Source of the DNA: Planctomycetota bacterium
Lineage (GTDB): Bacteria > Planctomycetota > Planctomycetia > Gemmatales > Gemmataceae
Assembly: GCA_016873095.1 (NCBI GenBank)
Contig: VGYC01000013.1
Span: 1-64,000, forward strand
Direction of reading: 5' to 3'
DNA length: 64,000 nt
Position 1 is the stretch's first letter. Each line of letters starts with the position of its first letter. The notes under the pieces are model-generated. The model saw only the letters and a program-made list of their open reading frames with translations, did no database searches and was not told the DNA's origin. Shown here piece by piece: positions 1-64,000 of this stretch. Made by a program: the position numbers and the translations under genes.

Positions 1-248
1 CAATATATCCCCGTTTGGTTTGGAGGATGGTCGAAAAATTCTGAAAAAAACTGCAACCGCGGGCTTATTCTTACGAAGTCGAGAGTTCTGCGGGGGAAGA
101 GATTTTTGCCCCTTGGTGAGAACCGAAAAAAGACTGGCTCGTCGTACATCGCAACGGGCTCCCCACGATCACTTCATCCTTGCATGTCGCCGTTGCAGCC
201 GCCACAATATCGCTACATCGGAAAGTAACCAATAACCAGGACGCGATC
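1..248. other. Non-coding left edge and leader of the first gene
   Basis: About 250 bases upstream of the first convincing start codon. The stretch is less GC-rich than the gene it precedes, with A and T runs around positions 35-55. A 71-residue frame can be read through it, but it opens on TTG, has no recognisable domain and runs into the next gene's signal-peptide region. I treat it as leader/promoter sequence and cannot place a promoter confidently. Confidence 0.5.
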
Positions 249-3200
249 ATGAGATTCGCCGCAATTCTCTCCATTGCAGCCTTGACGGTCTCCGCGCTGT
301 TGGCGCAGCCTGCCGGTGATGCGGTGTTGCCCGTCGGCGCCGACGGCAAGCCGCTCAACCTCGATTTCGAGACGGGGACGCTCAAGGACTGGACTGCCGA
401 GGGAGACGCCTTCAAGCTGCAGCCGATCAAGGGGGACACCGTCTTCCCGCGGCGCAACGACAGCAAGAGCCAGCACCAGGGGCAATTCTGGATCGGCACG
501 TACGAGCGTTTCCAGGACAAGCCGATGGGCACGCTGACTTCCATGCCCTTCAAGATCACGCACCCGTGGGCGTCGTTCCTGGTGGGCGGCGGCCCCTGGC
601 CGGAGACCTGCGTCGAGCTGGTCCGCACGGACACCGGCACGGTCTTCTTCCGCGTCTCCGGACTCGAGGAGGAGAATCTGCGGCGCGTTGCCGTGGACTT
701 GCGGCAGTACCTCGGCAAGGAGATGTTCATCCGGCTGGTGGACCGGCACAGCGGGCACTGGGGCCATATCAACTTCGATGACTTCCGCTTCCACAAGGCA
801 GAGCCGAAGGTGCCGCCACGGCCGAAGCATCACCTGCCGCAGGCGCTGGACACGATCAAGTTCGCCGGCTTGCCGCCGAAGAAGGCCGCCGCGGCCATGA
901 CCGTGCCGGACGGCTTCCGGGTGACCCTGTTCGCCGGCGAGCCAGACATCCATCAGCCGATTGCCATGTGCCTGGACGACCGAGGCCGATTGTGGGTCGC
1001 CGAGGGGCACGTCTATCCGCGCCGGCGACCCGACAAGGGGCCGCTGCTGCCGGAAGGCCAATCGGGCGACCGCATCCTGATCTTCGAGGACACCAACAGC
1101 GACGGCGTGTTCGACAAGCGCACGGTCTTCATGGATCGCCTCAATCTCGTCAGCGGTATCGAGGTCGGCTTCGGCGGCGTGTGGATCGGCGCCGCGCCCT
1201 ACCTGATGTTCGTCCCGGCCAAGGATGACCGGCCGGCAGGTCCGCCGCAGATTCTGCTCGACGGCTGGGGCTGGCACGACACGCATGAAACGCTCAATGC
1301 CTTCATCTGGGGGCCGGACGGCTGGCTGTACGGTTGCCACGGCGTGTTCACGCACTCGCGCGTCGGCAAGCCGGGCACGCCGGACGATAAGCGCATCCCG
1401 ATCAATGCCGGAGTCTGGCGCTATCATCCGACGCGGCACGTGTTCGAGGTATTCGCACACGGCACCAGCAACCCGTGGGGCCTCGACTTCAACGACATGG
1501 GGCAGGCGTTCGTCTCCGCCTGCGTGATCCCGCACGCGTTCCACATCATCCAGGGCGGGCGGTATCATCGGCAGGCGGGCGGGCATTTCAATCCGCACAC
1601 CTACGCCGACATCCAGACGATCGCGGATCATCTGCACTGGAGCGGGCCCAACCAGTGGGCGGCCAACAACCGCTCCGGCAGCTTTGGCGGCGGGCACGCC
1701 CACTGCGGGTTGATGATCTACCAGGGCGGGACCTGGCCGGAGAGCTATCGCGATCAGCTCTTCATGGGCAACATCCACGGGCGACGCATCAACATGGACA
1801 TCCTGAAAGCGAAAGGCTCCGGCTATACCGCGTCACACGGCCCGGACCTGCTGCTCGCCAACGATGCCTGGGCGCGGTTCATCAACATGCGCTACGGGCC
1901 GGACGGCAACGTCTATCTCATCGACTGGTACGACAAGCAAGCGTGTCACAGCGGCGACACCAAGATCTGGGACCGCAGCAACGGCCGCCTCTACAAGCTC
2001 AGCTTCCGCGGCACCAAGAAGGCGACGCCCATCAATCTGCAGCTATCCACCGACGCCGAATTGGTTGCACATCAACTGGGCAAGAACGAGTGGCATGTCC
2101 GGCACGCGCGGCGCATCCTGCAAGAACGCGCCGCCGCGAACAAGATCGACGATAAGGCTCGCCGGGCGCTGTCGAACATCGCCTTCAAGCACGAGGATGC
2201 ATCGCGGAGATTGCGCGGCCTGTGGGCGGTACACGCCGCCGGTGGACATGTTCAACCCGGTCTGCAGGACAAGAACGAGTCTGTACGGGCCTGGGCCATT
2301 CAGCTCGCGCTGGCGCCATCCGTGCTGTCGGTGGAGCTGGTCGGCAAGCTCGTCGACCTGGCTGCGAATGATCCCTCGCCGGTCGTGCGGCTCTATCTCG
2401 CCTCGGCTGCTCAGCGCATTCCTCCTTCGGATCGCTGGGACCTTTTGACGAATCTGCTCTCCCACTCCGCCGACGCCGCCGATCAGAACCTGCCGCTGAT
2501 GTACTGGTACGCTGCCGAACCGCTGGCCGCGATCGATCCCGCTCGCGCCCTGGCGCTGGTGCTCAACGGCAAGATTCCGCAACTGCGCGGCTACATGATC
2601 CGCCGAATCGGTGCCGGCGGCGATGCCGCGGGGTTGCTGGTCGATGCCCTCGCCAGGACGCCCGGCGCCGGCGAGCAGCTTACATTCCTCGATGCCATCC
2701 GCGCGGCGCTCAAGGGCCGGCGGCAGGTGACGATGCCGGCCGCCTGGCCGAAGCTCTTCGACAAGCTGAAGGACAGCGACGATGCGCGCGTGCGCCTACA
2801 GGCCGTTTGTCTGGCGGTCACGTTCGGCAACCCCGGCCCCGCCCTGGCGATGGTCAAGCAGCGCGGCAATACCGCCAACCAGGCAGCTGCCATCAGCGCC
2901 CTGCTCGACGCCGGCCATCCAAAGCTGACGCCGGAGCTGCACTGGCTGCTCGACTCGGAGTTGAAGGGAACGCAGGTGCGCCGCCTGGCCCTGCGCGGCC
3001 TGGCGGCGTACGACGACCCGGCGACGCCGCACGAGATCCTGCGACGCTTCCCCGGCTACACGGCCGAGGAACGCATCGATGCGCTCAACACGCTGGCCGC
3101 ACGGCCGCGCTTCGCCAGGGCGCTGCTCGAGGCCATCGGCACGAAGCAGATTGCAAGCAAGGACGTTTCCGCGGAAATCGTACGGCAACTTCGCAACCTC

Positions 3201-4280
3201 AACGACAAGGACGTGAGCGCCCGCATCGCCGAGGTCTGGGGCATCGTCCGCGACACGCCGGCCGAGCGCGCCAAGGTGATGGCGCAGTATCGCAAGCTGC
3301 TCACGTCGCCCGCCAAGAAGACGCCCGACGTGGTGCTGGGCCGGTCGCTCTACTCCAAGACCTGTGCCCAGTGTCACTCTCTGTTCGGCGTTGGCGGCAA
3401 GGTGGGACCGGACATCACCGGGTCCAACCGCGCCAATCTCGATTACCTGCTGGAGAACCTGCTCGACCCGAGCGCCGTCATTCCCAAGGAGTATGCGGCG
3501 TCGATCGTCGAGCTTGCCAGCGGCCGGTTCATCACCGGGATTGTCAAGGAGCAGACCGGCACGGCCGTGACGGTGGCCACCGCCAACGAGGTGCTCACGC
3601 TGCCCAGGGGCGAGATCGACGCGATCAAGGCGACGCCGCAATCCATGATGCCGGACGACCAGTTGAAGCCCTTGTCCGAGCACGAGGTCCGCTCGCTCAT
3701 CGCCTACCTGCAAAGTCCCGTCCAGGTGCCGCTGCGGGCCACGCGCGACAACGTCAAGGACTTCTTCAACGGCAAGGACCTGGCCGGCTGGGACGGCGAC
3801 CCGAAGCTCTGGAAGGTGGACAACGGCGAAATCGTCGGCCGCAGTCCGGGCATCAAGCACAACGAGTTCCTGCGCAGCCACATGAGCGTCGGCGACTTCA
3901 AGCTGTCGCTCAAGGTGAAGCTGGTTCCCGACGCCGGCAACAGCGGCATCCAGTTCCGCAGCGAGGTCTTGCCCGGCGGCGATGTCAAGGGTCCGCAGGC
4001 CGACATTGGCGCCGGCTGGTGGGGCAAGCTCTACGAGGAGCATGGCCGCGGCATCCTCTGGGACAAGTCCGGCGAGCCGCACGTCAAACCCGGCGCCTGG
4101 AACGACTACGTCATCGAGGCCAGGGGCAGCCAGGTCCGCACCTGGATCAACGGCCAGCCCGGCGTGAACATCGATGACGGCAAGCTATCGCGGCGCGGCA
4201 TCATCGCCTTGCAGATTCACGAGGGGCCGGCGATGGAGGTGCGCTTCAAGGAATTGCGGCTGGAGGTGATCGGGGAATAA
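249..4280 (+). CDS. Secreted PVC-type dehydrogenase with HEAT repeats, c-type haem motif and C-terminal DUF1080 domain
   Basis: A 1343-residue exported protein of the PVC (Planctomycetes-Verrucomicrobia) membrane-bound dehydrogenase type. The ATG at 249 is chosen because it opens directly into a signal peptide (MRFAAILSIAALTVSALLAQ); the frame is open further upstream without signal-like sequence. In order: an N-terminal jelly-roll-like segment (about residues 30-185), a beta-propeller sugar-dehydrogenase-like region (about 210-600), a HEAT/armadillo-like helical region (about 620-1010), a cytochrome c-like domain with the haem-attachment motif CAQCH at 1039-1043, and a DUF1080 (3-keto-disaccharide hydrolase-like) domain from about 1166 to the end. 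The inferred role is periplasmic oxidation and processing of a carbohydrate, with electrons leaving through the haem. Family assignment is firm; the substrate is unknown. Fusion of the DUF1080 domain to the dehydrogenase is the notable feature. Confidence 0.9.
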   Translation: MRFAAILSIAALTVSALLAQPAGDAVLPVGADGKPLNLDFETGTLKDWTAEGDAFKLQPIKGDTVFPRRNDSKSQHQGQFWIGTYERFQDKPMGTLTSMPFKITHPWASFLVGGGPWPETCVELVRTDTGTVFFRVSGLEEENLRRVAVDLRQYLGKEMFIRLVDRHSGHWGHINFDDFRFHKAEPKVPPRPKHHLPQALDTIKFAGLPPKKAAAAMTVPDGFRVTLFAGEPDIHQPIAMCLDDRGRLWVAEGHVYPRRRPDKGPLLPEGQSGDRILIFEDTNSDGVFDKRTVFMDRLNLVSGIEVGFGGVWIGAAPYLMFVPAKDDRPAGPPQILLDGWGWHDTHETLNAFIWGPDGWLYGCHGVFTHSRVGKPGTPDDKRIPINAGVWRYHPTRHVFEVFAHGTSNPWGLDFNDMGQAFVSACVIPHAFHIIQGGRYHRQAGGHFNPHTYADIQTIADHLHWSGPNQWAANNRSGSFGGGHAHCGLMIYQGGTWPESYRDQLFMGNIHGRRINMDILKAKGSGYTASHGPDLLLANDAWARFINMRYGPDGNVYLIDWYDKQACHSGDTKIWDRSNGRLYKLSFRGTKKATPINLQLSTDAELVAHQLGKNEWHVRHARRILQERAAANKIDDKARRALSNIAFKHEDASRRLRGLWAVHAAGGHVQPGLQDKNESVRAWAIQLALAPSVLSVELVGKLVDLAANDPSPVVRLYLASAAQRIPPSDRWDLLTNLLSHSADAADQNLPLMYWYAAEPLAAIDPARALALVLNGKIPQLRGYMIRRIGAGGDAAGLLVDALARTPGAGEQLTFLDAIRAALKGRRQVTMPAAWPKLFDKLKDSDDARVRLQAVCLAVTFGNPGPALAMVKQRGNTANQAAAISALLDAGHPKLTPELHWLLDSELKGTQVRRLALRGLAAYDDPATPHEILRRFPGYTAEERIDALNTLAARPRFARALLEAIGTKQIASKDVSAEIVRQLRNLNDKDVSARIAEVWGIVRDTPAERAKVMAQYRKLLTSPAKKTPDVVLGRSLYSKTCAQCHSLFGVGGKVGPDITGSNRANLDYLLENLLDPSAVIPKEYAASIVELASGRFITGIVKEQTGTAVTVATANEVLTLPRGEIDAIKATPQSMMPDDQLKPLSEHEVRSLIAYLQSPVQVPLRATRDNVKDFFNGKDLAGWDGDPKLWKVDNGEIVGRSPGIKHNEFLRSHMSVGDFKLSLKVKLVPDAGNSGIQFRSEVLPGGDVKGPQADIGAGWWGKLYEEHGRGILWDKSGEPHVKPGAWNDYVIEARGSQVRTWINGQPGVNIDDGKLSRRGIIALQIHEGPAMEVRFKELRLEVIGE

Positions 4281-4290
4281 CGAGATCGTG

Positions 4291-4341
4291 GGGCAGGTTG
4301 CCAACCTGCCATCAGCGGCTACGGCAGGTCGGCGACCTACC
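4291..4341. repeat. Paired palindromes of a dispersed repeat, probable bidirectional terminator
   Basis: Two short hairpins lie head to tail between convergent genes. The first has 8-bp perfect arms (4292-4299 and 4303-4310, GGCAGGTT/AACCTGCC). The second has near-perfect arms at 4323-4341 (GGCAGGTC/GACCTACC). Their similarity to each other suggests a dispersed repeat. Placed just after the stop codon of the dehydrogenase and just before that of the protease, they could end transcripts from both sides. Neither has a clear T-run. Confidence 0.45.
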
Positions 4342-4365
4342 CACGTTGCAACGTTTCAACACGCC

Positions 4366-4800
4366 CTAGAAGATCTCCAGCATGTGCTCGCCGCCGTGTG
4401 CCGGGTTGCCGATGAGCCGTTGGCCGACGGGGTCGATGACGAAGTCGAGTCCTTCCAGCGGCAACTGGCCGATGACCACCGGGCAGTCACTTGGAACTTC
4501 GGCCACGTCCACGGTGCAGTCACGCCCCTGAATCGTCAAGCGCACGGCCTCGTAGATGCCCGTCTCGGAGTAGCCGGCGCTGGTCCGCACCCGGCGATTG
4601 CGAACGTGCCGCAAGCCAAGCTGATCGATCAAGGAGCGCGGCAACGACAACATCGTGGCGCCGGTATCGACCAGCGCGTCGGGCACTTCAACCGTTCTTA
4701 CCTGGTCGGCAGGAAGGTTGCCCTGTTGAGCATTGTACAGGTCCACAAGATGCTCAATCTTCGCAGACACCAGCACCTTACCCATGACCGCATTCTCCAT
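4366..4800 (-). CDS. Retropepsin-like (clan AA) aspartic protease domain protein
   Basis: A 144-residue cytoplasmic-looking protein with the signature of single-domain aspartyl proteases: VDTGATMLSLP, containing the catalytic D-T-G, followed by a hydrophobic-hydrophobic-glycine stretch near VVIGQLPLEGLDFVID. Such proteins act as homodimers, one Asp per subunit; the substrate is unknown. The ATG at 4800 is preferred over an upstream in-frame ATG at 4818 because GGAGGG sits eight bases before it. No signal peptide is visible. It stands alone, convergent with the dehydrogenase gene and divergent from the spermidine-synthase-like gene. Bacterial homologues are usually annotated only as 'clan AA aspartic protease'. 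Confidence 0.8.
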   Translation of the reverse strand: MENAVMGKVLVSAKIEHLVDLYNAQQGNLPADQVRTVEVPDALVDTGATMLSLPRSLIDQLGLRHVRNRRVRTSAGYSETGIYEAVRLTIQGRDCTVDVAEVPSDCPVVIGQLPLEGLDFVIDPVGQRLIGNPAHGGEHMLEIF

Positions 4801-5236
4801 GGCGTGTGCCCTCCACATCCGCGCTCCAAGGTTTCGCGCCGCTCTGGTTATTTCTTGATCCGTGCCATCCGTGAAATCCGTGGTCGCATTGTCTTGCGCA
4901 TCTTCCTGATCGTAGTTGCGGCTCGGCCGCGCTGTGTTTCTGTGGTTCGCGACGGACCTGCGACCTTGGGTTGGATTGTAACTTGCCCCGCCCGGCCAAA
5001 ACCTTTTCCCGCACCACGTCGTAACAGATTCATCGGCGCCGCCGGCGCGGTCCGGATTGCGTTCTTGTCGGGGCGGTTACAAACCGGCTCCACATTCGTT
5101 CGCACTGGCGTTCCCTCGCATCCAGGCTCTTGCCAGGGAGCGAGGTTCTCGACTTTTGGCGGAGAGTCTCTAATAAGAATACTTCTGCCAGCGAGCGCAC
5201 TGTAACCGAAGCTCAATTGCCCATGGAGGTTGTGCC
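4801..5236. other. 436-base intergenic region with a candidate dispersed repeat
   Basis: Region between divergent genes. No convincing gene is seen. Around 4850-4885 the sequence has a periodic structure (ATCCGTGCCATCCGTGAAAT followed by CCGTGGT) that looks like a dispersed repeat. The right half is expected to hold the promoter of the spermidine-synthase-like gene. A weak AT-rich candidate -10 lies near 5170-5182 (TAATAAGAATACTT) without a good -35. Confidence 0.4.
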
Positions 5237-8044
5237 TTGGCCCTGCCGCTGTTTGCCTTGACGCTCTTCGTCTCTGCCTTCCTGCTCTTTCTCGTGCAGC
5301 CGATGATCGGCAAGCTGATCCTGCCCAAGCTGGGCGGCACGCCACAGGTGTGGAACACGTGCATGGTCTTCTTCCAGGCAGCCCTGCTGGCCGGCTATGC
5401 CTACACGCACACGGTCAGCACCAAGCTGCCGACCCGCAAGCAACTGCTCATTCATGCCGTGCTGCTGTTCATCCCGTGCGTGTTCCTGTTCATGATCTTC
5501 GCGCAGCCGTTCAGCGTGACCGGCTTCTTGCCGCCTCCCGGGGCCAACCCGATACCGTATACGCTGGTGCAGTTGACGTTGCTGGTCGGCCTGCCATTCT
5601 TCGTGGTGGCGACAACGGCGCCGCTGCTGCAGAAGTGGTTCGGGTATACGGGCCATCCCGCCGCCAAGGACCCGTACTTCCTTTACGGCGCCAGCAACCT
5701 GGGCAGCATGCTGTCCCTGCTCGCGTATCCGTTCTTGATCGAGCCGTACGTCTTGCTGAGCAATCAGGCATGGGTATGGGCGTTCAGCTACCTGCTGCTC
5801 CTGGGGCTGGTGCTGCTGTGCGTGCTTCTGGTGTGGCAGAGCCTGGGCGCGGCACGCCTGGCCGGCGCGGGCGGTCCGGTGGTGGACGTGCCGCCGACTC
5901 CGGAGATGCAGGTGCCGCCGGACAGTGCTCCCGCTGCGGCGGCAGCGCCGGCCACGCCGACGCCCGAAACCGCCATCAAGAAGCCGTCGAAGATCCCGAC
6001 CAGACCGTCCGGCAAGGACGCGGAGGTGCCGAGTGCGCCGCACGCCACCGACGAGGTGACGACCTACCGCAAGCTGCGCTGGGTCGGCCTGGCGGCGGTC
6101 CCCTCCAGCCTCATGCTCGGCGTGACCACGCACATCACGACGGACCTGTCGCCGATCCCGCTCATCTGGCTCCTGGGGCTGTCGCTGTATCTGCTGTCGT
6201 TCATCCTGGTATTTGCCAAGTGGCCGGTCGTGTGGACGGAAAAGCCGCACACGTTCATGCTCTACTTGCAGCCGGTGGCGCTGGGGCTGATGATCTTCAT
6301 GGACTTCCTGGCGACCAAGGAGCACAACCTGACCGCCATGGTCATCTTCCTGATGCTGGGCTTCTTCTGGACGACGATGGTCTGTCACGGCGAGCTGGCT
6401 CGCGACCGGCCGAGCACCAAGCATCTCACCGAGTTCTACCTGATGATGTCGGTCGGCGGCGTGGTCGGCGGCATCTTCAATGGGCTGATCGCTCCGATCC
6501 TGTTCCCATCGATCTGGGAGTTTCCGATCGCCGTGGCGGCGGCGTGCTTCCTGCGGCCGACGCTCAAGGACGGCGGCTGGGTGGATGACGTGGTCAGCAA
6601 CAACTTCATGGAGGCAACGCCGGTCCATCATCCCAAGAAGGGCAAGCACCAGCCGCGCTCCATCGCCAAGGCCGACGCCAATCCGTCGTTTCATTACATG
6701 ATGGATGTGGTCCTGGGCGGCGGCATGCTGGTTGTGCTGTTCGCGCTGTTGATGGTGGTGTTCCCGTCGGCGGTCGATCTCAACCAGATGGGCAAGGATC
6801 CGCGTGGCCGCTGGTACTTCATCATGTTCGGCTTGCCGCTGATGGTGGCGTGCTTCTTCTATGGCCGGCCGCTGCGTTTCGGGCTGGCGGTCACATCGGT
6901 GCTGCTGGTCAGCGCGGTGCATGCCGGCGAGGGGCGCGACGCCATCTATGCCGGCCGCAGCTATTTCGGCGTCATTCGTGTCTTTCGCCAGGCGCAGCGC
7001 ATGCCCGACTCCAAGGGCGACACCAAGATCCACACCTACACGCAGCTCCTGCACGGCACGACGGACCACGGCATGAACTTTTCCCGGCCGAAGGACAAGA
7101 CGCGGTGGCACAACCCCGAAGAGGACTACAGCCGGCTGGCGACGACCTACTATCACCAGCTCGGGCCCGCCGGCCGCGGCATGCAGAAGTTCAACTGGTT
7201 CGGCGACAAGGTGAACTATTACAACTCGGATGCGCGCATGCCGGCGTCGCTGGTCGGCCTGGGCGCCGCCAGCGCCCTGGTCAACCTGCCGACGGCCGAG
7301 CTGACCGGCATGTGGTCCGAGCCGCCCTACGCCACCATCGGCCTGGGGACCGGAACCATGGCCTCGTACGGCCGGCCGTTCCAGCACGTCCACTTTTACG
7401 AGATCGACAACGTCATCAAGAACCTGTCGCTCGGCTCCAACAACACCTTCAGTTACCTCAAGGATGCGAAAAAGCGCGGCTCCGAGGTCCAGGTGTTCAT
7501 GGGGGACGCCCGCACGCGCATGGCCCAGCCCTATCAGAACTTCACCGAGCTTCCCGACACCGGAGGCGGGCCGGACGGCTTCTACCATCTCATGGTCGTG
7601 GATGCCTTCAGCTCGGATGCCATCCCGGTGCACCTGATCACCAAGGAAGCGATCGCCATGTACTTCAAGAAGCTGGTTCCCGAGGGCATCCTGTGCGTGC
7701 ACACCTCGAACCGGCACGTGGACCTGGTGAAGGTGGTGGCCGACGTGACCGATTCGCTGGGCTTCAAGTGCAAGCGCGGCCATGACCAGGCGCCGGGCGG
7801 TCGCGGCATGGGCCAGTACACTTCCGAATGGGTGCTGATTGCCCGTGAGCAGAAGGATCTCGACGAGATCGTCGAGCCGGCCGACTACACCGAGAAGCTT
7901 CGCCAGGCCGCCCGCAACGACGCCGGCAACATCGACCCGAACGAGCCCTATTTCAACGTGCCCACGCCCAGCCCGCGTAGCGACTACCTGTGGACGGACG
8001 ACTATTCCAACCTCATCGCCGTCCTCCGCCGCCGCGGCGGCTAG
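5237..8044 (+). CDS. Membrane protein fused to a spermidine-synthase-like methyltransferase-fold domain
   Basis: A 935-residue protein with many hydrophobic segments in its N-terminal two thirds (first at about residues 2-18, then further spans to about residue 560), followed by a Rossmann-type spermidine synthase-like domain. The nucleotide-binding glycine motif GLGTGT lies near residue 701 and VVDAFSSDAIPVHL near 790. The start is TTG at 5237: it has GGAGGT six bases upstream, and the nearby ATG at 5223 is in another frame. Similar fused proteins are widespread and annotated 'fused MFS/spermidine synthase'; whether they make polyamines is unproven. A low-complexity Pro/Ala-rich linker (about residues 215-270) separates two membrane blocks. 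It is followed by a strong hairpin terminator. Confidence 0.85.
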   Translation: MALPLFALTLFVSAFLLFLVQPMIGKLILPKLGGTPQVWNTCMVFFQAALLAGYAYTHTVSTKLPTRKQLLIHAVLLFIPCVFLFMIFAQPFSVTGFLPPPGANPIPYTLVQLTLLVGLPFFVVATTAPLLQKWFGYTGHPAAKDPYFLYGASNLGSMLSLLAYPFLIEPYVLLSNQAWVWAFSYLLLLGLVLLCVLLVWQSLGAARLAGAGGPVVDVPPTPEMQVPPDSAPAAAAAPATPTPETAIKKPSKIPTRPSGKDAEVPSAPHATDEVTTYRKLRWVGLAAVPSSLMLGVTTHITTDLSPIPLIWLLGLSLYLLSFILVFAKWPVVWTEKPHTFMLYLQPVALGLMIFMDFLATKEHNLTAMVIFLMLGFFWTTMVCHGELARDRPSTKHLTEFYLMMSVGGVVGGIFNGLIAPILFPSIWEFPIAVAAACFLRPTLKDGGWVDDVVSNNFMEATPVHHPKKGKHQPRSIAKADANPSFHYMMDVVLGGGMLVVLFALLMVVFPSAVDLNQMGKDPRGRWYFIMFGLPLMVACFFYGRPLRFGLAVTSVLLVSAVHAGEGRDAIYAGRSYFGVIRVFRQAQRMPDSKGDTKIHTYTQLLHGTTDHGMNFSRPKDKTRWHNPEEDYSRLATTYYHQLGPAGRGMQKFNWFGDKVNYYNSDARMPASLVGLGAASALVNLPTAELTGMWSEPPYATIGLGTGTMASYGRPFQHVHFYEIDNVIKNLSLGSNNTFSYLKDAKKRGSEVQVFMGDARTRMAQPYQNFTELPDTGGGPDGFYHLMVVDAFSSDAIPVHLITKEAIAMYFKKLVPEGILCVHTSNRHVDLVKVVADVTDSLGFKCKRGHDQAPGGRGMGQYTSEWVLIAREQKDLDEIVEPADYTEKLRQAARNDAGNIDPNEPYFNVPTPSPRSDYLWTDDYSNLIAVLRRRGG

Positions 8045-8070
8045 TTCGGACAAGCGTGATCGAGTTCGCC

Positions 8071-8118
8071 TGGCGGTTTCGCGCACTTCATCCCGCGCGA
8101 AACCGCCAAGCGTCTTTT
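8071..8118 (+). terminator. Rho-independent terminator after the spermidine-synthase-like gene
   Basis: Perfect 14-bp inverted repeat (8071-8084 TGGCGGTTTCGCGC and 8095-8108) with a 10-base loop, followed by AGCGTCTTTT. It lies 26 bases after the stop codon at 8044. The GCGGTTTCGC core is shared with the palindrome at 47998-48024. Confidence 0.8.
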
Positions 8119-8448
8119 CAGCACGCATGTCCGGAGCCCACTCTTGCTTGACGGCCGCGTGCGGTAGCCAGCCGCACAGACATGTAAAGGGTAATATCGA
8201 GCTATATCGCCGCGTGTGTTAGCTTTGTGGTCGGCAGCTCCAGCCATCCGTCGCCACTCTTGCACTGGCACGACATCTTCTTTTCGATTGCCAGCACGTT
8301 TTTTCTTGGTTAGGCTTATCCACACGTGAGGCGCGGTAGCGTCAGCGGCAATTGAGAGAATAGTGATCAACGCCCGTTGCATGACGCAGGATAACTCACG
8401 ATCACGTAGCGGATCCTTGCTCATCACATTTGTGAAATTGAGAGGCGC
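8119..8448. other. Intergenic stretch, no gene recognised
   Basis: About 330 bases between the terminator and the next gene. Base composition is more AT-rich than the surroundings. Frames on the minus strand can be read here only as an extension of an antisense shadow of the following gene. I see no RNA gene or clear promoter. Confidence 0.4.
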
Positions 8449-9717
8449 ATGCATCACACAGCGAGTGACGTGGTTGTCGATCTTGGCTGCGAAACCGGTA
8501 CCAGCGGCCATATGCATTCCACGCACACCGCAGGTAACACGACCTATCGGGTTCATGAATACACCATCCACTACAAACTCACGCGATTTCGCCTGGCCCG
8601 CCCAGACGAGGGCTCGTGCGAAGAGAAGGTCGCTTGTCCGGTCTGTGGCAAAAAGGTGACGCTTGTCATCAGCAGTCCGCGCAGGGTATTGATCAAGTGC
8701 CTGACAATGCTGGCTGTCGGGTCGTTCTTCGCGGCGGCGTTTTTCGTCGCCGCGATCATTGTCTATGACCAGGCGATCGAGTTGTACTGGCTGGCCTGGC
8801 CGCTTGCGATCATTGGACTCTGCATCTTGCCAGTCGCCGTCATTGGCGTTCTCGGTCTGGGTGACCGTTTCTGGTCCAACGTCATCGACAAGAAATCTGC
8901 CAAGGGCAAGCACAAGCTATTCAAGCCGGTCGAAGCATCGCAACCATGGCCGGCATGGCTCAAGGATGCGTGCGCCGGAGTTGGGGCTTTTGTCCTTGTT
9001 GTCGGCATGGTGGTTCTGGTTGGCGCCTTTGGGGGCTTTATCTACATCGCCTGCCGGTCCGTTTTTCTCAAGGAGGTCGGCAGCATCGGTCCCATTGCCG
9101 TGGACGACAACGTCACGCGCTGGCACTCAACATCGGAATGGGGCAGATTCCTCCAGGGCGCGTGGTGGACCATACGAGTCTTATTGCCCATCTTCGCGCT
9201 CATGACAGTTTTCGCGCCAGCACGGGGAGAAGAAAACCCTTACCACTCGATCTTTGATTCACTGCGAGGCAAGAACACGTCGTGCGACAGGTCTCGAGAG
9301 ATGGCGATCTGTCGTTCCGCTGGAATTGGCATGGCCATCCTCGCCTTCATCCTGTGGGTTTCGTTGCCCAGCGCCGTGACCGGGACCTGGGAATTGACGC
9401 CCGACGGATTTGGAACACCCGACCAGACGTACGTCTGGAAGGACATCCGAGCCATCGCTTTCCGTGGCAACAACATCGAAGTGACCACCGCTGCCGGGAC
9501 CGACAAGCAAACGCGACCCCAGTCCATGGCGCTGGTGAAGCTTGAGAAAAAAGAAGAGAGCAATGTGCAAGCGTGGTCGCAACATTTATCCAGGTTCGCA
9601 CCGAAGGTACAGCTTGCTGTGGAATTCAGTGAAATGTCGCGAGACAGGAAGGTGATCACAAGAACGGAAATCCTGTTTCCGTCCTCTGGAAACCCAAAAG
9701 CAAAAGCCGGTGGCTAA
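8449..9717 (+). CDS. Unknown membrane protein with a short zinc-ribbon-like motif
   Basis: A 422-residue protein I do not recognise. The N-terminal 60 residues are rich in His/Thr and polar. CPVCGKK (a CxxC half zinc ribbon) lies near residue 64. Strongly hydrophobic segments follow at about residues 80-104, 109-132 and 178-205, with further spans near 235-260 and 285-310. The last 110 residues are soluble and beta-rich. The ATG at 8449 is the first in frame; GAGAGG is close to it (three-base spacing), so the true start could be a downstream ATG at 8512. Codon use is a little less GC-biased than in neighbouring metabolic genes. It is not in an operon. Planctomycete genomes contain many such proteins of unknown function. 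Confidence 0.65.
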   Translation: MHHTASDVVVDLGCETGTSGHMHSTHTAGNTTYRVHEYTIHYKLTRFRLARPDEGSCEEKVACPVCGKKVTLVISSPRRVLIKCLTMLAVGSFFAAAFFVAAIIVYDQAIELYWLAWPLAIIGLCILPVAVIGVLGLGDRFWSNVIDKKSAKGKHKLFKPVEASQPWPAWLKDACAGVGAFVLVVGMVVLVGAFGGFIYIACRSVFLKEVGSIGPIAVDDNVTRWHSTSEWGRFLQGAWWTIRVLLPIFALMTVFAPARGEENPYHSIFDSLRGKNTSCDRSREMAICRSAGIGMAILAFILWVSLPSAVTGTWELTPDGFGTPDQTYVWKDIRAIAFRGNNIEVTTAAGTDKQTRPQSMALVKLEKKEESNVQAWSQHLSRFAPKVQLAVEFSEMSRDRKVITRTEILFPSSGNPKAKAGG

Positions 9718-9839
9718 CAACGATTTCTTGAATGCCCACCTTGAAAACGTGATCGTGTGGCAACTCTTGTCCGTGGCGATGAAATCGAGTAGACCCCACT
9801 TAACCCTCCTCGCCTCCCACCTGTTTCGCGAGGCTCGCC

Positions 9840-10246
9840 ATGGTTAATCGCTTCCTGTGTGCTCTCGCGGTCGCCGGATTGTCCATCAATGCCGCCGCCG
9901 CCAGCCCGGTTCGCTGCATGAGCGTATTGATGAGTTGATCGGCAAGAAAGCCAGCGGCGCCATGGGTCCGGCGGCGGCTGATGCGGAGTTTGTTCGCCGT
10001 GTGTATCTCGATCTTGCCGGCCGGATACCGGCCACCGGCGAGGCACGCCGGTTTCTCAGCGACAAGGCAGGCGACTGGCGTGGCAAGCTCATCGACCAGT
10101 TGCTGGCCGGCCCTGACACGATCTCCGACGATAGCGTCGGTGCGTTTGTTGCCAGGCCGGGCTGCGACGGGCCCAGCAACGAAAGCGGCAACGGGATGGC
10201 GCGCCGAAGTCGTTATCATGTCTACGGTTGTGTCGAGTCGCCGTAA
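9840..10246 (+). pseudogene. Remnant of a DUF1549/DUF1553-type secreted planctomycete protein
   Basis: ATG at 9840 opens a signal peptide (MVNRFLCALAVAGLSINAAA) that runs to a stop after only 33 codons. In a second frame, from about 9905, the sequence continues as the start of a DUF1549 domain (ERIDELIGKK, then FVRRVYLDLAGRIPATGEAR, then KLIDQLLAGP). The two pieces belong together but are out of frame, so there is a frameshift near 9900-9910. Similarity to the family stops near 10115, and the rest of the domain, plus the DUF1553 part expected downstream, is missing. Intact relatives are several hundred to over a thousand residues. This is therefore a frameshifted and truncated relic, not a functional gene. 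Confidence 0.75.
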
Positions 10247-10478
10247 CTTCTCAGTAGTCTGGGTGGAAAGCGGCCCAGGGACGCGGGTGGGAGTGTAAGA
10301 CACGTAAGCGCAAAGCAATTCAAGATGCCGCACCGGGGAAATGGAGAACCAACGCTGGAATAATTTAACCCTTGGCTGGGTAGGCGGTTACGTGATGGGC
10401 TGCCATCTGGGAGGATGTGCCGAGGGGGTGTATGCCTGTTTCTGGACGAATCCTGGACGAATAATCGGGACCAGCCTC
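10247..10478. other. Intergenic region after the relic
   Basis: About 230 bases between the pseudogene and the stop codon of the minus-strand membrane gene. No recognisable gene, RNA or repeat. It may be decayed remainder of the DUF1549 gene, but I cannot recognise any protein similarity in it. Confidence 0.35.
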
Positions 10479-12092
10479 TCAGTAGCCTTGCCAGCCCAGG
10501 GCTTCCATGAGTCGGTAGATCCAGGGATGTCGCCACGGGTTCCAGGCCGGGTAGCTGACGGACAGGATCGACCATCCAAGAAGGAGATAGCCAAGGCCGC
10601 GTGCGCCGCGGGACTCGGACAGGTGATCGGCGATGGGCAGCAGGCACAGTAGCCAGAGGGGAGACAGCCACATGAGCCAGCGCAAGCCGCTGGTCCAGCC
10701 GCCGTAGTTGTCGCTCTTGACGAGATAGAAGCCGACGACGACCACGGTCAGCAACAAGGTCAGGACAGCGAGCCGACGCAAGTGCAGCGAGCCAGGCGAC
10801 AGGGAGAGTCGCAGCATGCCCCACGCCGACAGCAGCCACAAGGGCGTCAACGAGAACAGCCCGTGATGTCCGACGAGCAGATGCAAGGCATAACTGGTGC
10901 GCGATTCCTTGGCACCGGCCCAGTCGATGCCGTGCTTGACCTGGCCGGGGGGCGGTTTCTGCCAGTGGCTGCCCTCGTACTCGTACCAGTGCGTGCCGAA
11001 CTTTTCGTAGGCCGGCCGCCATTCGTGCATGGCGGCGTAGTTGCTGAGCAGGAAGGCGGCCAGAGGCAACGCCGCCGCCGGCACGAAGAAGAGCAGCGTC
11101 CGGAGCGGATTGCGCCACAGCAGAAAGACAAGCAACGCCGCCGCAAAAGATGTCGCCGGTAGTTCGAGGCACGCGGCGAAGCTCGCGAACAACCCGGCGG
11201 CGACGTAGGGCAAGCGGCCTCGCGTGCCATCCTCGACCGGGCTTGCGCTGGATTCAGGCAGCGAACCGGGCCGGGCAAGCGCGGCCGCTTGGCCCACGAG
11301 GGGATACAAGGCGAAGAGCACGCAGTACATTGCCAGGGAGTGGTTGTTGAGGGTGACGGCGAATGTCGTGGCGTACGTGGCGAAGCAGGCGGCGGCCATC
11401 GTGAAGAAGCGGCCCCAGTCCGTCGTGCCGTGACGTTCGAGCAAGCGGCTCAACAACACCAGGTACACCACGAACGGCAGCAAATTGATGAGCAGCAGGA
11501 TCGTCCGCATCACGGCAAACGGATGGTCGGCCAGCGTCCAGCCTGTCACGAGCTGCAGCAGCCAGTAAAGCGCCGCGACGAGAACGGAGAGCAAGGGCGG
11601 CTTGCTGGAAAAGAATTCGAGCGTGCGTGGGTTCAGCACCTTGTCGACGCTCTGCCAGCCGTCCTCGAAGATGATGCCGCGATCGTTCCTGGTGCGCGTC
11701 TGGTAGCCGGCGGCGAGCAGCGCTGTCTGGGACAGCGAATCGCTAGCCGCCAGCGGCGCGATGGCGGAGGCGATCATGAGGTTGCGGTCGCGCCGGCCGA
11801 TGACGAACGTCCCCGCCGGCTGCCCGCTGGCCGGGTCGCCGTCCACGAGGGCACGGACGGTGGCCCAGCGCGAGCGGTCGTTGGAACCGAAGCTGGGCAT
11901 GGGTTGCGGCCGCGATTTCGGCCAGAGGCGGCGGCGATCAGTTGAGTCCGGCTTGTCGGGCTTGTTGAGTGAAGGTTCGTAGACCAGTTCGGCCGCCAGG
12001 ATACGGCCGGCCACCATGCCCGCCGCCACGGTGATGAGCAAGGCGTAGACGCGCTTGCGCGCTGCCGCGGCGGCCTGAGCGTTTGGGTCCAT
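10479..12092 (-). CDS. Polytopic membrane protein, glycosyltransferase family 39-like
   Basis: A 537-residue integral membrane protein with roughly ten hydrophobic segments: one near residues 17-35, then a soluble loop of about 110 residues with Asp and Arg, then clustered spans from about residue 175 to the C-terminus. The pattern FFSSKPPLLSVLVA after the loop, and the overall plan, resemble GT-C/GT39 mannosyltransferase-like proteins that use lipid-linked sugars. The acidic catalytic motif is not obvious to me, so the activity is uncertain. The ATG at 12092 has GAGG-like sequence upstream. The gene follows the cyclophilin gene by 21 bases and is the last member of the accD-kinase-cyclophilin transcription unit, on spacing. 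Confidence 0.65.
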   Translation of the reverse strand: MDPNAQAAAAARKRVYALLITVAAGMVAGRILAAELVYEPSLNKPDKPDSTDRRRLWPKSRPQPMPSFGSNDRSRWATVRALVDGDPASGQPAGTFVIGRRDRNLMIASAIAPLAASDSLSQTALLAAGYQTRTRNDRGIIFEDGWQSVDKVLNPRTLEFFSSKPPLLSVLVAALYWLLQLVTGWTLADHPFAVMRTILLLINLLPFVVYLVLLSRLLERHGTTDWGRFFTMAAACFATYATTFAVTLNNHSLAMYCVLFALYPLVGQAAALARPGSLPESSASPVEDGTRGRLPYVAAGLFASFAACLELPATSFAAALLVFLLWRNPLRTLLFFVPAAALPLAAFLLSNYAAMHEWRPAYEKFGTHWYEYEGSHWQKPPPGQVKHGIDWAGAKESRTSYALHLLVGHHGLFSLTPLWLLSAWGMLRLSLSPGSLHLRRLAVLTLLLTVVVVGFYLVKSDNYGGWTSGLRWLMWLSPLWLLCLLPIADHLSESRGARGLGYLLLGWSILSVSYPAWNPWRHPWIYRLMEALGWQGY

Positions 12093-12113
12093 GGTTCGGC
12101 CTCTCGGCCTTCC

Positions 12114-13688
12114 TCACTTGGCGCCCTGGATCTTCTTGACGGAGTACACATGCGGGCGCTTGCGAACGACCTCGGCGCGGACGATCACGTCGCCAGGGAT
12201 GATACGGCCGTAGGGGCCGACTTCCAGGTTGGTCCGGCCGGGCGTGATGCGGTCCACCACGTCCTGCCCCTTGATGACGCGGCCGAAGACCGTGAAGATC
12301 CCGTTCATGTTCGGCTGCGGCGTCAAGGTGAAGTAGAACTGCGAGCCGGCGGTGTCGGGGCGGTTCGAGTTGGCCATGCACAGCGAGCCGCGAAAATGTT
12401 TGCGAGAGTTCTTGACCTTGATCTCGTCGGCGATGTAGTAGCCGGGTCCGCCCGTGCCATCGTCGGCGGGGTCGGCGTTCTTGGTCCGCGGGCAGCCGCC
12501 CAGCACCAGCGATGCCGGCTCGGCCAGGCAGAACTTGGTCCCGTCGTAGAACTTCTTCTCCACGAGATCGATGAAGTTTGCCACGGTGTTCGGCGCCTGG
12601 TCCTCGAATAGCTCGACGACGACCTCGCCGCCCGGCCTGGCATCGATCTTGGCCGTCGGCTTGCCGTTGTCCAGCACGAACTTGCGATGCTCGATGGTGA
12701 AACGCACGCGCGGCAGGTCGTCCCGGTCGCGATCGGCCTGGCGCAGCCGGGCTTCCTGCTTGAGCATGTCGAGCAACTCGTCTGCATCCTTGCGAATGAG
12801 CTTGGCGAATTCCGGCAACGGCCCCTTGGGAAAGGACTCCTTGAGCCTGTCGATGACCAGTTGCGGCTCCTCGGCGCTGAAGCCGGCGCGGGCCAGGGAA
12901 CTCCAGACATAGGCATCCTGTTTCGACTTGTCGCAGGCCTTGAGAGCGGACTTCAGCGCTGCCGCGAACTGGTTGGCCTCGATCTGCACGCGCGTCAGGC
13001 TCGCGAGAATGCGGGCGTTGTCGAGTCCGCCTTTGCGGGCACGCTCGAAGTATGGCAGGATGAGTTCCGGCTCGCCGCGGACCAGAATGAGCAGTTCGCC
13101 GGTGAGCCATTGAGGCACCGGGTCATCCGGACGGCTGCCACGCGCCTGGCGCAGCTCCTTCTCGAAGGTCGCAACATCGTCGCTCCACTGTCCGGTAAGC
13201 TTCTTGAACTGGGCGAGCAGCTTCGGGTCGGCCTTGGGAGTTTTCGGGTCCTTGGGGTCGAGGTCCGGCGGCGGCAGCCCGCGTTCCACTTCCATGATCT
13301 CGTCCTGCAGCGTCAAGAGGCCGTCAAGTCGCTTCTGCAATTGCTGGTTGGAGGCCGCGGGGCCCTTGATGGTCTCGGCCGGGTTGCCGGATTTTTCCAC
13401 GAAAGAATCGAGGAAGCTGCCTTTGGGGTCGAGGGCGGCGACGTTGGCGTGCCCCGGCAAGCCGCGCGGCGGGGGGATCGGCTCGGGCTTCCTGGCATCG
13501 CCGCCGCCCTTGGCAAGCTGGACTGGTCGTGGCTTGCTCGGCGGCGTGTCGTCGTCTCGAGCCGGCTGGACGGCATGGTAGATCCACAGCCCGCAGGCGC
13601 CGAGCAGGATCAGGACGGCGGCGCCGAGCACTGCTTGCTGGCGCCGGTCGGCTGGTGCGTCGGGCATCTTTTCTGTGTGCTGCGCCAT
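12114..13688 (-). CDS. Membrane-anchored cyclophilin-type peptidyl-prolyl isomerase
   Basis: A 524-residue protein. Residues 19-38 form a single membrane anchor. A Pro/Lys-rich linker and a helical, TPR-like middle region (about 100-320) follow. From about residue 345 it is a cyclophilin domain: VVVELFEDQAPNTVANF, then SLCMANSNRPDTAGSQFYFT, then FTVFGRVIKGQDVVD. The domain should catalyse cis-trans proline isomerisation on the outer face of the membrane. The usual active-site FHR motif reads as TKFCLAE here, so the catalytic Arg/His pair is changed and the activity may be weak. The gene starts five bases after the kinase stop codon, so the two are very probably co-translated. Confidence 0.88.
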   Translation of the reverse strand: MAQHTEKMPDAPADRRQQAVLGAAVLILLGACGLWIYHAVQPARDDDTPPSKPRPVQLAKGGGDARKPEPIPPPRGLPGHANVAALDPKGSFLDSFVEKSGNPAETIKGPAASNQQLQKRLDGLLTLQDEIMEVERGLPPPDLDPKDPKTPKADPKLLAQFKKLTGQWSDDVATFEKELRQARGSRPDDPVPQWLTGELLILVRGEPELILPYFERARKGGLDNARILASLTRVQIEANQFAAALKSALKACDKSKQDAYVWSSLARAGFSAEEPQLVIDRLKESFPKGPLPEFAKLIRKDADELLDMLKQEARLRQADRDRDDLPRVRFTIEHRKFVLDNGKPTAKIDARPGGEVVVELFEDQAPNTVANFIDLVEKKFYDGTKFCLAEPASLVLGGCPRTKNADPADDGTGGPGYYIADEIKVKNSRKHFRGSLCMANSNRPDTAGSQFYFTLTPQPNMNGIFTVFGRVIKGQDVVDRITPGRTNLEVGPYGRIIPGDVIVRAEVVRKRPHVYSVKKIQGAK

Positions 13689-13693
13689 GTTGG

Positions 13694-14575
13694 CTAGTTC
13701 TCCGGCAGGTTGGCGAGGGCCTCGATGAAGTCGTCGGTCGATTGAAAACGTCCGTGCGGATTGCGCTCGATGGACTTGATGAGGAAGGCGGCAGTCGCGT
13801 CATCGAGGTCGGGCCGGTGTTCGCGCGGGTCCTTGCCGGGGCTGTTCATGTGGCTGAGCAGCGTTTGCAGCGACTCGGCCCTTTCCCAGGGGAGCCCTCC
13901 CGTGTAGACCTCGTAAGCGGTCACGCCGAGGGCGAACAGATCGACGCGATGATCGGTCGTCTGCCGCTTGATGAGTTCGGGGGCGAGGTAATTGGGCGTG
14001 CCGGTGCGATTGCCGGGTTTGCAGAATTCCGGGCGGAACGGGATGGCCAGGCCGAGGTCGATGATCTTGACCACGCCTTCCTGGTCGATCATGACGTTAC
14101 GCGGGCAGATGTCGCGATGCAGGTAGCCTTGCTTGTGGATGAAGCCGATGCCTTCGGCGAGCTGCCTCAAGATATGGGTGCGCTTGCCTTCCATCTGGGG
14201 ATTGCGCGTCTCGATCCAGAAGTTCAGACCCATTCCCTCGATCAATTCCATGACGATGTACGGCTCCTTGTCCTTGGTGATGCCGTGCTCGAATGTTTGC
14301 ACGATGTTCTTGTGGCGAAGCGACATGGCGATCAACCCCTCGGGCGGCCTCTTCAAGCCCGGGAAGCGCGCCTCGAACTTGAGTGTCTTGATCCGGTCGA
14401 GGAGCTTGAGACAGACGAGCTTGCCGAGTTGCCGGTCGCGGGCTCGCCAGACCTTCGACATGCTTCCCTGGCCCGTGCGGCCGATCAGCTCGAAGCGCTT
14501 GGCAACGTCGATGACCGTCAGGCTGCCCTTCGGCTTGGATTGAAAGAGCCCTTTGAGTGTGTCCAGAACGCCCAC
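13694..14575 (-). CDS. Soluble Ser/Thr-type protein kinase with an atypical catalytic loop
   Basis: A 293-residue Hanks-type kinase with no membrane segment or sensory tail. Visible elements: glycine loop GRTGQGSMSKV (33-42), ATP-binding Lys57 in VCLKLLD, a plausible alpha-C Glu79, catalytic loop HRDICPRN (153-160), metal motif DLG (173-175, in place of DFG), and APE (198-200) followed by DLFALG. The catalytic-loop Lys of normal Ser/Thr kinases (HRDxKPxN) is Cys157, with Arg159 two residues later, which recalls the HRDLAARN pattern of eukaryotic tyrosine kinases. The other essential residues are present, so activity is likely. Genes before and after it in the same direction are accD (38-base gap) and the cyclophilin (5-base gap). 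Confidence 0.88.
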   Translation of the reverse strand: MGVLDTLKGLFQSKPKGSLTVIDVAKRFELIGRTGQGSMSKVWRARDRQLGKLVCLKLLDRIKTLKFEARFPGLKRPPEGLIAMSLRHKNIVQTFEHGITKDKEPYIVMELIEGMGLNFWIETRNPQMEGKRTHILRQLAEGIGFIHKQGYLHRDICPRNVMIDQEGVVKIIDLGLAIPFRPEFCKPGNRTGTPNYLAPELIKRQTTDHRVDLFALGVTAYEVYTGGLPWERAESLQTLLSHMNSPGKDPREHRPDLDDATAAFLIKSIERNPHGRFQSTDDFIEALANLPEN

Positions 14576-14613
14576 GACGGCAGCTCCTCATTCGGCCACG
14601 CCGAAAGACTGGC

Positions 14614-15432
14614 TCAACGTTCGCAGAAATCGACGATGCGTGCGACCTCGGTGCGCAGGTCCTTGCGAGCGACGATGCGATCGACGAAGCCATGCTTGAG
14701 GAGGAACTCGCTGGTCTGGAATCCCTCCGGCAACTCCAGGCGGACGGTATTCCAGATCGTACGCTTGCCGGCGAAGCCGACGAGAGCACCAGGCTCGGCC
14801 AGGGTCAGGTCCCCTTGCAGGGCAAAGCTGGCGGCGACGCCACCCATGGTCGGGTTGGTCAGCACGGAGATGTATAACCCGCCGGCCTGGTCGTAGCGTG
14901 CCAGCGCCGCGGACACCTTGGCCATCTGCATGAGGGACAGGATGCCCTCCTGCATGCGGGCGCCGCCGCCGGAACCGCTGACGAAGATCAAAGGCAGCGT
15001 CAGCCGCGTTGCCTCCTCGACGGCGCGCGTGAGCTTCTCGCCGACCACGGAGCCCATGCTGCCGGCCATGAAGGCGAAATCGGTGACGCCGAAGACCACA
15101 GGCCGGCCGCGAATGTAGCCGCGGCCCACCACGGCGGCGTCCGGCATGCCGGTCTTCGCCTGCTCCGCCTTCAACCGTTCGCCATAAATGATGCGATCCT
15201 TGAAACCCAGCGGATCGCTGGGCCGCAGGTCCTTGAACCATTCCTCGAAGCTGTCGGCGTCGAGCAGCTGCCGGATGCGCTCGCGGGCCGGCAGATAGAA
15301 ATGATGCTGACATTCCGGGCAAACGTTAAACCGGCTCTCCGCCTCCTTGCGAAAAATGGTCGCCTTGCACTGCGGACAGCGAATCCACAGGCCTTCCGGC
15401 ACACCCCGCTTCATTTTGCCCACGCTTGCCAT
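14614..15432 (-). CDS. accD: Acetyl-CoA carboxylase carboxyltransferase subunit beta
   Basis: A 272-residue AccD. With AccA it moves the carboxyl group from carboxybiotin to acetyl-CoA, giving malonyl-CoA for fatty-acid synthesis in the cytoplasm. The N-terminal zinc ribbon is complete (Cys19, Cys22, Cys38, Cys41), followed by crotonase-fold motifs [11 protein letters not shown] and [13 protein letters not shown]. The ATG at 15432 is chosen because it leaves 18 residues before the first zinc cysteine, as in known AccD proteins. The reading frame stays open up to a TTG at 15468, and neither start has a clear Shine-Dalgarno sequence. It is the first gene of the accD-kinase-cyclophilin-GT39-like unit. 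No accA is in view. Confidence 0.95.
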
Positions 15433-15583
15433 GTCAATTATCACAACCGAGAAAGGAGGTAGCGTCAAGGTCTCTTGTATATGGGAGGGCGCGGCTTCCG
15501 CCGAGCCATGAAGCTACCGGTAACGTTTCGGTCCAAACGACTCGCCAGGAGCCTCGCCCACCGCCCTCCCGGAATGGGGACGC

Positions 15584-16777
15584 TCACAGCTTGTCGTCGA
15601 TCTGCGCCAGCGCCGCGAACGACTTACCTTCGAGGTACTCCAGAAACGCCCCGCCGCCGGTGGAAACGTGCCGCATCCGGCTATCGAGGCCGAACTCTTC
15701 CACGGCCTCGGCCGTCTCGCCGCCGCCGACGATGGTCACGCCTTTTGCTTCGGCGAGCGCTGCCGCAATCGCCCGCGTGCCCTTGCTGAATGGCTCGTCC
15801 TCGAACTTGCCCATCGGGCCGTTCCAGACCGCGGTGCCGGCTTTCTTGATCTCCTCGCGATACAGATCGATGGTCTTTGGCCCAACGTCCATGCCGAACC
15901 AGCCATCCGGAATGTTGCCGGCGACGACCTGCGTCTGCGCACCGGCCTCCGGCTTGTCGGCCACCAGATGATCGAGCGGCAATACGATCTTGCCCTCGGC
16001 CCTGGACAGCAACTCACGGGCCACATCGAGCTTGTCGTGCTCGCAGCGCGAGCTGCCGATGGCCTGCCCCTGGGCCTTCATGAATGTGTAGGTCATGGCG
16101 CCGCCGATGAGTAACCGATCGACCCGGCTGAGCAGGCTGGTGATGAAGCCGATCTTGTCGGAGACCTTGGCGCCGCCGAGGATGCCGATGAACGGTTTTT
16201 GCGGAGAACCGAGCAGGTTGTCGAGGATGTCGAGTTCCTTGGCGACCAGGAAGCCGACGACGCGCGGCTTGCCTTTCATGCTTTCCGGGACGGCAAGCAT
16301 CGAAGCGTCCTGGCGATGGCAGGTGCCGAAGGCGTCGTTGACGTAGATGTCGGCCAGCTTGCCAAGCTGGGCAGCGAAGGCCGCGTCGCCCTTCTGTTCA
16401 CCGGGATGGAAACGCAGATTCTCGAGGACGAGAACGTGTCCCTGTTGCAGCGTCGCGGCGGCGCCATCAGCGTGCGGGCCGACCACCTCGTCGATCTTCT
16501 GCACGGGTTTGCCGAGCAGTTCGCCGAGGCGCTGTGCGGCGCGGTCCATGCGGAAGGGGGCGTCCTTCTTCGGATCGCCCTTGGGTCGGCCCAGGTGGCT
16601 CATGACGATGGCCGAGCCGCCCTTGTCGAGAATGTGCCGGAGCGTGGGCAAGGCTGCACGAATGCGGCGATCGTTGGTGATGTTGCCGGCGTCGTCGAGC
16701 GGCACGTTGAAGTCCACGCGTACGAGAACCTTTTTCCCCATCAGGTCTGCGACATCGGCGATGGTCTTTTTTGCCAT
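15584..16777 (-). CDS. pgk: Phosphoglycerate kinase
   Basis: A 397-residue, full-length PGK. It interconverts 1,3-bisphosphoglycerate and ADP with 3-phosphoglycerate and ATP in glycolysis/gluconeogenesis. Clear family sequences: VRVDFNVPLDDAGN near the N-terminus (substrate Asp/Asn), HLGRPKGDP, GGAKVSDKIGFI, nucleotide-binding VGGGETAEAVEEF and the C-terminal STGGGAFLEYLEGKSFAAL. The start MAKKTIADV matches homologues, although the upstream bases lack a good ribosome-binding site. It lies 48 bases downstream of gap and is probably transcribed with it; accD follows after 151 bases. Confidence 0.97.
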   Translation of the reverse strand: MAKKTIADVADLMGKKVLVRVDFNVPLDDAGNITNDRRIRAALPTLRHILDKGGSAIVMSHLGRPKGDPKKDAPFRMDRAAQRLGELLGKPVQKIDEVVGPHADGAAATLQQGHVLVLENLRFHPGEQKGDAAFAAQLGKLADIYVNDAFGTCHRQDASMLAVPESMKGKPRVVGFLVAKELDILDNLLGSPQKPFIGILGGAKVSDKIGFITSLLSRVDRLLIGGAMTYTFMKAQGQAIGSSRCEHDKLDVARELLSRAEGKIVLPLDHLVADKPEAGAQTQVVAGNIPDGWFGMDVGPKTIDLYREEIKKAGTAVWNGPMGKFEDEPFSKGTRAIAAALAEAKGVTIVGGGETAEAVEEFGLDSRMRHVSTGGGAFLEYLEGKSFAALAQIDDKL

Positions 16778-16825
16778 GATGTATCAACGATGTTCGTTCT
16801 TCCAGCATTCCTGGTTCATCGTTCA

Positions 16826-17887
<1,062 letters not shown>

Positions 17888-17963
17888 TCAATAGCCAGGT
17901 CTCACATGCATCGATATCTCTAACGTATTGGGATGGATACACGAATCTAGATGGGAGCAGGCG

Positions 17964-18953
17964 ATGGCAAGTCCGATACGTGTGGCGGTGACCGGGGCGG
18001 CAGGGCAGGTGGCATATGCCATGCTGGGGCGGCTGGCGTCCGGCGAGATCTTCGGTCCCGACCAGAAGATCATCCTGCAACTTCTCGAGATCACCCAGGC
18101 GCTGCCGACGCTGGAAGGCGTGGCCATGGAGCTGGACGATTGCTCGTTTCCTTGCCTCGAGGACATCGTCTTGACGGACGATCCCAACCGCGCTTTCAAG
18201 GACTGCAACTGGGCGCTTCTCGTCGGCTCGTTCCCGCGCAAGCAGGGCATGGAGCGCAAGGACCTGCTCGGCATCAACGGCAAGATCTTTGTCGGCCAGG
18301 GCAAGGCGCTGGCAGCCAACGCGGCCAAGGATGTGCGTATCCTCGTCGTCGGCAACCCCTGCAACACCAACTGCCTGGTCGCGTATCACAACGGCAAGGA
18401 CATCCCGGTCGAGCGCTGGACGGCCATGACCCGCCTCGACCACAACCGCGCCCGCAACGCACTCGCCAAGAAGGCCGGCGTCGCCAATGAGGACGTCACC
18501 CAGGTCACCATCTGGGGCAACCACAGCAACACGCAGTATCCCGACTTCACCAACGCCAAGATCAAGGGCAAGCCGGCGCCGGAAGTCATCACCGACCGTG
18601 CCTGGCTGGAGGGGACGTTCGTCCCGCAATGCCAGAACCGGGGCGCCGCCGTCATCAAGGCGCGCGGCTCCAGTTCCGCCATGTCCGCGGCCAACGGCGC
18701 CCTAGATCACGTCAAGAGCTGGCTGCAATCCACCCCCGCCAGCGACTGGACAAGCGCCGCCGTCATCTCCAAGGGACAATATGGCGTCCCCGCCGGACTC
18801 GTTTTCAGCTATCCTTGCCGCCACGACGGCAAAGGGACATGGAACGTCGTCGATGGCGTCAAGCTCGACGCCTTTGGCCAGCAGAAATTCCAGGCGACGC
18901 TGCAAGAGTTGCAAGAGGAGAAGGAGGCGGTGAAGGATTTGTTGCCGGGGTAA
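17964..18953 (+). CDS. mdh: Malate dehydrogenase (cytosolic-type)
   Basis: A 329-residue NAD-dependent malate dehydrogenase converting malate to oxaloacetate in the TCA cycle. Motifs: [13 protein letters not shown] at the N-terminus (dinucleotide-binding loop), [19 protein letters not shown] containing the catalytic Asp region, and [14 protein letters not shown] with the catalytic His. The ATG at 17964 (MASPIRVAV) is chosen over the first in-frame codon upstream because GGAG lies seven bases before it and homologues start here. The upstream 88-base region must contain promoters for both mdh and gap. Followed by an exported superoxide dismutase gene 89 bases away, possibly separately transcribed. 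Confidence 0.95.
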
Positions 18954-19042
18954 CACTAGCCGCGCAATCCAGCGGATGAATCCAAGCCCAGGACGAATCG
19001 TCGATTATCGAAGACCAGAAAACACCCAAGGAGAAGAACCAC

Positions 19043-19774
19043 ATGCCGAAAGTCACGAGACGACAAGCCATCCAGACCGCCGGCCTGGGCGCTGCGGCGC
19101 TCACCCTGGCCGGCAGCGCGGCCCCCAGGGCGCAGGCGGCAGCCGTGCAGCCCGCCAAGGGACCGTTCACGCTGCCACGCTTGCCCTATGCGAACGACGC
19201 CCTGGCGCCGAACATCGATGCCCGCACGATGCTGATCCACCACGATCGCCACCACCAGGCCTACGTGAACAACCTCAACGCCGCCGTACAGGGCAACGAG
19301 GAACTGGCCAAGCAATCGATCGAGCAGATCCTGCGCAACATCAGGAAGGTGCCGGAGGGGATTCGCCAGGCCGTCATCAACAACGGCGGCGGGCACTACA
19401 ACCACACCATGTTCTGGGAGATCATGAGCCCGAAGGGAGGCGGCAAGCCGGGCGGCGCCCTCGGCAAGGCCATCGAATCCACGTTCACTTCGTTCGCCGG
19501 GTTTCAAAAGGCGTTCAAGGACGCCGCCATGCGCCGTTTCGGCAGCGGCTGGGCCTGGCTCGTCGTCTCCCCGAAGGGATTGCAGATAACCAGCAGCGCC
19601 AACCAGGATTGCCCGCTGATGACCGGCCAGACGCCGATCCTGGGCATCGATGTCTGGGAGCATGCCTACTACCTGCACTACCAGAATCGCCGCGCCGATT
19701 ACATCGACGCCTGGTGGAACGTCGTCAACTGGCCGAACGTCGCCGAGCGCTATCAGCGCGCGACGAAGAGGTAG
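19043..19774 (+). CDS. sodA: Tat-exported Fe/Mn superoxide dismutase
   Basis: A 243-residue superoxide dismutase that should convert superoxide to peroxide and oxygen outside the cytoplasm. The N-terminus is a twin-arginine signal ([11 protein letters not shown]6-R7) ending in an Ala-rich stretch near residue 37. Metal ligands are all visible: His in [11 protein letters not shown], His in [10 protein letters not shown], and Asp and His in [21 protein letters not shown] and the NQDCP segment favour a manganese-type or cambialistic enzyme. AGGAGA sits about nine bases before the ATG. Folding before Tat export fits cytoplasmic loading of the metal. A hairpin follows the stop codon. Confidence 0.93.
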
Positions 19775-19779
19775 CTGAA

Positions 19780-19830
19780 GAGCCCAAGGCGCAGGCAAGG
19801 TCAACCCTTGCTTGCGCTGCGGGCTCGGCT
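19780..19830 (+). terminator. Hairpin terminator after the superoxide dismutase gene
   Basis: Imperfect long inverted repeat: inner arms 19789-19800 and 19805-19817 around a four-base loop, outer arms GAGCCC (19780-19785) and GGGCTC (19821-19826), then GGCTTTGC. It sits six bases past the stop codon and between convergent genes, so it may serve both strands. Confidence 0.6.
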
Positions 19831-19841
19831 TTGCATTCTAC

Positions 19842-20447
19842 TCAGTATAGCTGGGTCAGTGTCGCGGTGCTCCCGTTCACGGCATCGAGGAAGACATAGA
19901 GCGCTCCGTCATCGTGAAAAAGTGAGCAATTCTCGATCTTGATCTGCCCAAGAAAGTACAGCGGCCCGTGCTCGTTGATGGGCCATGCCGGATTCTGAAT
20001 CCATGAGGGCGGTTTCTTGTGGCAGCGGAAGAGTTGCCGAAACCGGGCCTTGAGCCAATCCTTGAGCTCATTTCCTTGTCGCTGGCCCGCTTTCGGGAGA
20101 ATGTGATCCTTGACGTATGCAGGATCCACGTCCAGCCATTTCGGCTGCGAGTCCCGAAGTATGTCGAGCAAATCCAAGTGAACCGTGGCATGACGAAACG
20201 CAATGCCACGCTTATTCAGGAACAGTTCCAAGGCGCCTTGTGCAGTGCAGATATCGCCCGGATCATTGAAATCGAGCCCGATGAGATAGTCGTACGGAGT
20301 GGATTTGATGTAGGTGGAGTGCCAGTTCAGGGAACTGTCGGCGAGCAACTTTTCAAGGTCGGGGTCCGAGTAGAGCTTTTTCTCGAACTCCTTTTCGCTA
20401 ATCCGTCCCTCGACGAAATCCACGGCGACTTTCAGTGCTTCGTCCAA
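19842..20447 (-). CDS. Orphan protein of unknown function, possibly immunity-protein-like
   Basis: A soluble protein of about 201 residues that I cannot assign. It starts with an acidic helical segment (DEALKVAVDFVEGRISEKEF) and ends in a beta-rich part (PPSWIQNPAWPINEHGPLYF, then LGQIKIE and ALYVFLDA). The W-P, FLGQI and C-terminal strand pattern recalls SUKH/DUF1963-like immunity proteins of polymorphic toxin systems, but this is only a resemblance. Start choice is uncertain: a TTG at 20447 has AGGAG seven bases upstream, while the frame remains open to 20513. Codon use is less GC-rich than in the flanking genes, which fits acquisition by transfer. No toxin gene is adjacent. Confidence 0.6.
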   Translation of the reverse strand: MDEALKVAVDFVEGRISEKEFEKKLYSDPDLEKLLADSSLNWHSTYIKSTPYDYLIGLDFNDPGDICTAQGALELFLNKRGIAFRHATVHLDLLDILRDSQPKWLDVDPAYVKDHILPKAGQRQGNELKDWLKARFRQLFRCHKKPPSWIQNPAWPINEHGPLYFLGQIKIENCSLFHDDGALYVFLDAVNGSTATLTQLY

Positions 20448-20525
20448 GATCACGCTCCTGAAAAGCGATTGGCCGACGTCGCAGCATCGGCTATATTGTC
20501 GGCAATGACCCACCCGGAGTAGCCG

Positions 20526-21173
20526 ATGAAAAGGTTCACCGCCATCCTCGCCCTGTCCATTGGCGCCATTCTATTTCCCACCTTGACCGTCGCCGACGAC
20601 AAGGACGACGGCTGGGTGTCGCTGTTCGACGGCGAGACGCTGAAGGGCTGGGAGGCCAACGAGAAGCCGGAATGCTTCAAGGCCGGTGGCGGCATCCTGA
20701 CCGTGGAAGGCGGCATGGCGCATCTGTTCTACGTCGGCCCGGTGCGCAAGCACGACTTCAAGGACTTCGAGTTCCGCTGCGAGGTCAAGACGTTTCCGCA
20801 TGCCAACTCGGGCATCTTTTTCCACACCGAGAATCGCGGCCGTGGCCTGGTGCGCAAGGGTTACGAGGCGCAGATCAACAACTCCTACGCCGCCGACCCG
20901 CGCAAGACTGGCAGCCTGGTCATCATCGACGATCGCAAGGAATCGCCGGTCAAGGACAACGACTGGTTCGACTATCACATCATCGTCAAGGGCAAGCAGA
21001 TCGTGCTGAAGGTGAACGGCAAGACGATCGTTGATTACACCGAGCCGGCCGAGCCGAAGCGTCCCAAGGGCCGCGAGTTGCGCGTGCTGTCGAGCGGCAC
21101 CTTCGCCATCCAGGCGCACGACGCCAAGAGCAAGACGCTTTTTCGCAAGATTCGTGTCAAGCCGCTAGACTGA
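20526..21173 (+). CDS. Secreted DUF1080 (3-keto-disaccharide hydrolase-like) protein
   Basis: A 215-residue exported protein. A signal peptide (about residues 1-23) is followed by a single DUF1080 jelly-roll domain: WVSLFDGETLKGWEA at the start, HANSGIFFHTE in the middle and DDRKESPVKDNDWFDYHIIV near the sugar-binding face. Characterised members cleave 3-keto-glycosides. It is the stand-alone version of the domain fused to the dehydrogenase at 249-4280. GGAG lies six bases before the ATG. The next gene starts 15 bases downstream, so the two may be co-transcribed, though no functional link is obvious. Confidence 0.88.
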   Translation: MKRFTAILALSIGAILFPTLTVADDKDDGWVSLFDGETLKGWEANEKPECFKAGGGILTVEGGMAHLFYVGPVRKHDFKDFEFRCEVKTFPHANSGIFFHTENRGRGLVRKGYEAQINNSYAADPRKTGSLVIIDDRKESPVKDNDWFDYHIIVKGKQIVLKVNGKTIVDYTEPAEPKRPKGRELRVLSSGTFAIQAHDAKSKTLFRKIRVKPLD

Positions 21174-21188
21174 TACGAGGGCGCAATT

Positions 21189-21857
21189 GTGAGCTGGCAA
21201 ATCCGACATGAAGGCTCGCCGCGGACCGTTCCCGGATTGACCGTGAACGACATCGCCGCGGGGCTGCGCGACGGACTGTGGGAACCGACCGATGAAGTCC
21301 AGGGTCCCGGCGACAAGGGCTGGCTGGCAATCGAGAATCATCCGCAGTTTATCGAACTGGTCGCCGATCTGGAGCAGCCGCCGCCGAGGCGCCGTGATGA
21401 GGGCACGAACCTCGACATGAACGCCCTCATCGACGTTTGCCTGGTCCTGCTGATCTTCTTCATCCTGACGACAACCTACGCAACGGCGGTGCAGAAGATT
21501 GTACCCATGCCCACGGTCGCGTCGGACAACTCCAAGGCCAGGAAGATCACGCAGCAAGACGTCAAGAAGCGGATGATCCGCGTCAAGGCGTTCAGGGAGC
21601 AGGGCAAGCTGGTCGTGCACATCGAGAATCAGCTGGCGCCGGTGGTGCGCGACGACGGTCAGGCGGTCGATGACGACAAGCTCCGTGATGCGCTGCGCCC
21701 CTACGTCAAGGGTGAGGACGGCAAGACGGAGGTTCTATTCGACGCCCGCCAGATATCCTGGGGAACCGCCATTGCCATCCATGACGCTGTGAAGTCGGCC
21801 GGTGTGCGGCAGATAAGGTATCTGCAGAGAAGCAACAGGGCTGCCGCGCCAGAATGA
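21189..21857 (+). CDS. ExbD/TolR-like protein with an N-terminal GYF_2-like domain
   Basis: A 222-residue protein starting at GTG 21189, with GAGGG seven bases upstream. The first 60 residues (WQIRHEGSPRTVPGLTVNDI, then LRDGLWEPTDEVQGPGDKGW) look like a GYF_2-type 'tyrosine-poor' interaction domain common in planctomycetes. Then comes one membrane span (about residues 78-98) beginning MNALIDVCLVLLIFF, whose Asp matches the proton-channel Asp of ExbD/TolR, and a periplasmic domain with VLFDARQISWGTAIAIHDAV at the end. ExbD family proteins work with ExbB/MotA-like partners to transmit proton-motive force; no ExbB gene is present here. The MoxR gene begins 65 bases later. Confidence 0.8.
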   Translation: MSWQIRHEGSPRTVPGLTVNDIAAGLRDGLWEPTDEVQGPGDKGWLAIENHPQFIELVADLEQPPPRRRDEGTNLDMNALIDVCLVLLIFFILTTTYATAVQKIVPMPTVASDNSKARKITQQDVKKRMIRVKAFREQGKLVVHIENQLAPVVRDDGQAVDDDKLRDALRPYVKGEDGKTEVLFDARQISWGTAIAIHDAVKSAGVRQIRYLQRSNRAAAPE

Positions 21858-21922
21858 CCCTGTCGTCGTGACGCCGACCTTGCCGAATTGCAAGCCCGAC
21901 CGCAACCCGTAGTCTATTCAAC

Positions 21923-22894
21923 ATGTCGGACATCGCTGCCACGGCGAGCAAGGTCATCGCCAATGTCGAGAAGGTCATCGTTGGCAAGCGCCAGCAGGTG
22001 CTGCTGTCGCTCGTCACCTATTACTGCGAAGGCCATCTTCTCATGGAAGACGTGCCGGGCGTGGCCAAGACCATGCTGGCCCGCGCCCTGGCTCGCAGCA
22101 TCGGCTGCTCGTTCAAACGGTTGCAATGCACGCCCGACTTGCTGCCCACCGACGTGACCGGCGCTTCCATATTCAACCAGAAGACCGGCGACTTCGAGTT
22201 CCGCGCCGGCCCCATCTTTGCCCAAATTGTGCTCACCGACGAGATCAACCGCACCACACCGCGCACGCAATCCGCCCTGCTCGAAGCGATGGCGGAACGC
22301 CGCGTCACCGTCGATGGTCAGACGTACAACCTCAAGCCGCCCTTCATGGTGCTGGCCACGCAGAACCCCATCGACCACGAAGGCACCTTTCCGCTTCCCG
22401 AAGCGCAGCTCGATCGCTTCCTGATCCGCATCAGTCTCGGCTATCCCAGCCAGCAAGAAGAAGGCAAGATGCTGGAGCGCTTGCAACACGGCCATCCCAT
22501 TGACGACCTGTCGCCGGTGGTGACGGCGGCCGAGATCGTCGCATGCCAGGAGGCCGTGCGCGCCGTCTTCGTGGACGACAAGGTGCGGCAATACTTGCTC
22601 GACATTATCCAGGCCACACGTCATCATGAGGACGTGCACCTGGGCGCCAGCCCGCGCGCGTCCATCGCGCTATTTCGCACCGGGCAGGCGCTCGCCGCCG
22701 TCAGTGGCCGCGACTTCGTCCTTCCCGACGACATCAAGCGCATGGCCCCTGCCGTCCTGGGCCATCGGCTCATCCTGAAACCGGAAAGTCGTCTCCGCAA
22801 GCGCACGGCCGCCTCCGTCATCAATGAGATCCTGACCGCGGCGCGTGTGCCGGTCATGAAGACCGTGGAGCAGGACAAGGACCACTTTGCCTGA
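21923..22894 (+). CDS. MoxR-family AAA+ ATPase
   Basis: A 323-residue cytoplasmic AAA+ ATPase of the MoxR group. Walker A is the family's EDVPGVAKT form (42-50), Walker B is IVLTDEINR (102-110), and sensor 1 lies in [12 protein letters not shown]. The region ending [11 protein letters not shown] is the usual MoxR arginine-finger stretch. MoxR proteins act as chaperone-like remodellers for vWA/DUF58 partners, and the next gene encodes a DUF58 protein 23 bases away, so the pairing is the standard one. The assignment is firm; the client protein is unknown. Confidence 0.95.
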
Positions 22895-22917
22895 CGCCGG
22901 GCCTTTGAGAGTGTCCC

Positions 22918-24225
22918 ATGCGTTGGTTTCTCGGCACAATGCTGTTGCTGCTCGCGGCCCTGGTCCTGGGCTCGGGACTGCTCGCCTATTCCATGTACGT
23001 CATGCTCGGCTTGCTGATCCTGACCCGGCTGCTGACGCAGTCGTGGATCGCGAACCTGACAGCAAGCCGGCAGTGCGAGCAGACGACGGCGGAGATCGGC
23101 GACACGCTTGCCATCCGGGTGCTGATCCGCAATACCGGCTGGCAGCTTGTGCCCTGGATCTTGATCGAGGACATGTTGCCGGCCAAGGCCCTGGCGGAAA
23201 GCCGGTCGCGACTCAAGGTCAAGAAGGGCCGGTTCAAGATCGCCATGTTGCGACCGCACGGCACTTCCAGGCTGAACTACGAGATCGAATTCAAGATGCG
23301 CGGCTACTACCAGGTGGGGCCGCTCGTGCTGGAGACCGGCGACCTGTTCGGCCTGCATCGACGCTATCGTGTCGGCACCGAGCCGCACTTCGTGCTTGTT
23401 TACCCGCGCGTGGTTCCCCTCGAGGGTTACGACGTCGCATCGCGACGGCTCACCGGTGAGGTCGTCATGACGCATCGGCTGTTCGAAGATCCCACGCGCA
23501 TTGCCGGTGTCCGGCAATATGAACTGGGGGACCCGCTCAGCCGAGTTCACTGGCGCGCGACCGCACGAACCGGACAATTGCAAAGCAAGATCTATGAGCC
23601 ATCCACGATTCAGGGGGCGACGATCCTGCTCGATTTCCACCTCGCGGGCTATGACCAGTTGCGCGAGCCCCAGCGTTCCGAACTGGCGGTGACGGCGGCG
23701 GCATCGCTCGCGCATGCCTTGTACGAAATGGGCCAGCAGGTGGGCCTGGCGACCAACGGCCGCGACGCTGCCGACCGCATTCGCCTGGAGGGCTGGCAAC
23801 ACGATTTCCGTACGCGCCGCGCGGCCCTGGCCAGCGCCGCCATGCGCGACGAGAGCGAACGCCTGCAACCGCTGGTCGTGATCACCCGCCGCGGCCTGGA
23901 ACAGTTTCAGCGCATTCTCGAGACGCTGGCACGCGTCGAGTTGACGGACGGCCTGAGCTTTCCCCAGTTCGTGCTGGAAACGGCCAGCCGACTGCCGCGT
24001 GATGCCACCATCATCGCCATTCTGGGCGAGGCCGGTGAGGAAACGGCGCAGGCGCTGGCCAACCTGCGCCGTCAAGGTTATGCGGTGACGGCCGTGCTCG
24101 TCGTCTTCGAGGCGCACGCGCTCGAACTGGCAACGGTGCGGCTGCTCGCCGAAGGCATCGACGTGCGCCATCTGACCAACGAGGCGGAATTGCCGGGCTT
24201 ATGCCGGCGTCAAATGGTACGATGA
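22918..24225 (+). CDS. DUF58 membrane protein, MoxR partner
   Basis: A 435-residue protein with two adjacent N-terminal membrane spans (about residues 3-18 and 22-40), then an extracytoplasmic beta-sandwich (about 50-190) and a DUF58/vWA-like domain. The family core is visible as YELGDPLSRVHWRATARTGQ around residue 200, and a DFHLAGYD segment fits the first strand of a vWA fold. Genes of this family nearly always sit beside moxR and form an operon with transglutaminase or DUF4129 proteins, as here. Its 3' end is 19 bases from the DUF4129 gene's ATG. Confidence 0.92.
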   Translation: MRWFLGTMLLLLAALVLGSGLLAYSMYVMLGLLILTRLLTQSWIANLTASRQCEQTTAEIGDTLAIRVLIRNTGWQLVPWILIEDMLPAKALAESRSRLKVKKGRFKIAMLRPHGTSRLNYEIEFKMRGYYQVGPLVLETGDLFGLHRRYRVGTEPHFVLVYPRVVPLEGYDVASRRLTGEVVMTHRLFEDPTRIAGVRQYELGDPLSRVHWRATARTGQLQSKIYEPSTIQGATILLDFHLAGYDQLREPQRSELAVTAAASLAHALYEMGQQVGLATNGRDAADRIRLEGWQHDFRTRRAALASAAMRDESERLQPLVVITRRGLEQFQRILETLARVELTDGLSFPQFVLETASRLPRDATIIAILGEAGEETAQALANLRRQGYAVTAVLVVFEAHALELATVRLLAEGIDVRHLTNEAELPGLCRRQMVR

Positions 24226-24244
24226 ACTCTGATTGGCAATTGCA

Positions 24245-25957
24245 ATGAGCCGACCCAGTAAATCTCTGGCCGACTACCTGGTCATCGCCGTCAGCCCGGC
24301 GTTGATCATGGCGCTGGTGGGCAGCCTGGTTTTCTTCCTGCTGGAGATTCTCTATGCAGGCCGTTACTACGCGCAGTTGCAGTGGATCCTGTTCTTCTTC
24401 GTCTTCGGCGCGGTACTGATCGCGCGGATTTCGATGGAGGCAGACATTGCCGACCGCGCCGGCTTGTACGCTGCCATCCTCGGCCTGGTTACCTGGCTTG
24501 CCTTGTTGCGCTTCGTCGAATACCCGCCCGATCACGCGGCGGCCGAATGGGCCTGGGCGATCAACCTCGGGCTCATCGTCCTCATCTGGTGGTGCGCCCA
24601 TCGGCTGACCTGGGATTGCACACTGGTGGATGACACCGTGGATGCCTCCGGGACCGGCCTGCTGGAACTCACCGGGCTGACCAAGGATACGGAAGATGAC
24701 GCCGCCAAGCGAATGAGCGACGAGAGCCATGAGGGCGATTCCGGGCTCGGCGGCTGGTTGGGGCGCTATCAGCGCTATCGCGCGGAGCGGGCCAAGAAAC
24801 CGCATGCGCCCGGCACGTGGGTGGTGTATTTTTCGCTGGCCGCCTTGCCTCTCTATGGTCTCGGGCAGACACAAATTCCGCCGGACGAGGCCGAGCGCCG
24901 CCAGTATGTCTTCCGGTTGCTCCTGGTCTATGCAGCGAGCGGGCTGGGCTTGCTGTTAACGACATGCTTTCTGGGCTTGCGTCGCTATTTGCGGCAACGC
25001 AGCCTGCGCATGCCAGCGGCCATGACCGGCGCCTGGCTGTTCTTCGGCGCTGCCATCATCGGGGCGATGCTGCTGGCGGCTGCGCTGTTGCCCCGCCCCG
25101 GCGCTGCCACGCCATTGCTCGCCTGGACCGGGCTTTTCCAGTCGCCGGACCTGGATCCCGGAATGGGGCTGCGCAACAAGGGCAGCGACGGCGATGACGA
25201 CGGCAAGGCCAATCCCTCCGACGACGAGAAAGGGAAGGCCGGCGATGACAAGGACAAGGGCAATCGCGATCGTCCAGCCAAGGAAGACGACAAAGGCTCG
25301 TCCAGCAGCGGCAAGAACAAGGGCGACAAGGGTCGTGCGGCGACAAATCCAGGCTCGCGCGGGCAGAAAAAACCGTCCCAGCCTCCCGACTCGACTTTAA
25401 GCAGGCTTGCCGAGATCCTCAAATGGATCGTGGTGGGCATCGTGCTGCTGGTAATTGCTTTCTTGTTCCTGCGTTCGGCCCTGCGCTTCTTGGCGAATTT
25501 CACGCACTGGGCCCGAAGCCTGCTGACGGCGCTGCAAGCATGGTGGGATCGCTTGGCCTCGTTGTTCGCGCACACGCCCAGAGCCAGTGTCGCGGAAGCC
25601 GAACCACTGGCGTCCCCGCCACGCGACTGGTCGAGCTTCCGCGATCCATTCCTGACGGGTGAGGCAGACGCCATGTCGGCGTCGCGCCTGCTGCGCTACA
25701 GTTACGATGCACTGGAAGCGTGGGCGCACGACCGCGACCTGGGCCGGCAGCCGCGCGAGACGCCGCTCGAGTTTGCCGAGCGCCTGGCCGGCGAGTTTTC
25801 CGCGCTGGACAGACAATTGCGCCGGCTGACAGGCTGGTACGCACACCTGGCCTATGCTCGTGGTCAGCCGCCGGCAATTTCGCGCGATGTGTTGCGTGAA
25901 CTCTGGTACAAGCTTGCCGAGATTCCGACGGGAACCCATGAAGCCGTGCATCAGTGA
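24245..25957 (+). CDS. Membrane protein with C-terminal DUF4129 domain
   Basis: A 570-residue protein with about six membrane spans in the N-terminal half (first at about residues 16-38), a hydrophilic linker very rich in Asp, Lys and Gly (about 312-385), another membrane span (about 393-417) and a DUF4129 domain to the end. The DUF4129 signature is seen as LLRYSYDALEAWA, ETPLEFAERLAGE and YAHLAYARG. DUF4129 proteins usually carry a transglutaminase domain or stand beside one; none is visible here. The ATG at 24245 is chosen; a TTG four codons upstream is also in frame and neither has a good ribosome-binding site. It overlaps the next gene by 20 bases. Confidence 0.82.
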   Translation: MSRPSKSLADYLVIAVSPALIMALVGSLVFFLLEILYAGRYYAQLQWILFFFVFGAVLIARISMEADIADRAGLYAAILGLVTWLALLRFVEYPPDHAAAEWAWAINLGLIVLIWWCAHRLTWDCTLVDDTVDASGTGLLELTGLTKDTEDDAAKRMSDESHEGDSGLGGWLGRYQRYRAERAKKPHAPGTWVVYFSLAALPLYGLGQTQIPPDEAERRQYVFRLLLVYAASGLGLLLTTCFLGLRRYLRQRSLRMPAAMTGAWLFFGAAIIGAMLLAAALLPRPGAATPLLAWTGLFQSPDLDPGMGLRNKGSDGDDDGKANPSDDEKGKAGDDKDKGNRDRPAKEDDKGSSSSGKNKGDKGRAATNPGSRGQKKPSQPPDSTLSRLAEILKWIVVGIVLLVIAFLFLRSALRFLANFTHWARSLLTALQAWWDRLASLFAHTPRASVAEAEPLASPPRDWSSFRDPFLTGEADAMSASRLLRYSYDALEAWAHDRDLGRQPRETPLEFAERLAGEFSALDRQLRRLTGWYAHLAYARGQPPAISRDVLRELWYKLAEIPTGTHEAVHQ

Positions 25958-26750
25958 AGCCACCACGCTGCCGTGCAGCTTTGCCGACGATGTGGCCGCC
26001 TACGCGGACGCGGGCTGTCCGGGCATGGAAGTATGGCTGACCAAGCTGGAAACGCATCTGGAGTCGCACTCGCTTGCCGAGACGCAGCGGTTGCTGGCCG
26101 ACCGCAACATGGCCGTGCCGGCGGCCGCGTACCAGGGCGGGTTGCTGCTGTCGCAGGGTGAGCAACGCCGCGCTCACTTCGACCATTTTCGCCGCCGGCT
26201 GGAGATGTGCCAGGCCCTGGGGATCGGCACGCTGCTAATCGTGGCTGACTTTGCCGAGCCGGCGGATTCCTCCGCGCTGGAGCGTGCCGCCGTCGCGCTT
26301 GCCCAGGCCGGGCAATGGGCGGCGGGCTACTCCGTACGCCTCGCCCTGGAGTTTCGTGCCAGGAACACTTTCTGTGCCAGTCTCGACACTGCCCTGGCCC
26401 TGGTGGCCCATTGTGGGGAAGCCAATGTCGGTGTGAATCTCGACTTGTTTCATTACTACACCGGCCCAAGCAAGTTCGAGGACCTGGAACTCCTTACGGT
26501 TGAGAACCTGGCTCATGTGCAACTCTGCGACCTGGCCGGCGTGCCGCGCGAGCTGGCCAGCGACGCCGACCGTATCCTCCCGGGCGACGGCGACTTCCGC
26601 CTCCCGCCCATCATTGCGCGTCTCGACGCTCTGGGCTATCAGGGCTGGGTCTCGCTGGAGCTGATGAACCCTACGCTATGGCAGACTCGCGCCGTCCAGG
26701 TCGCGGAAATCGGCATCACAGCGCTGCGGAAGGCGATGGGCCTGGCCTGA
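25938..26750 (+). CDS. Sugar phosphate isomerase/epimerase (xylose isomerase-like TIM barrel)
   Basis: A 270-residue cytoplasmic protein of the AP-endonuclease-2/xylose isomerase-like family. The barrel pattern is visible: AGCPGMEVWLTKLETHLES, VRLALEFRARNTF with the metal-binding Glu, VGVNLDLFHYY with Asp-His, VQLCDLAG and WVSLELMNP with the last ligand Glu. Members isomerise or epimerise sugars with a divalent metal; the substrate is not predictable. The ATG at 25938 is chosen because upstream in-frame codons lie deep inside the DUF4129 gene; it overlaps that gene by 20 bases, so the two are probably co-translated. Confidence 0.88.
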   Translation: MKPCISEATTLPCSFADDVAAYADAGCPGMEVWLTKLETHLESHSLAETQRLLADRNMAVPAAAYQGGLLLSQGEQRRAHFDHFRRRLEMCQALGIGTLLIVADFAEPADSSALERAAVALAQAGQWAAGYSVRLALEFRARNTFCASLDTALALVAHCGEANVGVNLDLFHYYTGPSKFEDLELLTVENLAHVQLCDLAGVPRELASDADRILPGDGDFRLPPIIARLDALGYQGWVSLELMNPTLWQTRAVQVAEIGITALRKAMGLA

Positions 26751-26795
26751 TCGAGCGCGAAGCTGGCGCAAAGCCGATTATGCGGTTCAGCGGGA

Positions 26796-27254
26796 TCACG
26801 GCGTTCCTTGCTGTTCGGCATTCTTCTTCAACAGATCGCGAATCTCGATCAGCAGTTCCTGGTCCCTGGTCAGAGGGGGCAGAGGTTTCTCCTGTTCTTG
26901 CTTGCGCGCCCGCATGACCCAGCCCAAGAACTTGACGATGAAAAAGAACAGCGCCAGCGCAACAATGAGGAAATTCACAACCTCGCCGATGAACAGGCCA
27001 TACGGGATCTCCTTGCCGTTGACGACCCACTTCCAGCCGAGGTAACCCTGCTCGCCCGGCGTCAGCAATCCGATCAAGGGCATGAGAATGTTCTTGACCA
27101 TCGAGTCGATGATCTTGCCAAAGGCGGCGCCGATGATGACGCCCACGGCTAGGTCGATGACATTGCCCTTGAAGGCGAACGCCTTGAACTCGTCCAGCAG
27201 CGAGAACGCTTTCTTGGCGGGATCGAGGGCGGTCAGCGTCTTGAGCGGTTCCAT
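26796..27254 (-). CDS. mscL: Large-conductance mechanosensitive channel
   Basis: A 152-residue MscL, which forms a pentameric pore in the cytoplasmic membrane that opens under high membrane tension to release solutes. TM1 is preceded by FKAFAFKGNVIDLAVGVIIG (the gate helix) and TM2 lies at about residues 90-112, followed by a charged C-terminal helix (LTRDQELLIEIRDLLKK). It has a longer N-terminal extension than Escherichia coli MscL (about 17 residues more) and a periplasmic loop with GYLGWKWVVNG. GAGGA lies six bases upstream of the ATG. Convergent with the TIM-barrel gene. Confidence 0.96.
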   Translation of the reverse strand: MEPLKTLTALDPAKKAFSLLDEFKAFAFKGNVIDLAVGVIIGAAFGKIIDSMVKNILMPLIGLLTPGEQGYLGWKWVVNGKEIPYGLFIGEVVNFLIVALALFFFIVKFLGWVMRARKQEQEKPLPPLTRDQELLIEIRDLLKKNAEQQGTP

Positions 27255-27480
27255 GTCAGTCCTCGTCTGATGGTGAGTTAGCGAGGCGTCGCCTCGGACG
27301 ATCCATCAGTCAATCGAGCAGCGCGCGGCCAAGCGTTGTGAGGGTGACCAGCCGGCGGCTTGCTGCCTCGTCTTGCACTTCGCGGTAATCTCCTCTACAT
27401 TTGCTTATAGAGATTTCCCCCCGCCTGATTGCCTTCCCCCCTTGGTTGTCGCCGAAATCCGTGGGCCTGGAGCATTTGCC

Positions 27481-28764
27481 ATGCGAAATTGCGGACTTGG
27501 TTGTTTCGTATTGTTGCTTGCGTTGCCGTTCGCGCCGGCCAAGGAGACAACGGCGTCGCGCGATTGGCCGCAGTGGCGCGGCCCAGGGCGCGATGGCATT
27601 TCGCGCGAGTCGGGCTTGCTCACGGAATGGCCCAAGGGCGGCCCCAAGCTGCTCTGGAACTCACAAGTAGTCAACAAGGGCAAGAGTGTCGGCACGGGCT
27701 ATTCCAGCGTTTCGGTCGCAAACGGCCGAGTCTTCACGATGGGCGATCATGGCCGCGACGGCTTCGTCTTCGCCCTCGATGAGAAAACCGGCAAGCAATT
27801 GTGGGCGACGCGTATCAGCAACGGGCAAGGCGACGGGCCGCGTTGCACGCCGACGGTGGATGGCGATCGCGTCTATGCTTTGAGCCGGCAGGGGGATCTG
27901 GTCTGCCTCGGCGCCGTCAAGGGAGACGTCCTCTGGAAGGTGAGCTATCAGAAGGACCTCAAAGGCCGCATGATGTCCGGGTGGGACTACAGCGAATCGC
28001 CGCTGATCGATGGTGACAAGCTGATCTGCACTCCCGGAGGCGACGATGCCGCCCTGGTCGCTCTCGACAAACGCACCGGCAAGATCATCTGGAAATCCAA
28101 GATCAGCAACACCGGCGGCTCGGGATATGCATCGGTCGTGGTGGCCGAGGTCGGCGGCATTCGCCAGTACATCACGCTCCTCGGACAAAGCCGCGGCATC
28201 GTCGGCGTCAAGGCCAGCGACGGCACATTCCTGTGGAGCTATAACAAGATGGCCAATGGCACGGCGAACATCCCAACTCCGATCGTGAAGGGTGACCTGG
28301 TATTCTGCTCGACGGGCTACGGAGCGGGTTCCGCCCTGTTGAAGCTGGTCCCGACGGACGACGGTATCGAGGCTCGGGAAGTTTACTTCCTGCGCGGCAA
28401 CGTGCTGCAAAACCACCACGGCGGCATGGTGCTGATCGGCGATTATCTTTATGGTGGCCACGGGCACAACGCCGGCAACCCATTCTGCCTGAACATGGCG
28501 ACCGGCCAGTTTGCCTGGAAACCGGTGCGTGGCGCGGGCGGCGGTTCGGCGGCCGTTGTCTATGCCGACGGCAAGCTGTATTTTCGCTATGAAGATAACG
28601 TCATGGCCCTCGTGGAGGCGAATCCTTCCGGCTACAAGCTTGCCAGTCGCTTTGCGCTGCCCGGTTCGCTTGGCACGGGCTGGCAGGTTCCCGTTGTCGT
28701 GCACGGCAAGATGTTCATTCGTGGACAGAACCAGATCCTTTGCTACGATGTGAAGGCGCGCTGA
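27481..28764 (+). CDS. Secreted PQQ-type beta-propeller protein
   Basis: A 427-residue exported protein. After a signal peptide (about residues 1-20) it reads WPQWRGPGRDGIS, the usual opening of planctomycete PQQ-like (quinoprotein/WD40-type) beta-propellers, then repeated blades such as VFALDEKTGKQLWAT, LVALDKRTGKIIWKS and GVKASDGTFLWSY. No PQQ-binding Cys pair or catalytic Asp-Glu is evident, so it may be a structural or sensor propeller and not a dehydrogenase. ATG 27481 is chosen as the one in front of the signal peptide; GGAG lies about nine bases upstream. The stop is two bases before the SoxD-like start. Confidence 0.87.
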   Translation: MRNCGLGCFVLLLALPFAPAKETTASRDWPQWRGPGRDGISRESGLLTEWPKGGPKLLWNSQVVNKGKSVGTGYSSVSVANGRVFTMGDHGRDGFVFALDEKTGKQLWATRISNGQGDGPRCTPTVDGDRVYALSRQGDLVCLGAVKGDVLWKVSYQKDLKGRMMSGWDYSESPLIDGDKLICTPGGDDAALVALDKRTGKIIWKSKISNTGGSGYASVVVAEVGGIRQYITLLGQSRGIVGVKASDGTFLWSYNKMANGTANIPTPIVKGDLVFCSTGYGAGSALLKLVPTDDGIEAREVYFLRGNVLQNHHGGMVLIGDYLYGGHGHNAGNPFCLNMATGQFAWKPVRGAGGGSAAVVYADGKLYFRYEDNVMALVEANPSGYKLASRFALPGSLGTGWQVPVVVHGKMFIRGQNQILCYDVKAR

Positions 28765-28766
28765 GC

Positions 28767-28985
28767 ATGTCATTCCTGTTGCCTTGTCCGAATTGTGGAC
28801 CACGCGATGTCGCCGAGTTCACGCATGGGGGCCAGCTGGGAAACGGCCCTCACAATCTTCCCGAGCCGCAAGAAGAGCGCTGGTTTCATCGCCTGGGTTG
28901 CCGGCGCTGGTTCGTGGCAGTCCGCGATGTGCGTGACAACTCCGTTGCTCACACGCGCTGGCTGGACGAAGATTCTGTCGGGTAG
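28767..28985 (+). CDS. Small SoxD-like (sarcosine oxidase delta) zinc protein
   Basis: A 72-residue protein. It carries the two hallmarks of the SoxD family: CPNCGPRDVAEF with a CxxC pair (Cys7, Cys10) and a downstream WFHRLGCRRWFVAVRD with a third Cys and a His, which together bind zinc in the heterotetrameric sarcosine oxidase. The SoxA, SoxB and SoxG partners are absent in this window. The ATG at 28767 starts two bases after the upstream stop, so translation is probably coupled to the beta-propeller gene. Family members are usually about 90-100 residues; the missing part lies in the middle of the domain. Confidence 0.75.
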   Translation: MSFLLPCPNCGPRDVAEFTHGGQLGNGPHNLPEPQEERWFHRLGCRRWFVAVRDVRDNSVAHTRWLDEDSVG

Positions 28986-29045
28986 CGGGCGGACTTTTGG
29001 GCGGCGGGGCACAACGGATCTCTTGCGAGACTTGCGAGACGAGTG

Positions 29046-29978
29046 ATGGTCGCCCAAAGGCTCCAGCTAGGCGAGACACTGCCCGAGACCTGTCGGCATG
29101 GCGTGATCACGGTCGGCAATTTCGACGGCGTGCATCGCGGGCATCAGCAATTGCTGGCATTGCTGCGCGAGCGGGCCAGGGCCGTCTCCGGCCCGGCCGT
29201 TGTGGTCACGTTCGATCCGCATCCCTTGCAGCTGCTCCGTCCGGCGGACTTCCAGCCGGTGCTGACGACTCTGGTCCACCGCGCGGAATTACTCGAACAG
29301 CACGGTGCGGATCACGTCGTGGTCCTGCAGACCACTCCGGACTTGCTGTATCTCGAAGCATCTGAGTTTTTCGAACGTATCTTGCATCGCTGCCTGGCCG
29401 CGCGCGGACTCGTTGAGGGGCCGAACTTCCTCTTTGGCCGCGACCGCCGCGGGGACATCGGCCTGCTGGGCAAACTGACGCGGCAGGCGAACATGAGCCT
29501 GAGTATCGTCGAGGAATTCACGCTGGCCGGCGTGACCGTGTCCAGCAGTCGTGTCCGCGGGGAACTGGTACGCGGCGACGTCCGGGCGGTGGCACAGTTG
29601 CTCGGCCGACCGTTCCAGATTGCTGGCACCGTCGCGCACGGGCAAAAGCGCGGCCAAGCGCTTGGCTTCCCCACAGCCAATCTCGAAAACGTGGCCACCA
29701 TCGTGCCCGGCGACGGCGTCTACGCCGTCCGCGTGCGGCACCGCGAAAAGATCTGGCCGGGCGCCGCCAACGTCGGCCCCAATCCCACCTTTGGCGAAAA
29801 CGCCCGCAAGGTCGAAGTCCATCTCATCGATTTTGCGGGCAATCTTTACGGCCAGACGCTGGCGATCGATTTCATCGAGCGCATGCGTGGCGTTCAGGAG
29901 TTTGCGAATGCCGCGGAGTTGAGATGCCAGCTCGAACGTGACATCCAGCGATCTCGCACGCTGGCGGCGGGAACGTAG
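29046..29978 (+). CDS. ribF: Bifunctional riboflavin kinase/FAD synthetase
   Basis: A 310-residue cytoplasmic enzyme that phosphorylates riboflavin to FMN and adenylylates FMN to FAD. The N-terminal adenylyltransferase half has GNFDGVHRGH (24-33) and VVTFDPHP. SSSRVRGEL marks the end of that half. The C-terminal riboflavin kinase half has GFPTANLE and NVGPNPTF. The length is typical. The ATG at 29046 is taken as start, directly after an in-frame GTG (29043); the upstream region lacks a strong ribosome-binding site. It precedes, in convergent arrangement, the nif3 operon. Confidence 0.95.
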   Translation: MVAQRLQLGETLPETCRHGVITVGNFDGVHRGHQQLLALLRERARAVSGPAVVVTFDPHPLQLLRPADFQPVLTTLVHRAELLEQHGADHVVVLQTTPDLLYLEASEFFERILHRCLAARGLVEGPNFLFGRDRRGDIGLLGKLTRQANMSLSIVEEFTLAGVTVSSSRVRGELVRGDVRAVAQLLGRPFQIAGTVAHGQKRGQALGFPTANLENVATIVPGDGVYAVRVRHREKIWPGAANVGPNPTFGENARKVEVHLIDFAGNLYGQTLAIDFIERMRGVQEFANAAELRCQLERDIQRSRTLAAGT

Positions 29979-30000
29979 GGAGGGAGCCGCTCACGCTCCG

Positions 30001-31116
30001 CTAGTGCGTCGTCGCTAACCAGTTGACCGGATCGCGCTCCTGCTTGCTGGCCCACACGCACAAATCAGGCCAGGATTTCCGGATGTTGTCTGCGAGCACT
30101 TCAATACCGGGCCGTTCCGTGGCGTAATGACCCGGCAGCAACAAGGCGACATGCTGGCGCTGGGCAGCCAGATACTCGTGAAAGCGCATCTCGCCGGTGA
30201 GGAATACATCGGCGCGAGCAGCGGCTGCATCACTCAAGAAGTCTCCCGCGGCGCCGCATGCCAGCGCGACAGTCTGAACCGAGCGTTTGTCATCACCCAC
30301 AATCTGCACAAGGCCCGCCTTGAGCGCGTGTTTGGTCGCCTGTGCCAGATCGCCAAGGGTCGTGGGCTGCGCGAGCCGGCCGATGCGGCCCAGCCCTGGC
30401 CCCGACTCCCCCGGCCGCAGCGGATACACATCGAATGCGGGTTCTTCGTAGGAGTGGGCGCGACGCATGGCCGCGACCACGCGGTCGGTGGCGCCATCCG
30501 GACAGATCGTCTCCAGCCGAAATTCATTCACATGCTCGCGGCGGCCCTTCTGTCCGAGGGTGGGATTGGATGCGTTCGAGCCGAAGAAAGTACCCATGCC
30601 GCCGAGTCGAAAGCTGCACTGGGCGTATTCGCCGATGTTGCCGGCGCCGGCAGCGAACATCGCATCCGCGACGCGTTCCAGATCGGTCTCCGGAACGAAG
30701 ACGACGATCTTACATTGCCGGAGGTCGCGAGCCGGCCGCAGCGGTTTGACATCAGTGAGATTGAGCCGGCCCGCCAGCAGGTCGTTGATGCCGCCCCTGG
30801 CATTGTCCCACGCCGTATGCGGACTGTGGACGGCAATGCCGGCTGCCAGGAGCGGTAGCAAGACTTGTCCATCAGGAGTGGCGGCGGTAAGGCGCTTGAC
30901 TGCCCGGAACAGGATGGGATGATGCGTCACGATGAGCTGGACATGCTCGGCGACTGCCTCGGCAACGACGGTCGGCGTGACCGTCAAGCATGTCATGAGC
31001 CGCTCGACATTGCTCGCCGGATCACCAAGCAAGAGACCAACGTTGTCCCAGTCGGCGGCAAGAGCCGGCGGCGCGAGGCGATCCAGGAAGCTCGCGATCT
31101 CGGCGACGGTCGGCAT
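30001..31116 (-). CDS. Nif3-like dinuclear metal centre protein
   Basis: A 371-residue protein of the Nif3/YbgI family, which forms toroidal hexamers with a two-metal site in each subunit; the reaction is debated (GTP cyclohydrolase-like or phosphohydrolase). Metal-binding elements are VTHHPILF (His pair), HSPHTAWDN and, near the C-terminus, GHYATERPGIEVL (His and Glu). The insertion between the two halves (about residues 130-230) resembles the PII-like/CutA-type domain in longer members. Its start is three bases downstream of the stop of the small Pro-rich gene, so the two are transcribed and probably translated together. Confidence 0.92.
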   Translation of the reverse strand: MPTVAEIASFLDRLAPPALAADWDNVGLLLGDPASNVERLMTCLTVTPTVVAEAVAEHVQLIVTHHPILFRAVKRLTAATPDGQVLLPLLAAGIAVHSPHTAWDNARGGINDLLAGRLNLTDVKPLRPARDLRQCKIVVFVPETDLERVADAMFAAGAGNIGEYAQCSFRLGGMGTFFGSNASNPTLGQKGRREHVNEFRLETICPDGATDRVVAAMRRAHSYEEPAFDVYPLRPGESGPGLGRIGRLAQPTTLGDLAQATKHALKAGLVQIVGDDKRSVQTVALACGAAGDFLSDAAAARADVFLTGEMRFHEYLAAQRQHVALLLPGHYATERPGIEVLADNIRKSWPDLCVWASKQERDPVNWLATTH

Positions 31117-31119
31117 CGG

Positions 31120-31494
31120 TCAGCCTTTCCGGCTAGGCATGCAGATGATGACCAGGACCAGAACAGAGGCGATCAAGGCCAGCGCGTACTCCAGGGCCGG
31201 TGGCCGGCGCTCGGCAGGAGCTTGCCCGGTGGCGGGCTGACCTGATTGCGGTTGACCCGCTTTGGGTTGGCCCGTCTGTGGTTGCTGACCAGGCTTCGGC
31301 TGGCCAGGATTCGGCTGGCCAGGGTTCGGCTGGCCAGGGTTCGGCTGACCGGGCTGTCCGGCCTTGATTGGCGGCTGTCCAGGGATTTGCCCCGGAGGTT
31401 GAGTGGGGAGAGGCTGCCCCTGTGCGGCCGCGAGCGCGGTGGCCAATCCGGCGACCAGAAACGTTAGGAACAGATGACGGCGACAATGGTTCAT
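31120..31494 (-). CDS. Small exported Gly-Gln-Pro-repeat protein with C-terminal membrane anchor
   Basis: A 124-residue protein with an N-terminal signal peptide (about residues 1-24), a central low-complexity stretch of repeated GQPNP/GQPKP units (about 33-90), and a C-terminal hydrophobic helix (about 101-117) ending in a short basic tail. The arrangement suggests a protein exported and tethered to the membrane, with a flexible extracytoplasmic stalk. No known domain. At DNA level the repeat is made of 15-base units (31288-31352), so its length may vary between strains. It sits between a TIGR02996 protein (25 bases) and nif3 (3 bases). Confidence 0.7.
   Translation of the reverse strand: MNHCRRHLFLTFLVAGLATALAAAQGQPLPTQPPGQIPGQPPIKAGQPGQPNPGQPNPGQPNPGQPKPGQQPQTGQPKAGQPQSGQPATGQAPAERRPPALEYALALIASVLVLVIICMPSRKG
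31288..31352. repeat. 15-base tandem repeat inside the Pro-rich gene
   Basis: Units of the form GGCTGGCCAGGGTTC recur at a strict 15-base spacing, three near-identical and two diverged. They encode GQPNP in the minus-strand protein, so length change by unit keeps the frame. Confidence 0.8.
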
Positions 31495-31519
31495 GGAGAG
31501 GATTATACAGGATCAAGCG

Positions 31520-32320
31520 TCAACCAGCGCCAGCGGCAGTGAGAACGGCAGAAGCCTGAAGGCGACCGGTCTTATCTGTGGCGGGGGCGCGGTAGCCGAA
31601 GCGTTCGAACAGGGCCTGCTGGCCGCGGCAGGTGACGTTGCCGTAACCGACGTAAAGCGCGTTGATGCGATCCATGTACGCCGAGGCCGCCAGCGCGCCG
31701 GCACCGCTGTCTGAGATATTGTTGAAATCCAGAAACAGTTCGCGCAGCCTGCCCAGGTATGGCGAGGAAGCCAGCGCCAGCGCGCCCAGGTCGCCGATGC
31801 CGCAATGCGTGAGGTTCAGTCCTTCAAGTTGTGTCAGGAACGGCGATTGCGCCAGGATCCGGACGCCTGCGTCTCCGAGACGATCGTCGGAAAAGTCAAG
31901 AAAGCGCAGTCGCTTGAGAAATGGACAACCAGCCAGGGCGGCGATGTTGCCTGCCGTGCCATGGATATGCGCCACTTGAATGGGCGCCAGTTGAAAGAGT
32001 CGCTCTGCATACGCAAGAAACGCTTCGGCAGAAAGGGCGATTTCTTCGACGAATCCACAGCGAAAGACCCAGTAGTCGACGAACGGTGCCAGTTCACCCG
32101 CCCAGTCCATTTCATACTCGCCGAGCAATTCGCGCTCGCGCGTCTCCAATTCGCACATGCAGTGCGCCGTTTGCTTGCCGCCGGCCAGCCGCCACTGCAC
32201 GCGGATGAACTCTCCCAGCGGGTTCAGGTGTTCGTCCAGCCAGTCGGCGAATCGCAAGCGTAGCATGTCGTCCTGAGGAAAAGCAAGAATGGATTGAGAA
32301 TATGTGGCAAACGGAGTCAT
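31520..32320 (-). CDS. TIGR02996 repeat-companion protein with leucine-rich repeats
   Basis: A 266-residue protein. It opens with the planctomycete/myxobacterial repeat-companion domain, visible as DDMLRLRFADWLDE and PLGEFIRVQWRL, then continues with leucine-rich-repeat-like units in 24-28-residue spacing (LKRLRFLDFSDDRLGDAGV, LEGLNLTHCGIGDLGA, LRELFLDFNNISDSGAGA). No signal peptide. The ATG at 32320 is preferred, with AAAGGAAA a few bases upstream; an open frame continues upstream into AT-rich sequence that is not protein-like. It heads the three-gene unit ending in nif3. Confidence 0.8.
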   Translation of the reverse strand: MTPFATYSQSILAFPQDDMLRLRFADWLDEHLNPLGEFIRVQWRLAGGKQTAHCMCELETRERELLGEYEMDWAGELAPFVDYWVFRCGFVEEIALSAEAFLAYAERLFQLAPIQVAHIHGTAGNIAALAGCPFLKRLRFLDFSDDRLGDAGVRILAQSPFLTQLEGLNLTHCGIGDLGALALASSPYLGRLRELFLDFNNISDSGAGALAASAYMDRINALYVGYGNVTCRGQQALFERFGYRAPATDKTGRLQASAVLTAAGAG

Positions 32321-32519
32321 GGGATTTCCTTTCCGGGCAATCCTGGAAGCTGAAGTCCTCCAGCTGAATGCCACCAGCTGAGGAACTAAACTGCAAAGTT
32401 GCGACGAAAATGTCAACAAAAAAATCGAGAAAATGAGAAGGCCGGCATTTTGACGCAGTACCGCTCGGCAGCCGCTGCACACAGCAGGTCGCAAAGCGCG
32501 ATCTGCACCGGTGCTGACG

Positions 32520-34226
32520 TCAAGGGAATAGCCCGTGCGGAAGCGCCGTGTCGCACCCGGCGGGCGGCGTGATGCTCAATGCGCGGCTGATGACGGGAAC
32601 AACAGCCTGCGGGGCAATGCGCTCGTCATGTACCCCGGGCCGGATGCCGCCTCCATAGATCAGCAGCGGCACGTGGGTGTCGTATGGATGCGGCGAGCCG
32701 TGGGTTGTCCGGTACGCTGCCAGCCGCGGCGAGATCGGCGGCGACAGCAAGTGATATGGCTGCAGAACAACGACCACGTCGCCGCTGCGCTCCGGATCAA
32801 ATGACTGGCGCACCTGCTCGCGCAGTCCGCTGTTCGCTTCACCTGCGAGGTCAGCACTCGAGAACGCGGCCAGAACTCCGGGTTGAGATCCGAGCCACTC
32901 GGCAAGAGTCCTGCCCACAGCGCCAGTGTCGAGGCCCAGTTCTCTGATGAAGCGGCGATTGAGGTAGATCTGCCCGTTGATCGCCTCTTCGAGCCAGGGC
33001 AGCCCCATCTTGCCGGCGGCGAAGCGCTTGCTCAGAAACGCGATGGCGTCCGTGGTGAGCAATTGCGGCGAAACGCGGCCGGCCTTCTTGCCCGCGGCTT
33101 TGGCCACTTCCGGGATCGGACAAATCCCGTGGTCTGCCGAGATCGCTATCACGTAATTCTCCGCGCCCACCCTGTCATCCAGGTGGTCAAGCAATTCCTT
33201 GACCACGCGATCCGAACGCAGCGTGATGTCGAGCACCTCCTGCGAATCGGGTCCCCAGCAATGGCCAATCAGGTCGTTGCTGGAAAAGCTCAAGCACAGG
33301 AAATCGGTCGCCTGCCCCTGGCCGAGCTTCTCTGCATCGATGGCGATCTTGGCGAGTTCGAGCAACATCTGGTTGCCATAAGGCGTGTTGAGCATCGCCT
33401 GGTAATAGTCTTGGCCAGGCTTTTTCAGGCCGCCGTTGGTGGGATGCGGAAATGTTTGACCCTGGTCGTAGCCGATTCCCTCAGCGGCCACGTTGTCCGG
33501 ACCGGAATGGCGAGCGTAATCCAGTTTCGGCAGCAACCGGTCCCAATCGTGGTCGAAGAACGAATCCGCCCGGGCACCGCGATTGAAGTCCGTCACCCAG
33601 CGCGGCAGCGCGTCGGTGTAATACGAGGACGAGACGAAGGCGCCGGCACTGGTGCTGAACCAGCAACAGATGGCCCGCAGCGCCGCCAGCAGGATTGCCG
33701 AGCGGTCCTTGAGGGAGAGCGACACAACGCGCGACTTGCCCTTGCTGGCGTCCAGCAAGGCATCGCCCAGGGACGGCTGACGGCGACGCAACGGCGCGGC
33801 ACCATGAAGCGCCTTTGCAGAATGAGCCGGCGCCGGTATGGGCCGATGCTGCTCGGACAGCACCGCGGGCACGAGGTCGGCTTTTTCGCGATCGTACCAT
33901 TCATTGGCGATGATGCCATGCCGGGACGGCGACGTCCCGGTTACCAGTGACGCATGCCCCGGCCCGGTGATTGTCGCGGCATAAGGATAATGGCAGTTCG
34001 TGAACCAGGCGCCTTCCTTCATCAACCGGCGAAAGCCGCCCTCGACAAAGAGCTTGTCCCACTTGCCGAGATAATCTCCACGCAACTGGTCGAAGACAAT
34101 CAGCACGGCCAGACGAACCTTTGGTTGTTGCGCCGGCGTTCCCTTCTTGCCGATCAGAAAAAAGCCAGCCGTCGCCGCCACGGCAGCGACGATCAACACC
34201 CCCAGAACTAGCGGCCGCTTCAGCAT
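32520..34226 (-). CDS. Exported alkaline phosphatase-superfamily (PafA-like) phosphatase
   Basis: A 568-residue protein with an N-terminal anchor or signal (about residues 5-26) and a phosphatase/phosphodiesterase core. The nucleophile region is [17 protein letters not shown], with Thr in the nucleophile position as in PafA-type enzymes. Metal-binding stretches are [12 protein letters not shown] (first Asp), [14 protein letters not shown] (Asp and His) and ISADHGI (Asp-His); another His near [14 protein letters not shown] closes the site. It should hydrolyse phosphomonoesters in the periplasm. The segment [10 protein letters not shown] around residue 185 looks slightly eroded compared with relatives. 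Its start codon overlaps the end of the PEP-hydrolase-like gene by seven bases. Confidence 0.88.
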
Positions 34227-35053
34227 GCATCCAGCCCCTTGAAACGCCGGACGCAGGCAGTGATGGCCAGTTCGGTCGGCAGCCGTTCAATGCTGGAGGC
34301 TCCGAAGAAACCGGCCACGCCATGTGTATTCTTGAGGATGTGCTGGGCATCCTCCGGCTCGGAGATCGGCCCGCCGTGGCACAGCACCAGGATGTCGGAC
34401 CTCACCTTGTGGGCGGCGTCGCAGAGCGCCTGCACGCGCGTGGCGGCCTCGTCCAGCGTCATGGCCGTTTGCGCGCCGATCGAGCCCTTCGTCGTGAGAC
34501 CCATGTGCGGGATGAGTACATCCGCCCCGGCGCGGGCCATGTCGCGGGCCTCGTCTTCAGTGAACACATAGGGACAGGTCAGCAAGCCTAGCTCATGTGC
34601 CTGGCGGATCATGTCCACTTCGAGGCCATAGCCCATGCCCGTCTCTTCCAGGTTCTGGCGAAACTTGCCGTCGTAGAGACCGACGGTGGGAAAGTTCTGC
34701 ACGCCGCTGAAGCCGGCGGCCTGGACGTCGCGGAGGAAGAGCTTCATGATGCGGAACGGATCCGTGCCGCACACGCCGGCCAGCACCGGCGTGTCGCGGA
34801 CGATCGGCAAGACCTCGCGGGCCATGTCCATGACGATCTGGTTGGCATCACCATAGGGCATCATGCCGGACAGGCTGCCACGGCCGGCCATGCGGAACCG
34901 CCCGGAGTTATAGATGATGATGAGATCGATGCCCCCCGCTTCGGCGCACTTGGCGCTGATGCCGGTGCCGGCTCCGCCGCCGATGATCGGCCTGCCCGCA
35001 GTCACCTGGCGGCGCAAACGTTCCAGACATTGCTCGCGTGTGAAGAGGCTCAT
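34220..35053 (-). CDS. Phosphoenolpyruvate hydrolase-like TIM-barrel protein
   Basis: A 277-residue cytoplasmic TIM-barrel protein of the PEP_hydrolase family (PF09370 type). Characteristic segments: [67 protein letters not shown] and [11 protein letters not shown]. Relatives cleave phosphonopyruvate- or PEP-like compounds or serve as signal-transduction domains in fungi; the substrate here is unknown. It overlaps the following phosphatase gene by seven bases, indicating translational coupling and suggesting the two handle related phosphorylated compounds. Confidence 0.88.
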
Positions 35054-35205
35054 GCAGTTTTCGTGAGGAACTCGACCCGGTCGCCGCTGGCAAGATTATC
35101 GGCAAGAGAGTCTTATGACAACCAGAATCACCGGACGCGAGGACTTCGACATGGCGACCCTGGCGACGGCCGAGGTGTATCGCTATTGTTGCAGAACCGA
35201 GCGCG

Positions 35206-35237
35206 CAAAAGAACAGGACGGGCTGCGAAGCCCGTCC
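35206..35237 (-). terminator. Rho-independent terminator of the TraB-family gene
   Basis: Perfect 9-bp stem (35216-35224 and 35229-35237, GGACGGGCT) around a four-base loop. Read on the minus strand it is followed by TGTTCTTTT. It lies about 22 bases beyond the TraB-family stop codon. Confidence 0.85.
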
Positions 35238-35259
35238 CACGATGGCCGACCATGGTGGA

Positions 35260-36252
35260 TTACTTGCGGCGGGTCATCTGCTCAACCAGGAAGCGTAGCA
35301 GCACTTCTTCCAGGCCGCGCTCGCGCAGGCGCAGGTCCCAGGCTTCGTGCCACTGGGATGAGGCTGGTCGCAGGTCCAGTTCCTCGCGAAGGCGAGCCTC
35401 GAAGTCGGCCATGTGACCGGCGCCGTAGAAGATGGCGATCTTCTTCTTGCCACGGGCCAGTTCCTTGTGCAGGACCTTCATGGCTGCCTTGTTGCGGTCG
35501 GTGATCAGAATGGTGTTGAGCGTCTTGCCCAGTCCGCCCTCCGGGGAGCCCATGGCGGCAAGCTGCTCGGCCATGAGGCGCTTCAACTTCGATGGCGCCG
35601 CCGAGTCGGTCAACAGCGACATCAGATCGCTCGCGTCCTCGCTGAACGATCTGGCCGGACGGCGGTCCGGCTCCTGGGCCTTGAGGTTCTGCTGTCGCAG
35701 CAAGTCGACGGCCACGCTGAGCGCGATCGTCAGACCGTCGTCGCCGCGCTTCTTGACAGTTTCGGCGATCTCGTCCGGTGACAGGTCGGCATGCACGAAG
35801 TTCTTCGCCGTGTAGTCGATCAGGCTGGTCTGCGACTCCAGGTCCAGGACGGTGCTGGCGATTCTCTGCACCATGGCCAGCGGATTGCTGGTGGAGCTGC
35901 GGCCGCCCTTGGGAATCCGCGTCCCTTTCTCCGCGACCAGTTCGTACAGGACCACGTCGTAGTCCTCGAAGAGATCGTTGAGCTTCTGGTAATAGTGCCG
36001 TTCGCCGAGATGGACGACGCTGACGAGATCGATGGCGACGTCGCCTTCGCGCAAGGCCGGCCGGTAACGGACCACGGCCGTCTCCAGCGCCAGCGGCTCC
36101 CCCTGCTTGTCGCGGCGAATCCGCAGAAACGGAGTCGCCGCCTCCTTCTTGATCGCCGGCTTCCCGGCGCCTTTCAGTTCATCCGCAACGGCCAGGCCCG
36201 GACGATCCAGAACAAATAACCCCGCCAGGAGTACCAGGACATTCCTCTTCAT
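35260..36252 (-). CDS. TraB/GumN-family protein with signal peptide
   Basis: A 330-residue protein. A signal peptide or N-terminal anchor (about residues 1-20) is followed by a TraB/PrgY-type domain: IDLVSVVHLGERHYYQKLND contains the conserved His after a hydrophobic strand, VVLYELVA the conserved Glu, and FYGAGHMADFEARL the second GxGH motif. Those residues are proposed to bind metal for a protease-like activity related to the Tiki/EreA group. Two adjacent Met codons are possible starts (36255 and 36252); AAGGTGG lies just upstream and fits the second better. It ends at a strong hairpin terminator. Confidence 0.78.
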   Translation of the reverse strand: MKRNVLVLLAGLFVLDRPGLAVADELKGAGKPAIKKEAATPFLRIRRDKQGEPLALETAVVRYRPALREGDVAIDLVSVVHLGERHYYQKLNDLFEDYDVVLYELVAEKGTRIPKGGRSSTSNPLAMVQRIASTVLDLESQTSLIDYTAKNFVHADLSPDEIAETVKKRGDDGLTIALSVAVDLLRQQNLKAQEPDRRPARSFSEDASDLMSLLTDSAAPSKLKRLMAEQLAAMGSPEGGLGKTLNTILITDRNKAAMKVLHKELARGKKKIAIFYGAGHMADFEARLREELDLRPASSQWHEAWDLRLRERGLEEVLLRFLVEQMTRRK

Positions 36253-36481
36253 CATGCCACCTTTTGCTTCAGGAAAAAATTGCGGGCGCGAAGTTCGCCT
36301 GGAAGTGTATTCGCCTGTCGCGGCGGGAGATTTTTGATCCGGCCCGCATGTCGGTTTTTCGTACAGTGTAGAGTGCAACCGGGCCGGTGCGGCGGGTCGT
36401 TCGGCGGCGGCGAACCGTCGCGGATGGCGGTGATGTCGGCCTGATCGGCGTGACGGCGTGTTGCCCCTTGAACGCAACCTC

Positions 36482-36910
36482 ATGGCCCGGCACGAGGCCA
36501 CCTACCACGTCACCGTCGAGGTCTCGTCGGCTGCACTGCTTGGCCGTACTCCGGGGCTGGTGCGAGTGGAGGGCCGGGTGGTCGAGTTGTTCCGGACCGA
36601 CGGAAGGCTCCGGGTGGGGGACCCAGTCACGTTCGTCGAGGCTGTCACGCGCCCCGGCGACGAGATCCCTTGCGGGGGCACGCGCTGGAAGGGCTGCGAC
36701 GAGGTGCTTGCCGCCGGGTTCATCGAAGCATTCCTGGATGGCGAGCCGCCGGACTGCGCGGTCGCCCTCTGGCAGAGCGAGGTGGTGCCGTCTCCGACCG
36801 CGGTGCCTCGGATGCAGGGGCGATTCCCGCTGGTCGCCCTCCGCGAGCAGAAGCGGCGGGCGTTAGCCGAGCGGGGGCGGTGGGGCTCGTGGTGGTGGCC
36901 TTTTGGATGA
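36482..36910 (+). CDS. Hypothetical protein, about 142 residues
   Basis: Not recognised. The translation has protein-like character: a beta-rich start (ATYHVTVEVSSAALLGRTPG, then VRVEGRVVELFRTDGRLRVG), a segment DEVLAAGFIEAFLDGEPPDC and an Arg/Trp-rich end. No signal peptide or membrane span. The ATG at 36482 is preferred but without a clear ribosome-binding site. An overlapping frame (36387-36866) is Arg/Ser-rich and is a shadow. It stands 60 bases before the DUF1501 gene; GC content is very high. Confidence 0.5.
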   Translation: MARHEATYHVTVEVSSAALLGRTPGLVRVEGRVVELFRTDGRLRVGDPVTFVEAVTRPGDEIPCGGTRWKGCDEVLAAGFIEAFLDGEPPDCAVALWQSEVVPSPTAVPRMQGRFPLVALREQKRRALAERGRWGSWWWPFG

Positions 36911-36970
36911 GCCCGCGCTGCCGAAACGTAAGCATTTGCATCTTCCCACGATTCCGGTTACGTTATCTCC

Positions 36971-38545
36971 ATGAAGAACGACATGCACCGCCACGGCTGC
37001 CGGCGCGAAGACCATCCCTCCATCGGAAGGCGTGAGTTGCTGCAAATGGGTGGCGTGGGGCTGCTTGGCGTCGGCATGGCCGACCTGTTGCGGCTCAAAG
37101 CGGAAGCGTCGTCGCCCGCGCGGCCGGTCCGGGGACAGGCGCGTTCGGTCATCTTCATCTTCCAGTCGGGCGGGCCGTCGCAACACGAAACCTGGGATCC
37201 CAAGCCGGACGCGCCGGCGGAGATTCGCGGCGAGTATGGCAGCATCGCCACATCGCTGGCCGGTGTCCGCTTCTGCGAGTACTTGCCCCGTCTTGCCCAG
37301 CGTGCCAATCGTTTCAGCATCGTTCGGACGATGCAACATGTGGCCGGGCGGGAGTTTCGTAACGAGCACAATAGCTGCATGTATCTGCTGCACACGGGTT
37401 CGACGGAACTGCCGCCGGGCGACAGCAACGCCACGATCACGGCGCCGCGGCAAGGGCGGTTCGAATGGCCGTCCATCGGCTCCCTGATCGAGTACGCGCG
37501 GCCGCCCGAACCAGGGGTATGCTGGCCGGGCGTCATCGAGATTCCGCGTGCCAACCTGATGCGCTATCCAGGTCGCAATCCCGGCATACTTGGTCCGCGC
37601 TATGCACGCTGGGGGCTGGACCTGGCTCCGCCCTGTCATTCTCCAGATGCGGCCGGTTCATGCCCCAACTGCTTCAGCCACGACGATCCCAACGATCCGG
37701 CCCGCGCGCCCGGTCCCGGACCGCGCGCCTGGTGGAACAATGCCAGTTGCCGCGATGCCACGTTTCGCTTGCCGGATCTCGGCGGCGGCGTTGCTGTATC
37801 GGCGGCCGAACTTAACAATCGCGACACGCTGCTCGGCCGGTTCGACGACTTGCGACGACGGCTGGAACGCGGCTGGCGCGACGGCAGTCTGGAAAGCTGG
37901 GACGCCCACCGGCATCGGGCGATGCAATTGCTCGCCAGCACGCGCCCCGGCCGACAGAATCCTTTCGACCTGAACCAGGAACCGGAGCGCATCCGCGATC
38001 AGTACGGCCGGGAGGAATGGGGCCAGGGTTTCCTGCTGGCGCGTCGTCTCGTCGAGGCCGGCGTCCGCATGGTGCAGGTCAACCTGCGCGGCTGGGACAC
38101 GCACCAGAACGCGTTTCGCGACCTGAAGGGCAAGCTGCTGCCGTCCATCGACCGCTGCCTGAGCGGCTTCCTCGACGACCTGGAAGCCCGTGGCCTGCTG
38201 GATGAGACACTGATCGTGATGTGCGGCGAGATGGGCCGCACGCCGCGCATCTCGCCGATCACGGCCGGCGGACGAAACGCTTCCGGCGAGATCTTCACCC
38301 CCGGCCGGCACCACTGGGGCGACGTCTTTCCATGCTTCCTGGCCGGCGGCGGCATCCGACCCGGACAGATCATCGGCCGTACCGATCGCCACGCGGGCTT
38401 GCCGGCCAGCGACGCATTCACCCCCGCCGATCTCGCCGCCACCATCTTCCACTGCCTGGGCGTCGGCCCGGATCGCGAGTTCCTCGACGTGCAAGGCCGC
38501 CCTTATCGCATCCATCGCGGGCAGCCGATTGCGGGGCTTGTCTGA
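36971..38545 (+). CDS. Tat-exported DUF1501 protein
   Basis: A 524-residue protein of the planctomycete DUF1501 family, an alkaline phosphatase/sulfatase-like fold of unknown activity. It has a twin-arginine signal (SIGRRELLQMGGVGLLGVGM, R20-R21). Core motifs: VIFIFQSGGPSQHETWDPKP, SIVRTMQHV, QVNLRGWDTHQNAF and LIVMCGEMGRTPRIS, with GRHHWGDVFPCFLAGGG near the end. DUF1501 genes often pair with DUF1549/DUF1553 cytochrome genes; here the only DUF1549 sequence is a relic 27 kb away. The ATG at 36971 has no strong ribosome-binding site. Confidence 0.92.
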   Translation: MKNDMHRHGCRREDHPSIGRRELLQMGGVGLLGVGMADLLRLKAEASSPARPVRGQARSVIFIFQSGGPSQHETWDPKPDAPAEIRGEYGSIATSLAGVRFCEYLPRLAQRANRFSIVRTMQHVAGREFRNEHNSCMYLLHTGSTELPPGDSNATITAPRQGRFEWPSIGSLIEYARPPEPGVCWPGVIEIPRANLMRYPGRNPGILGPRYARWGLDLAPPCHSPDAAGSCPNCFSHDDPNDPARAPGPGPRAWWNNASCRDATFRLPDLGGGVAVSAAELNNRDTLLGRFDDLRRRLERGWRDGSLESWDAHRHRAMQLLASTRPGRQNPFDLNQEPERIRDQYGREEWGQGFLLARRLVEAGVRMVQVNLRGWDTHQNAFRDLKGKLLPSIDRCLSGFLDDLEARGLLDETLIVMCGEMGRTPRISPITAGGRNASGEIFTPGRHHWGDVFPCFLAGGGIRPGQIIGRTDRHAGLPASDAFTPADLAATIFHCLGVGPDREFLDVQGRPYRIHRGQPIAGLV

Positions 38546-38590
38546 GCTGAAGCCCCGGTAACGGCCCTACTTTGACCGCGCAGCCTTTCG

Positions 38591-41500
38591 TTAATCGCCC
38601 ACGCGCACTTTTGCCTGGTTCTGCAAACCCTGGAAGCGGTCTTGCCAGGTTCCTTCGGCGAGTTGCCGGTACAGGGCGCGGGCCTGTTGCGGTCGGCCGG
38701 CCTGGCGGAGGTTCTCGGCGCGGTCCCAGAGGATCTGCGCGTTGGTCGGCTCCGACTCGAACGCCGCCTTGTAGGCGCGGTCGGAGAGGTCCAGCTCGCC
38801 TTGCTGGTTGAGGTTGGCCGCCAGCGCCGCCCACGGGCCGGCCTCGTTCGGCTTCGAGGCGATCGGCGTCGTCAAGTATTCCCACTCCATGTCGCGGCCG
38901 CCCAGCCGGCGCAGGATCCCGGCTGCCAACGCACAGGCCCGATCCGGATCATTATCCACCGCCCGCCAGCGATCCGCCGTCCGCACCACCTTGGCGAGGA
39001 ACCCCTCCGGCGGCTTCAACTTCAAGGCCACCATCGCCTCGGCTAGGCTTTGATAATGGTCCAGCAGCGCGGCATAGTCGTGGCGGAACGATTCCAGGTT
39101 GATCGTCTCCGGCAGGCTCTTGAACTCCAGGTCGAGCGCCTTCTCCAGGCATTCCACCTTGCGGACGTTGCGGCCACGTTTCTCGGCAAGGACAGCACCC
39201 ATTCGCCATAGCTCCGGCCTCTTCGCCAACTCGGCATCGGCGAGCAGCTTGGAGAGCAGCGCCTCGGTCTCGGCGAGCTGGCCGGTTTCTTGCAGGAAAT
39301 GGACGCCGGCCTTCTGCAAGGCGAGCCGTTCTTTGGCGTCTTTCACGCCGTCGAGCGCCATCTCGAGCAACTGATTGGCGAGCGGCAAATCCTCCAGCTG
39401 ACCACATTGCCGCGCGAGCGCCAGCACCGCCGGGCGATGCTTCTTCTCGATAAGGCTGCGGGCCGTCTTGCGGAGCAGTTCGCCCCAGGCATCCGCTTCG
39501 CCGGCGTTGCCGAGCAGCGCTTGCCGGAAGTCGGCGTCGATGGCCGGCAGCTCGTCGCGCTGCAACGTGTCCTCGTACAACTTGCGGAAGGCGGTGCGCG
39601 CTTCCTTCCTGTCGCCGGCGTTGAGAAGGCTGCGCGCCGCCTCATAGCGCGCCGCATCCACCAGCCCGACGCGTAAGCGAGGGTCCGCAAACAGCATCCA
39701 ACATTCCGCCAGCTCGCGCTGGAACGCCTTGTCCTCGCCGGCCCGATCCTGCATGAGACACAGGAGCGACCAGGCAAACCCCGTCCCCTTGTGCTTGCGG
39801 ACATATTCGACCGCCCGCTTCTTCTCGGCTGCGGCTCGGGTTGCGTCGCCGGTCAGCAGCTTCTTGTTCTGCCAGCGCTGCAAGAGAGCGTGCGTGTAGG
39901 CGAGATGTTTGAGGTAGCCGTCCTTCCAGTGATCGCTGGACACGGCCCATTGACTGGCGTGGTCGCGCAGCACCGGGCTGGAGTAGAGTGCGAGGTAATG
40001 GGCCAGCGGCTCATCCATGTGCTCGGCCAGCACGTTGCCATTCTGCGAGTCGAGATTCATGCCGCAGGCGGCGAGCAGGACGTAGAAGCCGATCTGCCGC
40101 TGGTTCTTGGCGTGGAAGACCTGGCGGAAGACGGCGTCGGCTTCCTTGCCGTTGCCGGCCGCGTAGTGGGCCGCGAACAACGGCAACGCTGCCGCGAACG
40201 TGAGGTTCTGCACCGCCTTCTCTTCGATCTTGAGCGCCTTCTTGACATGCTCCGCCGTGCGGAACGGCAACGGCAGCACGACGAGGTCCTTCGTGTCCGG
40301 CGACAGGTTCGGCGCCTCGGCGGCGGCGAGCTTCGCTTTCTGCGTGTCGATGACCTTGCCCTTGCCGTCTTCCAGTGTCACCGTGCCGTCAGCGGCAAGG
40401 ATGAGCCGCGACACAATCTCCCCTCTCCCCCCGGGAGAGAGGCCGGGGGTGAGGGTGCGGACGAGACGCTTCTCAGCGAGACGGCCATCTTGCGAGAAGA
40501 TGGAGTGCAAAGCGAGGGACGCGGGCGGGCGAGACCCGGGAGGGCGAGGCTCCTGCCGAGCCGCTTCACCATCACCCCGAGCCGGTTGACCGTCGCGCTT
40601 GCCTTCCGTCTGCGGCTCGGCAGGAGCCTCGCCCTCCCGGCCTGAGCGTTGCCCCACATCCGTCCCCTCGCCCCCGGTACTCCGGGGGAGAGGGGCAGGG
40701 GTGAGGGGGTCAGTATCACGCGCGAGAGCATCATGCCGTTGCGAGGGGCCTTGTCCCCCCTCACCCCGGCCCTCTCCCCCCGGAGTCCCTTGGGGAGAGG
40801 GGGGAAGATTGGTGTCGCGCGCAAGACGTTTGACATGCGGCACGACTGCCACCGTGTTGTCATCGAGCAGCTTCACATCGGCGCCGTGGGCGAGATCGTC
40901 GGCCGACGGCACGAACCAGGGCAGCATCTCGGCGAGGTCGAGGCGGTGAAACCGGCTGATGGGCCGCTGGGCGGCGATGCCGAGCTGCGGGTACACGTGC
41001 ATGAGCGTCTTGCCGTCGCAGATCACGACTTCACGGATGCCCGGCGGCAGCTCGCGCTCGTAGGCGAACCGGCCCTGGCCATCGAAGCGGATGGTCGTCG
41101 CGGATCGGGTCAATGACCGCCAGCCGGCCTTTCGAGCCTGGTCGAGCAACTCGCGGGCGCCGGCGTCGATCTTGCCGCGCCGCGAGGAGCGCGTGGGGAG
41201 GGCTTCGGCTTCGAGGATGGCGAGGATGTCGGCGGATGTTGCATGCAGGCCGGTCGCTGAGCCTGCGATTTTGACGAAGGCGCTGTCATCCAGAGAAATG
41301 GTCGGTCGCTTGTAGAACGTGGTTCCGACATGCAAATGCGGGACGAGGTTGATAGCTCCCAGTTCTCTCGCCAGATACACCTTGTGAGCATCCTCGGGAG
41401 CGAGCGCGACGTATACGAGGTCTGAATCATCGACCCGAACGACTTGAACGTTTTCGAGAATCACTCGCTCTGCATTATTCCCTTTGGGCTGAAACAAGAG

Positions 41501-43183
41501 ATCGACTCGTGAACCAGTGACAAGTCTTCTCGATTGTTGCGGCACGCGAATCTGGACTACTCGTAGCCCTTGGGGAAGAAGATGTAGCATGTACCTGTCA
41601 GCATTCTGGTGAGAATGCTCAAATCGCCAGCCCATTGGGACTCCGTGTCCGCCCAACCCCATGGTCCAATTGTCTTTCGCGGATAGACGAGATGCTAGCT
41701 CATGACGAAGTGTAAGCGAACTATGTTCAATATCCCGGAGAACTGCAAACAGCCGTAGCTGCATGCTATGTTCCAAACCGACTGTCCTACGAATGACGCG
41801 ATCTTGCGAAACATCATTGCCAACGATGATCACCTGTCCCACTCGCGCCGGACGAAGGTGGTCGGGCATTTCAATGCCAATGGCGCCCGGACGGTAACTC
41901 GGAAATCCACCAAACGGCGGAACGGACATCCCAATACTCGTTGAATTGATCGGAATTTGCAGTTCAGGTTCGAACCCAGGAGGCGATAGTATTCCTCCTT
42001 CCGGAAGAGCGATTAGCGCGTCATTTGTAACGGCCGCAGGCGTAGCTGTAGAGCGATGCTTGAATCGAACGTACTGGTTCGTACCCACAATCGTCTCCAG
42101 CACCTTCTTCGCCGGCAGCTTCCCGCTCTTCTTCGCCGCCTTCCAGTCCACGCCGCCGTCTTCCGGCTCGTGAACGACGGCGATCTTCGGCGGGCAGGGG
42201 TACATGGCCCAGTGGTCCTTGCGGCCGCGGTCGACCTTGTATTGCGCGTACATGTCGTCGTTTTCCAGGACCAGCAGCGACGTGAACGGCGTCATCACGT
42301 ACATCGCCTTGGACAGGGCGATGACGCTCTCCTTGTGCTTGGCCGCATCCTCGGCCAGCAGGCGGTCGATCTCCAGCTTTGCCCACGTCCGCGGTAGGTG
42401 GCCGGTTTCCTTGACGTCCTTCACGGGCAAGATGCGCTCGAACGGCTTGCCGTTCTGCATGCCGCGGATGGCGATGGAAGTAATCGCCTGCTTCTCCGGC
42501 ACACGGGCGACGGCGGCGATCTCCTCGCCTTGCGCGACGATGTGGTTGAAGGCAAGGAAACGGGCCTCGCCGGCGGCATCGGCCACCTGCACGTCGAGCA
42601 GCCGTGGCGCGCGCAGCGTGCTCATGATCTCGAAGGCCCGCCAGGCCAGCGGCTCATCGGGATTGACGTGAGCGTAGAGCCCGCCGGTCTTCTCGGCGGC
42701 GAGCTTCATCAGGTCGCGGTTCCAGCGCCGGCCCACGCCGATGCCGATGTACTGCGTCCCCTTGGACAGCTTGCGGGCAAGGACATCGTGGCGTTTCTCG
42801 CCCATGGCCGGGATGCCGCTGCCGACGTGCAGCAACACGCCGGACTTGGTTACGCCGGCGGCATGGTCGATGGCCTGGCCGAGGTCGAGGGCGCCGATGA
42901 GGTGGGATTTCTCCAGCGATGCTATCGCCTTGTCAATGTTGGTGCGCGAAACCGCAAGCGACGTTGCCAGCGATTGCACGCGGGTGTTGGCCGTCAGCAG
43001 CGTGAACGTGTCGGCCGGGTCGGCGTGGGCGAGCATGTGGCGCGTCACCTCGATCTGCGCGCGGGCAAGCAGCGGATCGCGATCAGCGGAGGTCTCGAAC
43101 AGCACCGTCCAATGTGTGCCGATTGCAGATTGCAGATTTGAGATTGCAGATTTACGGAAGTCGGGGGCATAGCGGACCATCAA
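38591..43183 (-). CDS. Downstream part of a frameshifted giant vWA/RcpC-like/TPR protein
   Basis: A 1530-residue frame that continues the VIT protein encoded just upstream on the same strand; its opening residues HRYLMVRYAPDF follow on from FSTHVQA in the other frame. Contents in order: vWA-like domain (about 43100-42600, VLFETSADRDPLLARAQIEV), connecting region, a lower-GC segment (about 42070-41270) with an RcpC/CpaB-like domain (LPQGLRVVQIRV, RLVTGSRVDLLF, ALAPEDAHKVYLA), a region whose frame contains several palindromic repeats (about 40860-40410), and a helical TPR-like C-terminal half (YKAAFESEPTNAQILWD near the end). The upstream part carries a signal peptide, so the protein is probably extracytoplasmic. 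If the frameshift is real, this part may not be translated efficiently, although ATG 43180 is available. Confidence 0.75.
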   Translation of the reverse strand: MMVRYAPDFRKSAISNLQSAIGTHWTVLFETSADRDPLLARAQIEVTRHMLAHADPADTFTLLTANTRVQSLATSLAVSRTNIDKAIASLEKSHLIGALDLGQAIDHAAGVTKSGVLLHVGSGIPAMGEKRHDVLARKLSKGTQYIGIGVGRRWNRDLMKLAAEKTGGLYAHVNPDEPLAWRAFEIMSTLRAPRLLDVQVADAAGEARFLAFNHIVAQGEEIAAVARVPEKQAITSIAIRGMQNGKPFERILPVKDVKETGHLPRTWAKLEIDRLLAEDAAKHKESVIALSKAMYVMTPFTSLLVLENDDMYAQYKVDRGRKDHWAMYPCPPKIAVVHEPEDGGVDWKAAKKSGKLPAKKVLETIVGTNQYVRFKHRSTATPAAVTNDALIALPEGGILSPPGFEPELQIPINSTSIGMSVPPFGGFPSYRPGAIGIEMPDHLRPARVGQVIIVGNDVSQDRVIRRTVGLEHSMQLRLFAVLRDIEHSSLTLRHELASRLSAKDNWTMGLGGHGVPMGWRFEHSHQNADRYMLHLLPQGLRVVQIRVPQQSRRLVTGSRVDLLFQPKGNNAERVILENVQVVRVDDSDLVYVALAPEDAHKVYLARELGAINLVPHLHVGTTFYKRPTISLDDSAFVKIAGSATGLHATSADILAILEAEALPTRSSRRGKIDAGARELLDQARKAGWRSLTRSATTIRFDGQGRFAYERELPPGIREVVICDGKTLMHVYPQLGIAAQRPISRFHRLDLAEMLPWFVPSADDLAHGADVKLLDDNTVAVVPHVKRLARDTNLPPSPQGTPGGEGRGEGGQGPSQRHDALARDTDPLTPAPLPRSTGGEGTDVGQRSGREGEAPAEPQTEGKRDGQPARGDGEAARQEPRPPGSRPPASLALHSIFSQDGRLAEKRLVRTLTPGLSPGGRGEIVSRLILAADGTVTLEDGKGKVIDTQKAKLAAAEAPNLSPDTKDLVVLPLPFRTAEHVKKALKIEEKAVQNLTFAAALPLFAAHYAAGNGKEADAVFRQVFHAKNQRQIGFYVLLAACGMNLDSQNGNVLAEHMDEPLAHYLALYSSPVLRDHASQWAVSSDHWKDGYLKHLAYTHALLQRWQNKKLLTGDATRAAAEKKRAVEYVRKHKGTGFAWSLLCLMQDRAGEDKAFQRELAECWMLFADPRLRVGLVDAARYEAARSLLNAGDRKEARTAFRKLYEDTLQRDELPAIDADFRQALLGNAGEADAWGELLRKTARSLIEKKHRPAVLALARQCGQLEDLPLANQLLEMALDGVKDAKERLALQKAGVHFLQETGQLAETEALLSKLLADAELAKRPELWRMGAVLAEKRGRNVRKVECLEKALDLEFKSLPETINLESFRHDYAALLDHYQSLAEAMVALKLKPPEGFLAKVVRTADRWRAVDNDPDRACALAAGILRRLGGRDMEWEYLTTPIASKPNEAGPWAALAANLNQQGELDLSDRAYKAAFESEPTNAQILWDRAENLRQAGRPQQARALYRQLAEGTWQDRFQGLQNQAKVRVGD
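40418..40456. repeat. Dispersed repeat, family A, inside the giant gene
   Basis: Palindromic C/G-rich element containing CTCCCCTCTCC and GAGGGT ends; copies at 40664-40708, 40755-40805 (inverted), 44002-44040 and 44205-44240 (inverted). All five lie within the giant gene and none introduces a stop in the surrounding frame. Confidence 0.75.
40536..40640. repeat. Dispersed repeat, family B: 29-bp perfect inverted repeat
   Basis: Arms at 40536-40564 and 40612-40640 are exact reverse complements of 29 bases, separated by 47 bases. The core GCTCGGCAGGAGCCTCGCCC also occurs at 47918-47943, outside this gene, so it is a dispersed element. In the minus-strand frame it encodes EGEAPAEPQ and QEPRPPGSRPP. 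Confidence 0.85.
40664..40708. repeat. Dispersed repeat, family A copy
   Basis: Palindromic copy with CCCCTCGCCCCCGG on one side and GGGGTGAGGG on the other, encoding LTPAPLPRSTGGEGT in the giant protein. Confidence 0.65.
40755..40805. repeat. Dispersed repeat, family A copy, inverted
   Basis: Opposite orientation to the copies at 40418 and 40664, with CCCCTCACCCCGGCCCTCTC at its left end. It encodes PPSPQGTPGGEGRGEGG. Confidence 0.65.
41270..42070 (-). other. Lower-GC segment with RcpC/CpaB-like domain inside the giant gene
   Basis: By eye this 800-base stretch is clearly less GC-rich than the rest of the gene and uses A/T-ending codons freely. Its translation includes LPQGLRVVQIRV, RLVTGSRVDLLF, RVILENVQVVRVD and ALAPEDAHKVYLARELGAIN, the successive motifs of the RcpC/CpaB (Flp pilus assembly) domain. 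The edges are approximate. Confidence 0.6.
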
Positions 43184-43267
43184 GTAGCGATGGCCTGCAC
43201 GTGCGTCGAGAACCTGGCCTCGTCTCTTAAATCTGCATTCTGAAATCTCAAATCTGCAATCTGCAAC
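43121..43267. repeat. Dispersed repeat, family C: inverted pair flanking the frameshift
   Basis: Arms 43123-43145 and 43244-43266 are exact reverse complements (23 bases, built from repeats of the type GATTGCAGATT). Both are read in frame as low-complexity peptide (LQIADLRFQNADLR on one side, KSAISNLQSAIG on the other). The frameshift lies between them. Confidence 0.85.
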
Positions 43268-44460
43268 CGCACGTCCTTGTCGAACTTCGCGTTCTTGACG
43301 CTACCCGTGAGGATGAGATCGCTCTCTCCCTTGCTGGCCGTCAGGTCGTGCGACAGGCAGCTCCAGGCCATTTTCGCGCCGTCCTTGATGGTGGCGTAGA
43401 AACTCCACTCGCGCACGGCCGGCAGGCTGTGCCCGGCCGGGAAGCGATAGTCCATCGTGCCGTGCAGCACCGGCAGCTTCTGCGTGTAGCTGAGGATGAT
43501 GCGTTTTACCTGCCGGGGCTCGATGGGGAAGACGCGCATCTTGAAGGTGCTGCCGTCGAGCCATTCGAGCAACGCCGGGTCGCGGCGCATGTAGCGGATC
43601 GACTCGTAGACTTGCCGGGCGTAATCGCGCTCGGCCATGCCGCCTTCCATCAGCACGCCATCCACGTACATCGCCAGCCGGGACAGCGAGGCATCCGGCG
43701 GCAAAGGAAAGTAAAACGTCCCTTGCAGCTGCTGGTTCTCGTGATTGAAGTATGTCTGGTCGATGGTGGTGCGCGCGAAGCCGTCCTCGACGTGGACGTC
43801 GATGTGGTACTTGCGGAGCGCGAGCTTCATCTCCTGGCCATTGGGATCGAGCGCGACCAGGGCGCCGCCGGCGAAATTGCTGCCGGGAACCAGCGGCGTG
43901 TCCTCGCACATCGGCTCGCGTGTCCACTTGAGGAGATGCGCGAGCCGCGGCGCCGCTTCAATCTTGTTCTTGCCGGGAAGCAACCGCTGCCCGGCGACTA
44001 TCTCCCCTCTCCCTCCGGGAGAGGGGCTGGGGGTGAGGGTGACCTTGCCGCTAGCAACCACGACGCCGGTCCCCGTCTCTTTCACGGCGACCGCGAAACC
44101 GCCGCTGCCGGTGATCTCGCGATGGGCGGTCTTGACGCGAAGCTGCTTGTTCTCGTCGCGCGCCGTCTCGAGGTAGATTTCACCCGCCGTCAGTGACAGC
44201 GTTACCCTCACCCCCGGCCCCTCTCCCGAAGGGGGAGAGGAGCTTTCGACTTTGCCGCGCGTGTTCTCGCGAATGAAGGCGATGGTGCCGTCGGGCAACA
44301 GCCGCCGCACGGCGACGCTGCCGGTGTCGAGGCGGTCGCCGACCTGCAAGGGCCGGACGGCGATCGCCTTGCCGCGCGGGCGGCTGGCGAGGAAATCGTC
44401 GGCGATGATACCGCCAGAGACGCAGAGCAGAACGAGCGTGGCCCGCAGAAATGACCTCAT
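43180..44460 (-). CDS. N-terminal part of the giant gene: FecR-like and VIT domains
   Basis: A 426-residue frame with signal peptide (about residues 1-21), a FecR-like region (about 30-160: VGDRLDTGSVAVRRLLPDGT, LTAGEIYLETARDENKQ, FAVAVKETGTGVVVASGKV) and a VIT domain (about 200-360: VDVHVEDGFARTTIDQTYFN-like start, FYFPLPPDASLSRLAMYVDG, RVFPIEPRQVKRIILSYTQ). The ATG at 44460 is well supported by AAGGAG five bases upstream. The frame ends at TGA 43180-43182, just where the family continues, in another frame, with the vWA domain. Family-A repeat copies occur in frame at 44002-44040 and 44205-44240. I read it as the first quarter of an interrupted protein of about 1,950 residues. Confidence 0.8.
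   Translation of the reverse strand: MRSFLRATLVLLCVSGGIIADDFLASRPRGKAIAVRPLQVGDRLDTGSVAVRRLLPDGTIAFIRENTRGKVESSSPPSGEGPGVRVTLSLTAGEIYLETARDENKQLRVKTAHREITGSGGFAVAVKETGTGVVVASGKVTLTPSPSPGGRGEIVAGQRLLPGKNKIEAAPRLAHLLKWTREPMCEDTPLVPGSNFAGGALVALDPNGQEMKLALRKYHIDVHVEDGFARTTIDQTYFNHENQQLQGTFYFPLPPDASLSRLAMYVDGVLMEGGMAERDYARQVYESIRYMRRDPALLEWLDGSTFKMRVFPIEPRQVKRIILSYTQKLPVLHGTMDYRFPAGHSLPAVREWSFYATIKDGAKMAWSCLSHDLTASKGESDLILTGSVKNAKFDKDVRLQIADLRFQNADLRDEARFSTHVQAIAT
44002..44040. repeat. Dispersed repeat, family A copy in the FecR-like region
   Basis: Palindromic copy in the same orientation as 40418; encodes LTPSPSPGGRGEIV between strands of the FecR-like part. Confidence 0.7.
44205..44240. repeat. 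Dispersed repeat, family A copy, inverted
   Basis: Opposite orientation to 44002, with ACCCTCACCCCCGGCCCCTC on its left; encodes SSPPSGEGPGVRVTL in the FecR-like part. Confidence 0.7.
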
Positions 44461-44529
44461 GGCAGCTCCTTTGCGAGATGAGGGTGAAGGGTGCTGCGGC
44501 ACATTGTATCCGGGGCGGCGCGTGCGTTG

Positions 44530-46314
44530 CTACTTGGCGTCCAGAATCATCACGCCATCCCAGCCGGCCGGCGGCTTGTGCTGGTGTCGGGCCATGAATG
44601 CTTGCAACACTTCGGACGGCCCATCCTGGGAGAGTCGTTCAAGCAGCGCCTGAGCGTCGGACCAGCGGCCGGCCAGGAAGGCGTCCAAAGCGGCCTCGTA
44701 ATCGCGGCGATCGCGCTCGTGCATTGTCCCCGGCTCGACGGCCGGCGGCAGCAGTTCGCAGACCTGCACCGTGCGGGACATTCCGTACGGCCGCAACGTC
44801 GCCAGCCGTCGGCAGCGCGACCAGTGGGCATGCCGGGCGCTATCCAGCACGCGCGCGGCGTTCTCGTCGAGCAGGATCGACACCTTGAAGAACTTGGTCA
44901 ACGATTCCAGCCGCGACGCAAGGTTGACGACCGGCCCGAAGACGCCGACCTTGAACTGATCCGGCGTCCCGAGGCGGCCGGCGACGGCCGTGCCATGCGC
45001 GATGCCGATGCCGCACGAGAAGCCGTGCAACGGATGGCCCGGTTGCTGAGCGGCGCGCTGAAAATCGCGGCGGATGCCAAGCGCGGCGCGGGCGGCTTGC
45101 TCCACCTGGCCGGCACTGTCGAGCGGCCAGCCCCAGAAACCCATCGCCGCATCTCCCTGGAAATCGCCGATCACGCCGTCCTTGTCGATGATGTTGGTCG
45201 TCATGATGCACAGGGCTTCGCTGACCCGCTTCCAGATTTCGGGCAGCTCCCGGTCGGCGTCCTCGGCGATGCGGCAGGAGCCGCGCAGATCGCACATCAG
45301 CACCGTGACCTCGGTCTGCTTCGGCCGCAGCACCTCGTCGATGTCTCTCTCGGCAAGGGCGGCCAGCACCGGCCGGGACAGGAAACGCTCAAGCGTGGTC
45401 CGCCTTTTCTGCAGGTCGCGAACCTGGCGTAACGAGCCAAAGATGTCCCCAACCAGTTCCGCGAACTTGAGGTCGTTCTTCTGGCGGTCTTGCGTGGTCA
45501 GCCGGGTGATGTCCTCGCGATTGCGGCCGGTCACGTACAGCCCCCAGTCCGGTGCCGGTTCGTCGGGCAGCGGCGCGCAGATGGCCCAGTTGAAACTCAT
45601 GTTGACGGTGAACGATACGGAGCTGTCCGCCCCCTGGTCGTTGCCCCAGCAATGCAACACGCTTTGCCGGCGGCGGCGAATGGCGTTGGTGATCAGCCGA
45701 CGGCTGAACTGAACTTCCGTCGGCAGACCGTCACGGCGAAGCTGCCGGCGCAGAACGATGTGCTCCTTGCCGTCGGCATCGGGCTCGATGCAAACGACGG
45801 CGGCGGCATCGGCGCGCGGGATGCCTTGCAACAGCGCTTCCAGCACCCGTTTCTCGAAATCCTCATCGCTGGGTGAATAGCGGATCATGCCCGGCAGGGC
45901 GGACAACACCTCGATGCGCTCGTCGGCATCGACATACTTGACCTGATCAAGCTCCTGGCGAGTGCAGGTCAGTTCGAGCTGCGGCGCCGGCATTTCGCTG
46001 GGCGTGGAGGGAGCATCGTCCTGCAAGGCGAAGGTCGTATTGCCGATGACGAACTGATCGCCGACCACCATGGTGAACTCGTCGGCCGGCATGCCGCCGA
46101 AGTAGATCCGATTGATGGCCCGGGCTTCCTTGCGGACGAGCAGCTGGCCGTCGGTCCAGGTCAGGGTGGCGTGCCGGCCGGAGATCTGGCGGTCCCAGGG
46201 CACATCCCAGGCGCTCAGCTCGGCCTTGCGGCCGAGGGTGATCGGCGCCGCCGGCAGCGTGCGCCGCCAGCGCTTCTGCGGATCGTTGCCGGAATACGCC
46301 ACGAGTTCCGCCAT
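44530..46314 (-). CDS. FHA - GAF-like - class III nucleotide cyclase signalling protein
   Basis: A 594-residue cytoplasmic protein. The FHA-like domain (about residues 24-100: ITLGRKAELSAWDVPWDRQI, ISGRHATLTWTD) should bind phospho-threonine peptides. A GAF-like sensory domain occupies about 130-300. The class III cyclase domain starts near 335 (VTVLMCDLRGS) and carries both metal-binding Asp positions (CDLRGS and GDAAMGFWG) and the catalytic Asn-Arg pair in VVNLASRLES. The base-selecting Lys is replaced: the segment is GVIGDFQGD, with Asp where Lys normally stands. Whether it makes cAMP or cGMP therefore cannot be read from the sequence. Separate from neighbours; the protein kinase at 13.7 kb could in principle write the mark its FHA domain reads. 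Confidence 0.85.
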   Translation of the reverse strand: MAELVAYSGNDPQKRWRRTLPAAPITLGRKAELSAWDVPWDRQISGRHATLTWTDGQLLVRKEARAINRIYFGGMPADEFTMVVGDQFVIGNTTFALQDDAPSTPSEMPAPQLELTCTRQELDQVKYVDADERIEVLSALPGMIRYSPSDEDFEKRVLEALLQGIPRADAAAVVCIEPDADGKEHIVLRRQLRRDGLPTEVQFSRRLITNAIRRRRQSVLHCWGNDQGADSSVSFTVNMSFNWAICAPLPDEPAPDWGLYVTGRNREDITRLTTQDRQKNDLKFAELVGDIFGSLRQVRDLQKRRTTLERFLSRPVLAALAERDIDEVLRPKQTEVTVLMCDLRGSCRIAEDADRELPEIWKRVSEALCIMTTNIIDKDGVIGDFQGDAAMGFWGWPLDSAGQVEQAARAALGIRRDFQRAAQQPGHPLHGFSCGIGIAHGTAVAGRLGTPDQFKVGVFGPVVNLASRLESLTKFFKVSILLDENAARVLDSARHAHWSRCRRLATLRPYGMSRTVQVCELLPPAVEPGTMHERDRRDYEAALDAFLAGRWSDAQALLERLSQDGPSEVLQAFMARHQHKPPAGWDGVMILDAK

Positions 46315-46503
46315 CAGATAAGCTCCTGGTTGGCTGCTGTCCGCGACGCGGTGCCCTCGAAGTTTATTCTAGCGAGGCACAAAGAACTCCGACAGAAGCT
46401 CTGGGACCGGCCGTCGAAAGTCTCGGAAGAAAAAACTATCCTTGCCCGTCATCCGTCGTTACACTTGGCTTAGTGGGTAGTCGAAGGTGATGAGGGGAAT
46501 GCC

Positions 46504-47901
46504 ATGACTGGCTTGAAATTGAACTGGGGACGGAAAGTTGCGGCGGCAGCAGTTTGCGCGGTCCTGGTGTGGGCGACGCCGGCACTGCAGGCGGCGTGCT
46601 GCTATTTCTCGGCCAAGAATGCGGACATCTTGCAGCCGGCCCAGAAAGTTTTCATCACCTGGGACCCGGTCAAGAAGATGGAGAGCTTCACCGTGCAGCC
46701 GAAGTTCGAGGGCAACGCCCAGGACTTCGGGATGGTGATCCCGACGCCGTCGCAGCCAAAGCTGCATGAGATGCCGCGTGACTTCTTCAAGCAGCTTGCC
46801 GTGTACAGCATCATGAAGAAGCGGGAGTTTCCGCATTCGAAGCTGTTGCCGCAGCGCGAATTCGCGCGGCTGGCGCAGAACGCCATGCGGGCAGATCGCG
46901 ATGGTCGCGGCGAGGGCAAGGCCGCGCCGCGACCCAACAGCGTCGTCGTCCTCGAGGCCGGAGTCGTGGGCTCCCTGGACTACAAGATCATCTCGGCGGA
47001 CAGGGCCGACGATCTGTTCGGCTGGCTCAAGGACAACAAGTATCACTTCGCCGGCGACGAGGCCACGCTCAACCATTACATCCAGAAGAAGTGGCTGTTC
47101 ACGGTCATGAAGATCGACACCATGCAGATGAAGAAGAACAAGGACGGCAGCTTCTCCGGCGACGTGACGCCGACGCGCTTCCAGTTCTCGTCCGACAGGC
47201 TGGTCTATCCGCTCAAGATCACGCAGATCTCGGTGAAGGACAAGACGGAAGCTCTGTTCTATGTGCAGGCGCCGTTCAAGGTCGATCTGCCTGGCGACAT
47301 GAGCTACAAGTATACGTGGCTGCCGATGTTGCAGGCGGCGTCGGGTTGCACTCCAGGCGGCTTGCCGGGCCGTTGCGGGGACTGGCTGCAAGCCATCAAC
47401 CCGCAGATTCCGCCGATCTTGCAGCGCGGGCAAAACCTCGGCTTCAACTTCGTTGCTGGGCGGCGCCCGCAGCCTAACAAGGAAGGGCACATCCCCACGA
47501 CGATGGAATGGGCCCGCAGGCTGACGGTCGACGATATCAAGATTCTCCAGGGCCGGGCTCCATACAGCGAGAAGATCCCGGACGTGGACGAGGGCTTCAC
47601 GCCGGCGGATGTCAAGGACCCGCAGCGCTCCGCAGCGGTCATCAAGGTCATCCAGGCGCGGCTGGCCAGGGCCCGACAGGAACGGCCCTTCGGCTACCGC
47701 GTGCGCGAAGCCCCCGCGGACGACGTCAAGAACCTGCGCCACCTGGCCGGCCACCTGGAGGAAGGCAAGTTCATCACCAAGTTCCGCAAGATCTTCGCCC
47801 GCGACGAGATGAACGATGATCTGTTGATCGTAGCCGCCCGCGAGGGCAACCAGGAGGACTTTTCCGAGTACCAGGAGATCTTGCCGACCTCGCCCCCGTG
47901 A
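46504..47901 (+). CDS. Secreted DUF2330 protein
   Basis: A 465-residue exported protein. The signal peptide (about residues 1-30, ending LQAACC) leads into the DUF2330 start, CCYFSAKNADILQPAQKVFI, in which the Cys-Cys is typical. The family also shows FGMVIPTPSQPKLHEMP and, in the second half, ALFYVQAPFKVDLPGDMSYK. Function is unknown; members are found mainly in planctomycetes and other large-genome bacteria. GAGGGGAATGCC precedes the ATG at a good distance. A dispersed repeat (family B) and a terminator hairpin follow. Confidence 0.85.
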   Translation: MTGLKLNWGRKVAAAAVCAVLVWATPALQAACCYFSAKNADILQPAQKVFITWDPVKKMESFTVQPKFEGNAQDFGMVIPTPSQPKLHEMPRDFFKQLAVYSIMKKREFPHSKLLPQREFARLAQNAMRADRDGRGEGKAAPRPNSVVVLEAGVVGSLDYKIISADRADDLFGWLKDNKYHFAGDEATLNHYIQKKWLFTVMKIDTMQMKKNKDGSFSGDVTPTRFQFSSDRLVYPLKITQISVKDKTEALFYVQAPFKVDLPGDMSYKYTWLPMLQAASGCTPGGLPGRCGDWLQAINPQIPPILQRGQNLGFNFVAGRRPQPNKEGHIPTTMEWARRLTVDDIKILQGRAPYSEKIPDVDEGFTPADVKDPQRSAAVIKVIQARLARARQERPFGYRVREAPADDVKNLRHLAGHLEEGKFITKFRKIFARDEMNDDLLIVAAREGNQEDFSEYQEILPTSPP

Positions 47902-47917
47902 TCTCGATGATTCAAAA

Positions 47918-47943
47918 CGGCTCGGCAGGAGCCTCGCCCTCCC
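47918..47943. repeat. Dispersed repeat, family B, intergenic copy
   Basis: 26-base copy of the element that forms the 29-bp inverted repeat in the giant gene; here a single arm, starting 16 bases after the DUF2330 stop. Confidence 0.8.
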
Positions 47944-47997
47944 AAGTTTGGCTGGCCCTGCCCTGCATCGCCCGCGCTAATCCTGAAGCTCAATGTG

Positions 47998-48027
47998 CCG
48001 CTTGCGGTTTCGCACCGCAAGCGGTTT
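47998..48027 (+). terminator. Hairpin terminator after DUF2330 gene
   Basis: Perfect 11-bp inverted repeat (47998-48008 and 48014-48024, CCGCTTGCGGT) with a five-base loop, followed by TTT. It also lies in the 5' leader of the HEAT-repeat gene (24 bases before its start), so it could influence that gene. Confidence 0.7.
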
Positions 48028-48050
48028 CACCTATTGAAGGAAGCCATGTC

Positions 48051-50645
48051 ATGAAGAAGATGCGCATCGTTGCGGCATTCGCGTTGCTGGCGGCCCTGCT
48101 GTCCTCTGTTCAGGCGCAGCCGGCAGCGGAACCCAAGGAGAAGATTGATCCGCAAGAACAACTCGCCGGACTGCTGAAGGAGTTGAGCTCCGCCGAGGGA
48201 AATGAGCGGGTCCAGGCCATCGTCGCGCTGGCGGACTTTGGCCCCAAGGCCAAGGACGCCGTACCCGACCTCATCAAGGCGCTGAAGGAGAACGATGAGG
48301 ACGTACGCCTGAATGCCGCCATCACGCTCGGCAAGATCGGCAAGGCGGCCGTCGGCGAGTTGACAGAGTTGCTGCCTTCGGAGAATGAGGACGTGCGATT
48401 CTATTCGGTGTGGGCCCTGGGCTGGATCGGAGCCGACGCCAAGGCCGCAGCACCGGCGGTAATCCGGGCCCTGGCGGACAAGAGCGAGGGTGTGCGGCGC
48501 AAGGCAGCTTTCGCGCTGGGCCGCATCGCACCGGACCCGGAGACGGCAGTGCCCGCGCTGATCAATGCGCTGGATGACAAGCAAGAGGACGTTTGCCAGG
48601 CCGCCGCCGACGGACTCTCGAAAATCGGAGCACCGGCCGTGAAAGCCCTCATCGAAGCGCTGACCGGTCCGGAAAAGGTGCGACAGCATGCCGCCAATGC
48701 GCTGGGCGAGATTGGCCCGGATGCCAAGGCCGCCATCCCCGCGTTGAAGGAATTGCTGCTCGCTGACAAGAACACGATCCCGGTCATGACCTCACAGGCC
48801 ATGGCCAAGATCGGCAAGGAGGCGATTCCCGCCCTGGTCGCTGTGCTCAAGGATGAGCGCCCGGCAGTGCGCATGGCGGGCCTCGAGGGCCTGTCCAAGA
48901 TCGGCGCGCCGGCCGTCGGGCATCTGGTGGATGCTCTCGGCGACAAGCGCGTGGACATGCGCCGCTATGCCGCCCAGTTGCTGGGCCCGATGCGTATCGG
49001 CGACAAGATGGTCGTGCTCGCTCTTGCGTTCGCGATCAAGGACAAGGACGAACAGGTACGGCAGATGTCCCTGAGCGCGCTGCAGCAACTCGGGCCGGCC
49101 GGCAAGCTTGCGGCTCCCTACCTGCAGAAAGCACTGGCCGACGCGGATTTCAACGTGCGCCAGCAAGCCTTCTTCACGCTGCAAAGCATGGGCGAGGACC
49201 CGCGGCCCGGCCTGATCAAGGCGCTGGGCAGCAAGGACGCGACCATTCAGATCAACACCGCGGCGCTCATGGTGTCCGTCAATGTTGAGCCTGAGACAGC
49301 CGTCCCATACCTGCTGGACGGCTTGAAGAACAAGGATCTGGGACTGCGCATGCAGGCCGCCTTCGCGCTCGCGCAATCACGCCGCGAATCGGACAAGGTT
49401 GTGCCCATCCTCACCGAGGGCCTCAAGCATGAGCGCGTCAGCGTTCGCCAGCAGGCCGTCAACGGCCTGTCGATGCTGGGCAACCAGGCACAATCCGCAG
49501 CGCCGATGCTCGTTGACGCGCTCAAGGACAAGGACACGAATATCCGCCAGCAAGCCGTCTACGCGCTGCAGAATGTACGCGGCGATCCGGAGATTGTCGT
49601 TCCCGCGTTGGCCAAACTGCTCAAGGACAAGGAGTCGAGCGTGCGCCAGGCCGTGGTGCAGAGCCTGTGGCCGCACGGCAGCAAGGCCATGCCGCTGATT
49701 CTTGAGGCCATCAAGGACAAGGACCAGAGCGTGCGTCAGCAAGCGGTGTATTCGCTGCAGAATCTGCAAGGCGCGGATCTCAAGACCGCCCTGCCCATCC
49801 TGGTGGACTTGCTCAAGACGGACAGCGTCAACGTGCGCCAGGGTGCCATCCACGTCATGGCGCGCATCGGCGCGCCGGCGCTGCCGCACATGATGGAAGC
49901 ACTGAAGAACAAGGAGCCGAACGTGCGCTGGATGGCGGCGATGCACTTGCGCAATTTCGGCGAGGCCGCCAAGAAGGCCATGCCGACGCTCGTGGAAATG
50001 GTGAGCACCGACAAGGACCCCAATGCTCGCATCCACGCCGCCTATGCCCTGGCCAGCATGGGCGAAGTGGGCATCGGCAAGCTCGTCGGCGTCATCAAGG
50101 ATGAGAACAGCGAGGAGGTTCGCGCATCCGCCATGCAGGCTCTGATGAACTTCGGCAATCGTTCCAAGGCGACGCTGCCGGTGTTCATCGATGCCCTGAA
50201 GGACAAGTCGCCGCGCATTCGCTGGACCGCCGCCCAGGGGCTATCGCAGATGGGGACCAACGCCAGGGCAGCGGTTCCCGCCCTGGCGGAGGCACTCAAG
50301 GACAAGCATACCACCGTGCGCGACAACGCCAGCTTCGCGCTCATCAACATCGGCCCGGACGGCTATCCGCCGCTGTTCAAGAGCCTGTCCATCAAGGACA
50401 GCAACTATCGTCAGAATGTGTTGCAAAACCTGGTCAACCGCCGCGCCGGCGACAAGGACGCGGTACCGGTCCTCATCACCTGCCTCAAGGACAAGAACGC
50501 CCAGGTGCGCTGGCTGGCCTGCCAGCTGCTCGGCAACATCGGCCCGGACGCCCGCGCTGCCGTACAGGCGCTCAAAGCAGCCAGCAACGACAGCAACCAG
50601 ACCGTCCGCCAGCAAGCCCAGGCAGCCTTGAAGCGGATTGAATGA
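48051..50645 (+). CDS. Secreted HEAT-repeat protein
   Basis: An 864-residue protein made almost entirely of HEAT/PBS-lyase-like repeats after a signal peptide (about residues 1-23). At least twenty units of about 37-39 residues are recognisable, each with a DVRxxAAxALGxIG-like centre (VRRKAAFALGRIAPD, VRQQAVYALQNVRGD, VRWMAAMHLRNFGEA). It should form a long superhelical scaffold for protein binding outside the cytoplasm. The ATG at 48051 is chosen in front of the signal peptide; an upstream open frame includes repeat sequence and the hairpin, so it is not coding. AAGGA lies ten bases before the start. Codons for repeated motifs are themselves repetitive. Confidence 0.88.
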   Translation: MKKMRIVAAFALLAALLSSVQAQPAAEPKEKIDPQEQLAGLLKELSSAEGNERVQAIVALADFGPKAKDAVPDLIKALKENDEDVRLNAAITLGKIGKAAVGELTELLPSENEDVRFYSVWALGWIGADAKAAAPAVIRALADKSEGVRRKAAFALGRIAPDPETAVPALINALDDKQEDVCQAAADGLSKIGAPAVKALIEALTGPEKVRQHAANALGEIGPDAKAAIPALKELLLADKNTIPVMTSQAMAKIGKEAIPALVAVLKDERPAVRMAGLEGLSKIGAPAVGHLVDALGDKRVDMRRYAAQLLGPMRIGDKMVVLALAFAIKDKDEQVRQMSLSALQQLGPAGKLAAPYLQKALADADFNVRQQAFFTLQSMGEDPRPGLIKALGSKDATIQINTAALMVSVNVEPETAVPYLLDGLKNKDLGLRMQAAFALAQSRRESDKVVPILTEGLKHERVSVRQQAVNGLSMLGNQAQSAAPMLVDALKDKDTNIRQQAVYALQNVRGDPEIVVPALAKLLKDKESSVRQAVVQSLWPHGSKAMPLILEAIKDKDQSVRQQAVYSLQNLQGADLKTALPILVDLLKTDSVNVRQGAIHVMARIGAPALPHMMEALKNKEPNVRWMAAMHLRNFGEAAKKAMPTLVEMVSTDKDPNARIHAAYALASMGEVGIGKLVGVIKDENSEEVRASAMQALMNFGNRSKATLPVFIDALKDKSPRIRWTAAQGLSQMGTNARAAVPALAEALKDKHTTVRDNASFALINIGPDGYPPLFKSLSIKDSNYRQNVLQNLVNRRAGDKDAVPVLITCLKDKNAQVRWLACQLLGNIGPDARAAVQALKAASNDSNQTVRQQAQAALKRIE

Positions 50646-50657
50646 CCCATCGCTTCT

Positions 50658-50731
50658 GTTTACATTTCGCGCTCGGTGGCTGTCACGCTGTCACGTGGCC
50701 GCGTGCGGGCGACCGAGCGCGAAACGTAAAC
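50658..50731. repeat. Long imperfect palindrome after the HEAT-repeat gene
   Basis: Arms 50658-50677 and 50712-50731 match as reverse complements at 19 of 20 positions (GTTTACATTTCGCGCTCGGT), with 34 bases between. Located between the HEAT gene stop and the dxr start. It may act as a terminator and looks like a mobile palindromic element. Confidence 0.7.
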
Positions 50732-50779
50732 CGGCTTCGACTTGCGGCAATTCCCCATCCGCGAATAGAATAGCGGCTC

Positions 50780-51979
50780 ATGACACTCGTCACCGAAAGA
50801 CCGCTGTCTGCTCGCCGCCGCGTGGTCGTTCTCGGCTCGACCGGATCCATCGGCAAGAGCTGCCTGGATGTGATTTCTCATCTGGAAGATCGCCTGCAAG
50901 CCGTTGGCCTCAGCGCGCATTCCAACTGGGAGATGCTGCAGGCCCAGGCGGAAAAGCATCAGCCCCGCTGGATCGCCGTCACCGATGCCACGCTGGCGAA
51001 TCGCCTCGGGGAATGGAATCAGCAGACGCGCGTCCTCCGCGGCGTGGACGGCATCCACACCATGGTCACCGATCCGGAGGTGGACGTGGTGGTGACGGCC
51101 ATCGTCGGCTCCGCCGGGCTCATCGGCACATGGGCGGCCCTGGAAGCGGGCAAGACGATTGCGGTGGCGAACAAGGAGACGCTGGTCATGGCTGGGCCGC
51201 TGGTCATGGACCTGGCGGCGCGCAAGAACGTCGCCGTGTTGCCGGTGGACAGCGAGCATAGTGCGATCTTTCAGGCGATGCACGGGGGCAAGCGCGAGGA
51301 AGTTTCGCGCGTCGTGCTGACGGCCAGCGGCGGTCCGTTTCGCGGCCGGCGCCAGGCCGACCTGGCCGAGGTCACTCCCGATGAAGCGCTGCGTCACCCC
51401 ACCTGGCGCATGGGTCCGAAGATCACCATCGATTCCGCCACCTTGATGAACAAGGCCCTCGAGGTCATCGAGGCCCGCTGGCTCTTCGGCCTGGATCCCG
51501 AGCAAATCGAGGTGATCATTCATCCGGAGTCGGTAATCCACTCATTCGTGGAGTTTCGCGATGGTTCGGTGCTGGCACAGCTTTCGCCGCCGGACATGCG
51601 GCTTCCCATCCAGTATGCGTTGACGTATCCGGACCGGGTGTCCGGTCCGGCGCGGCGGCTCAAATGGGGCGAGCTTGGTGCGTGGACGTTTGAACAGCCG
51701 GATTTGGAGACGTTTCCGGCCCTAGAATTGGGATACGAGGTGGCGCGGCGCGGCGGCACCTGCGGCGCGGTCTTCAACGCCGCCAACGAAGAGGCGGTCA
51801 ACCGCTTCCTCGCCGGGCAGATCGCCTTTCTTGACATTGCCCGGGCGTGCCGCGATGTGCTTTTCAATCACGATTTCAGCCCCCAGCCCAGCCTGGCCGA
51901 ACTGGCCGACTGCGATCGCTGGGCCCGACAGGAGGTAGCGCGTTGGATAGCCAAAAAAACCTGCACGATCCCCATATGA
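50780..51979 (+). CDS. dxr: 1-deoxy-D-xylulose-5-phosphate reductoisomerase
   Basis: A 399-residue DXR. It rearranges and reduces 1-deoxy-D-xylulose 5-phosphate to 2-C-methyl-D-erythritol 4-phosphate with NADPH, the second step of the MEP isoprenoid pathway. NADPH-binding motif GSTGSIG (19-25), VANKETLVMAG, metal-binding VDSEHSAIFQ, substrate-binding ASGGPFRGR, KITIDSATLMNKALEVIEAR and HPESVIHSFVEF are all present. The stop TGA (51977-51979) overlaps the ATG of rseP by three of the four bases ATGA, so the two genes are translationally coupled. Confidence 0.97.
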   Translation: MTLVTERPLSARRRVVVLGSTGSIGKSCLDVISHLEDRLQAVGLSAHSNWEMLQAQAEKHQPRWIAVTDATLANRLGEWNQQTRVLRGVDGIHTMVTDPEVDVVVTAIVGSAGLIGTWAALEAGKTIAVANKETLVMAGPLVMDLAARKNVAVLPVDSEHSAIFQAMHGGKREEVSRVVLTASGGPFRGRRQADLAEVTPDEALRHPTWRMGPKITIDSATLMNKALEVIEARWLFGLDPEQIEVIIHPESVIHSFVEFRDGSVLAQLSPPDMRLPIQYALTYPDRVSGPARRLKWGELGAWTFEQPDLETFPALELGYEVARRGGTCGAVFNAANEEAVNRFLAGQIAFLDIARACRDVLFNHDFSPQPSLAELADCDRWARQEVARWIAKKTCTIPI

Positions 51980-54225
51980 ACGGTAACATGGCTGCGGTTC
52001 CGCCGGTCCCGCCCGCGCCCCCGACGGCGACGGATCCTGAGCCGGAACCTGGCTTTCGCCAATGGCTGGAGCGCAACGGCTTCTCACTGGTCGTGGTCGG
52101 CGCCTTGCTGGTCTTCCTGTTCATGAAGTTCGACGGCACCGGTCTGTGGGCCATCGCCAAGGCGGCGCTCGGTCTGTCCTTCGTCGTCTTCATTCATGAG
52201 CTGGGGCACTTCCTGGTCGCCAAGTGGTGCGACGTGCACGTGACGGCGTTCAGCATCGGTTTCGGCCCGCCGATCCCCGGCTGCTGGTTCCAGTGGGGGG
52301 AAACCACCTACAAGCTCGCATTGTTTCCGCTGGGCGGCTATGTACAGATGGTCGGACAGGTGGACGGCGATGAGGGCAGCGACGGCAGCGAGGACGATCC
52401 GCGCTCGTATCGCAACAAGTCGGTTGGCCAGCGCATGGCCATCATCTCCGCTGGCGTGGTCATGAACGTGATCCTGGCGGTGATCTGCTTCATCGTGGTT
52501 TTCCAGGGACCGGGCAAGGATCGCCGCGCGGCAGTCATCGACAGCATCGAGGCGGGCTCGCCGGCAAGCACGAAGGGACTGCGCACCGGAGCGGTCATCA
52601 CCCAGGTCGGCGACTACAAGGATCCCTACTTCGAGAACCTGATGACCACGGTGATGGGGACCGTGCATGGCCAGCAGGTGCCGATGGTTTTCAAGCGTCC
52701 CCAGGACGCCGATCCAACTTCAATCGAGATCGAGCCGCGCTTGACGAGCAAGAATACCCGCCCGGTGATCGGCATCCTGCCGGCGCAGAGCCTTTCCCTG
52801 GAGCAGAGCCGGCTGGCGTCACCGACCTTCAAGCATCCGGTGACGCGGATGGGCGCGGCCGCGAAGGCCGAACCCCCATTCGAGTTCGATGATCGCATCA
52901 TTGCCACCACCGATCCGGACAATCCCAAGCAGATCAAGGACTTGCCACTCGACCCGCGCAAGAAGAACAGCGAGCAGCGCGATTACTTCGAGTTCGCGCG
53001 GCGCCTGAAACGGCTGGCCGGCAAGTCCATCGTCATTCGCGTCGAGCGCGGCAAGAAGACCGTGGACATCACGGTGCCGCCGACGTTTCATCACACCTTC
53101 GGCGCACGCCTGACCATGGGTGAGGTGACCGCGCTGCGCGAGAATGGGCCGGCGGCCACAGCAGGCATCCAGGCGCGTGACAAGGACAAGCGACTGCAAG
53201 GCGACATCATCCTGGGGGTCGAGGTCAACGGCAAGCCGTTGCAGAAGGGCGCCATCGATCCGTTGCGGCTGCCCTTTGATCTGCAGCAATGGGCAGATGC
53301 ACTCTACGCCAAGAAGTCAAACCCGAGCACCGAAGAGCGAACCGTCGTGCTGCGCGTGCGCCGTCACCGCACCCAGGCCGGCGCCCAGTTCAATGAAGAG
53401 AAGGTCAAGATCGTCTGGGACCATGATTGGCGTTTCGACCGGATCGTTCCATTCGTGTCCACCGCGCCGCTGGCCATACCGGAACTGGGTCTGGCCTTCC
53501 AGGTCAGGACGACCGTGGTGGCCGCCAACGCAGCGGCCGGCGGGGACGGTCTGCAGAAGGACGATGTGATCAAGAAGGTGCAATTCCACTACGCCGGTCC
53601 GGACGGAACGAAGAAGAGCGGTTCATGGGTCGATCTGGAGCCCGAGGAAATGGCGTGGGTGTTCTGGCAATTTCAGATGGCCGACACTCTGAAAGAAGTC
53701 AGCTTCGAGGTGCAGCGCGGCAAGGAGACCAAGGAAATCCTGGTGCAAACGTATGAAGACAAGGATTGGCCGTTGACCGATCGCGGCCTGGTGCTGTCGC
53801 CGGATGTCCGGAGGCAAAAGGCCGACAACATCTTCCAGGCCGTTGCCCTGGGCTTGCAGGACACTCATAACCTGATCACGCAGGTCTACCAGAACCTGCG
53901 CGGCATGGCGACCGGACGTATCTCCGTCAAGAACCTGGGCGGGCCGGTAATGATCGCCGAGGCCGCCTATCGCATTGCCGGCTACGATTTCTGGGAGTTC
54001 GTGTTTTTCATCGGCATGATCAGCGTCAACTTGGCGGTCATCAACTTCCTGCCGATCCCGGTGCTGGACGGCGGGCACATGGTGTTCCTGCTTTACGAGA
54101 AGATTCGCGGCAAGCCGGCATCGGAGGGCGTCCGCGTCGGCGCCACCTACGCCGGACTGGCGCTGATTCTCAGCATCATGATCTTTGTGCTCTACCAGGA
54201 CATCAGCCGGCTATTCCGCGGCTGA
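51976..54225 (+). CDS. rseP: RseP-type site-2 intramembrane metalloprotease
   Basis: A 749-residue site-2 protease homologue, which cuts membrane-anchored anti-sigma factors inside the membrane. The zinc motif FIHELGHFL (His74, Glu75, His78) lies in an early span, GFGPPIPG follows, and the second active-site motif NFLPIPVLDGGHM is near residue 695. It is about 300 residues longer than the Escherichia coli protein: between the two active-site spans there is an enlarged periplasmic part with several PDZ-like stretches. A Pro-rich cytoplasmic head (VPPVPPAPPTATDPEPEPG) precedes the first span. The ATG overlapping the dxr stop is chosen because downstream ATG codons would cut into the first span. 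Confidence 0.93.
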   Translation: MNGNMAAVPPVPPAPPTATDPEPEPGFRQWLERNGFSLVVVGALLVFLFMKFDGTGLWAIAKAALGLSFVVFIHELGHFLVAKWCDVHVTAFSIGFGPPIPGCWFQWGETTYKLALFPLGGYVQMVGQVDGDEGSDGSEDDPRSYRNKSVGQRMAIISAGVVMNVILAVICFIVVFQGPGKDRRAAVIDSIEAGSPASTKGLRTGAVITQVGDYKDPYFENLMTTVMGTVHGQQVPMVFKRPQDADPTSIEIEPRLTSKNTRPVIGILPAQSLSLEQSRLASPTFKHPVTRMGAAAKAEPPFEFDDRIIATTDPDNPKQIKDLPLDPRKKNSEQRDYFEFARRLKRLAGKSIVIRVERGKKTVDITVPPTFHHTFGARLTMGEVTALRENGPAATAGIQARDKDKRLQGDIILGVEVNGKPLQKGAIDPLRLPFDLQQWADALYAKKSNPSTEERTVVLRVRRHRTQAGAQFNEEKVKIVWDHDWRFDRIVPFVSTAPLAIPELGLAFQVRTTVVAANAAAGGDGLQKDDVIKKVQFHYAGPDGTKKSGSWVDLEPEEMAWVFWQFQMADTLKEVSFEVQRGKETKEILVQTYEDKDWPLTDRGLVLSPDVRRQKADNIFQAVALGLQDTHNLITQVYQNLRGMATGRISVKNLGGPVMIAEAAYRIAGYDFWEFVFFIGMISVNLAVINFLPIPVLDGGHMVFLLYEKIRGKPASEGVRVGATYAGLALILSIMIFVLYQDISRLFRG

Positions 54226-54232
54226 GAGAGGT

Positions 54233-54308
54233 TCAGAGGCTGTTCGAAAAGGGATCACAAGAAAGGCAGGGGGCTGACCGGTCTGACCCCTTGTCCGACA
54301 GCCTCTCC
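54233..54308. repeat. MITE-like palindromic repeat between convergent genes
   Basis: Outer arms AGAGGCTGT (54235-54243) and ACAGCCTCT (54298-54306) are exact reverse complements and enclose an imperfect inner palindrome around GGCTGACCGGTCTGACCCC (54272-54290). Placed between the convergent rseP and FHA genes. The 70-75-base size and nested inverted repeats suggest a small dispersed element, and it may serve as a bidirectional terminator. Confidence 0.6.
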
Positions 54309-54344
54309 GCAGCCGGCCGGCAACGGACCGGCGGAGATGTGTTA

Positions 54345-54818
54345 TCACTTCTTCTTGTCATCTTCGGGATACACGTCCGGCAGGGCGTTCTGGACGGGGA
54401 CGATGACGGCGTCAGCCTGGCTATCCAAGAGGGGCGCCGGGCCGTTGGCTGCCTGCATTGCCTTGGATAGCTCTTGTGCATCGATGTGCTGGGTGCGCTC
54501 TTCCGGAGAGGGGGGCGGTTCGGGCGCTGCCGCGGCCGGACCGATGATGACGCGATACGCATAACTCGCGATCGTCAGTTGATCGTTGGGCAGCAGGGCT
54601 GCCCGGCGAACGCGCTGGCCATTGACACGAGTGCCGTTGGTGCTGCCCAGGTCACGCAGCAGCAGCAGGCCGTCCGTCTTCACGATGACGCAGTGCAGCT
54701 TTGACACGCTCTTGTGATCAAGTCGCAGGTCGCAATCTTCCTTGCGGCCAACAAGAGTCAGGTCCTTGACGATCTCGACCGGCGAGCCGCCCTGTACGGG
54801 AATCAGTTGAGCCCGCAT
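54345..54818 (-). CDS. Small FHA-domain protein
   Basis: A 157-residue cytoplasmic protein with one FHA domain near its N-terminus: LVGRKEDCDLRLDHKSVSKL, then LRDLGSTNGTRVNGQRV, the phospho-Thr-binding Arg, Ser, His and Asn positions being recognisable. The remainder is Pro/Ala/Glu-rich with a short helical stretch and a Lys-rich end. FHA proteins read phosphorylation marks of Ser/Thr kinases. The ATG at 54818 has GGGGAG almost touching it; the frame continues to a TTG at 54833, so the start is uncertain. It is convergent with rseP; no kinase gene is adjacent. Confidence 0.82.
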   Translation of the reverse strand: MRAQLIPVQGGSPVEIVKDLTLVGRKEDCDLRLDHKSVSKLHCVIVKTDGLLLLRDLGSTNGTRVNGQRVRRAALLPNDQLTIASYAYRVIIGPAAAAPEPPPSPEERTQHIDAQELSKAMQAANGPAPLLDSQADAVIVPVQNALPDVYPEDDKKK

Positions 54819-55043
54819 GCTCCCCACGTCCAACCCTCGCGAGAAACGCGTCAGCCAAGGCGCGATACACCATCCTCATTAGATCATACATGCATGCGGG
54901 CGGCGATCCAAGGTGCGCGCAAATGCCCTTGGCAGTCCGGGTTGCAAGTTCAGAATAACGATTGTGCCGGGGAGGACGGCAGAAGCAAGCGAAAATGTCG
55001 ATGGTCTGCTCTTGCATTTCGCGCCGCCGGCCACGCCGCAGCG

Positions 55044-56390
55044 CTAGTTCCCCGCGGGCTCGACCTGCAGGATCTGCACCTTGGGTTGCGAGAGATCGAC
55101 CTTGATGAGCTGCGAGGTGATGGCATAGCCGACGTTGTTCGCCTGGTCCACCGCTTCCACGCGCACGTGAAACTGGTAAGGCACTCGCTCCGGCATGGTC
55201 CAGACATGCTGACCGCTGTTGGCGACGTTCTGGACGATAGGCGTCCACGGTCCGGCCAGAGTCTCGCCGTGGGAAAGCGTGATCGGCTGCGCGTTCAGGT
55301 TCTTGTCACGGGCGGACCAGGAGATGGTGAGCTTGCCCTTGTCCGCCCCCTGGCCGACGATAACGTTCTGCAGCTGCACCATCGGCTTGGTCATATCCAC
55401 CTCGATCCAGGCTTGCGGGCGATCGCCTAGCTGCGGCGGTTTGGCGCCCAGCCCCACGCCGCTCTTGGCGACCAGCGTGATGCCGTAGACCCCTTCGCTG
55501 TTGACTTCGAAGGTGACGTTTCTTTGGCTGGTGGGATCCTCGCCCACGCGTGGCGGATACTTGTTCCAGCTGCGGCCGTCCTGCGTGAACCACAGTTCGA
55601 CCTCGGCGACGCCGGAAGGGCCGACTTCCTTGAGGTCGTACTTGAGCGTGATGCGCTTGTTGTTCACGAACTTGCGTCCGGGCGGGCCGGTGTCGGGGTT
55701 GACGGTCGGCTGCGTGAACTCGTTGTTGCCGACCGGCGGCGCCACGGAGCCGTCCAGGCTGACCGACGCGGTCGCCTCCCCCCAGTTGCCAGCCCGGTCG
55801 CGGGCGCGAACGCGGACCTGCACCGCCGAGCGCGTCATCGGGTTCCAGTGGAGTTGCGGCCCGGCGAGCGTGCGCGGCAACGGCAACCACGAGTTGCTGC
55901 CGACCGGACGGTACTCCGCTTGCAGCGCGTCCGGCAAGGTCAGGTCCAGGTTCTCGTCGCGGATGTCCCAGGAAATGCCGACCTCGTCGCCGCGCGGCGT
56001 GAGCGGCTGCAACAAGACCAGAGGCGGCTGCGTGTCGACAACGACTTTCAAGTTCGGCGTCGCGCCGTCCATGCGCACCGGGTAAAGCCGGCCATCAGAG
56101 TCCTGCGTCTGTACCGCGAACCAGAAGTAGCCGTCCTTCTCCGTGAGGAACTTGAAATGTCCCTGCTCCGGCGGCGCTGTCGCCGCCTGCTGCCAGGACT
56201 TGCCCTGGTCGGTCGAGACGAAAAGCTGTAGTTGCTTGAGCCGCTGCTCCGGAGTGCTACCCTTGAAGGGAATCTTGAAGTGACGGTACGGCGAATAGAC
56301 GATGCCGGACGAATCCTGCGCGCCGGCCGGACCGCTCAGCGTCCAGCCGCTGGCCAGCAACAAGACCATGCTCAGTGCCCGACTCCGCAT
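55044..56390 (-). CDS. Secreted protein with Ig/FN3-like repeats, function unknown
   Basis: A 448-residue exported protein. The signal peptide spans about residues 1-25. Three or four beta-sandwich-like repeats follow, recognisable by recurring VRVRARDRAGNWGEAT, VEVDMTKPMVQLQNV-like and FHVRVEAVDQANNVGY segments. It also has two sentences of the type STDQGKSWQQAATAP and TQDGRSWNKYPPRVGEDP, as in sialidase-like Asp-box repeats. No catalytic signature. Possibly cell-surface binding. The ATG at 56390 is preferred, with AAGGA seven bases upstream. Divergent from the haem/cyclase-fold gene. Confidence 0.75.
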   Translation of the reverse strand: MRSRALSMVLLLASGWTLSGPAGAQDSSGIVYSPYRHFKIPFKGSTPEQRLKQLQLFVSTDQGKSWQQAATAPPEQGHFKFLTEKDGYFWFAVQTQDSDGRLYPVRMDGATPNLKVVVDTQPPLVLLQPLTPRGDEVGISWDIRDENLDLTLPDALQAEYRPVGSNSWLPLPRTLAGPQLHWNPMTRSAVQVRVRARDRAGNWGEATASVSLDGSVAPPVGNNEFTQPTVNPDTGPPGRKFVNNKRITLKYDLKEVGPSGVAEVELWFTQDGRSWNKYPPRVGEDPTSQRNVTFEVNSEGVYGITLVAKSGVGLGAKPPQLGDRPQAWIEVDMTKPMVQLQNVIVGQGADKGKLTISWSARDKNLNAQPITLSHGETLAGPWTPIVQNVANSGQHVWTMPERVPYQFHVRVEAVDQANNVGYAITSQLIKVDLSQPKVQILQVEPAGN

Positions 56391-56599
56391 GCGTCCGTCC
56401 TTCACGATCCTGACGAGGTCCGCGCCCCGTGGGCGAAGATGCGCCTCTTCCTTCAAATCGACCGGCAAACTCAGCCAACTTGAGAATTTACGGATTTCCG
56501 GATCTTTCCGGAGAGTGGCCCAAGAGAAGCTGAGGAGAGTTTGCGGGCAGAATGGCCAGGTGAGGCTAGCCGGGCCGTCGACACGGCCTCCGAAGCGTA

Positions 56600-56605
56600 T
56601 ATACT
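56600..56605 (+). promoter_or_regulatory. Candidate -10 element of the haem/cyclase-fold gene
   Basis: TATACT, 41 bases before the chosen start, inside the 256-base divergent region. No clear -35 at 17 bases upstream (GTCGAC at 56577-56582), so confidence is low. Confidence 0.3.
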
Positions 56606-56646
56606 CATCTCCAACCCGCCACGCGCGCCAAATTCAGGAGATGAAA

Positions 56647-57717
56647 ATGTATTGCCGTTCGCTGCTGGCAGCATTTCTCTGCGTTGTCATCGGTTCTTCG
56701 TCAACGTGGGCACAGGCCAAGGAAAAGCCGGGAGCGGAAAAGCCGAAAGCGGACAGGTCCAATCGCAATTCCGCCAAGGAACCGCTGGCGGCAACACTGT
56801 CGATGGCCAAGGCGAAGGCCTTTCTTGACGAGGTCAATCTGCAATGGACGCGGCAACGCAAGTGCGGCACCTGTCATACCAACTATCCTTACTTGATGTC
56901 TCGGCCACTTTTCAAGGACGACTCGCCGGCAGCGCGAGAAGTTCGCGCGTTCTTCGAGGGACGGGCAGCCAACTGGGACAATCCCAAGACCAAGCCGCGC
57001 TGGGACACCGAGGTGGTCGCCACTGCGGTCAGTCTGGCGATCAATGACTCCCGGACCACCGGCAAGCTACATGCATTGACGCGCAAGGCGCTTGACCGCA
57101 TGTGGACCTTGCAGCGCGACGACGGAGCCTGGAAGTGGCTCAAGTGCAACTGGCCGCCGATGGAGCACGATGATTACTTCGGCGCCACCTACGCCGCTCT
57201 CGGCGTTGGCCTGGCGCCGGACGACTACGCCCATTCACCAGCGGCAAAGGCCGGCATCGACAAGCTACGCGGCTATCTCAAGAAAAACGCGGCCCCCGAC
57301 CTGCATCACCGCGCCATGCTCCTGTGGGCCTCGATGAAGCTCGACGGCCTGCTCGAGGCCAGGGACCGCGACGCCATCATCAAGAGCCTGCTCGCCATTC
57401 AGCGCGAGGATGGCGGCTGGAACTTGCCAGCGCTTGGCGATTACAAACGCCATCAGAAGGACAAGGACGCCAAACCTATCGCGAATGACAAGAACGCGCC
57501 CAGCGATGGTTACGGAACCGGCTTCGTCGTCTATGTTCTGCGACAGGCGGAAGTGCCGGCGGACCATCCGCAAATTCGCAAGGGCGTCGCCTGGTTGCGC
57601 AGCAATCAGCGCGAGTCCGGCCGCTGGTTCACGCGCTCGCCCAGCACGGATAGCTACCACTTCATCAGCCATGCGGGCACGGCCTTTGCCGTGATGGCGC
57701 TGGTTGCCTGCGAATGA
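56647..57717 (+). CDS. Secreted haem-motif protein with terpenoid-cyclase-like (alpha/alpha) fold
   Basis: A 356-residue protein. A signal peptide covers about residues 1-22. CGTCH at residues 73-77 is a c-type haem-attachment motif. The rest is a run of helical repeats in the squalene-cyclase/prenyltransferase alpha-toroid manner, with QW-like motifs (WTLQRDDGAWKWLKC, LLAIQREDGGWNLPAL, WLRSNQRESGRWFTRS). The usual acidic cyclase motif (DxDD) is not obvious, so it is probably not a cyclase. The ATG at 56647 is chosen because AGGAG is six bases upstream; an ATG at 56641 touches the AGGAG. The stop is three bases before the convergent TolC-like gene's stop. Confidence 0.82.
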   Translation: MYCRSLLAAFLCVVIGSSSTWAQAKEKPGAEKPKADRSNRNSAKEPLAATLSMAKAKAFLDEVNLQWTRQRKCGTCHTNYPYLMSRPLFKDDSPAAREVRAFFEGRAANWDNPKTKPRWDTEVVATAVSLAINDSRTTGKLHALTRKALDRMWTLQRDDGAWKWLKCNWPPMEHDDYFGATYAALGVGLAPDDYAHSPAAKAGIDKLRGYLKKNAAPDLHHRAMLLWASMKLDGLLEARDRDAIIKSLLAIQREDGGWNLPALGDYKRHQKDKDAKPIANDKNAPSDGYGTGFVVYVLRQAEVPADHPQIRKGVAWLRSNQRESGRWFTRSPSTDSYHFISHAGTAFAVMALVACE

Positions 57718-57720
57718 GCT

Positions 57721-59385
57721 TCATGGCAGCTGGCGCTCCCTGAACGGGCGCGGCTCAGGCAGGACTGATTCCGGATCGACGACGACCATGCGCGGCTGCC
57801 CCGGATCGCAGCCTGCCATTGCCGGCTCGACCCGGCCCGTCATCACGAAGAGGCGCAGCTGGGCCTGGTTGTGTTCGCGGATCACGTCGAGGTACTTGTA
57901 TTGCGCCTCTGCCAGGGTTCGAATGGCGCTGAGGACTTCACTGGGGGTCGCGCCCTTGACGTTCTGTTCGAAGCGATAACGGCTCAATTCGTAGAGCTTT
58001 TCGCTGTAGCGGATCTGCGATTCCCCGAGCTTGAACTCTTCCCGGCGACTGACGCTCGTGCTCAAGCCCTCCTGCACGCCCATGGCCAGCCGGTTGCGCA
58101 ATTCCTGATAGCCAAGCTGGGCTTGCTGCGAGCGTGAGTTTGCCAGGCGGCGCTGTTCGTTTGCCGTCGTCCATTCGGTGACATTCCAGCGTGCTTGCAG
58201 GGCCATGTCAAAGCGGTTGGCCCAGAACGAACTGCCTCCCGGTCCCGCGCCGAAGCCGCCTTCGGCGACGTTCAATTGCATGACGGGAATGAATCGGCCG
58301 GGGCCCTTGGCCTTGCGCTGCGCTTCCTCGATGGTGCTCAGCATCCCCTCCATCTCGCGGATGCCCGGTCCGTTGCTCATGGCCTCGTCGAGCAGCGCGG
58401 GCAGCGGGATGGATGCATCGACAAGCGTGAACGGCACGAGTTGACGATCGAGCGGCACCAGTTCCGCGGTCGGATCGAGCGAGAGCAGATAGGCGAGCTT
58501 GGCGGCGGCGGCGCGGGCGTTGCCGCGCATCTGCCTTGCCGCTTGGCGATGCCCGTCGATGGCGGCCTCGATGCGTGCTTCCTCGACCTTGGCGCCGGCC
58601 TCGACAGATGCCCAGTTGCGAGCTTGCTTCAGCAATCTTTCCAGCTTTTTCTCGACTTCGCCGGCGACCAGAACGCTGGAAAGCGCCGCCATCATGTCCA
58701 TGTAGGTGCTTGACGCTTCGAGCAGCTTCTCGGCGTTGAGGCGGCTCACTTCGCCCATCGATTCCCAGACTTTTTGCTCGGCCTGGACCTTCTTGTAGAC
58801 CAGCTCGCGCAGATCGAGCTGCCCGCGCATTTCCATGCCTGCGAACAGGCTGCCGAAGCTGGAGATGATCAGGTTGCCGTTGAAGTCCTGGATGCCACCC
58901 TCGTGGCGGTAAAATGCCGGCCCGACATACAAGTCCGGCAAGCATTTCTTCGAGACCAGGTCCTGATAGGCGAACGCCTCCTCGAGCTTCTCACGCGCCT
59001 GGGCAAGCTTGCCGTTCTGGTCCTGGGCGAGACGAAAGACCGTGTCGAGCGTGATCGGCAGCGCGTGCTGCGGCACGCTGATCGGCATGTGCGCGGTTTC
59101 ATGTTGCGGCAAGGCCGAGCCTGCTTGTTCAAACGATACTCGATGGAGAGGATTGCTATCGGGCGGTAGCTCGTTCACTTCGATGGTTACCGGCTGATCG
59201 AGGGCCGCGCGTTGCGGTTCTTGCGCCCATTGACACTGCGTCTGGCATTGCCCGCGCACCACGGTCGGCCGCGAAGGCGCTTGCATCCGCGCGGTCGGCG
59301 CGAACTGGCTGCAGCCCGACAGGGACAGCATCCCCGCCGCGGCGAGCAAGACAAGTTCGCAACAGGTCGGTCCGCGCCGCTTCAT
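57721..59385 (-). CDS. TolC-family outer membrane lipoprotein
   Basis: A 554-residue protein of the TolC/outer membrane efflux type. Its N-terminus is a lipoprotein signal (LSLSGC, lipidated Cys25) and the mature part contains long amphipathic helices of the alpha-barrel: KLAQAREKLEEAFAYQDLVS, EQKVWESMGEVSRLNAEKLL, LANSRSQQAQLGYQELRNRL and LSAIRTLAEAQYKYLDVIR. It should form the outer-membrane channel of an efflux or type I secretion system. The membrane fusion protein and inner-membrane pump are not in this window. The ATG at 59385 is chosen because it opens the signal peptide; GGAAGG lies four bases upstream. Confidence 0.85.
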   Translation of the reverse strand: MKRRGPTCCELVLLAAAGMLSLSGCSQFAPTARMQAPSRPTVVRGQCQTQCQWAQEPQRAALDQPVTIEVNELPPDSNPLHRVSFEQAGSALPQHETAHMPISVPQHALPITLDTVFRLAQDQNGKLAQAREKLEEAFAYQDLVSKKCLPDLYVGPAFYRHEGGIQDFNGNLIISSFGSLFAGMEMRGQLDLRELVYKKVQAEQKVWESMGEVSRLNAEKLLEASSTYMDMMAALSSVLVAGEVEKKLERLLKQARNWASVEAGAKVEEARIEAAIDGHRQAARQMRGNARAAAAKLAYLLSLDPTAELVPLDRQLVPFTLVDASIPLPALLDEAMSNGPGIREMEGMLSTIEEAQRKAKGPGRFIPVMQLNVAEGGFGAGPGGSSFWANRFDMALQARWNVTEWTTANEQRRLANSRSQQAQLGYQELRNRLAMGVQEGLSTSVSRREEFKLGESQIRYSEKLYELSRYRFEQNVKGATPSEVLSAIRTLAEAQYKYLDVIREHNQAQLRLFVMTGRVEPAMAGCDPGQPRMVVVDPESVLPEPRPFRERQLP

Positions 59386-59894
59386 TAGTCCTTCCAGGTC
59401 GAACGTTGTCCAAGGTGTGGCATCATCAGCAATCATCGGTTGGCAGGGCTGGCGAGGTTGACCGGAAGTAACGGTTGCGCCTGGATTGCTGACTGTGCCA
59501 GCGCGAGCCACGACAATCTAGGCGCTTTGAGTTAATAAGCGTACATGGCCGCTCAGGGATTTCAGCCAGATGCCTCCGCATGTCAACGAGGTGAGGCTGG
59601 CGAGGTCGAGGCGGCATGGCCGACCTACCAGATTGGGCAAGAGCCGTCAGCCTTGCCGATGCTATGCCCGGCAAGTTATGCGATTCAGCGAAATTCCCGA
59701 GCACGAGCGTTTCCTTCTGCTGGTGGGAGGGGAATCAATGATTCAGAGCGGTCTTCGCGCTTCCTGCTCGCCCTGCTATAAAGTTGGCCGCTCTTTCCAG
59801 GGCAGAATTCGGAGACCGTCCGGAAAGTAGCTCGCCCGACCCCTTGTGCGAAAAACGGCATGCGTGGAGCATGCCGACAATCAGGAGATCGACG
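59386..59894. other. 509-base intergenic region
   Basis: Between the divergent TolC-like gene and the TIGR03009-like gene. A minus-strand frame at 59426-59704 shows no domain and no ribosome-binding site. TGCTATAAAG (near 59773-59782) is a plausible extended -10 for the downstream gene, which would give a leader of about 105 bases. No RNA gene recognised. Confidence 0.4.
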
Positions 59895-60665
59895 ATGCGA
59901 TACAAGTGGCTGGCCCTGTCAACCCTGTTGCTCGCCGTGGCTGCGACTTGCGGGCAGCAGACTCCCCCCGCGGCGAGTCCTGCAGGCAATCTTGACGACG
60001 TGCTGGTGAACTGGGAAAAGACGATGACCGGCGCCCGCAGTCTGCTTGCCTTCTGCACGCGCACGAACGTGGACAAGGTCTACCAGACCACGGAACTCTA
60101 CGAGGGGACCGCCAAGTTCGTGAAGGGAGCGGCGGGACAGCCGAGCAAGGCCAGCCTGGAGATGGTCAAGAAAGGCCGGCCGGACATCTTCGAGAAATAC
60201 ATCTACACGGGCAGGTCGCTCTATGAATACCAGCCCGGGACGAAGGTCATCCGCGTTCACGACTTGCCGGTGCCGAAGCCGGGGCAGGTGGCCGACGACA
60301 ATTTCGTGTCGTTCCTGTTTGGCATGAAAGCCGCCGAAGCCCGCAAGCGCTACCAGCTCACGCTGGTCCCGCCGCCGGCCAACGACAAGTGGTACTATTA
60401 CGTGAAAATCCAACCCATTCAGGCGGCCGACAAGGCGGATTTCACCGAGGCCCGCATGGTCCTCACCGTCAAGGACTACATGCCGCGGCAAATCTGGTTC
60501 CAGCAACCGAATGGCAACGAGACGACATGGGATTTCACGCGTGTCATCAACGGCGCGGACATCCGTCCGTCGGAGTTTGAGAAGCCGGCGCTGCCGGCCC
60601 GTGATTGGCGCTACGTTGAAGTGCCCCGTGAAACTCCGGCGCGGGTCATTCGTCAGCAGCAGTAG
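59895..60665 (+). CDS. Planctomycete TIGR03009-like secreted protein
   Basis: A 256-residue protein matching the planctomycete-specific TIGR03009 pattern. A lipoprotein-like signal (about residues 1-20, with Cys19 in ATCGQQ) precedes a beta-rich domain whose fold may be LolA/LolB-like: YTGRSLYEYQPGTKVIRVHD, FVSFLFGMKAAEARKRYQL and MVLTVKDYMPRQIWFQQ. Role unknown. AGGAG is seven bases upstream of the ATG. Convergent with pepT. Confidence 0.8.
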   Translation: MRYKWLALSTLLLAVAATCGQQTPPAASPAGNLDDVLVNWEKTMTGARSLLAFCTRTNVDKVYQTTELYEGTAKFVKGAAGQPSKASLEMVKKGRPDIFEKYIYTGRSLYEYQPGTKVIRVHDLPVPKPGQVADDNFVSFLFGMKAAEARKRYQLTLVPPPANDKWYYYVKIQPIQAADKADFTEARMVLTVKDYMPRQIWFQQPNGNETTWDFTRVINGADIRPSEFEKPALPARDWRYVEVPRETPARVIRQQQ

Positions 60666-60705
60666 CCGCTGCCCGGCGCGACAGCGCCAGACCGCAAGCG
60701 GTTGA

Positions 60706-61935
60706 TCATGCTGCGGACCAGACTTGCGCAAGTTCGACGAGGACATTCACCGCGGCGGCCATCTCCTCCAGGCTGGTCCATTCCAGTGGCGAATGCAGGT
60801 TATGTTCGCCTGTGAACAGATTCGGCGTGGGCAAGCCCATCTCGGTGAGCCGCGAGCCATCCGTGCCGCCGCGAACGATCGCCTGCCTGGGCGTGATGCC
60901 GGCGCGCCGCATCGCTTCCTCGGCAAACTCGACGGCGCGCGGTTCGCGTTTCAGCCCTTCCGCCATGTTGCGATACTGTGCCGTCACCTGCACGTCGAAC
61001 CTGGCCCGCGGGTGCTCCAGATGCAAGTATCTTGCCAGATCGCGCAGCAAGTCGGCTTTCTCCTTCAGCCTGGTGGAATCAAAGTCGCGGAGCAGGATGC
61101 GCATCACCGCCTGACCGACGCCGCCTTCCAGTCGATACGGATGCAGAAAGCCTTCGCGGTCGGCTGTCGTCTCCGGCGACAGGGCCTGCCACGGCAGGCG
61201 TGCCAGAAAGCTGCCCGCGAGCCGCAGTGCGTTGACCATCGCCCCCTTGGCGATGGCCGGATGGATGTTGATACCGGTGATGGTGACGACAGCCAGGTCG
61301 GCGGAAAAAGTTTCCGTGTCGATCTCGCCAGCCGCTCCACCGTCCAGCGTATAGCCCACGACCGCGCCGAGCTTCTCGAGATCGACATGATCGACGCCAC
61401 GGCCGATCTCCTCGTCGCAGGTGAAGCAGACGCGGATCGGGCCATGGGCGATTTCCGGATGCGTGACGAGTTGCCGGGTCGCCTCCATGATGACAGCGAC
61501 GCCGGCCTTGTTGTCGGCCCCGAGGAGCGTGGTGCCGTCAGTCGTGATCAGAGTTTGTCCCCGGTACCTGGCAAGGTCCGGATTGTCGGCAATGCTCAGA
61601 ATCTTGGTCGTATCGCCAGGGAGGACGATGTCGTTGCCATCATAGTGATGATGGATCACGGGCCTGACGTTGCGTCCGCTGGTTTCCGGCGAGGTATCAA
61701 GATGGGCGATCCAGGCGATCACCGGCGCAGCTCGCGGCTGCGTGGCGGGAATAGTGGCCATGACGATGCCGTGCTCATCGACGGCGGCATCGCGCAGGCC
61801 GATGTCCTGCAGTTCCCCCATGAGCAGGCGGCCAAGTTCCAGCTGCCCTGGCGAGCTTGGATACGTACCGGATGCCTCATCGGCTTGCGTGTCGATGCGA
61901 ACGTAACGGCAGAAGCGATCGAGAAGAGCATTCAT
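60706..61935 (-). CDS. pepT: Peptidase T (tripeptide aminopeptidase)
   Basis: A 409-residue zinc peptidase of the M20 family that removes the N-terminal residue of tripeptides in the cytoplasm. Metal ligands are visible: His in WIAHLDTSPE, Asp in LLGADNKAGV, the Glu-Glu pair in CDEEIGRGVDH, Asp in YTLDGGAAGEID and His in FTGEHNLHSPLEW. NIHPAIAKGAMVNA and VRGGTDGSRL are family sequences for substrate binding. ATG 61935 (MNALLDRFCRYV) is the start that matches homologues. The frame remains open to 62022 and the upstream region has no clear ribosome-binding site. Confidence 0.94.
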   Translation of the reverse strand: MNALLDRFCRYVRIDTQADEASGTYPSSPGQLELGRLLMGELQDIGLRDAAVDEHGIVMATIPATQPRAAPVIAWIAHLDTSPETSGRNVRPVIHHHYDGNDIVLPGDTTKILSIADNPDLARYRGQTLITTDGTTLLGADNKAGVAVIMEATRQLVTHPEIAHGPIRVCFTCDEEIGRGVDHVDLEKLGAVVGYTLDGGAAGEIDTETFSADLAVVTITGINIHPAIAKGAMVNALRLAGSFLARLPWQALSPETTADREGFLHPYRLEGGVGQAVMRILLRDFDSTRLKEKADLLRDLARYLHLEHPRARFDVQVTAQYRNMAEGLKREPRAVEFAEEAMRRAGITPRQAIVRGGTDGSRLTEMGLPTPNLFTGEHNLHSPLEWTSLEEMAAAVNVLVELAQVWSAA

Positions 61936-62110
61936 TGTGTCAGCAACGGCTCGATGGCCGCCCCCACGATCCCCAGGCCAACGTCCAGGACGCATTGCGA
62001 CCATTCTATTGGTGCTCGGCATCGCACGGGCGGGCGGGCTTGGCCGGCCCCGGTTTTTCCGTTAAGCTTGACGCAGGTGAGCGTGGGCAACATCGTCTGC
62101 AGAGGGAATC

Positions 62111-63148
62111 ATGGACAGTTCCATCACTTCGTTCAATCACATAATCGATCCCGATGTGCCCCCGGAAGGCGAGATCAAGCAATCCAGCATCCAGGAGTTG
62201 ATCACCCAGATCAAGGAGACGGCGGACAAGCTGGCGCGCGACGGGGCTAACCGCGGCGACGTGAAGTTGCTCACCACCGCGCTCAAGGAGTTACGTTATT
62301 CATTCAAGGTGTTTGCGCCGTTCCGCCGGCAGCGAAAGGTGACGATCTTCGGGTCGGCGCGTTTGCCGCTGGACCATCCGGCGTGCAAGCAGGCCGTCGA
62401 TTTCGGCAAGCGCCTGGCGCGGGCCGGATATCTGGTCATCACCGGCGCAGCCCAGGGCATCATGGAGGCCGGGCACATCGGCGCCGGCCGCGCCAACAGT
62501 ATCGGCGTCAACATCCTGCTGCCATTCGAGCAGGAGGCCAATCCGGTCATCGCCGGCGACGCCAAGCTCATGCACCTCAAGTACTTCTTCACGCGCAAGC
62601 TGTTGTTCGTCAAGGAATCAGACGCCATCGCCCTGTTTCCAGGCGGCTTCGGCACACAGGACGAGTGCTTCGAGGCGCTGACCCTGGTGCAGACCGGCAA
62701 GAGCCACATCTTTCCCATCGTCATGGTGGATGAGCCGGGTGGCGACTACTGGCACCGCTGGCTCGACTACATCCGCGACGTCATGCTCAAGCGTGCCCTG
62801 ATCTCGCCGGAAGATCTGGCACTGTTCAAGGTCACCGACTCGGTGGACGAGGCGGTTCGCGAGGTGCTCGACTTCTACCGCGTGTTTCACAGCATGCGTT
62901 ACGTGAAGCGCGACCTGGTGCTGCGCTTGCAGCAACCGTTGTCGGAGCCGCTCATGGAGCGGATTCGCCAGGAGTTCGCCGACATCGTCCGTGGTGGAAC
63001 ATTCGAGCAAACGGGGGCGCTGCCGGCGGAAGCCATGGACGCGCACCTGGCCCTGCTGCCGCGCTTGCGCTTCCGCTTTGACCGCAAGAGCATGGGTCGG
63101 CTGCGAATGCTGATCGACCTGATCAATCGTGAACGGACGCTGCCATAG
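62111..63148 (+). CDS. LOG-family protein (lysine decarboxylase-like Rossmann fold)
   Basis: A 345-residue cytoplasmic protein with an N-terminal helical extension of about 70 residues and a LOG/TIGR00730 domain. VTIFGSARL opens the Rossmann fold, [14 protein letters not shown] is the nucleotide-binding turn, and [15 protein letters not shown] is the PGGxGTxxE signature. Members hydrolyse nucleoside 5'-monophosphates, releasing a base (phosphoribohydrolase, cytokinin-activating in plants); some are annotated lysine decarboxylase without evidence. The extension and about 80 extra C-terminal residues make it longer than minimal LOG proteins (about 200 residues). Convergent with the next gene across a 12-bp hairpin. 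Confidence 0.9.
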
Positions 63149-63223
63149 CCCGCCGCTTGCACTTAAAAGTCGAAAGCAAGCACTGCCACAGCGGGAATAA
63201 CAGATCGTCGAACCTGGCCTGAA

Positions 63224-63250
63224 GCGCGTTCTGACTTCGTCAGAACGCGC
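63224..63250. terminator. Bidirectional hairpin between convergent genes
   Basis: Perfect 12-bp inverted repeat (63224-63235 and 63239-63250, GCGCGTTCTGAC) with a three-base loop, midway between two convergent genes. No U-rich run on either side, so termination efficiency is unclear. Confidence 0.6.
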
Positions 63251-63263
63251 AGTAATAGCCGAA

Positions 63264-64000
63264 TCAAGGGAGGACGGCTTCCATGAGACCGATGCGCTGG
63301 CCGTGGGGTGGCGAGCCGTCTTCACCCACATACCAAACCCGCACTTTCCTGTCCGAAACCAAAAACTGAGTGGGATGCACGCAGTGATTCCGGCCGATGC
63401 CTGCCGAGTCGAAGTGCAAGGCCGGCGTCGGTCCGAGGACGCTGCGATCGCCGCGTAGCTTCTTAAAGTTCAGCCCGTCGTCGCTGACTGCTGCATACGT
63501 ATTCCATGCGCCTCCCTTGTCCGCGCCGTAAAGCATCAGGTAGCGGCGGCCGTCGTGATACACCGACACGCCGCATTGCCCTTGCTGCCCCCCGACGAGT
63601 CCCGCGAGAGGCTTGCCATTGTTTAGCCGCTGCCAGCGGATGCCGTCGGGACTGGATGCAATTCCAATGGTGTGCCGTCCGTTGTAGGCGCCGTACCACA
63701 TGATGAACTGGTCCTTGATCTTGAGCACATGCATCCCGGTTGCCTGGATGCTATCGATGGTTCCTTTGGGTCCGATGTCCAGCACGGGCTTTCCGCGGTT
63801 CTGGCGCTGCCAGTGAACTCCGTCGGTACTGGTTGCGAAACAGATGCGTTCCACGCGGACGTGTGCGGGATCGAGTCCCAGGTCGCGAGCCTGGGTGCCA
63901 TCGATGGCGCCGTACCACATCCAGTACCTGTCAGCCACTTTCAAGACGTACGGATGGCACAATCCCTTGGCATCGGCGCTGCCCCTTGGCCCCAGATCGA
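63264..64000 (-). CDS. GH43-like five-bladed beta-propeller protein, partial (5' end beyond window)
   Basis: C-terminal part of a gene whose start lies past the right edge; the frame is open through 64000. The visible 245 residues carry repeated blades of the glycosyl hydrolase family 43/32-like propeller: YWMWYGAIDG, ICFATSTDGVHWQRQ, FIMWYGAYNGRHTIG, IASSPDGIRWQRL and YLMLYGADKGGAWNTY. Many bacterial proteins of this kind bind or cut polysaccharides. The catalytic acids cannot be judged without the N-terminus. A signal peptide is expected in the missing part. Confidence 0.78.
   Translation of the reverse strand, partial: DLGPRGSADAKGLCHPYVLKVADRYWMWYGAIDGTQARDLGLDPAHVRVERICFATSTDGVHWQRQNRGKPVLDIGPKGTIDSIQATGMHVLKIKDQFIMWYGAYNGRHTIGIASSPDGIRWQRLNNGKPLAGLVGGQQGQCGVSVYHDGRRYLMLYGADKGGAWNTYAAVSDDGLNFKKLRGDRSVLGPTPALHFDSAGIGRNHCVHPTQFLVSDRKVRVWYVGEDGSPPHGQRIGLMEAVLP

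Follow-up and report, generated by a model that had tools for sequence, protein, structure and literature searches.

Dispersed palindromic repeats carried in frame as linker sequence in a FecR-VIT-VWA-TPR protein of the Gemmataceae

How does a long bacterial reading frame come to hold several unrelated palindromic repeats and still stay open? The question is raised by a gene within a 64-kb stretch of a Gemmataceae genome (C13:1-64000, referred to here as the window), which belongs to an 8.36-Mb draft assembly of 548 contigs that is 95.5% complete. The original prediction placed three copies of a repeat family A and a 29-bp perfect inverted pair of a second family B within positions 40410-40860, all read without a stop, and added two more family A copies in a FecR-like part and one family B copy lying between genes. 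Coordinates and open frames were confirmed for the cluster, and the remaining copies were found where they had been placed (Table 1). All repeats in the host protein are free of stops throughout the ORF that carries them. Our analysis extends this inventory with an inverted pair of a repeat type C at the VIT/VWA boundary, a tentative match to a family D, and another family B doublet located between genes. The insert in the linker itself amounts to about 90 extra residues made from family A repeats and the family B inverted pair in a single frame, built in the order A, loop, A, B, loop, B, with a further family A copy in the next loop. The family B pair in the linker has a folding z-score of -8.9.

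Table 1. Reading frames and repeat copies in the 64-kb window
Feature	Position	Strand	Details
Host ORF: VWA, putative LolA-like beta domain and TPR part	38591-43183	-	1530 aa, open throughout
Upstream half of host protein: FecR and VIT	43180-44502	-	Separate ORF here, single ORF in homologues
Repeat-built linker insert	40514-40834	-	About residues 784-890; Pro/Gly/Glu/Arg-rich
Family B doublet, REPIN-like	40536-40640		Arms 40536-40564 and 40612-40640, 29 nt each, 100% complementary, 47 nt loop
Family A copy, outer arm of A-loop-A doublet	40754-40806		
Family A copy, inner arm of A-loop-A doublet	40665-40710		
Family A copy, second loop downstream of linker	40412-40460		
Family A copy, FecR domain loop	43994-44042		Without counterpart in homologues
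Family A copy, another FecR domain loop	44200-44242		Without counterpart in homologues
Repeat type C, first arm, VIT/VWA boundary	43230-43275		In frame; without counterpart in homologues
Repeat type C, second arm	43110-43155		After frameshift
Family D core, exact match, tentative	39663-39681	-	About 3 residues more than in homologues
Family B single copy, intergenic	47918-47943	+	Confirmed at 47923-47942, in the gap between called genes ending at 47901 and starting at 48051
Family B doublet, more diverged, intergenic	15484-15562		

The host protein was originally described as a giant protein, a description that stands for its homologues and not for this assembly. What separates the FecR-VIT ORF from the VWA-TPR ORF here is an apparent 1-nt frameshift near 43180 (within 43170-43190), and one draft genome cannot tell whether this is a sequencing error or real. 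Homologues that are complete over the junction join both ORFs as one protein with FecR, VIT, VWA, LolA-like beta domain, and TPR part, each encoded by one ORF that can reach about 2,100 aa. Repeat type C (43110-43275) is an AT-richer inverted pair that surrounds the frameshift and is in frame on both sides of it. For the linker region, Pfam returned no convincing domain. An AlphaFold2 model of residues 610-955, made with 37 sequences, contains a beta domain in which pLDDT mostly exceeds 90 and places the linker insert, at pLDDT 40-56, between two consecutive strands; the next family A copy after the linker falls in another short loop of the model. In this prediction the insert forms a disordered beta-hairpin loop. 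The best Foldseek matches were to LolA (best E 0.002, with a low TM-score), which suggests that the domain around the linker is LolA-like, a likeness only.

The original prediction treated families A and B as dispersed repeats, and the genome-wide count bears this out with plentiful copies elsewhere. The family B core has 198 genome matches at up to two mismatches versus 1 for a reversed-pattern control, and the family A core has 31 matches versus 0. Among 95 genomes of the GTDB family, family B is patchy, occurring in 26 with up to 518 copies, and family A occurs in 33 with up to 376 copies. Group contexts were assigned from 80 copy neighbourhoods, a sample with a CDS fraction of 0.84, in which genes were called by a codon-usage script written for this analysis rather than by a standard annotator. 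Family B was mainly intergenic (63/81 groups, with 13/81 well inside genes) and 17 of the 29 family A groups lay inside genes. The intragenic habit of family B is not universal, since genome G068 has none of its 22 groups inside genes; in genome G035, 6 of 21 groups are intragenic, one of them in PurL at an apparently corresponding boundary. The family B consensus, GGGAGGGCGAGGCTCCTGCCGAGCCGTG, bears neither a GTAG nor a CGTC tag, and the family A copies examined also lack both; the family D core has CGTC. Inverted doublets of family B are most commonly spaced at an offset of 57 (23 of 43 intergenic doublets). With its high copy number, its inverted doublets at a preferred spacing, its hairpin, and its mainly extragenic placement, family B behaves in a REPIN-like manner.

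Comparison with homologous proteins provides the evidence that the inserts were gained. The linker between the flanking strands measures 131 aa here versus mostly 29-45 aa among 43 planctomycete homologues, and none of the homologous FecR-VIT-VWA-LolA-like-TPR proteins compared holds the A or B inserts of the window genome at the FecR or linker sites. This absence indicates gain, and it was one of the outcomes on which the original prediction depended. At the same sites, some other genomes hold different repeats. In G026, whose protein is among the nearest homologues, family D occurs twice at the same linker, and that genome contains 36 family D matches with a control of 0. At this linker G029 holds a family E. 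That genome has 120 matches to it (control 0), and this one gene accounts for three of them. A TPR loop is occupied at one alignment position by family E in G029 and by family A in the window genome's own paralogue (C53), and this loop is empty in the other full homologues. Further occupants of the linker are a family D copy in L228, which fits the search pattern at one mismatch, an A-like stretch in L255, and another palindrome in L242 and L246. At the VIT/VWA boundary, repeat C coincides with a repeat-like stretch in the paralogue. The calls for L255, L242, L246, and the paralogue boundary were made by visual inspection rather than by counting across the genome, and they carry less weight than those backed by such counts. 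The proposal that this frame is a tolerated landing site is therefore upheld by different genera holding different dispersed repeats at the linker and by an insert that is a predicted disordered hairpin loop. Its companion claim, that such landing creates new linker sequence, holds as a description of what happened and not of use or selection.

In-frame repeats are also present in other genes of the window genome, whose products were confirmed with family models or solved structures. IleRS holds both B and A, and its alignment to a solved IleRS resumes after the insert with nothing lost and 32 residues added; no other gene in the genome exceeds the IleRS family cut-off. In ValRS a family A copy lies between residues 209 and 250, with an A-like stretch close to residue 410, and PurL carries an in-frame repeat as well. 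In all three enzymes the insert is without counterpart in homologues. The list continues with Mfd, an Lhr-like helicase, a TrpE/PabB-type enzyme, a Hel308-like helicase, a PutA-type enzyme, a PDH E1 fusion, squalene-hopene cyclase, a BioD-BioA fusion, an alpha-2-macroglobulin-type protein, and DUF1501. Three kinases carrying family A have one insertion in common, and so there were fewer events than copies.

Several of these hosts merit separate mention. The ValRS (L119:1856-4999, G000:C56) is 1048 aa long and shows extra stretches at several places relative to an 862-aa Thermus-type PDB enzyme, at least two of them with family A sequence. In the PurL of two genera (L198 and L103), family B sits at what is seemingly one domain boundary, by either common ancestry or independent hits. 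The Ser/Thr kinase paralogues L141, L157, and L160 (G000:C114, C369, and C232) carry their A insert between HRDIKPAN and DFG, in the catalytic core, and because the insert is common to them it probably predates the duplications. Exact matches to the core of repeat type C are also found in these three loci. The BioD-BioA fusion (L089:1802-3829, G000:C7) has a family B doublet in its interdomain stretch, and this repeat may once have lain between two separate genes that later fused. Finally, a Y1-transposase ORF (L056:281-1081, G000:C379) apparently contains repeated SPVHGA-type peptides, hinting at another in-frame repeat family.

How the copies inside genes are read bears on whether they were filtered for tolerance. 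Intragenic family B doublets have frame-preserving lengths: an arm offset of 1 mod 3 is seen in 6 of 8 doublets in genes versus 8 of 43 intergenic doublets (Fisher p = 0.003), and the commonest intergenic offset of 57 is used by 0 of 8 doublets inside genes. None of the six frames of the family B core contains a stop, and a family B doublet offers 4.1 open frames of six versus 3.0 in shuffled DNA. In one orientation all eight arms in genes read GEAPAE; in the other they read RQEPRPP or RREPRPP (9) or SAGASPS (3). This bias is not absolute, since G035 reads family B as GRSLALP, a frame unused in the window genome. The single stop-bearing frame of family A is never used in genes. The elements are found both between genes and within them, in frame and without stops, as is characteristic of a protein-coding palindromic element. 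The coding score from the codon-usage caller falls over the repeats; we rejected this fall as a sign of non-translation because inserted DNA need not match host codon usage.

We consider it highly probable that these palindromes are mobile, that they insert, and that within genes only whole-codon, stop-free copies in permissive loops survive, the host protein having taken up A, B, and probably C. Under this mechanism, the short dispersed families A and B would insert widely, and a copy interrupting a gene would persist only if it added whole codons, brought no stop, and entered a loop able to lengthen without damage to the fold. Purifying selection would keep the frame-preserving inserts in permissive loops. 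The FecR-VIT-VWA-LolA-like-TPR protein would offer several such loops and so would have gathered copies that now read as a disordered Pro/Gly/Glu/Arg-rich linker, with translation predicted from the open frame. Near-neutral tolerance, rather than benefit, would account for their persistence. A RAYT-type (Y1) transposase acting in trans is the presumed mover; none of the five Y1_Tnp matches in this 95.5% complete draft of 548 contigs is flanked by A or B. No target-site duplication above permutation was seen for family B, and so we infer its movement by insertion from distribution only. A broader version, in which dispersed palindromes are a routine supplier of linkers in Planctomycetota, the loops are docking sites refilled by whichever family is active, and some inserts have been kept for function, strikes us as rather unlikely.

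The apparent frameshift that cuts the FecR-VIT half from the rest lies upstream of the linker, and the repeats of the host gene might therefore sit in a decaying pseudogene where they pile up for want of counter-selection. We find this improbable. The 1530-codon frame past the frameshift is intact with a strong coding signal in the codon-usage caller, and the frameshift itself may be an error of the draft assembly. Moreover, intact single-ORF homologues and the paralogue hold repeats at the same loops, and the same families are carried in frame in intact conserved enzymes; a frameshift in this gene cannot explain the inserts in IleRS, ValRS, and PurL. Sequence composition and assembly quality could instead be blamed, as GC is about 63.5% in the sample and the draft is in 548 contigs, and yet chance low-complexity GC-rich sequence or an assembly artefact is scarcely credible. 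Chance is already refuted by the reversed-pattern controls, and the insert is well within a 70.9-kb contig. In addition, the A-loop-A doublet of the linker (about 40661-40808, roughly 150 bp) recurs as an 85% identical unit, in the same frame, in an unrelated radical-SAM gene on another contig (G000:C138).

A different possibility is that the repeats are kept for a role, with an RNA hairpin or a charged linker regulating expression or spacing the domains. As RNA, the 451-nt insert region has a much stronger fold than shuffled sequences (z -8.8), the family B arms are perfectly complementary, and the use of peptide frames is skewed to hydrophilic ones. However, palindromes filtered for tolerance would also give a strong fold and a charge bias. 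Relatives hold unrelated repeats with unrelated peptides at the linker and most homologues are without any, so we give little weight to such a role. Tolerated insertion is the reading that we carry forward.

Inserts of this general kind are already known. Rickettsia (RPE) and Wolbachia palindromic elements are protein-coding palindromes (Ogata et al. 2000, 2002, 2005; reviewed in PMC2229807), and families A and B resemble them in kind, as dispersed palindromes that occur both between genes and in frame within conserved genes, stop-free and tolerated (PMC2229807). The organisms differ, and here unrelated families stack in one gene and genera re-use loops with different families. Intragenic GTAG/CGTC REPs encode stretches of 20-82 aa, whether alone, as doublets, or in clusters (Di Nocera et al. 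2013, PMC3733652). Their hosts include repair genes and tRNA synthetases and extend to the PVC bacterium Opitutus terrae, and recB of two Xanthomonas species provides one earlier case of different REPs at roughly one site (PMC3733652). Unlike those REPs, A and B are without a GTAG or CGTC tag, the hosts are Gemmataceae, and A is mostly intragenic in this genome. Family B shares with REPINs its high copy number, inverted doublets, preferred spacing, strong hairpin, and mostly extragenic position (PLoS Genet 2011, PMC3116915) and differs in that no RAYT gene was found adjoining it in this draft genome. Neisseria Correia and enterobacterial RU-1/ERIC elements are likewise short and mobile, with open frames and in-frame fusions into genes, and they have target-site duplications (PMC2229807), whereas none was seen for family B. 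In the open-licence literature we found no description of such inserts in Gemmataceae. What is new is therefore the occurrence in Gemmataceae, the stacking of unrelated families, and the re-use of sites between genera.

The analysis extends protein-coding palindromes to Gemmataceae on unusually strong comparative evidence, namely empty sites, frame-preserving lengths, and independent re-use of loops. Inserts in essential enzymes such as IleRS amount to many natural experiments, and with them the distinction between neutral and useful becomes directly testable. For those annotating planctomycete proteins, peptides such as GEAPAEP, RQEPRPP, and PSPPGEG can be repeat-derived and not conserved domains. 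Repeat insertion of this type, known first from Rickettsia, recurrently supplies proteins with new linkers.
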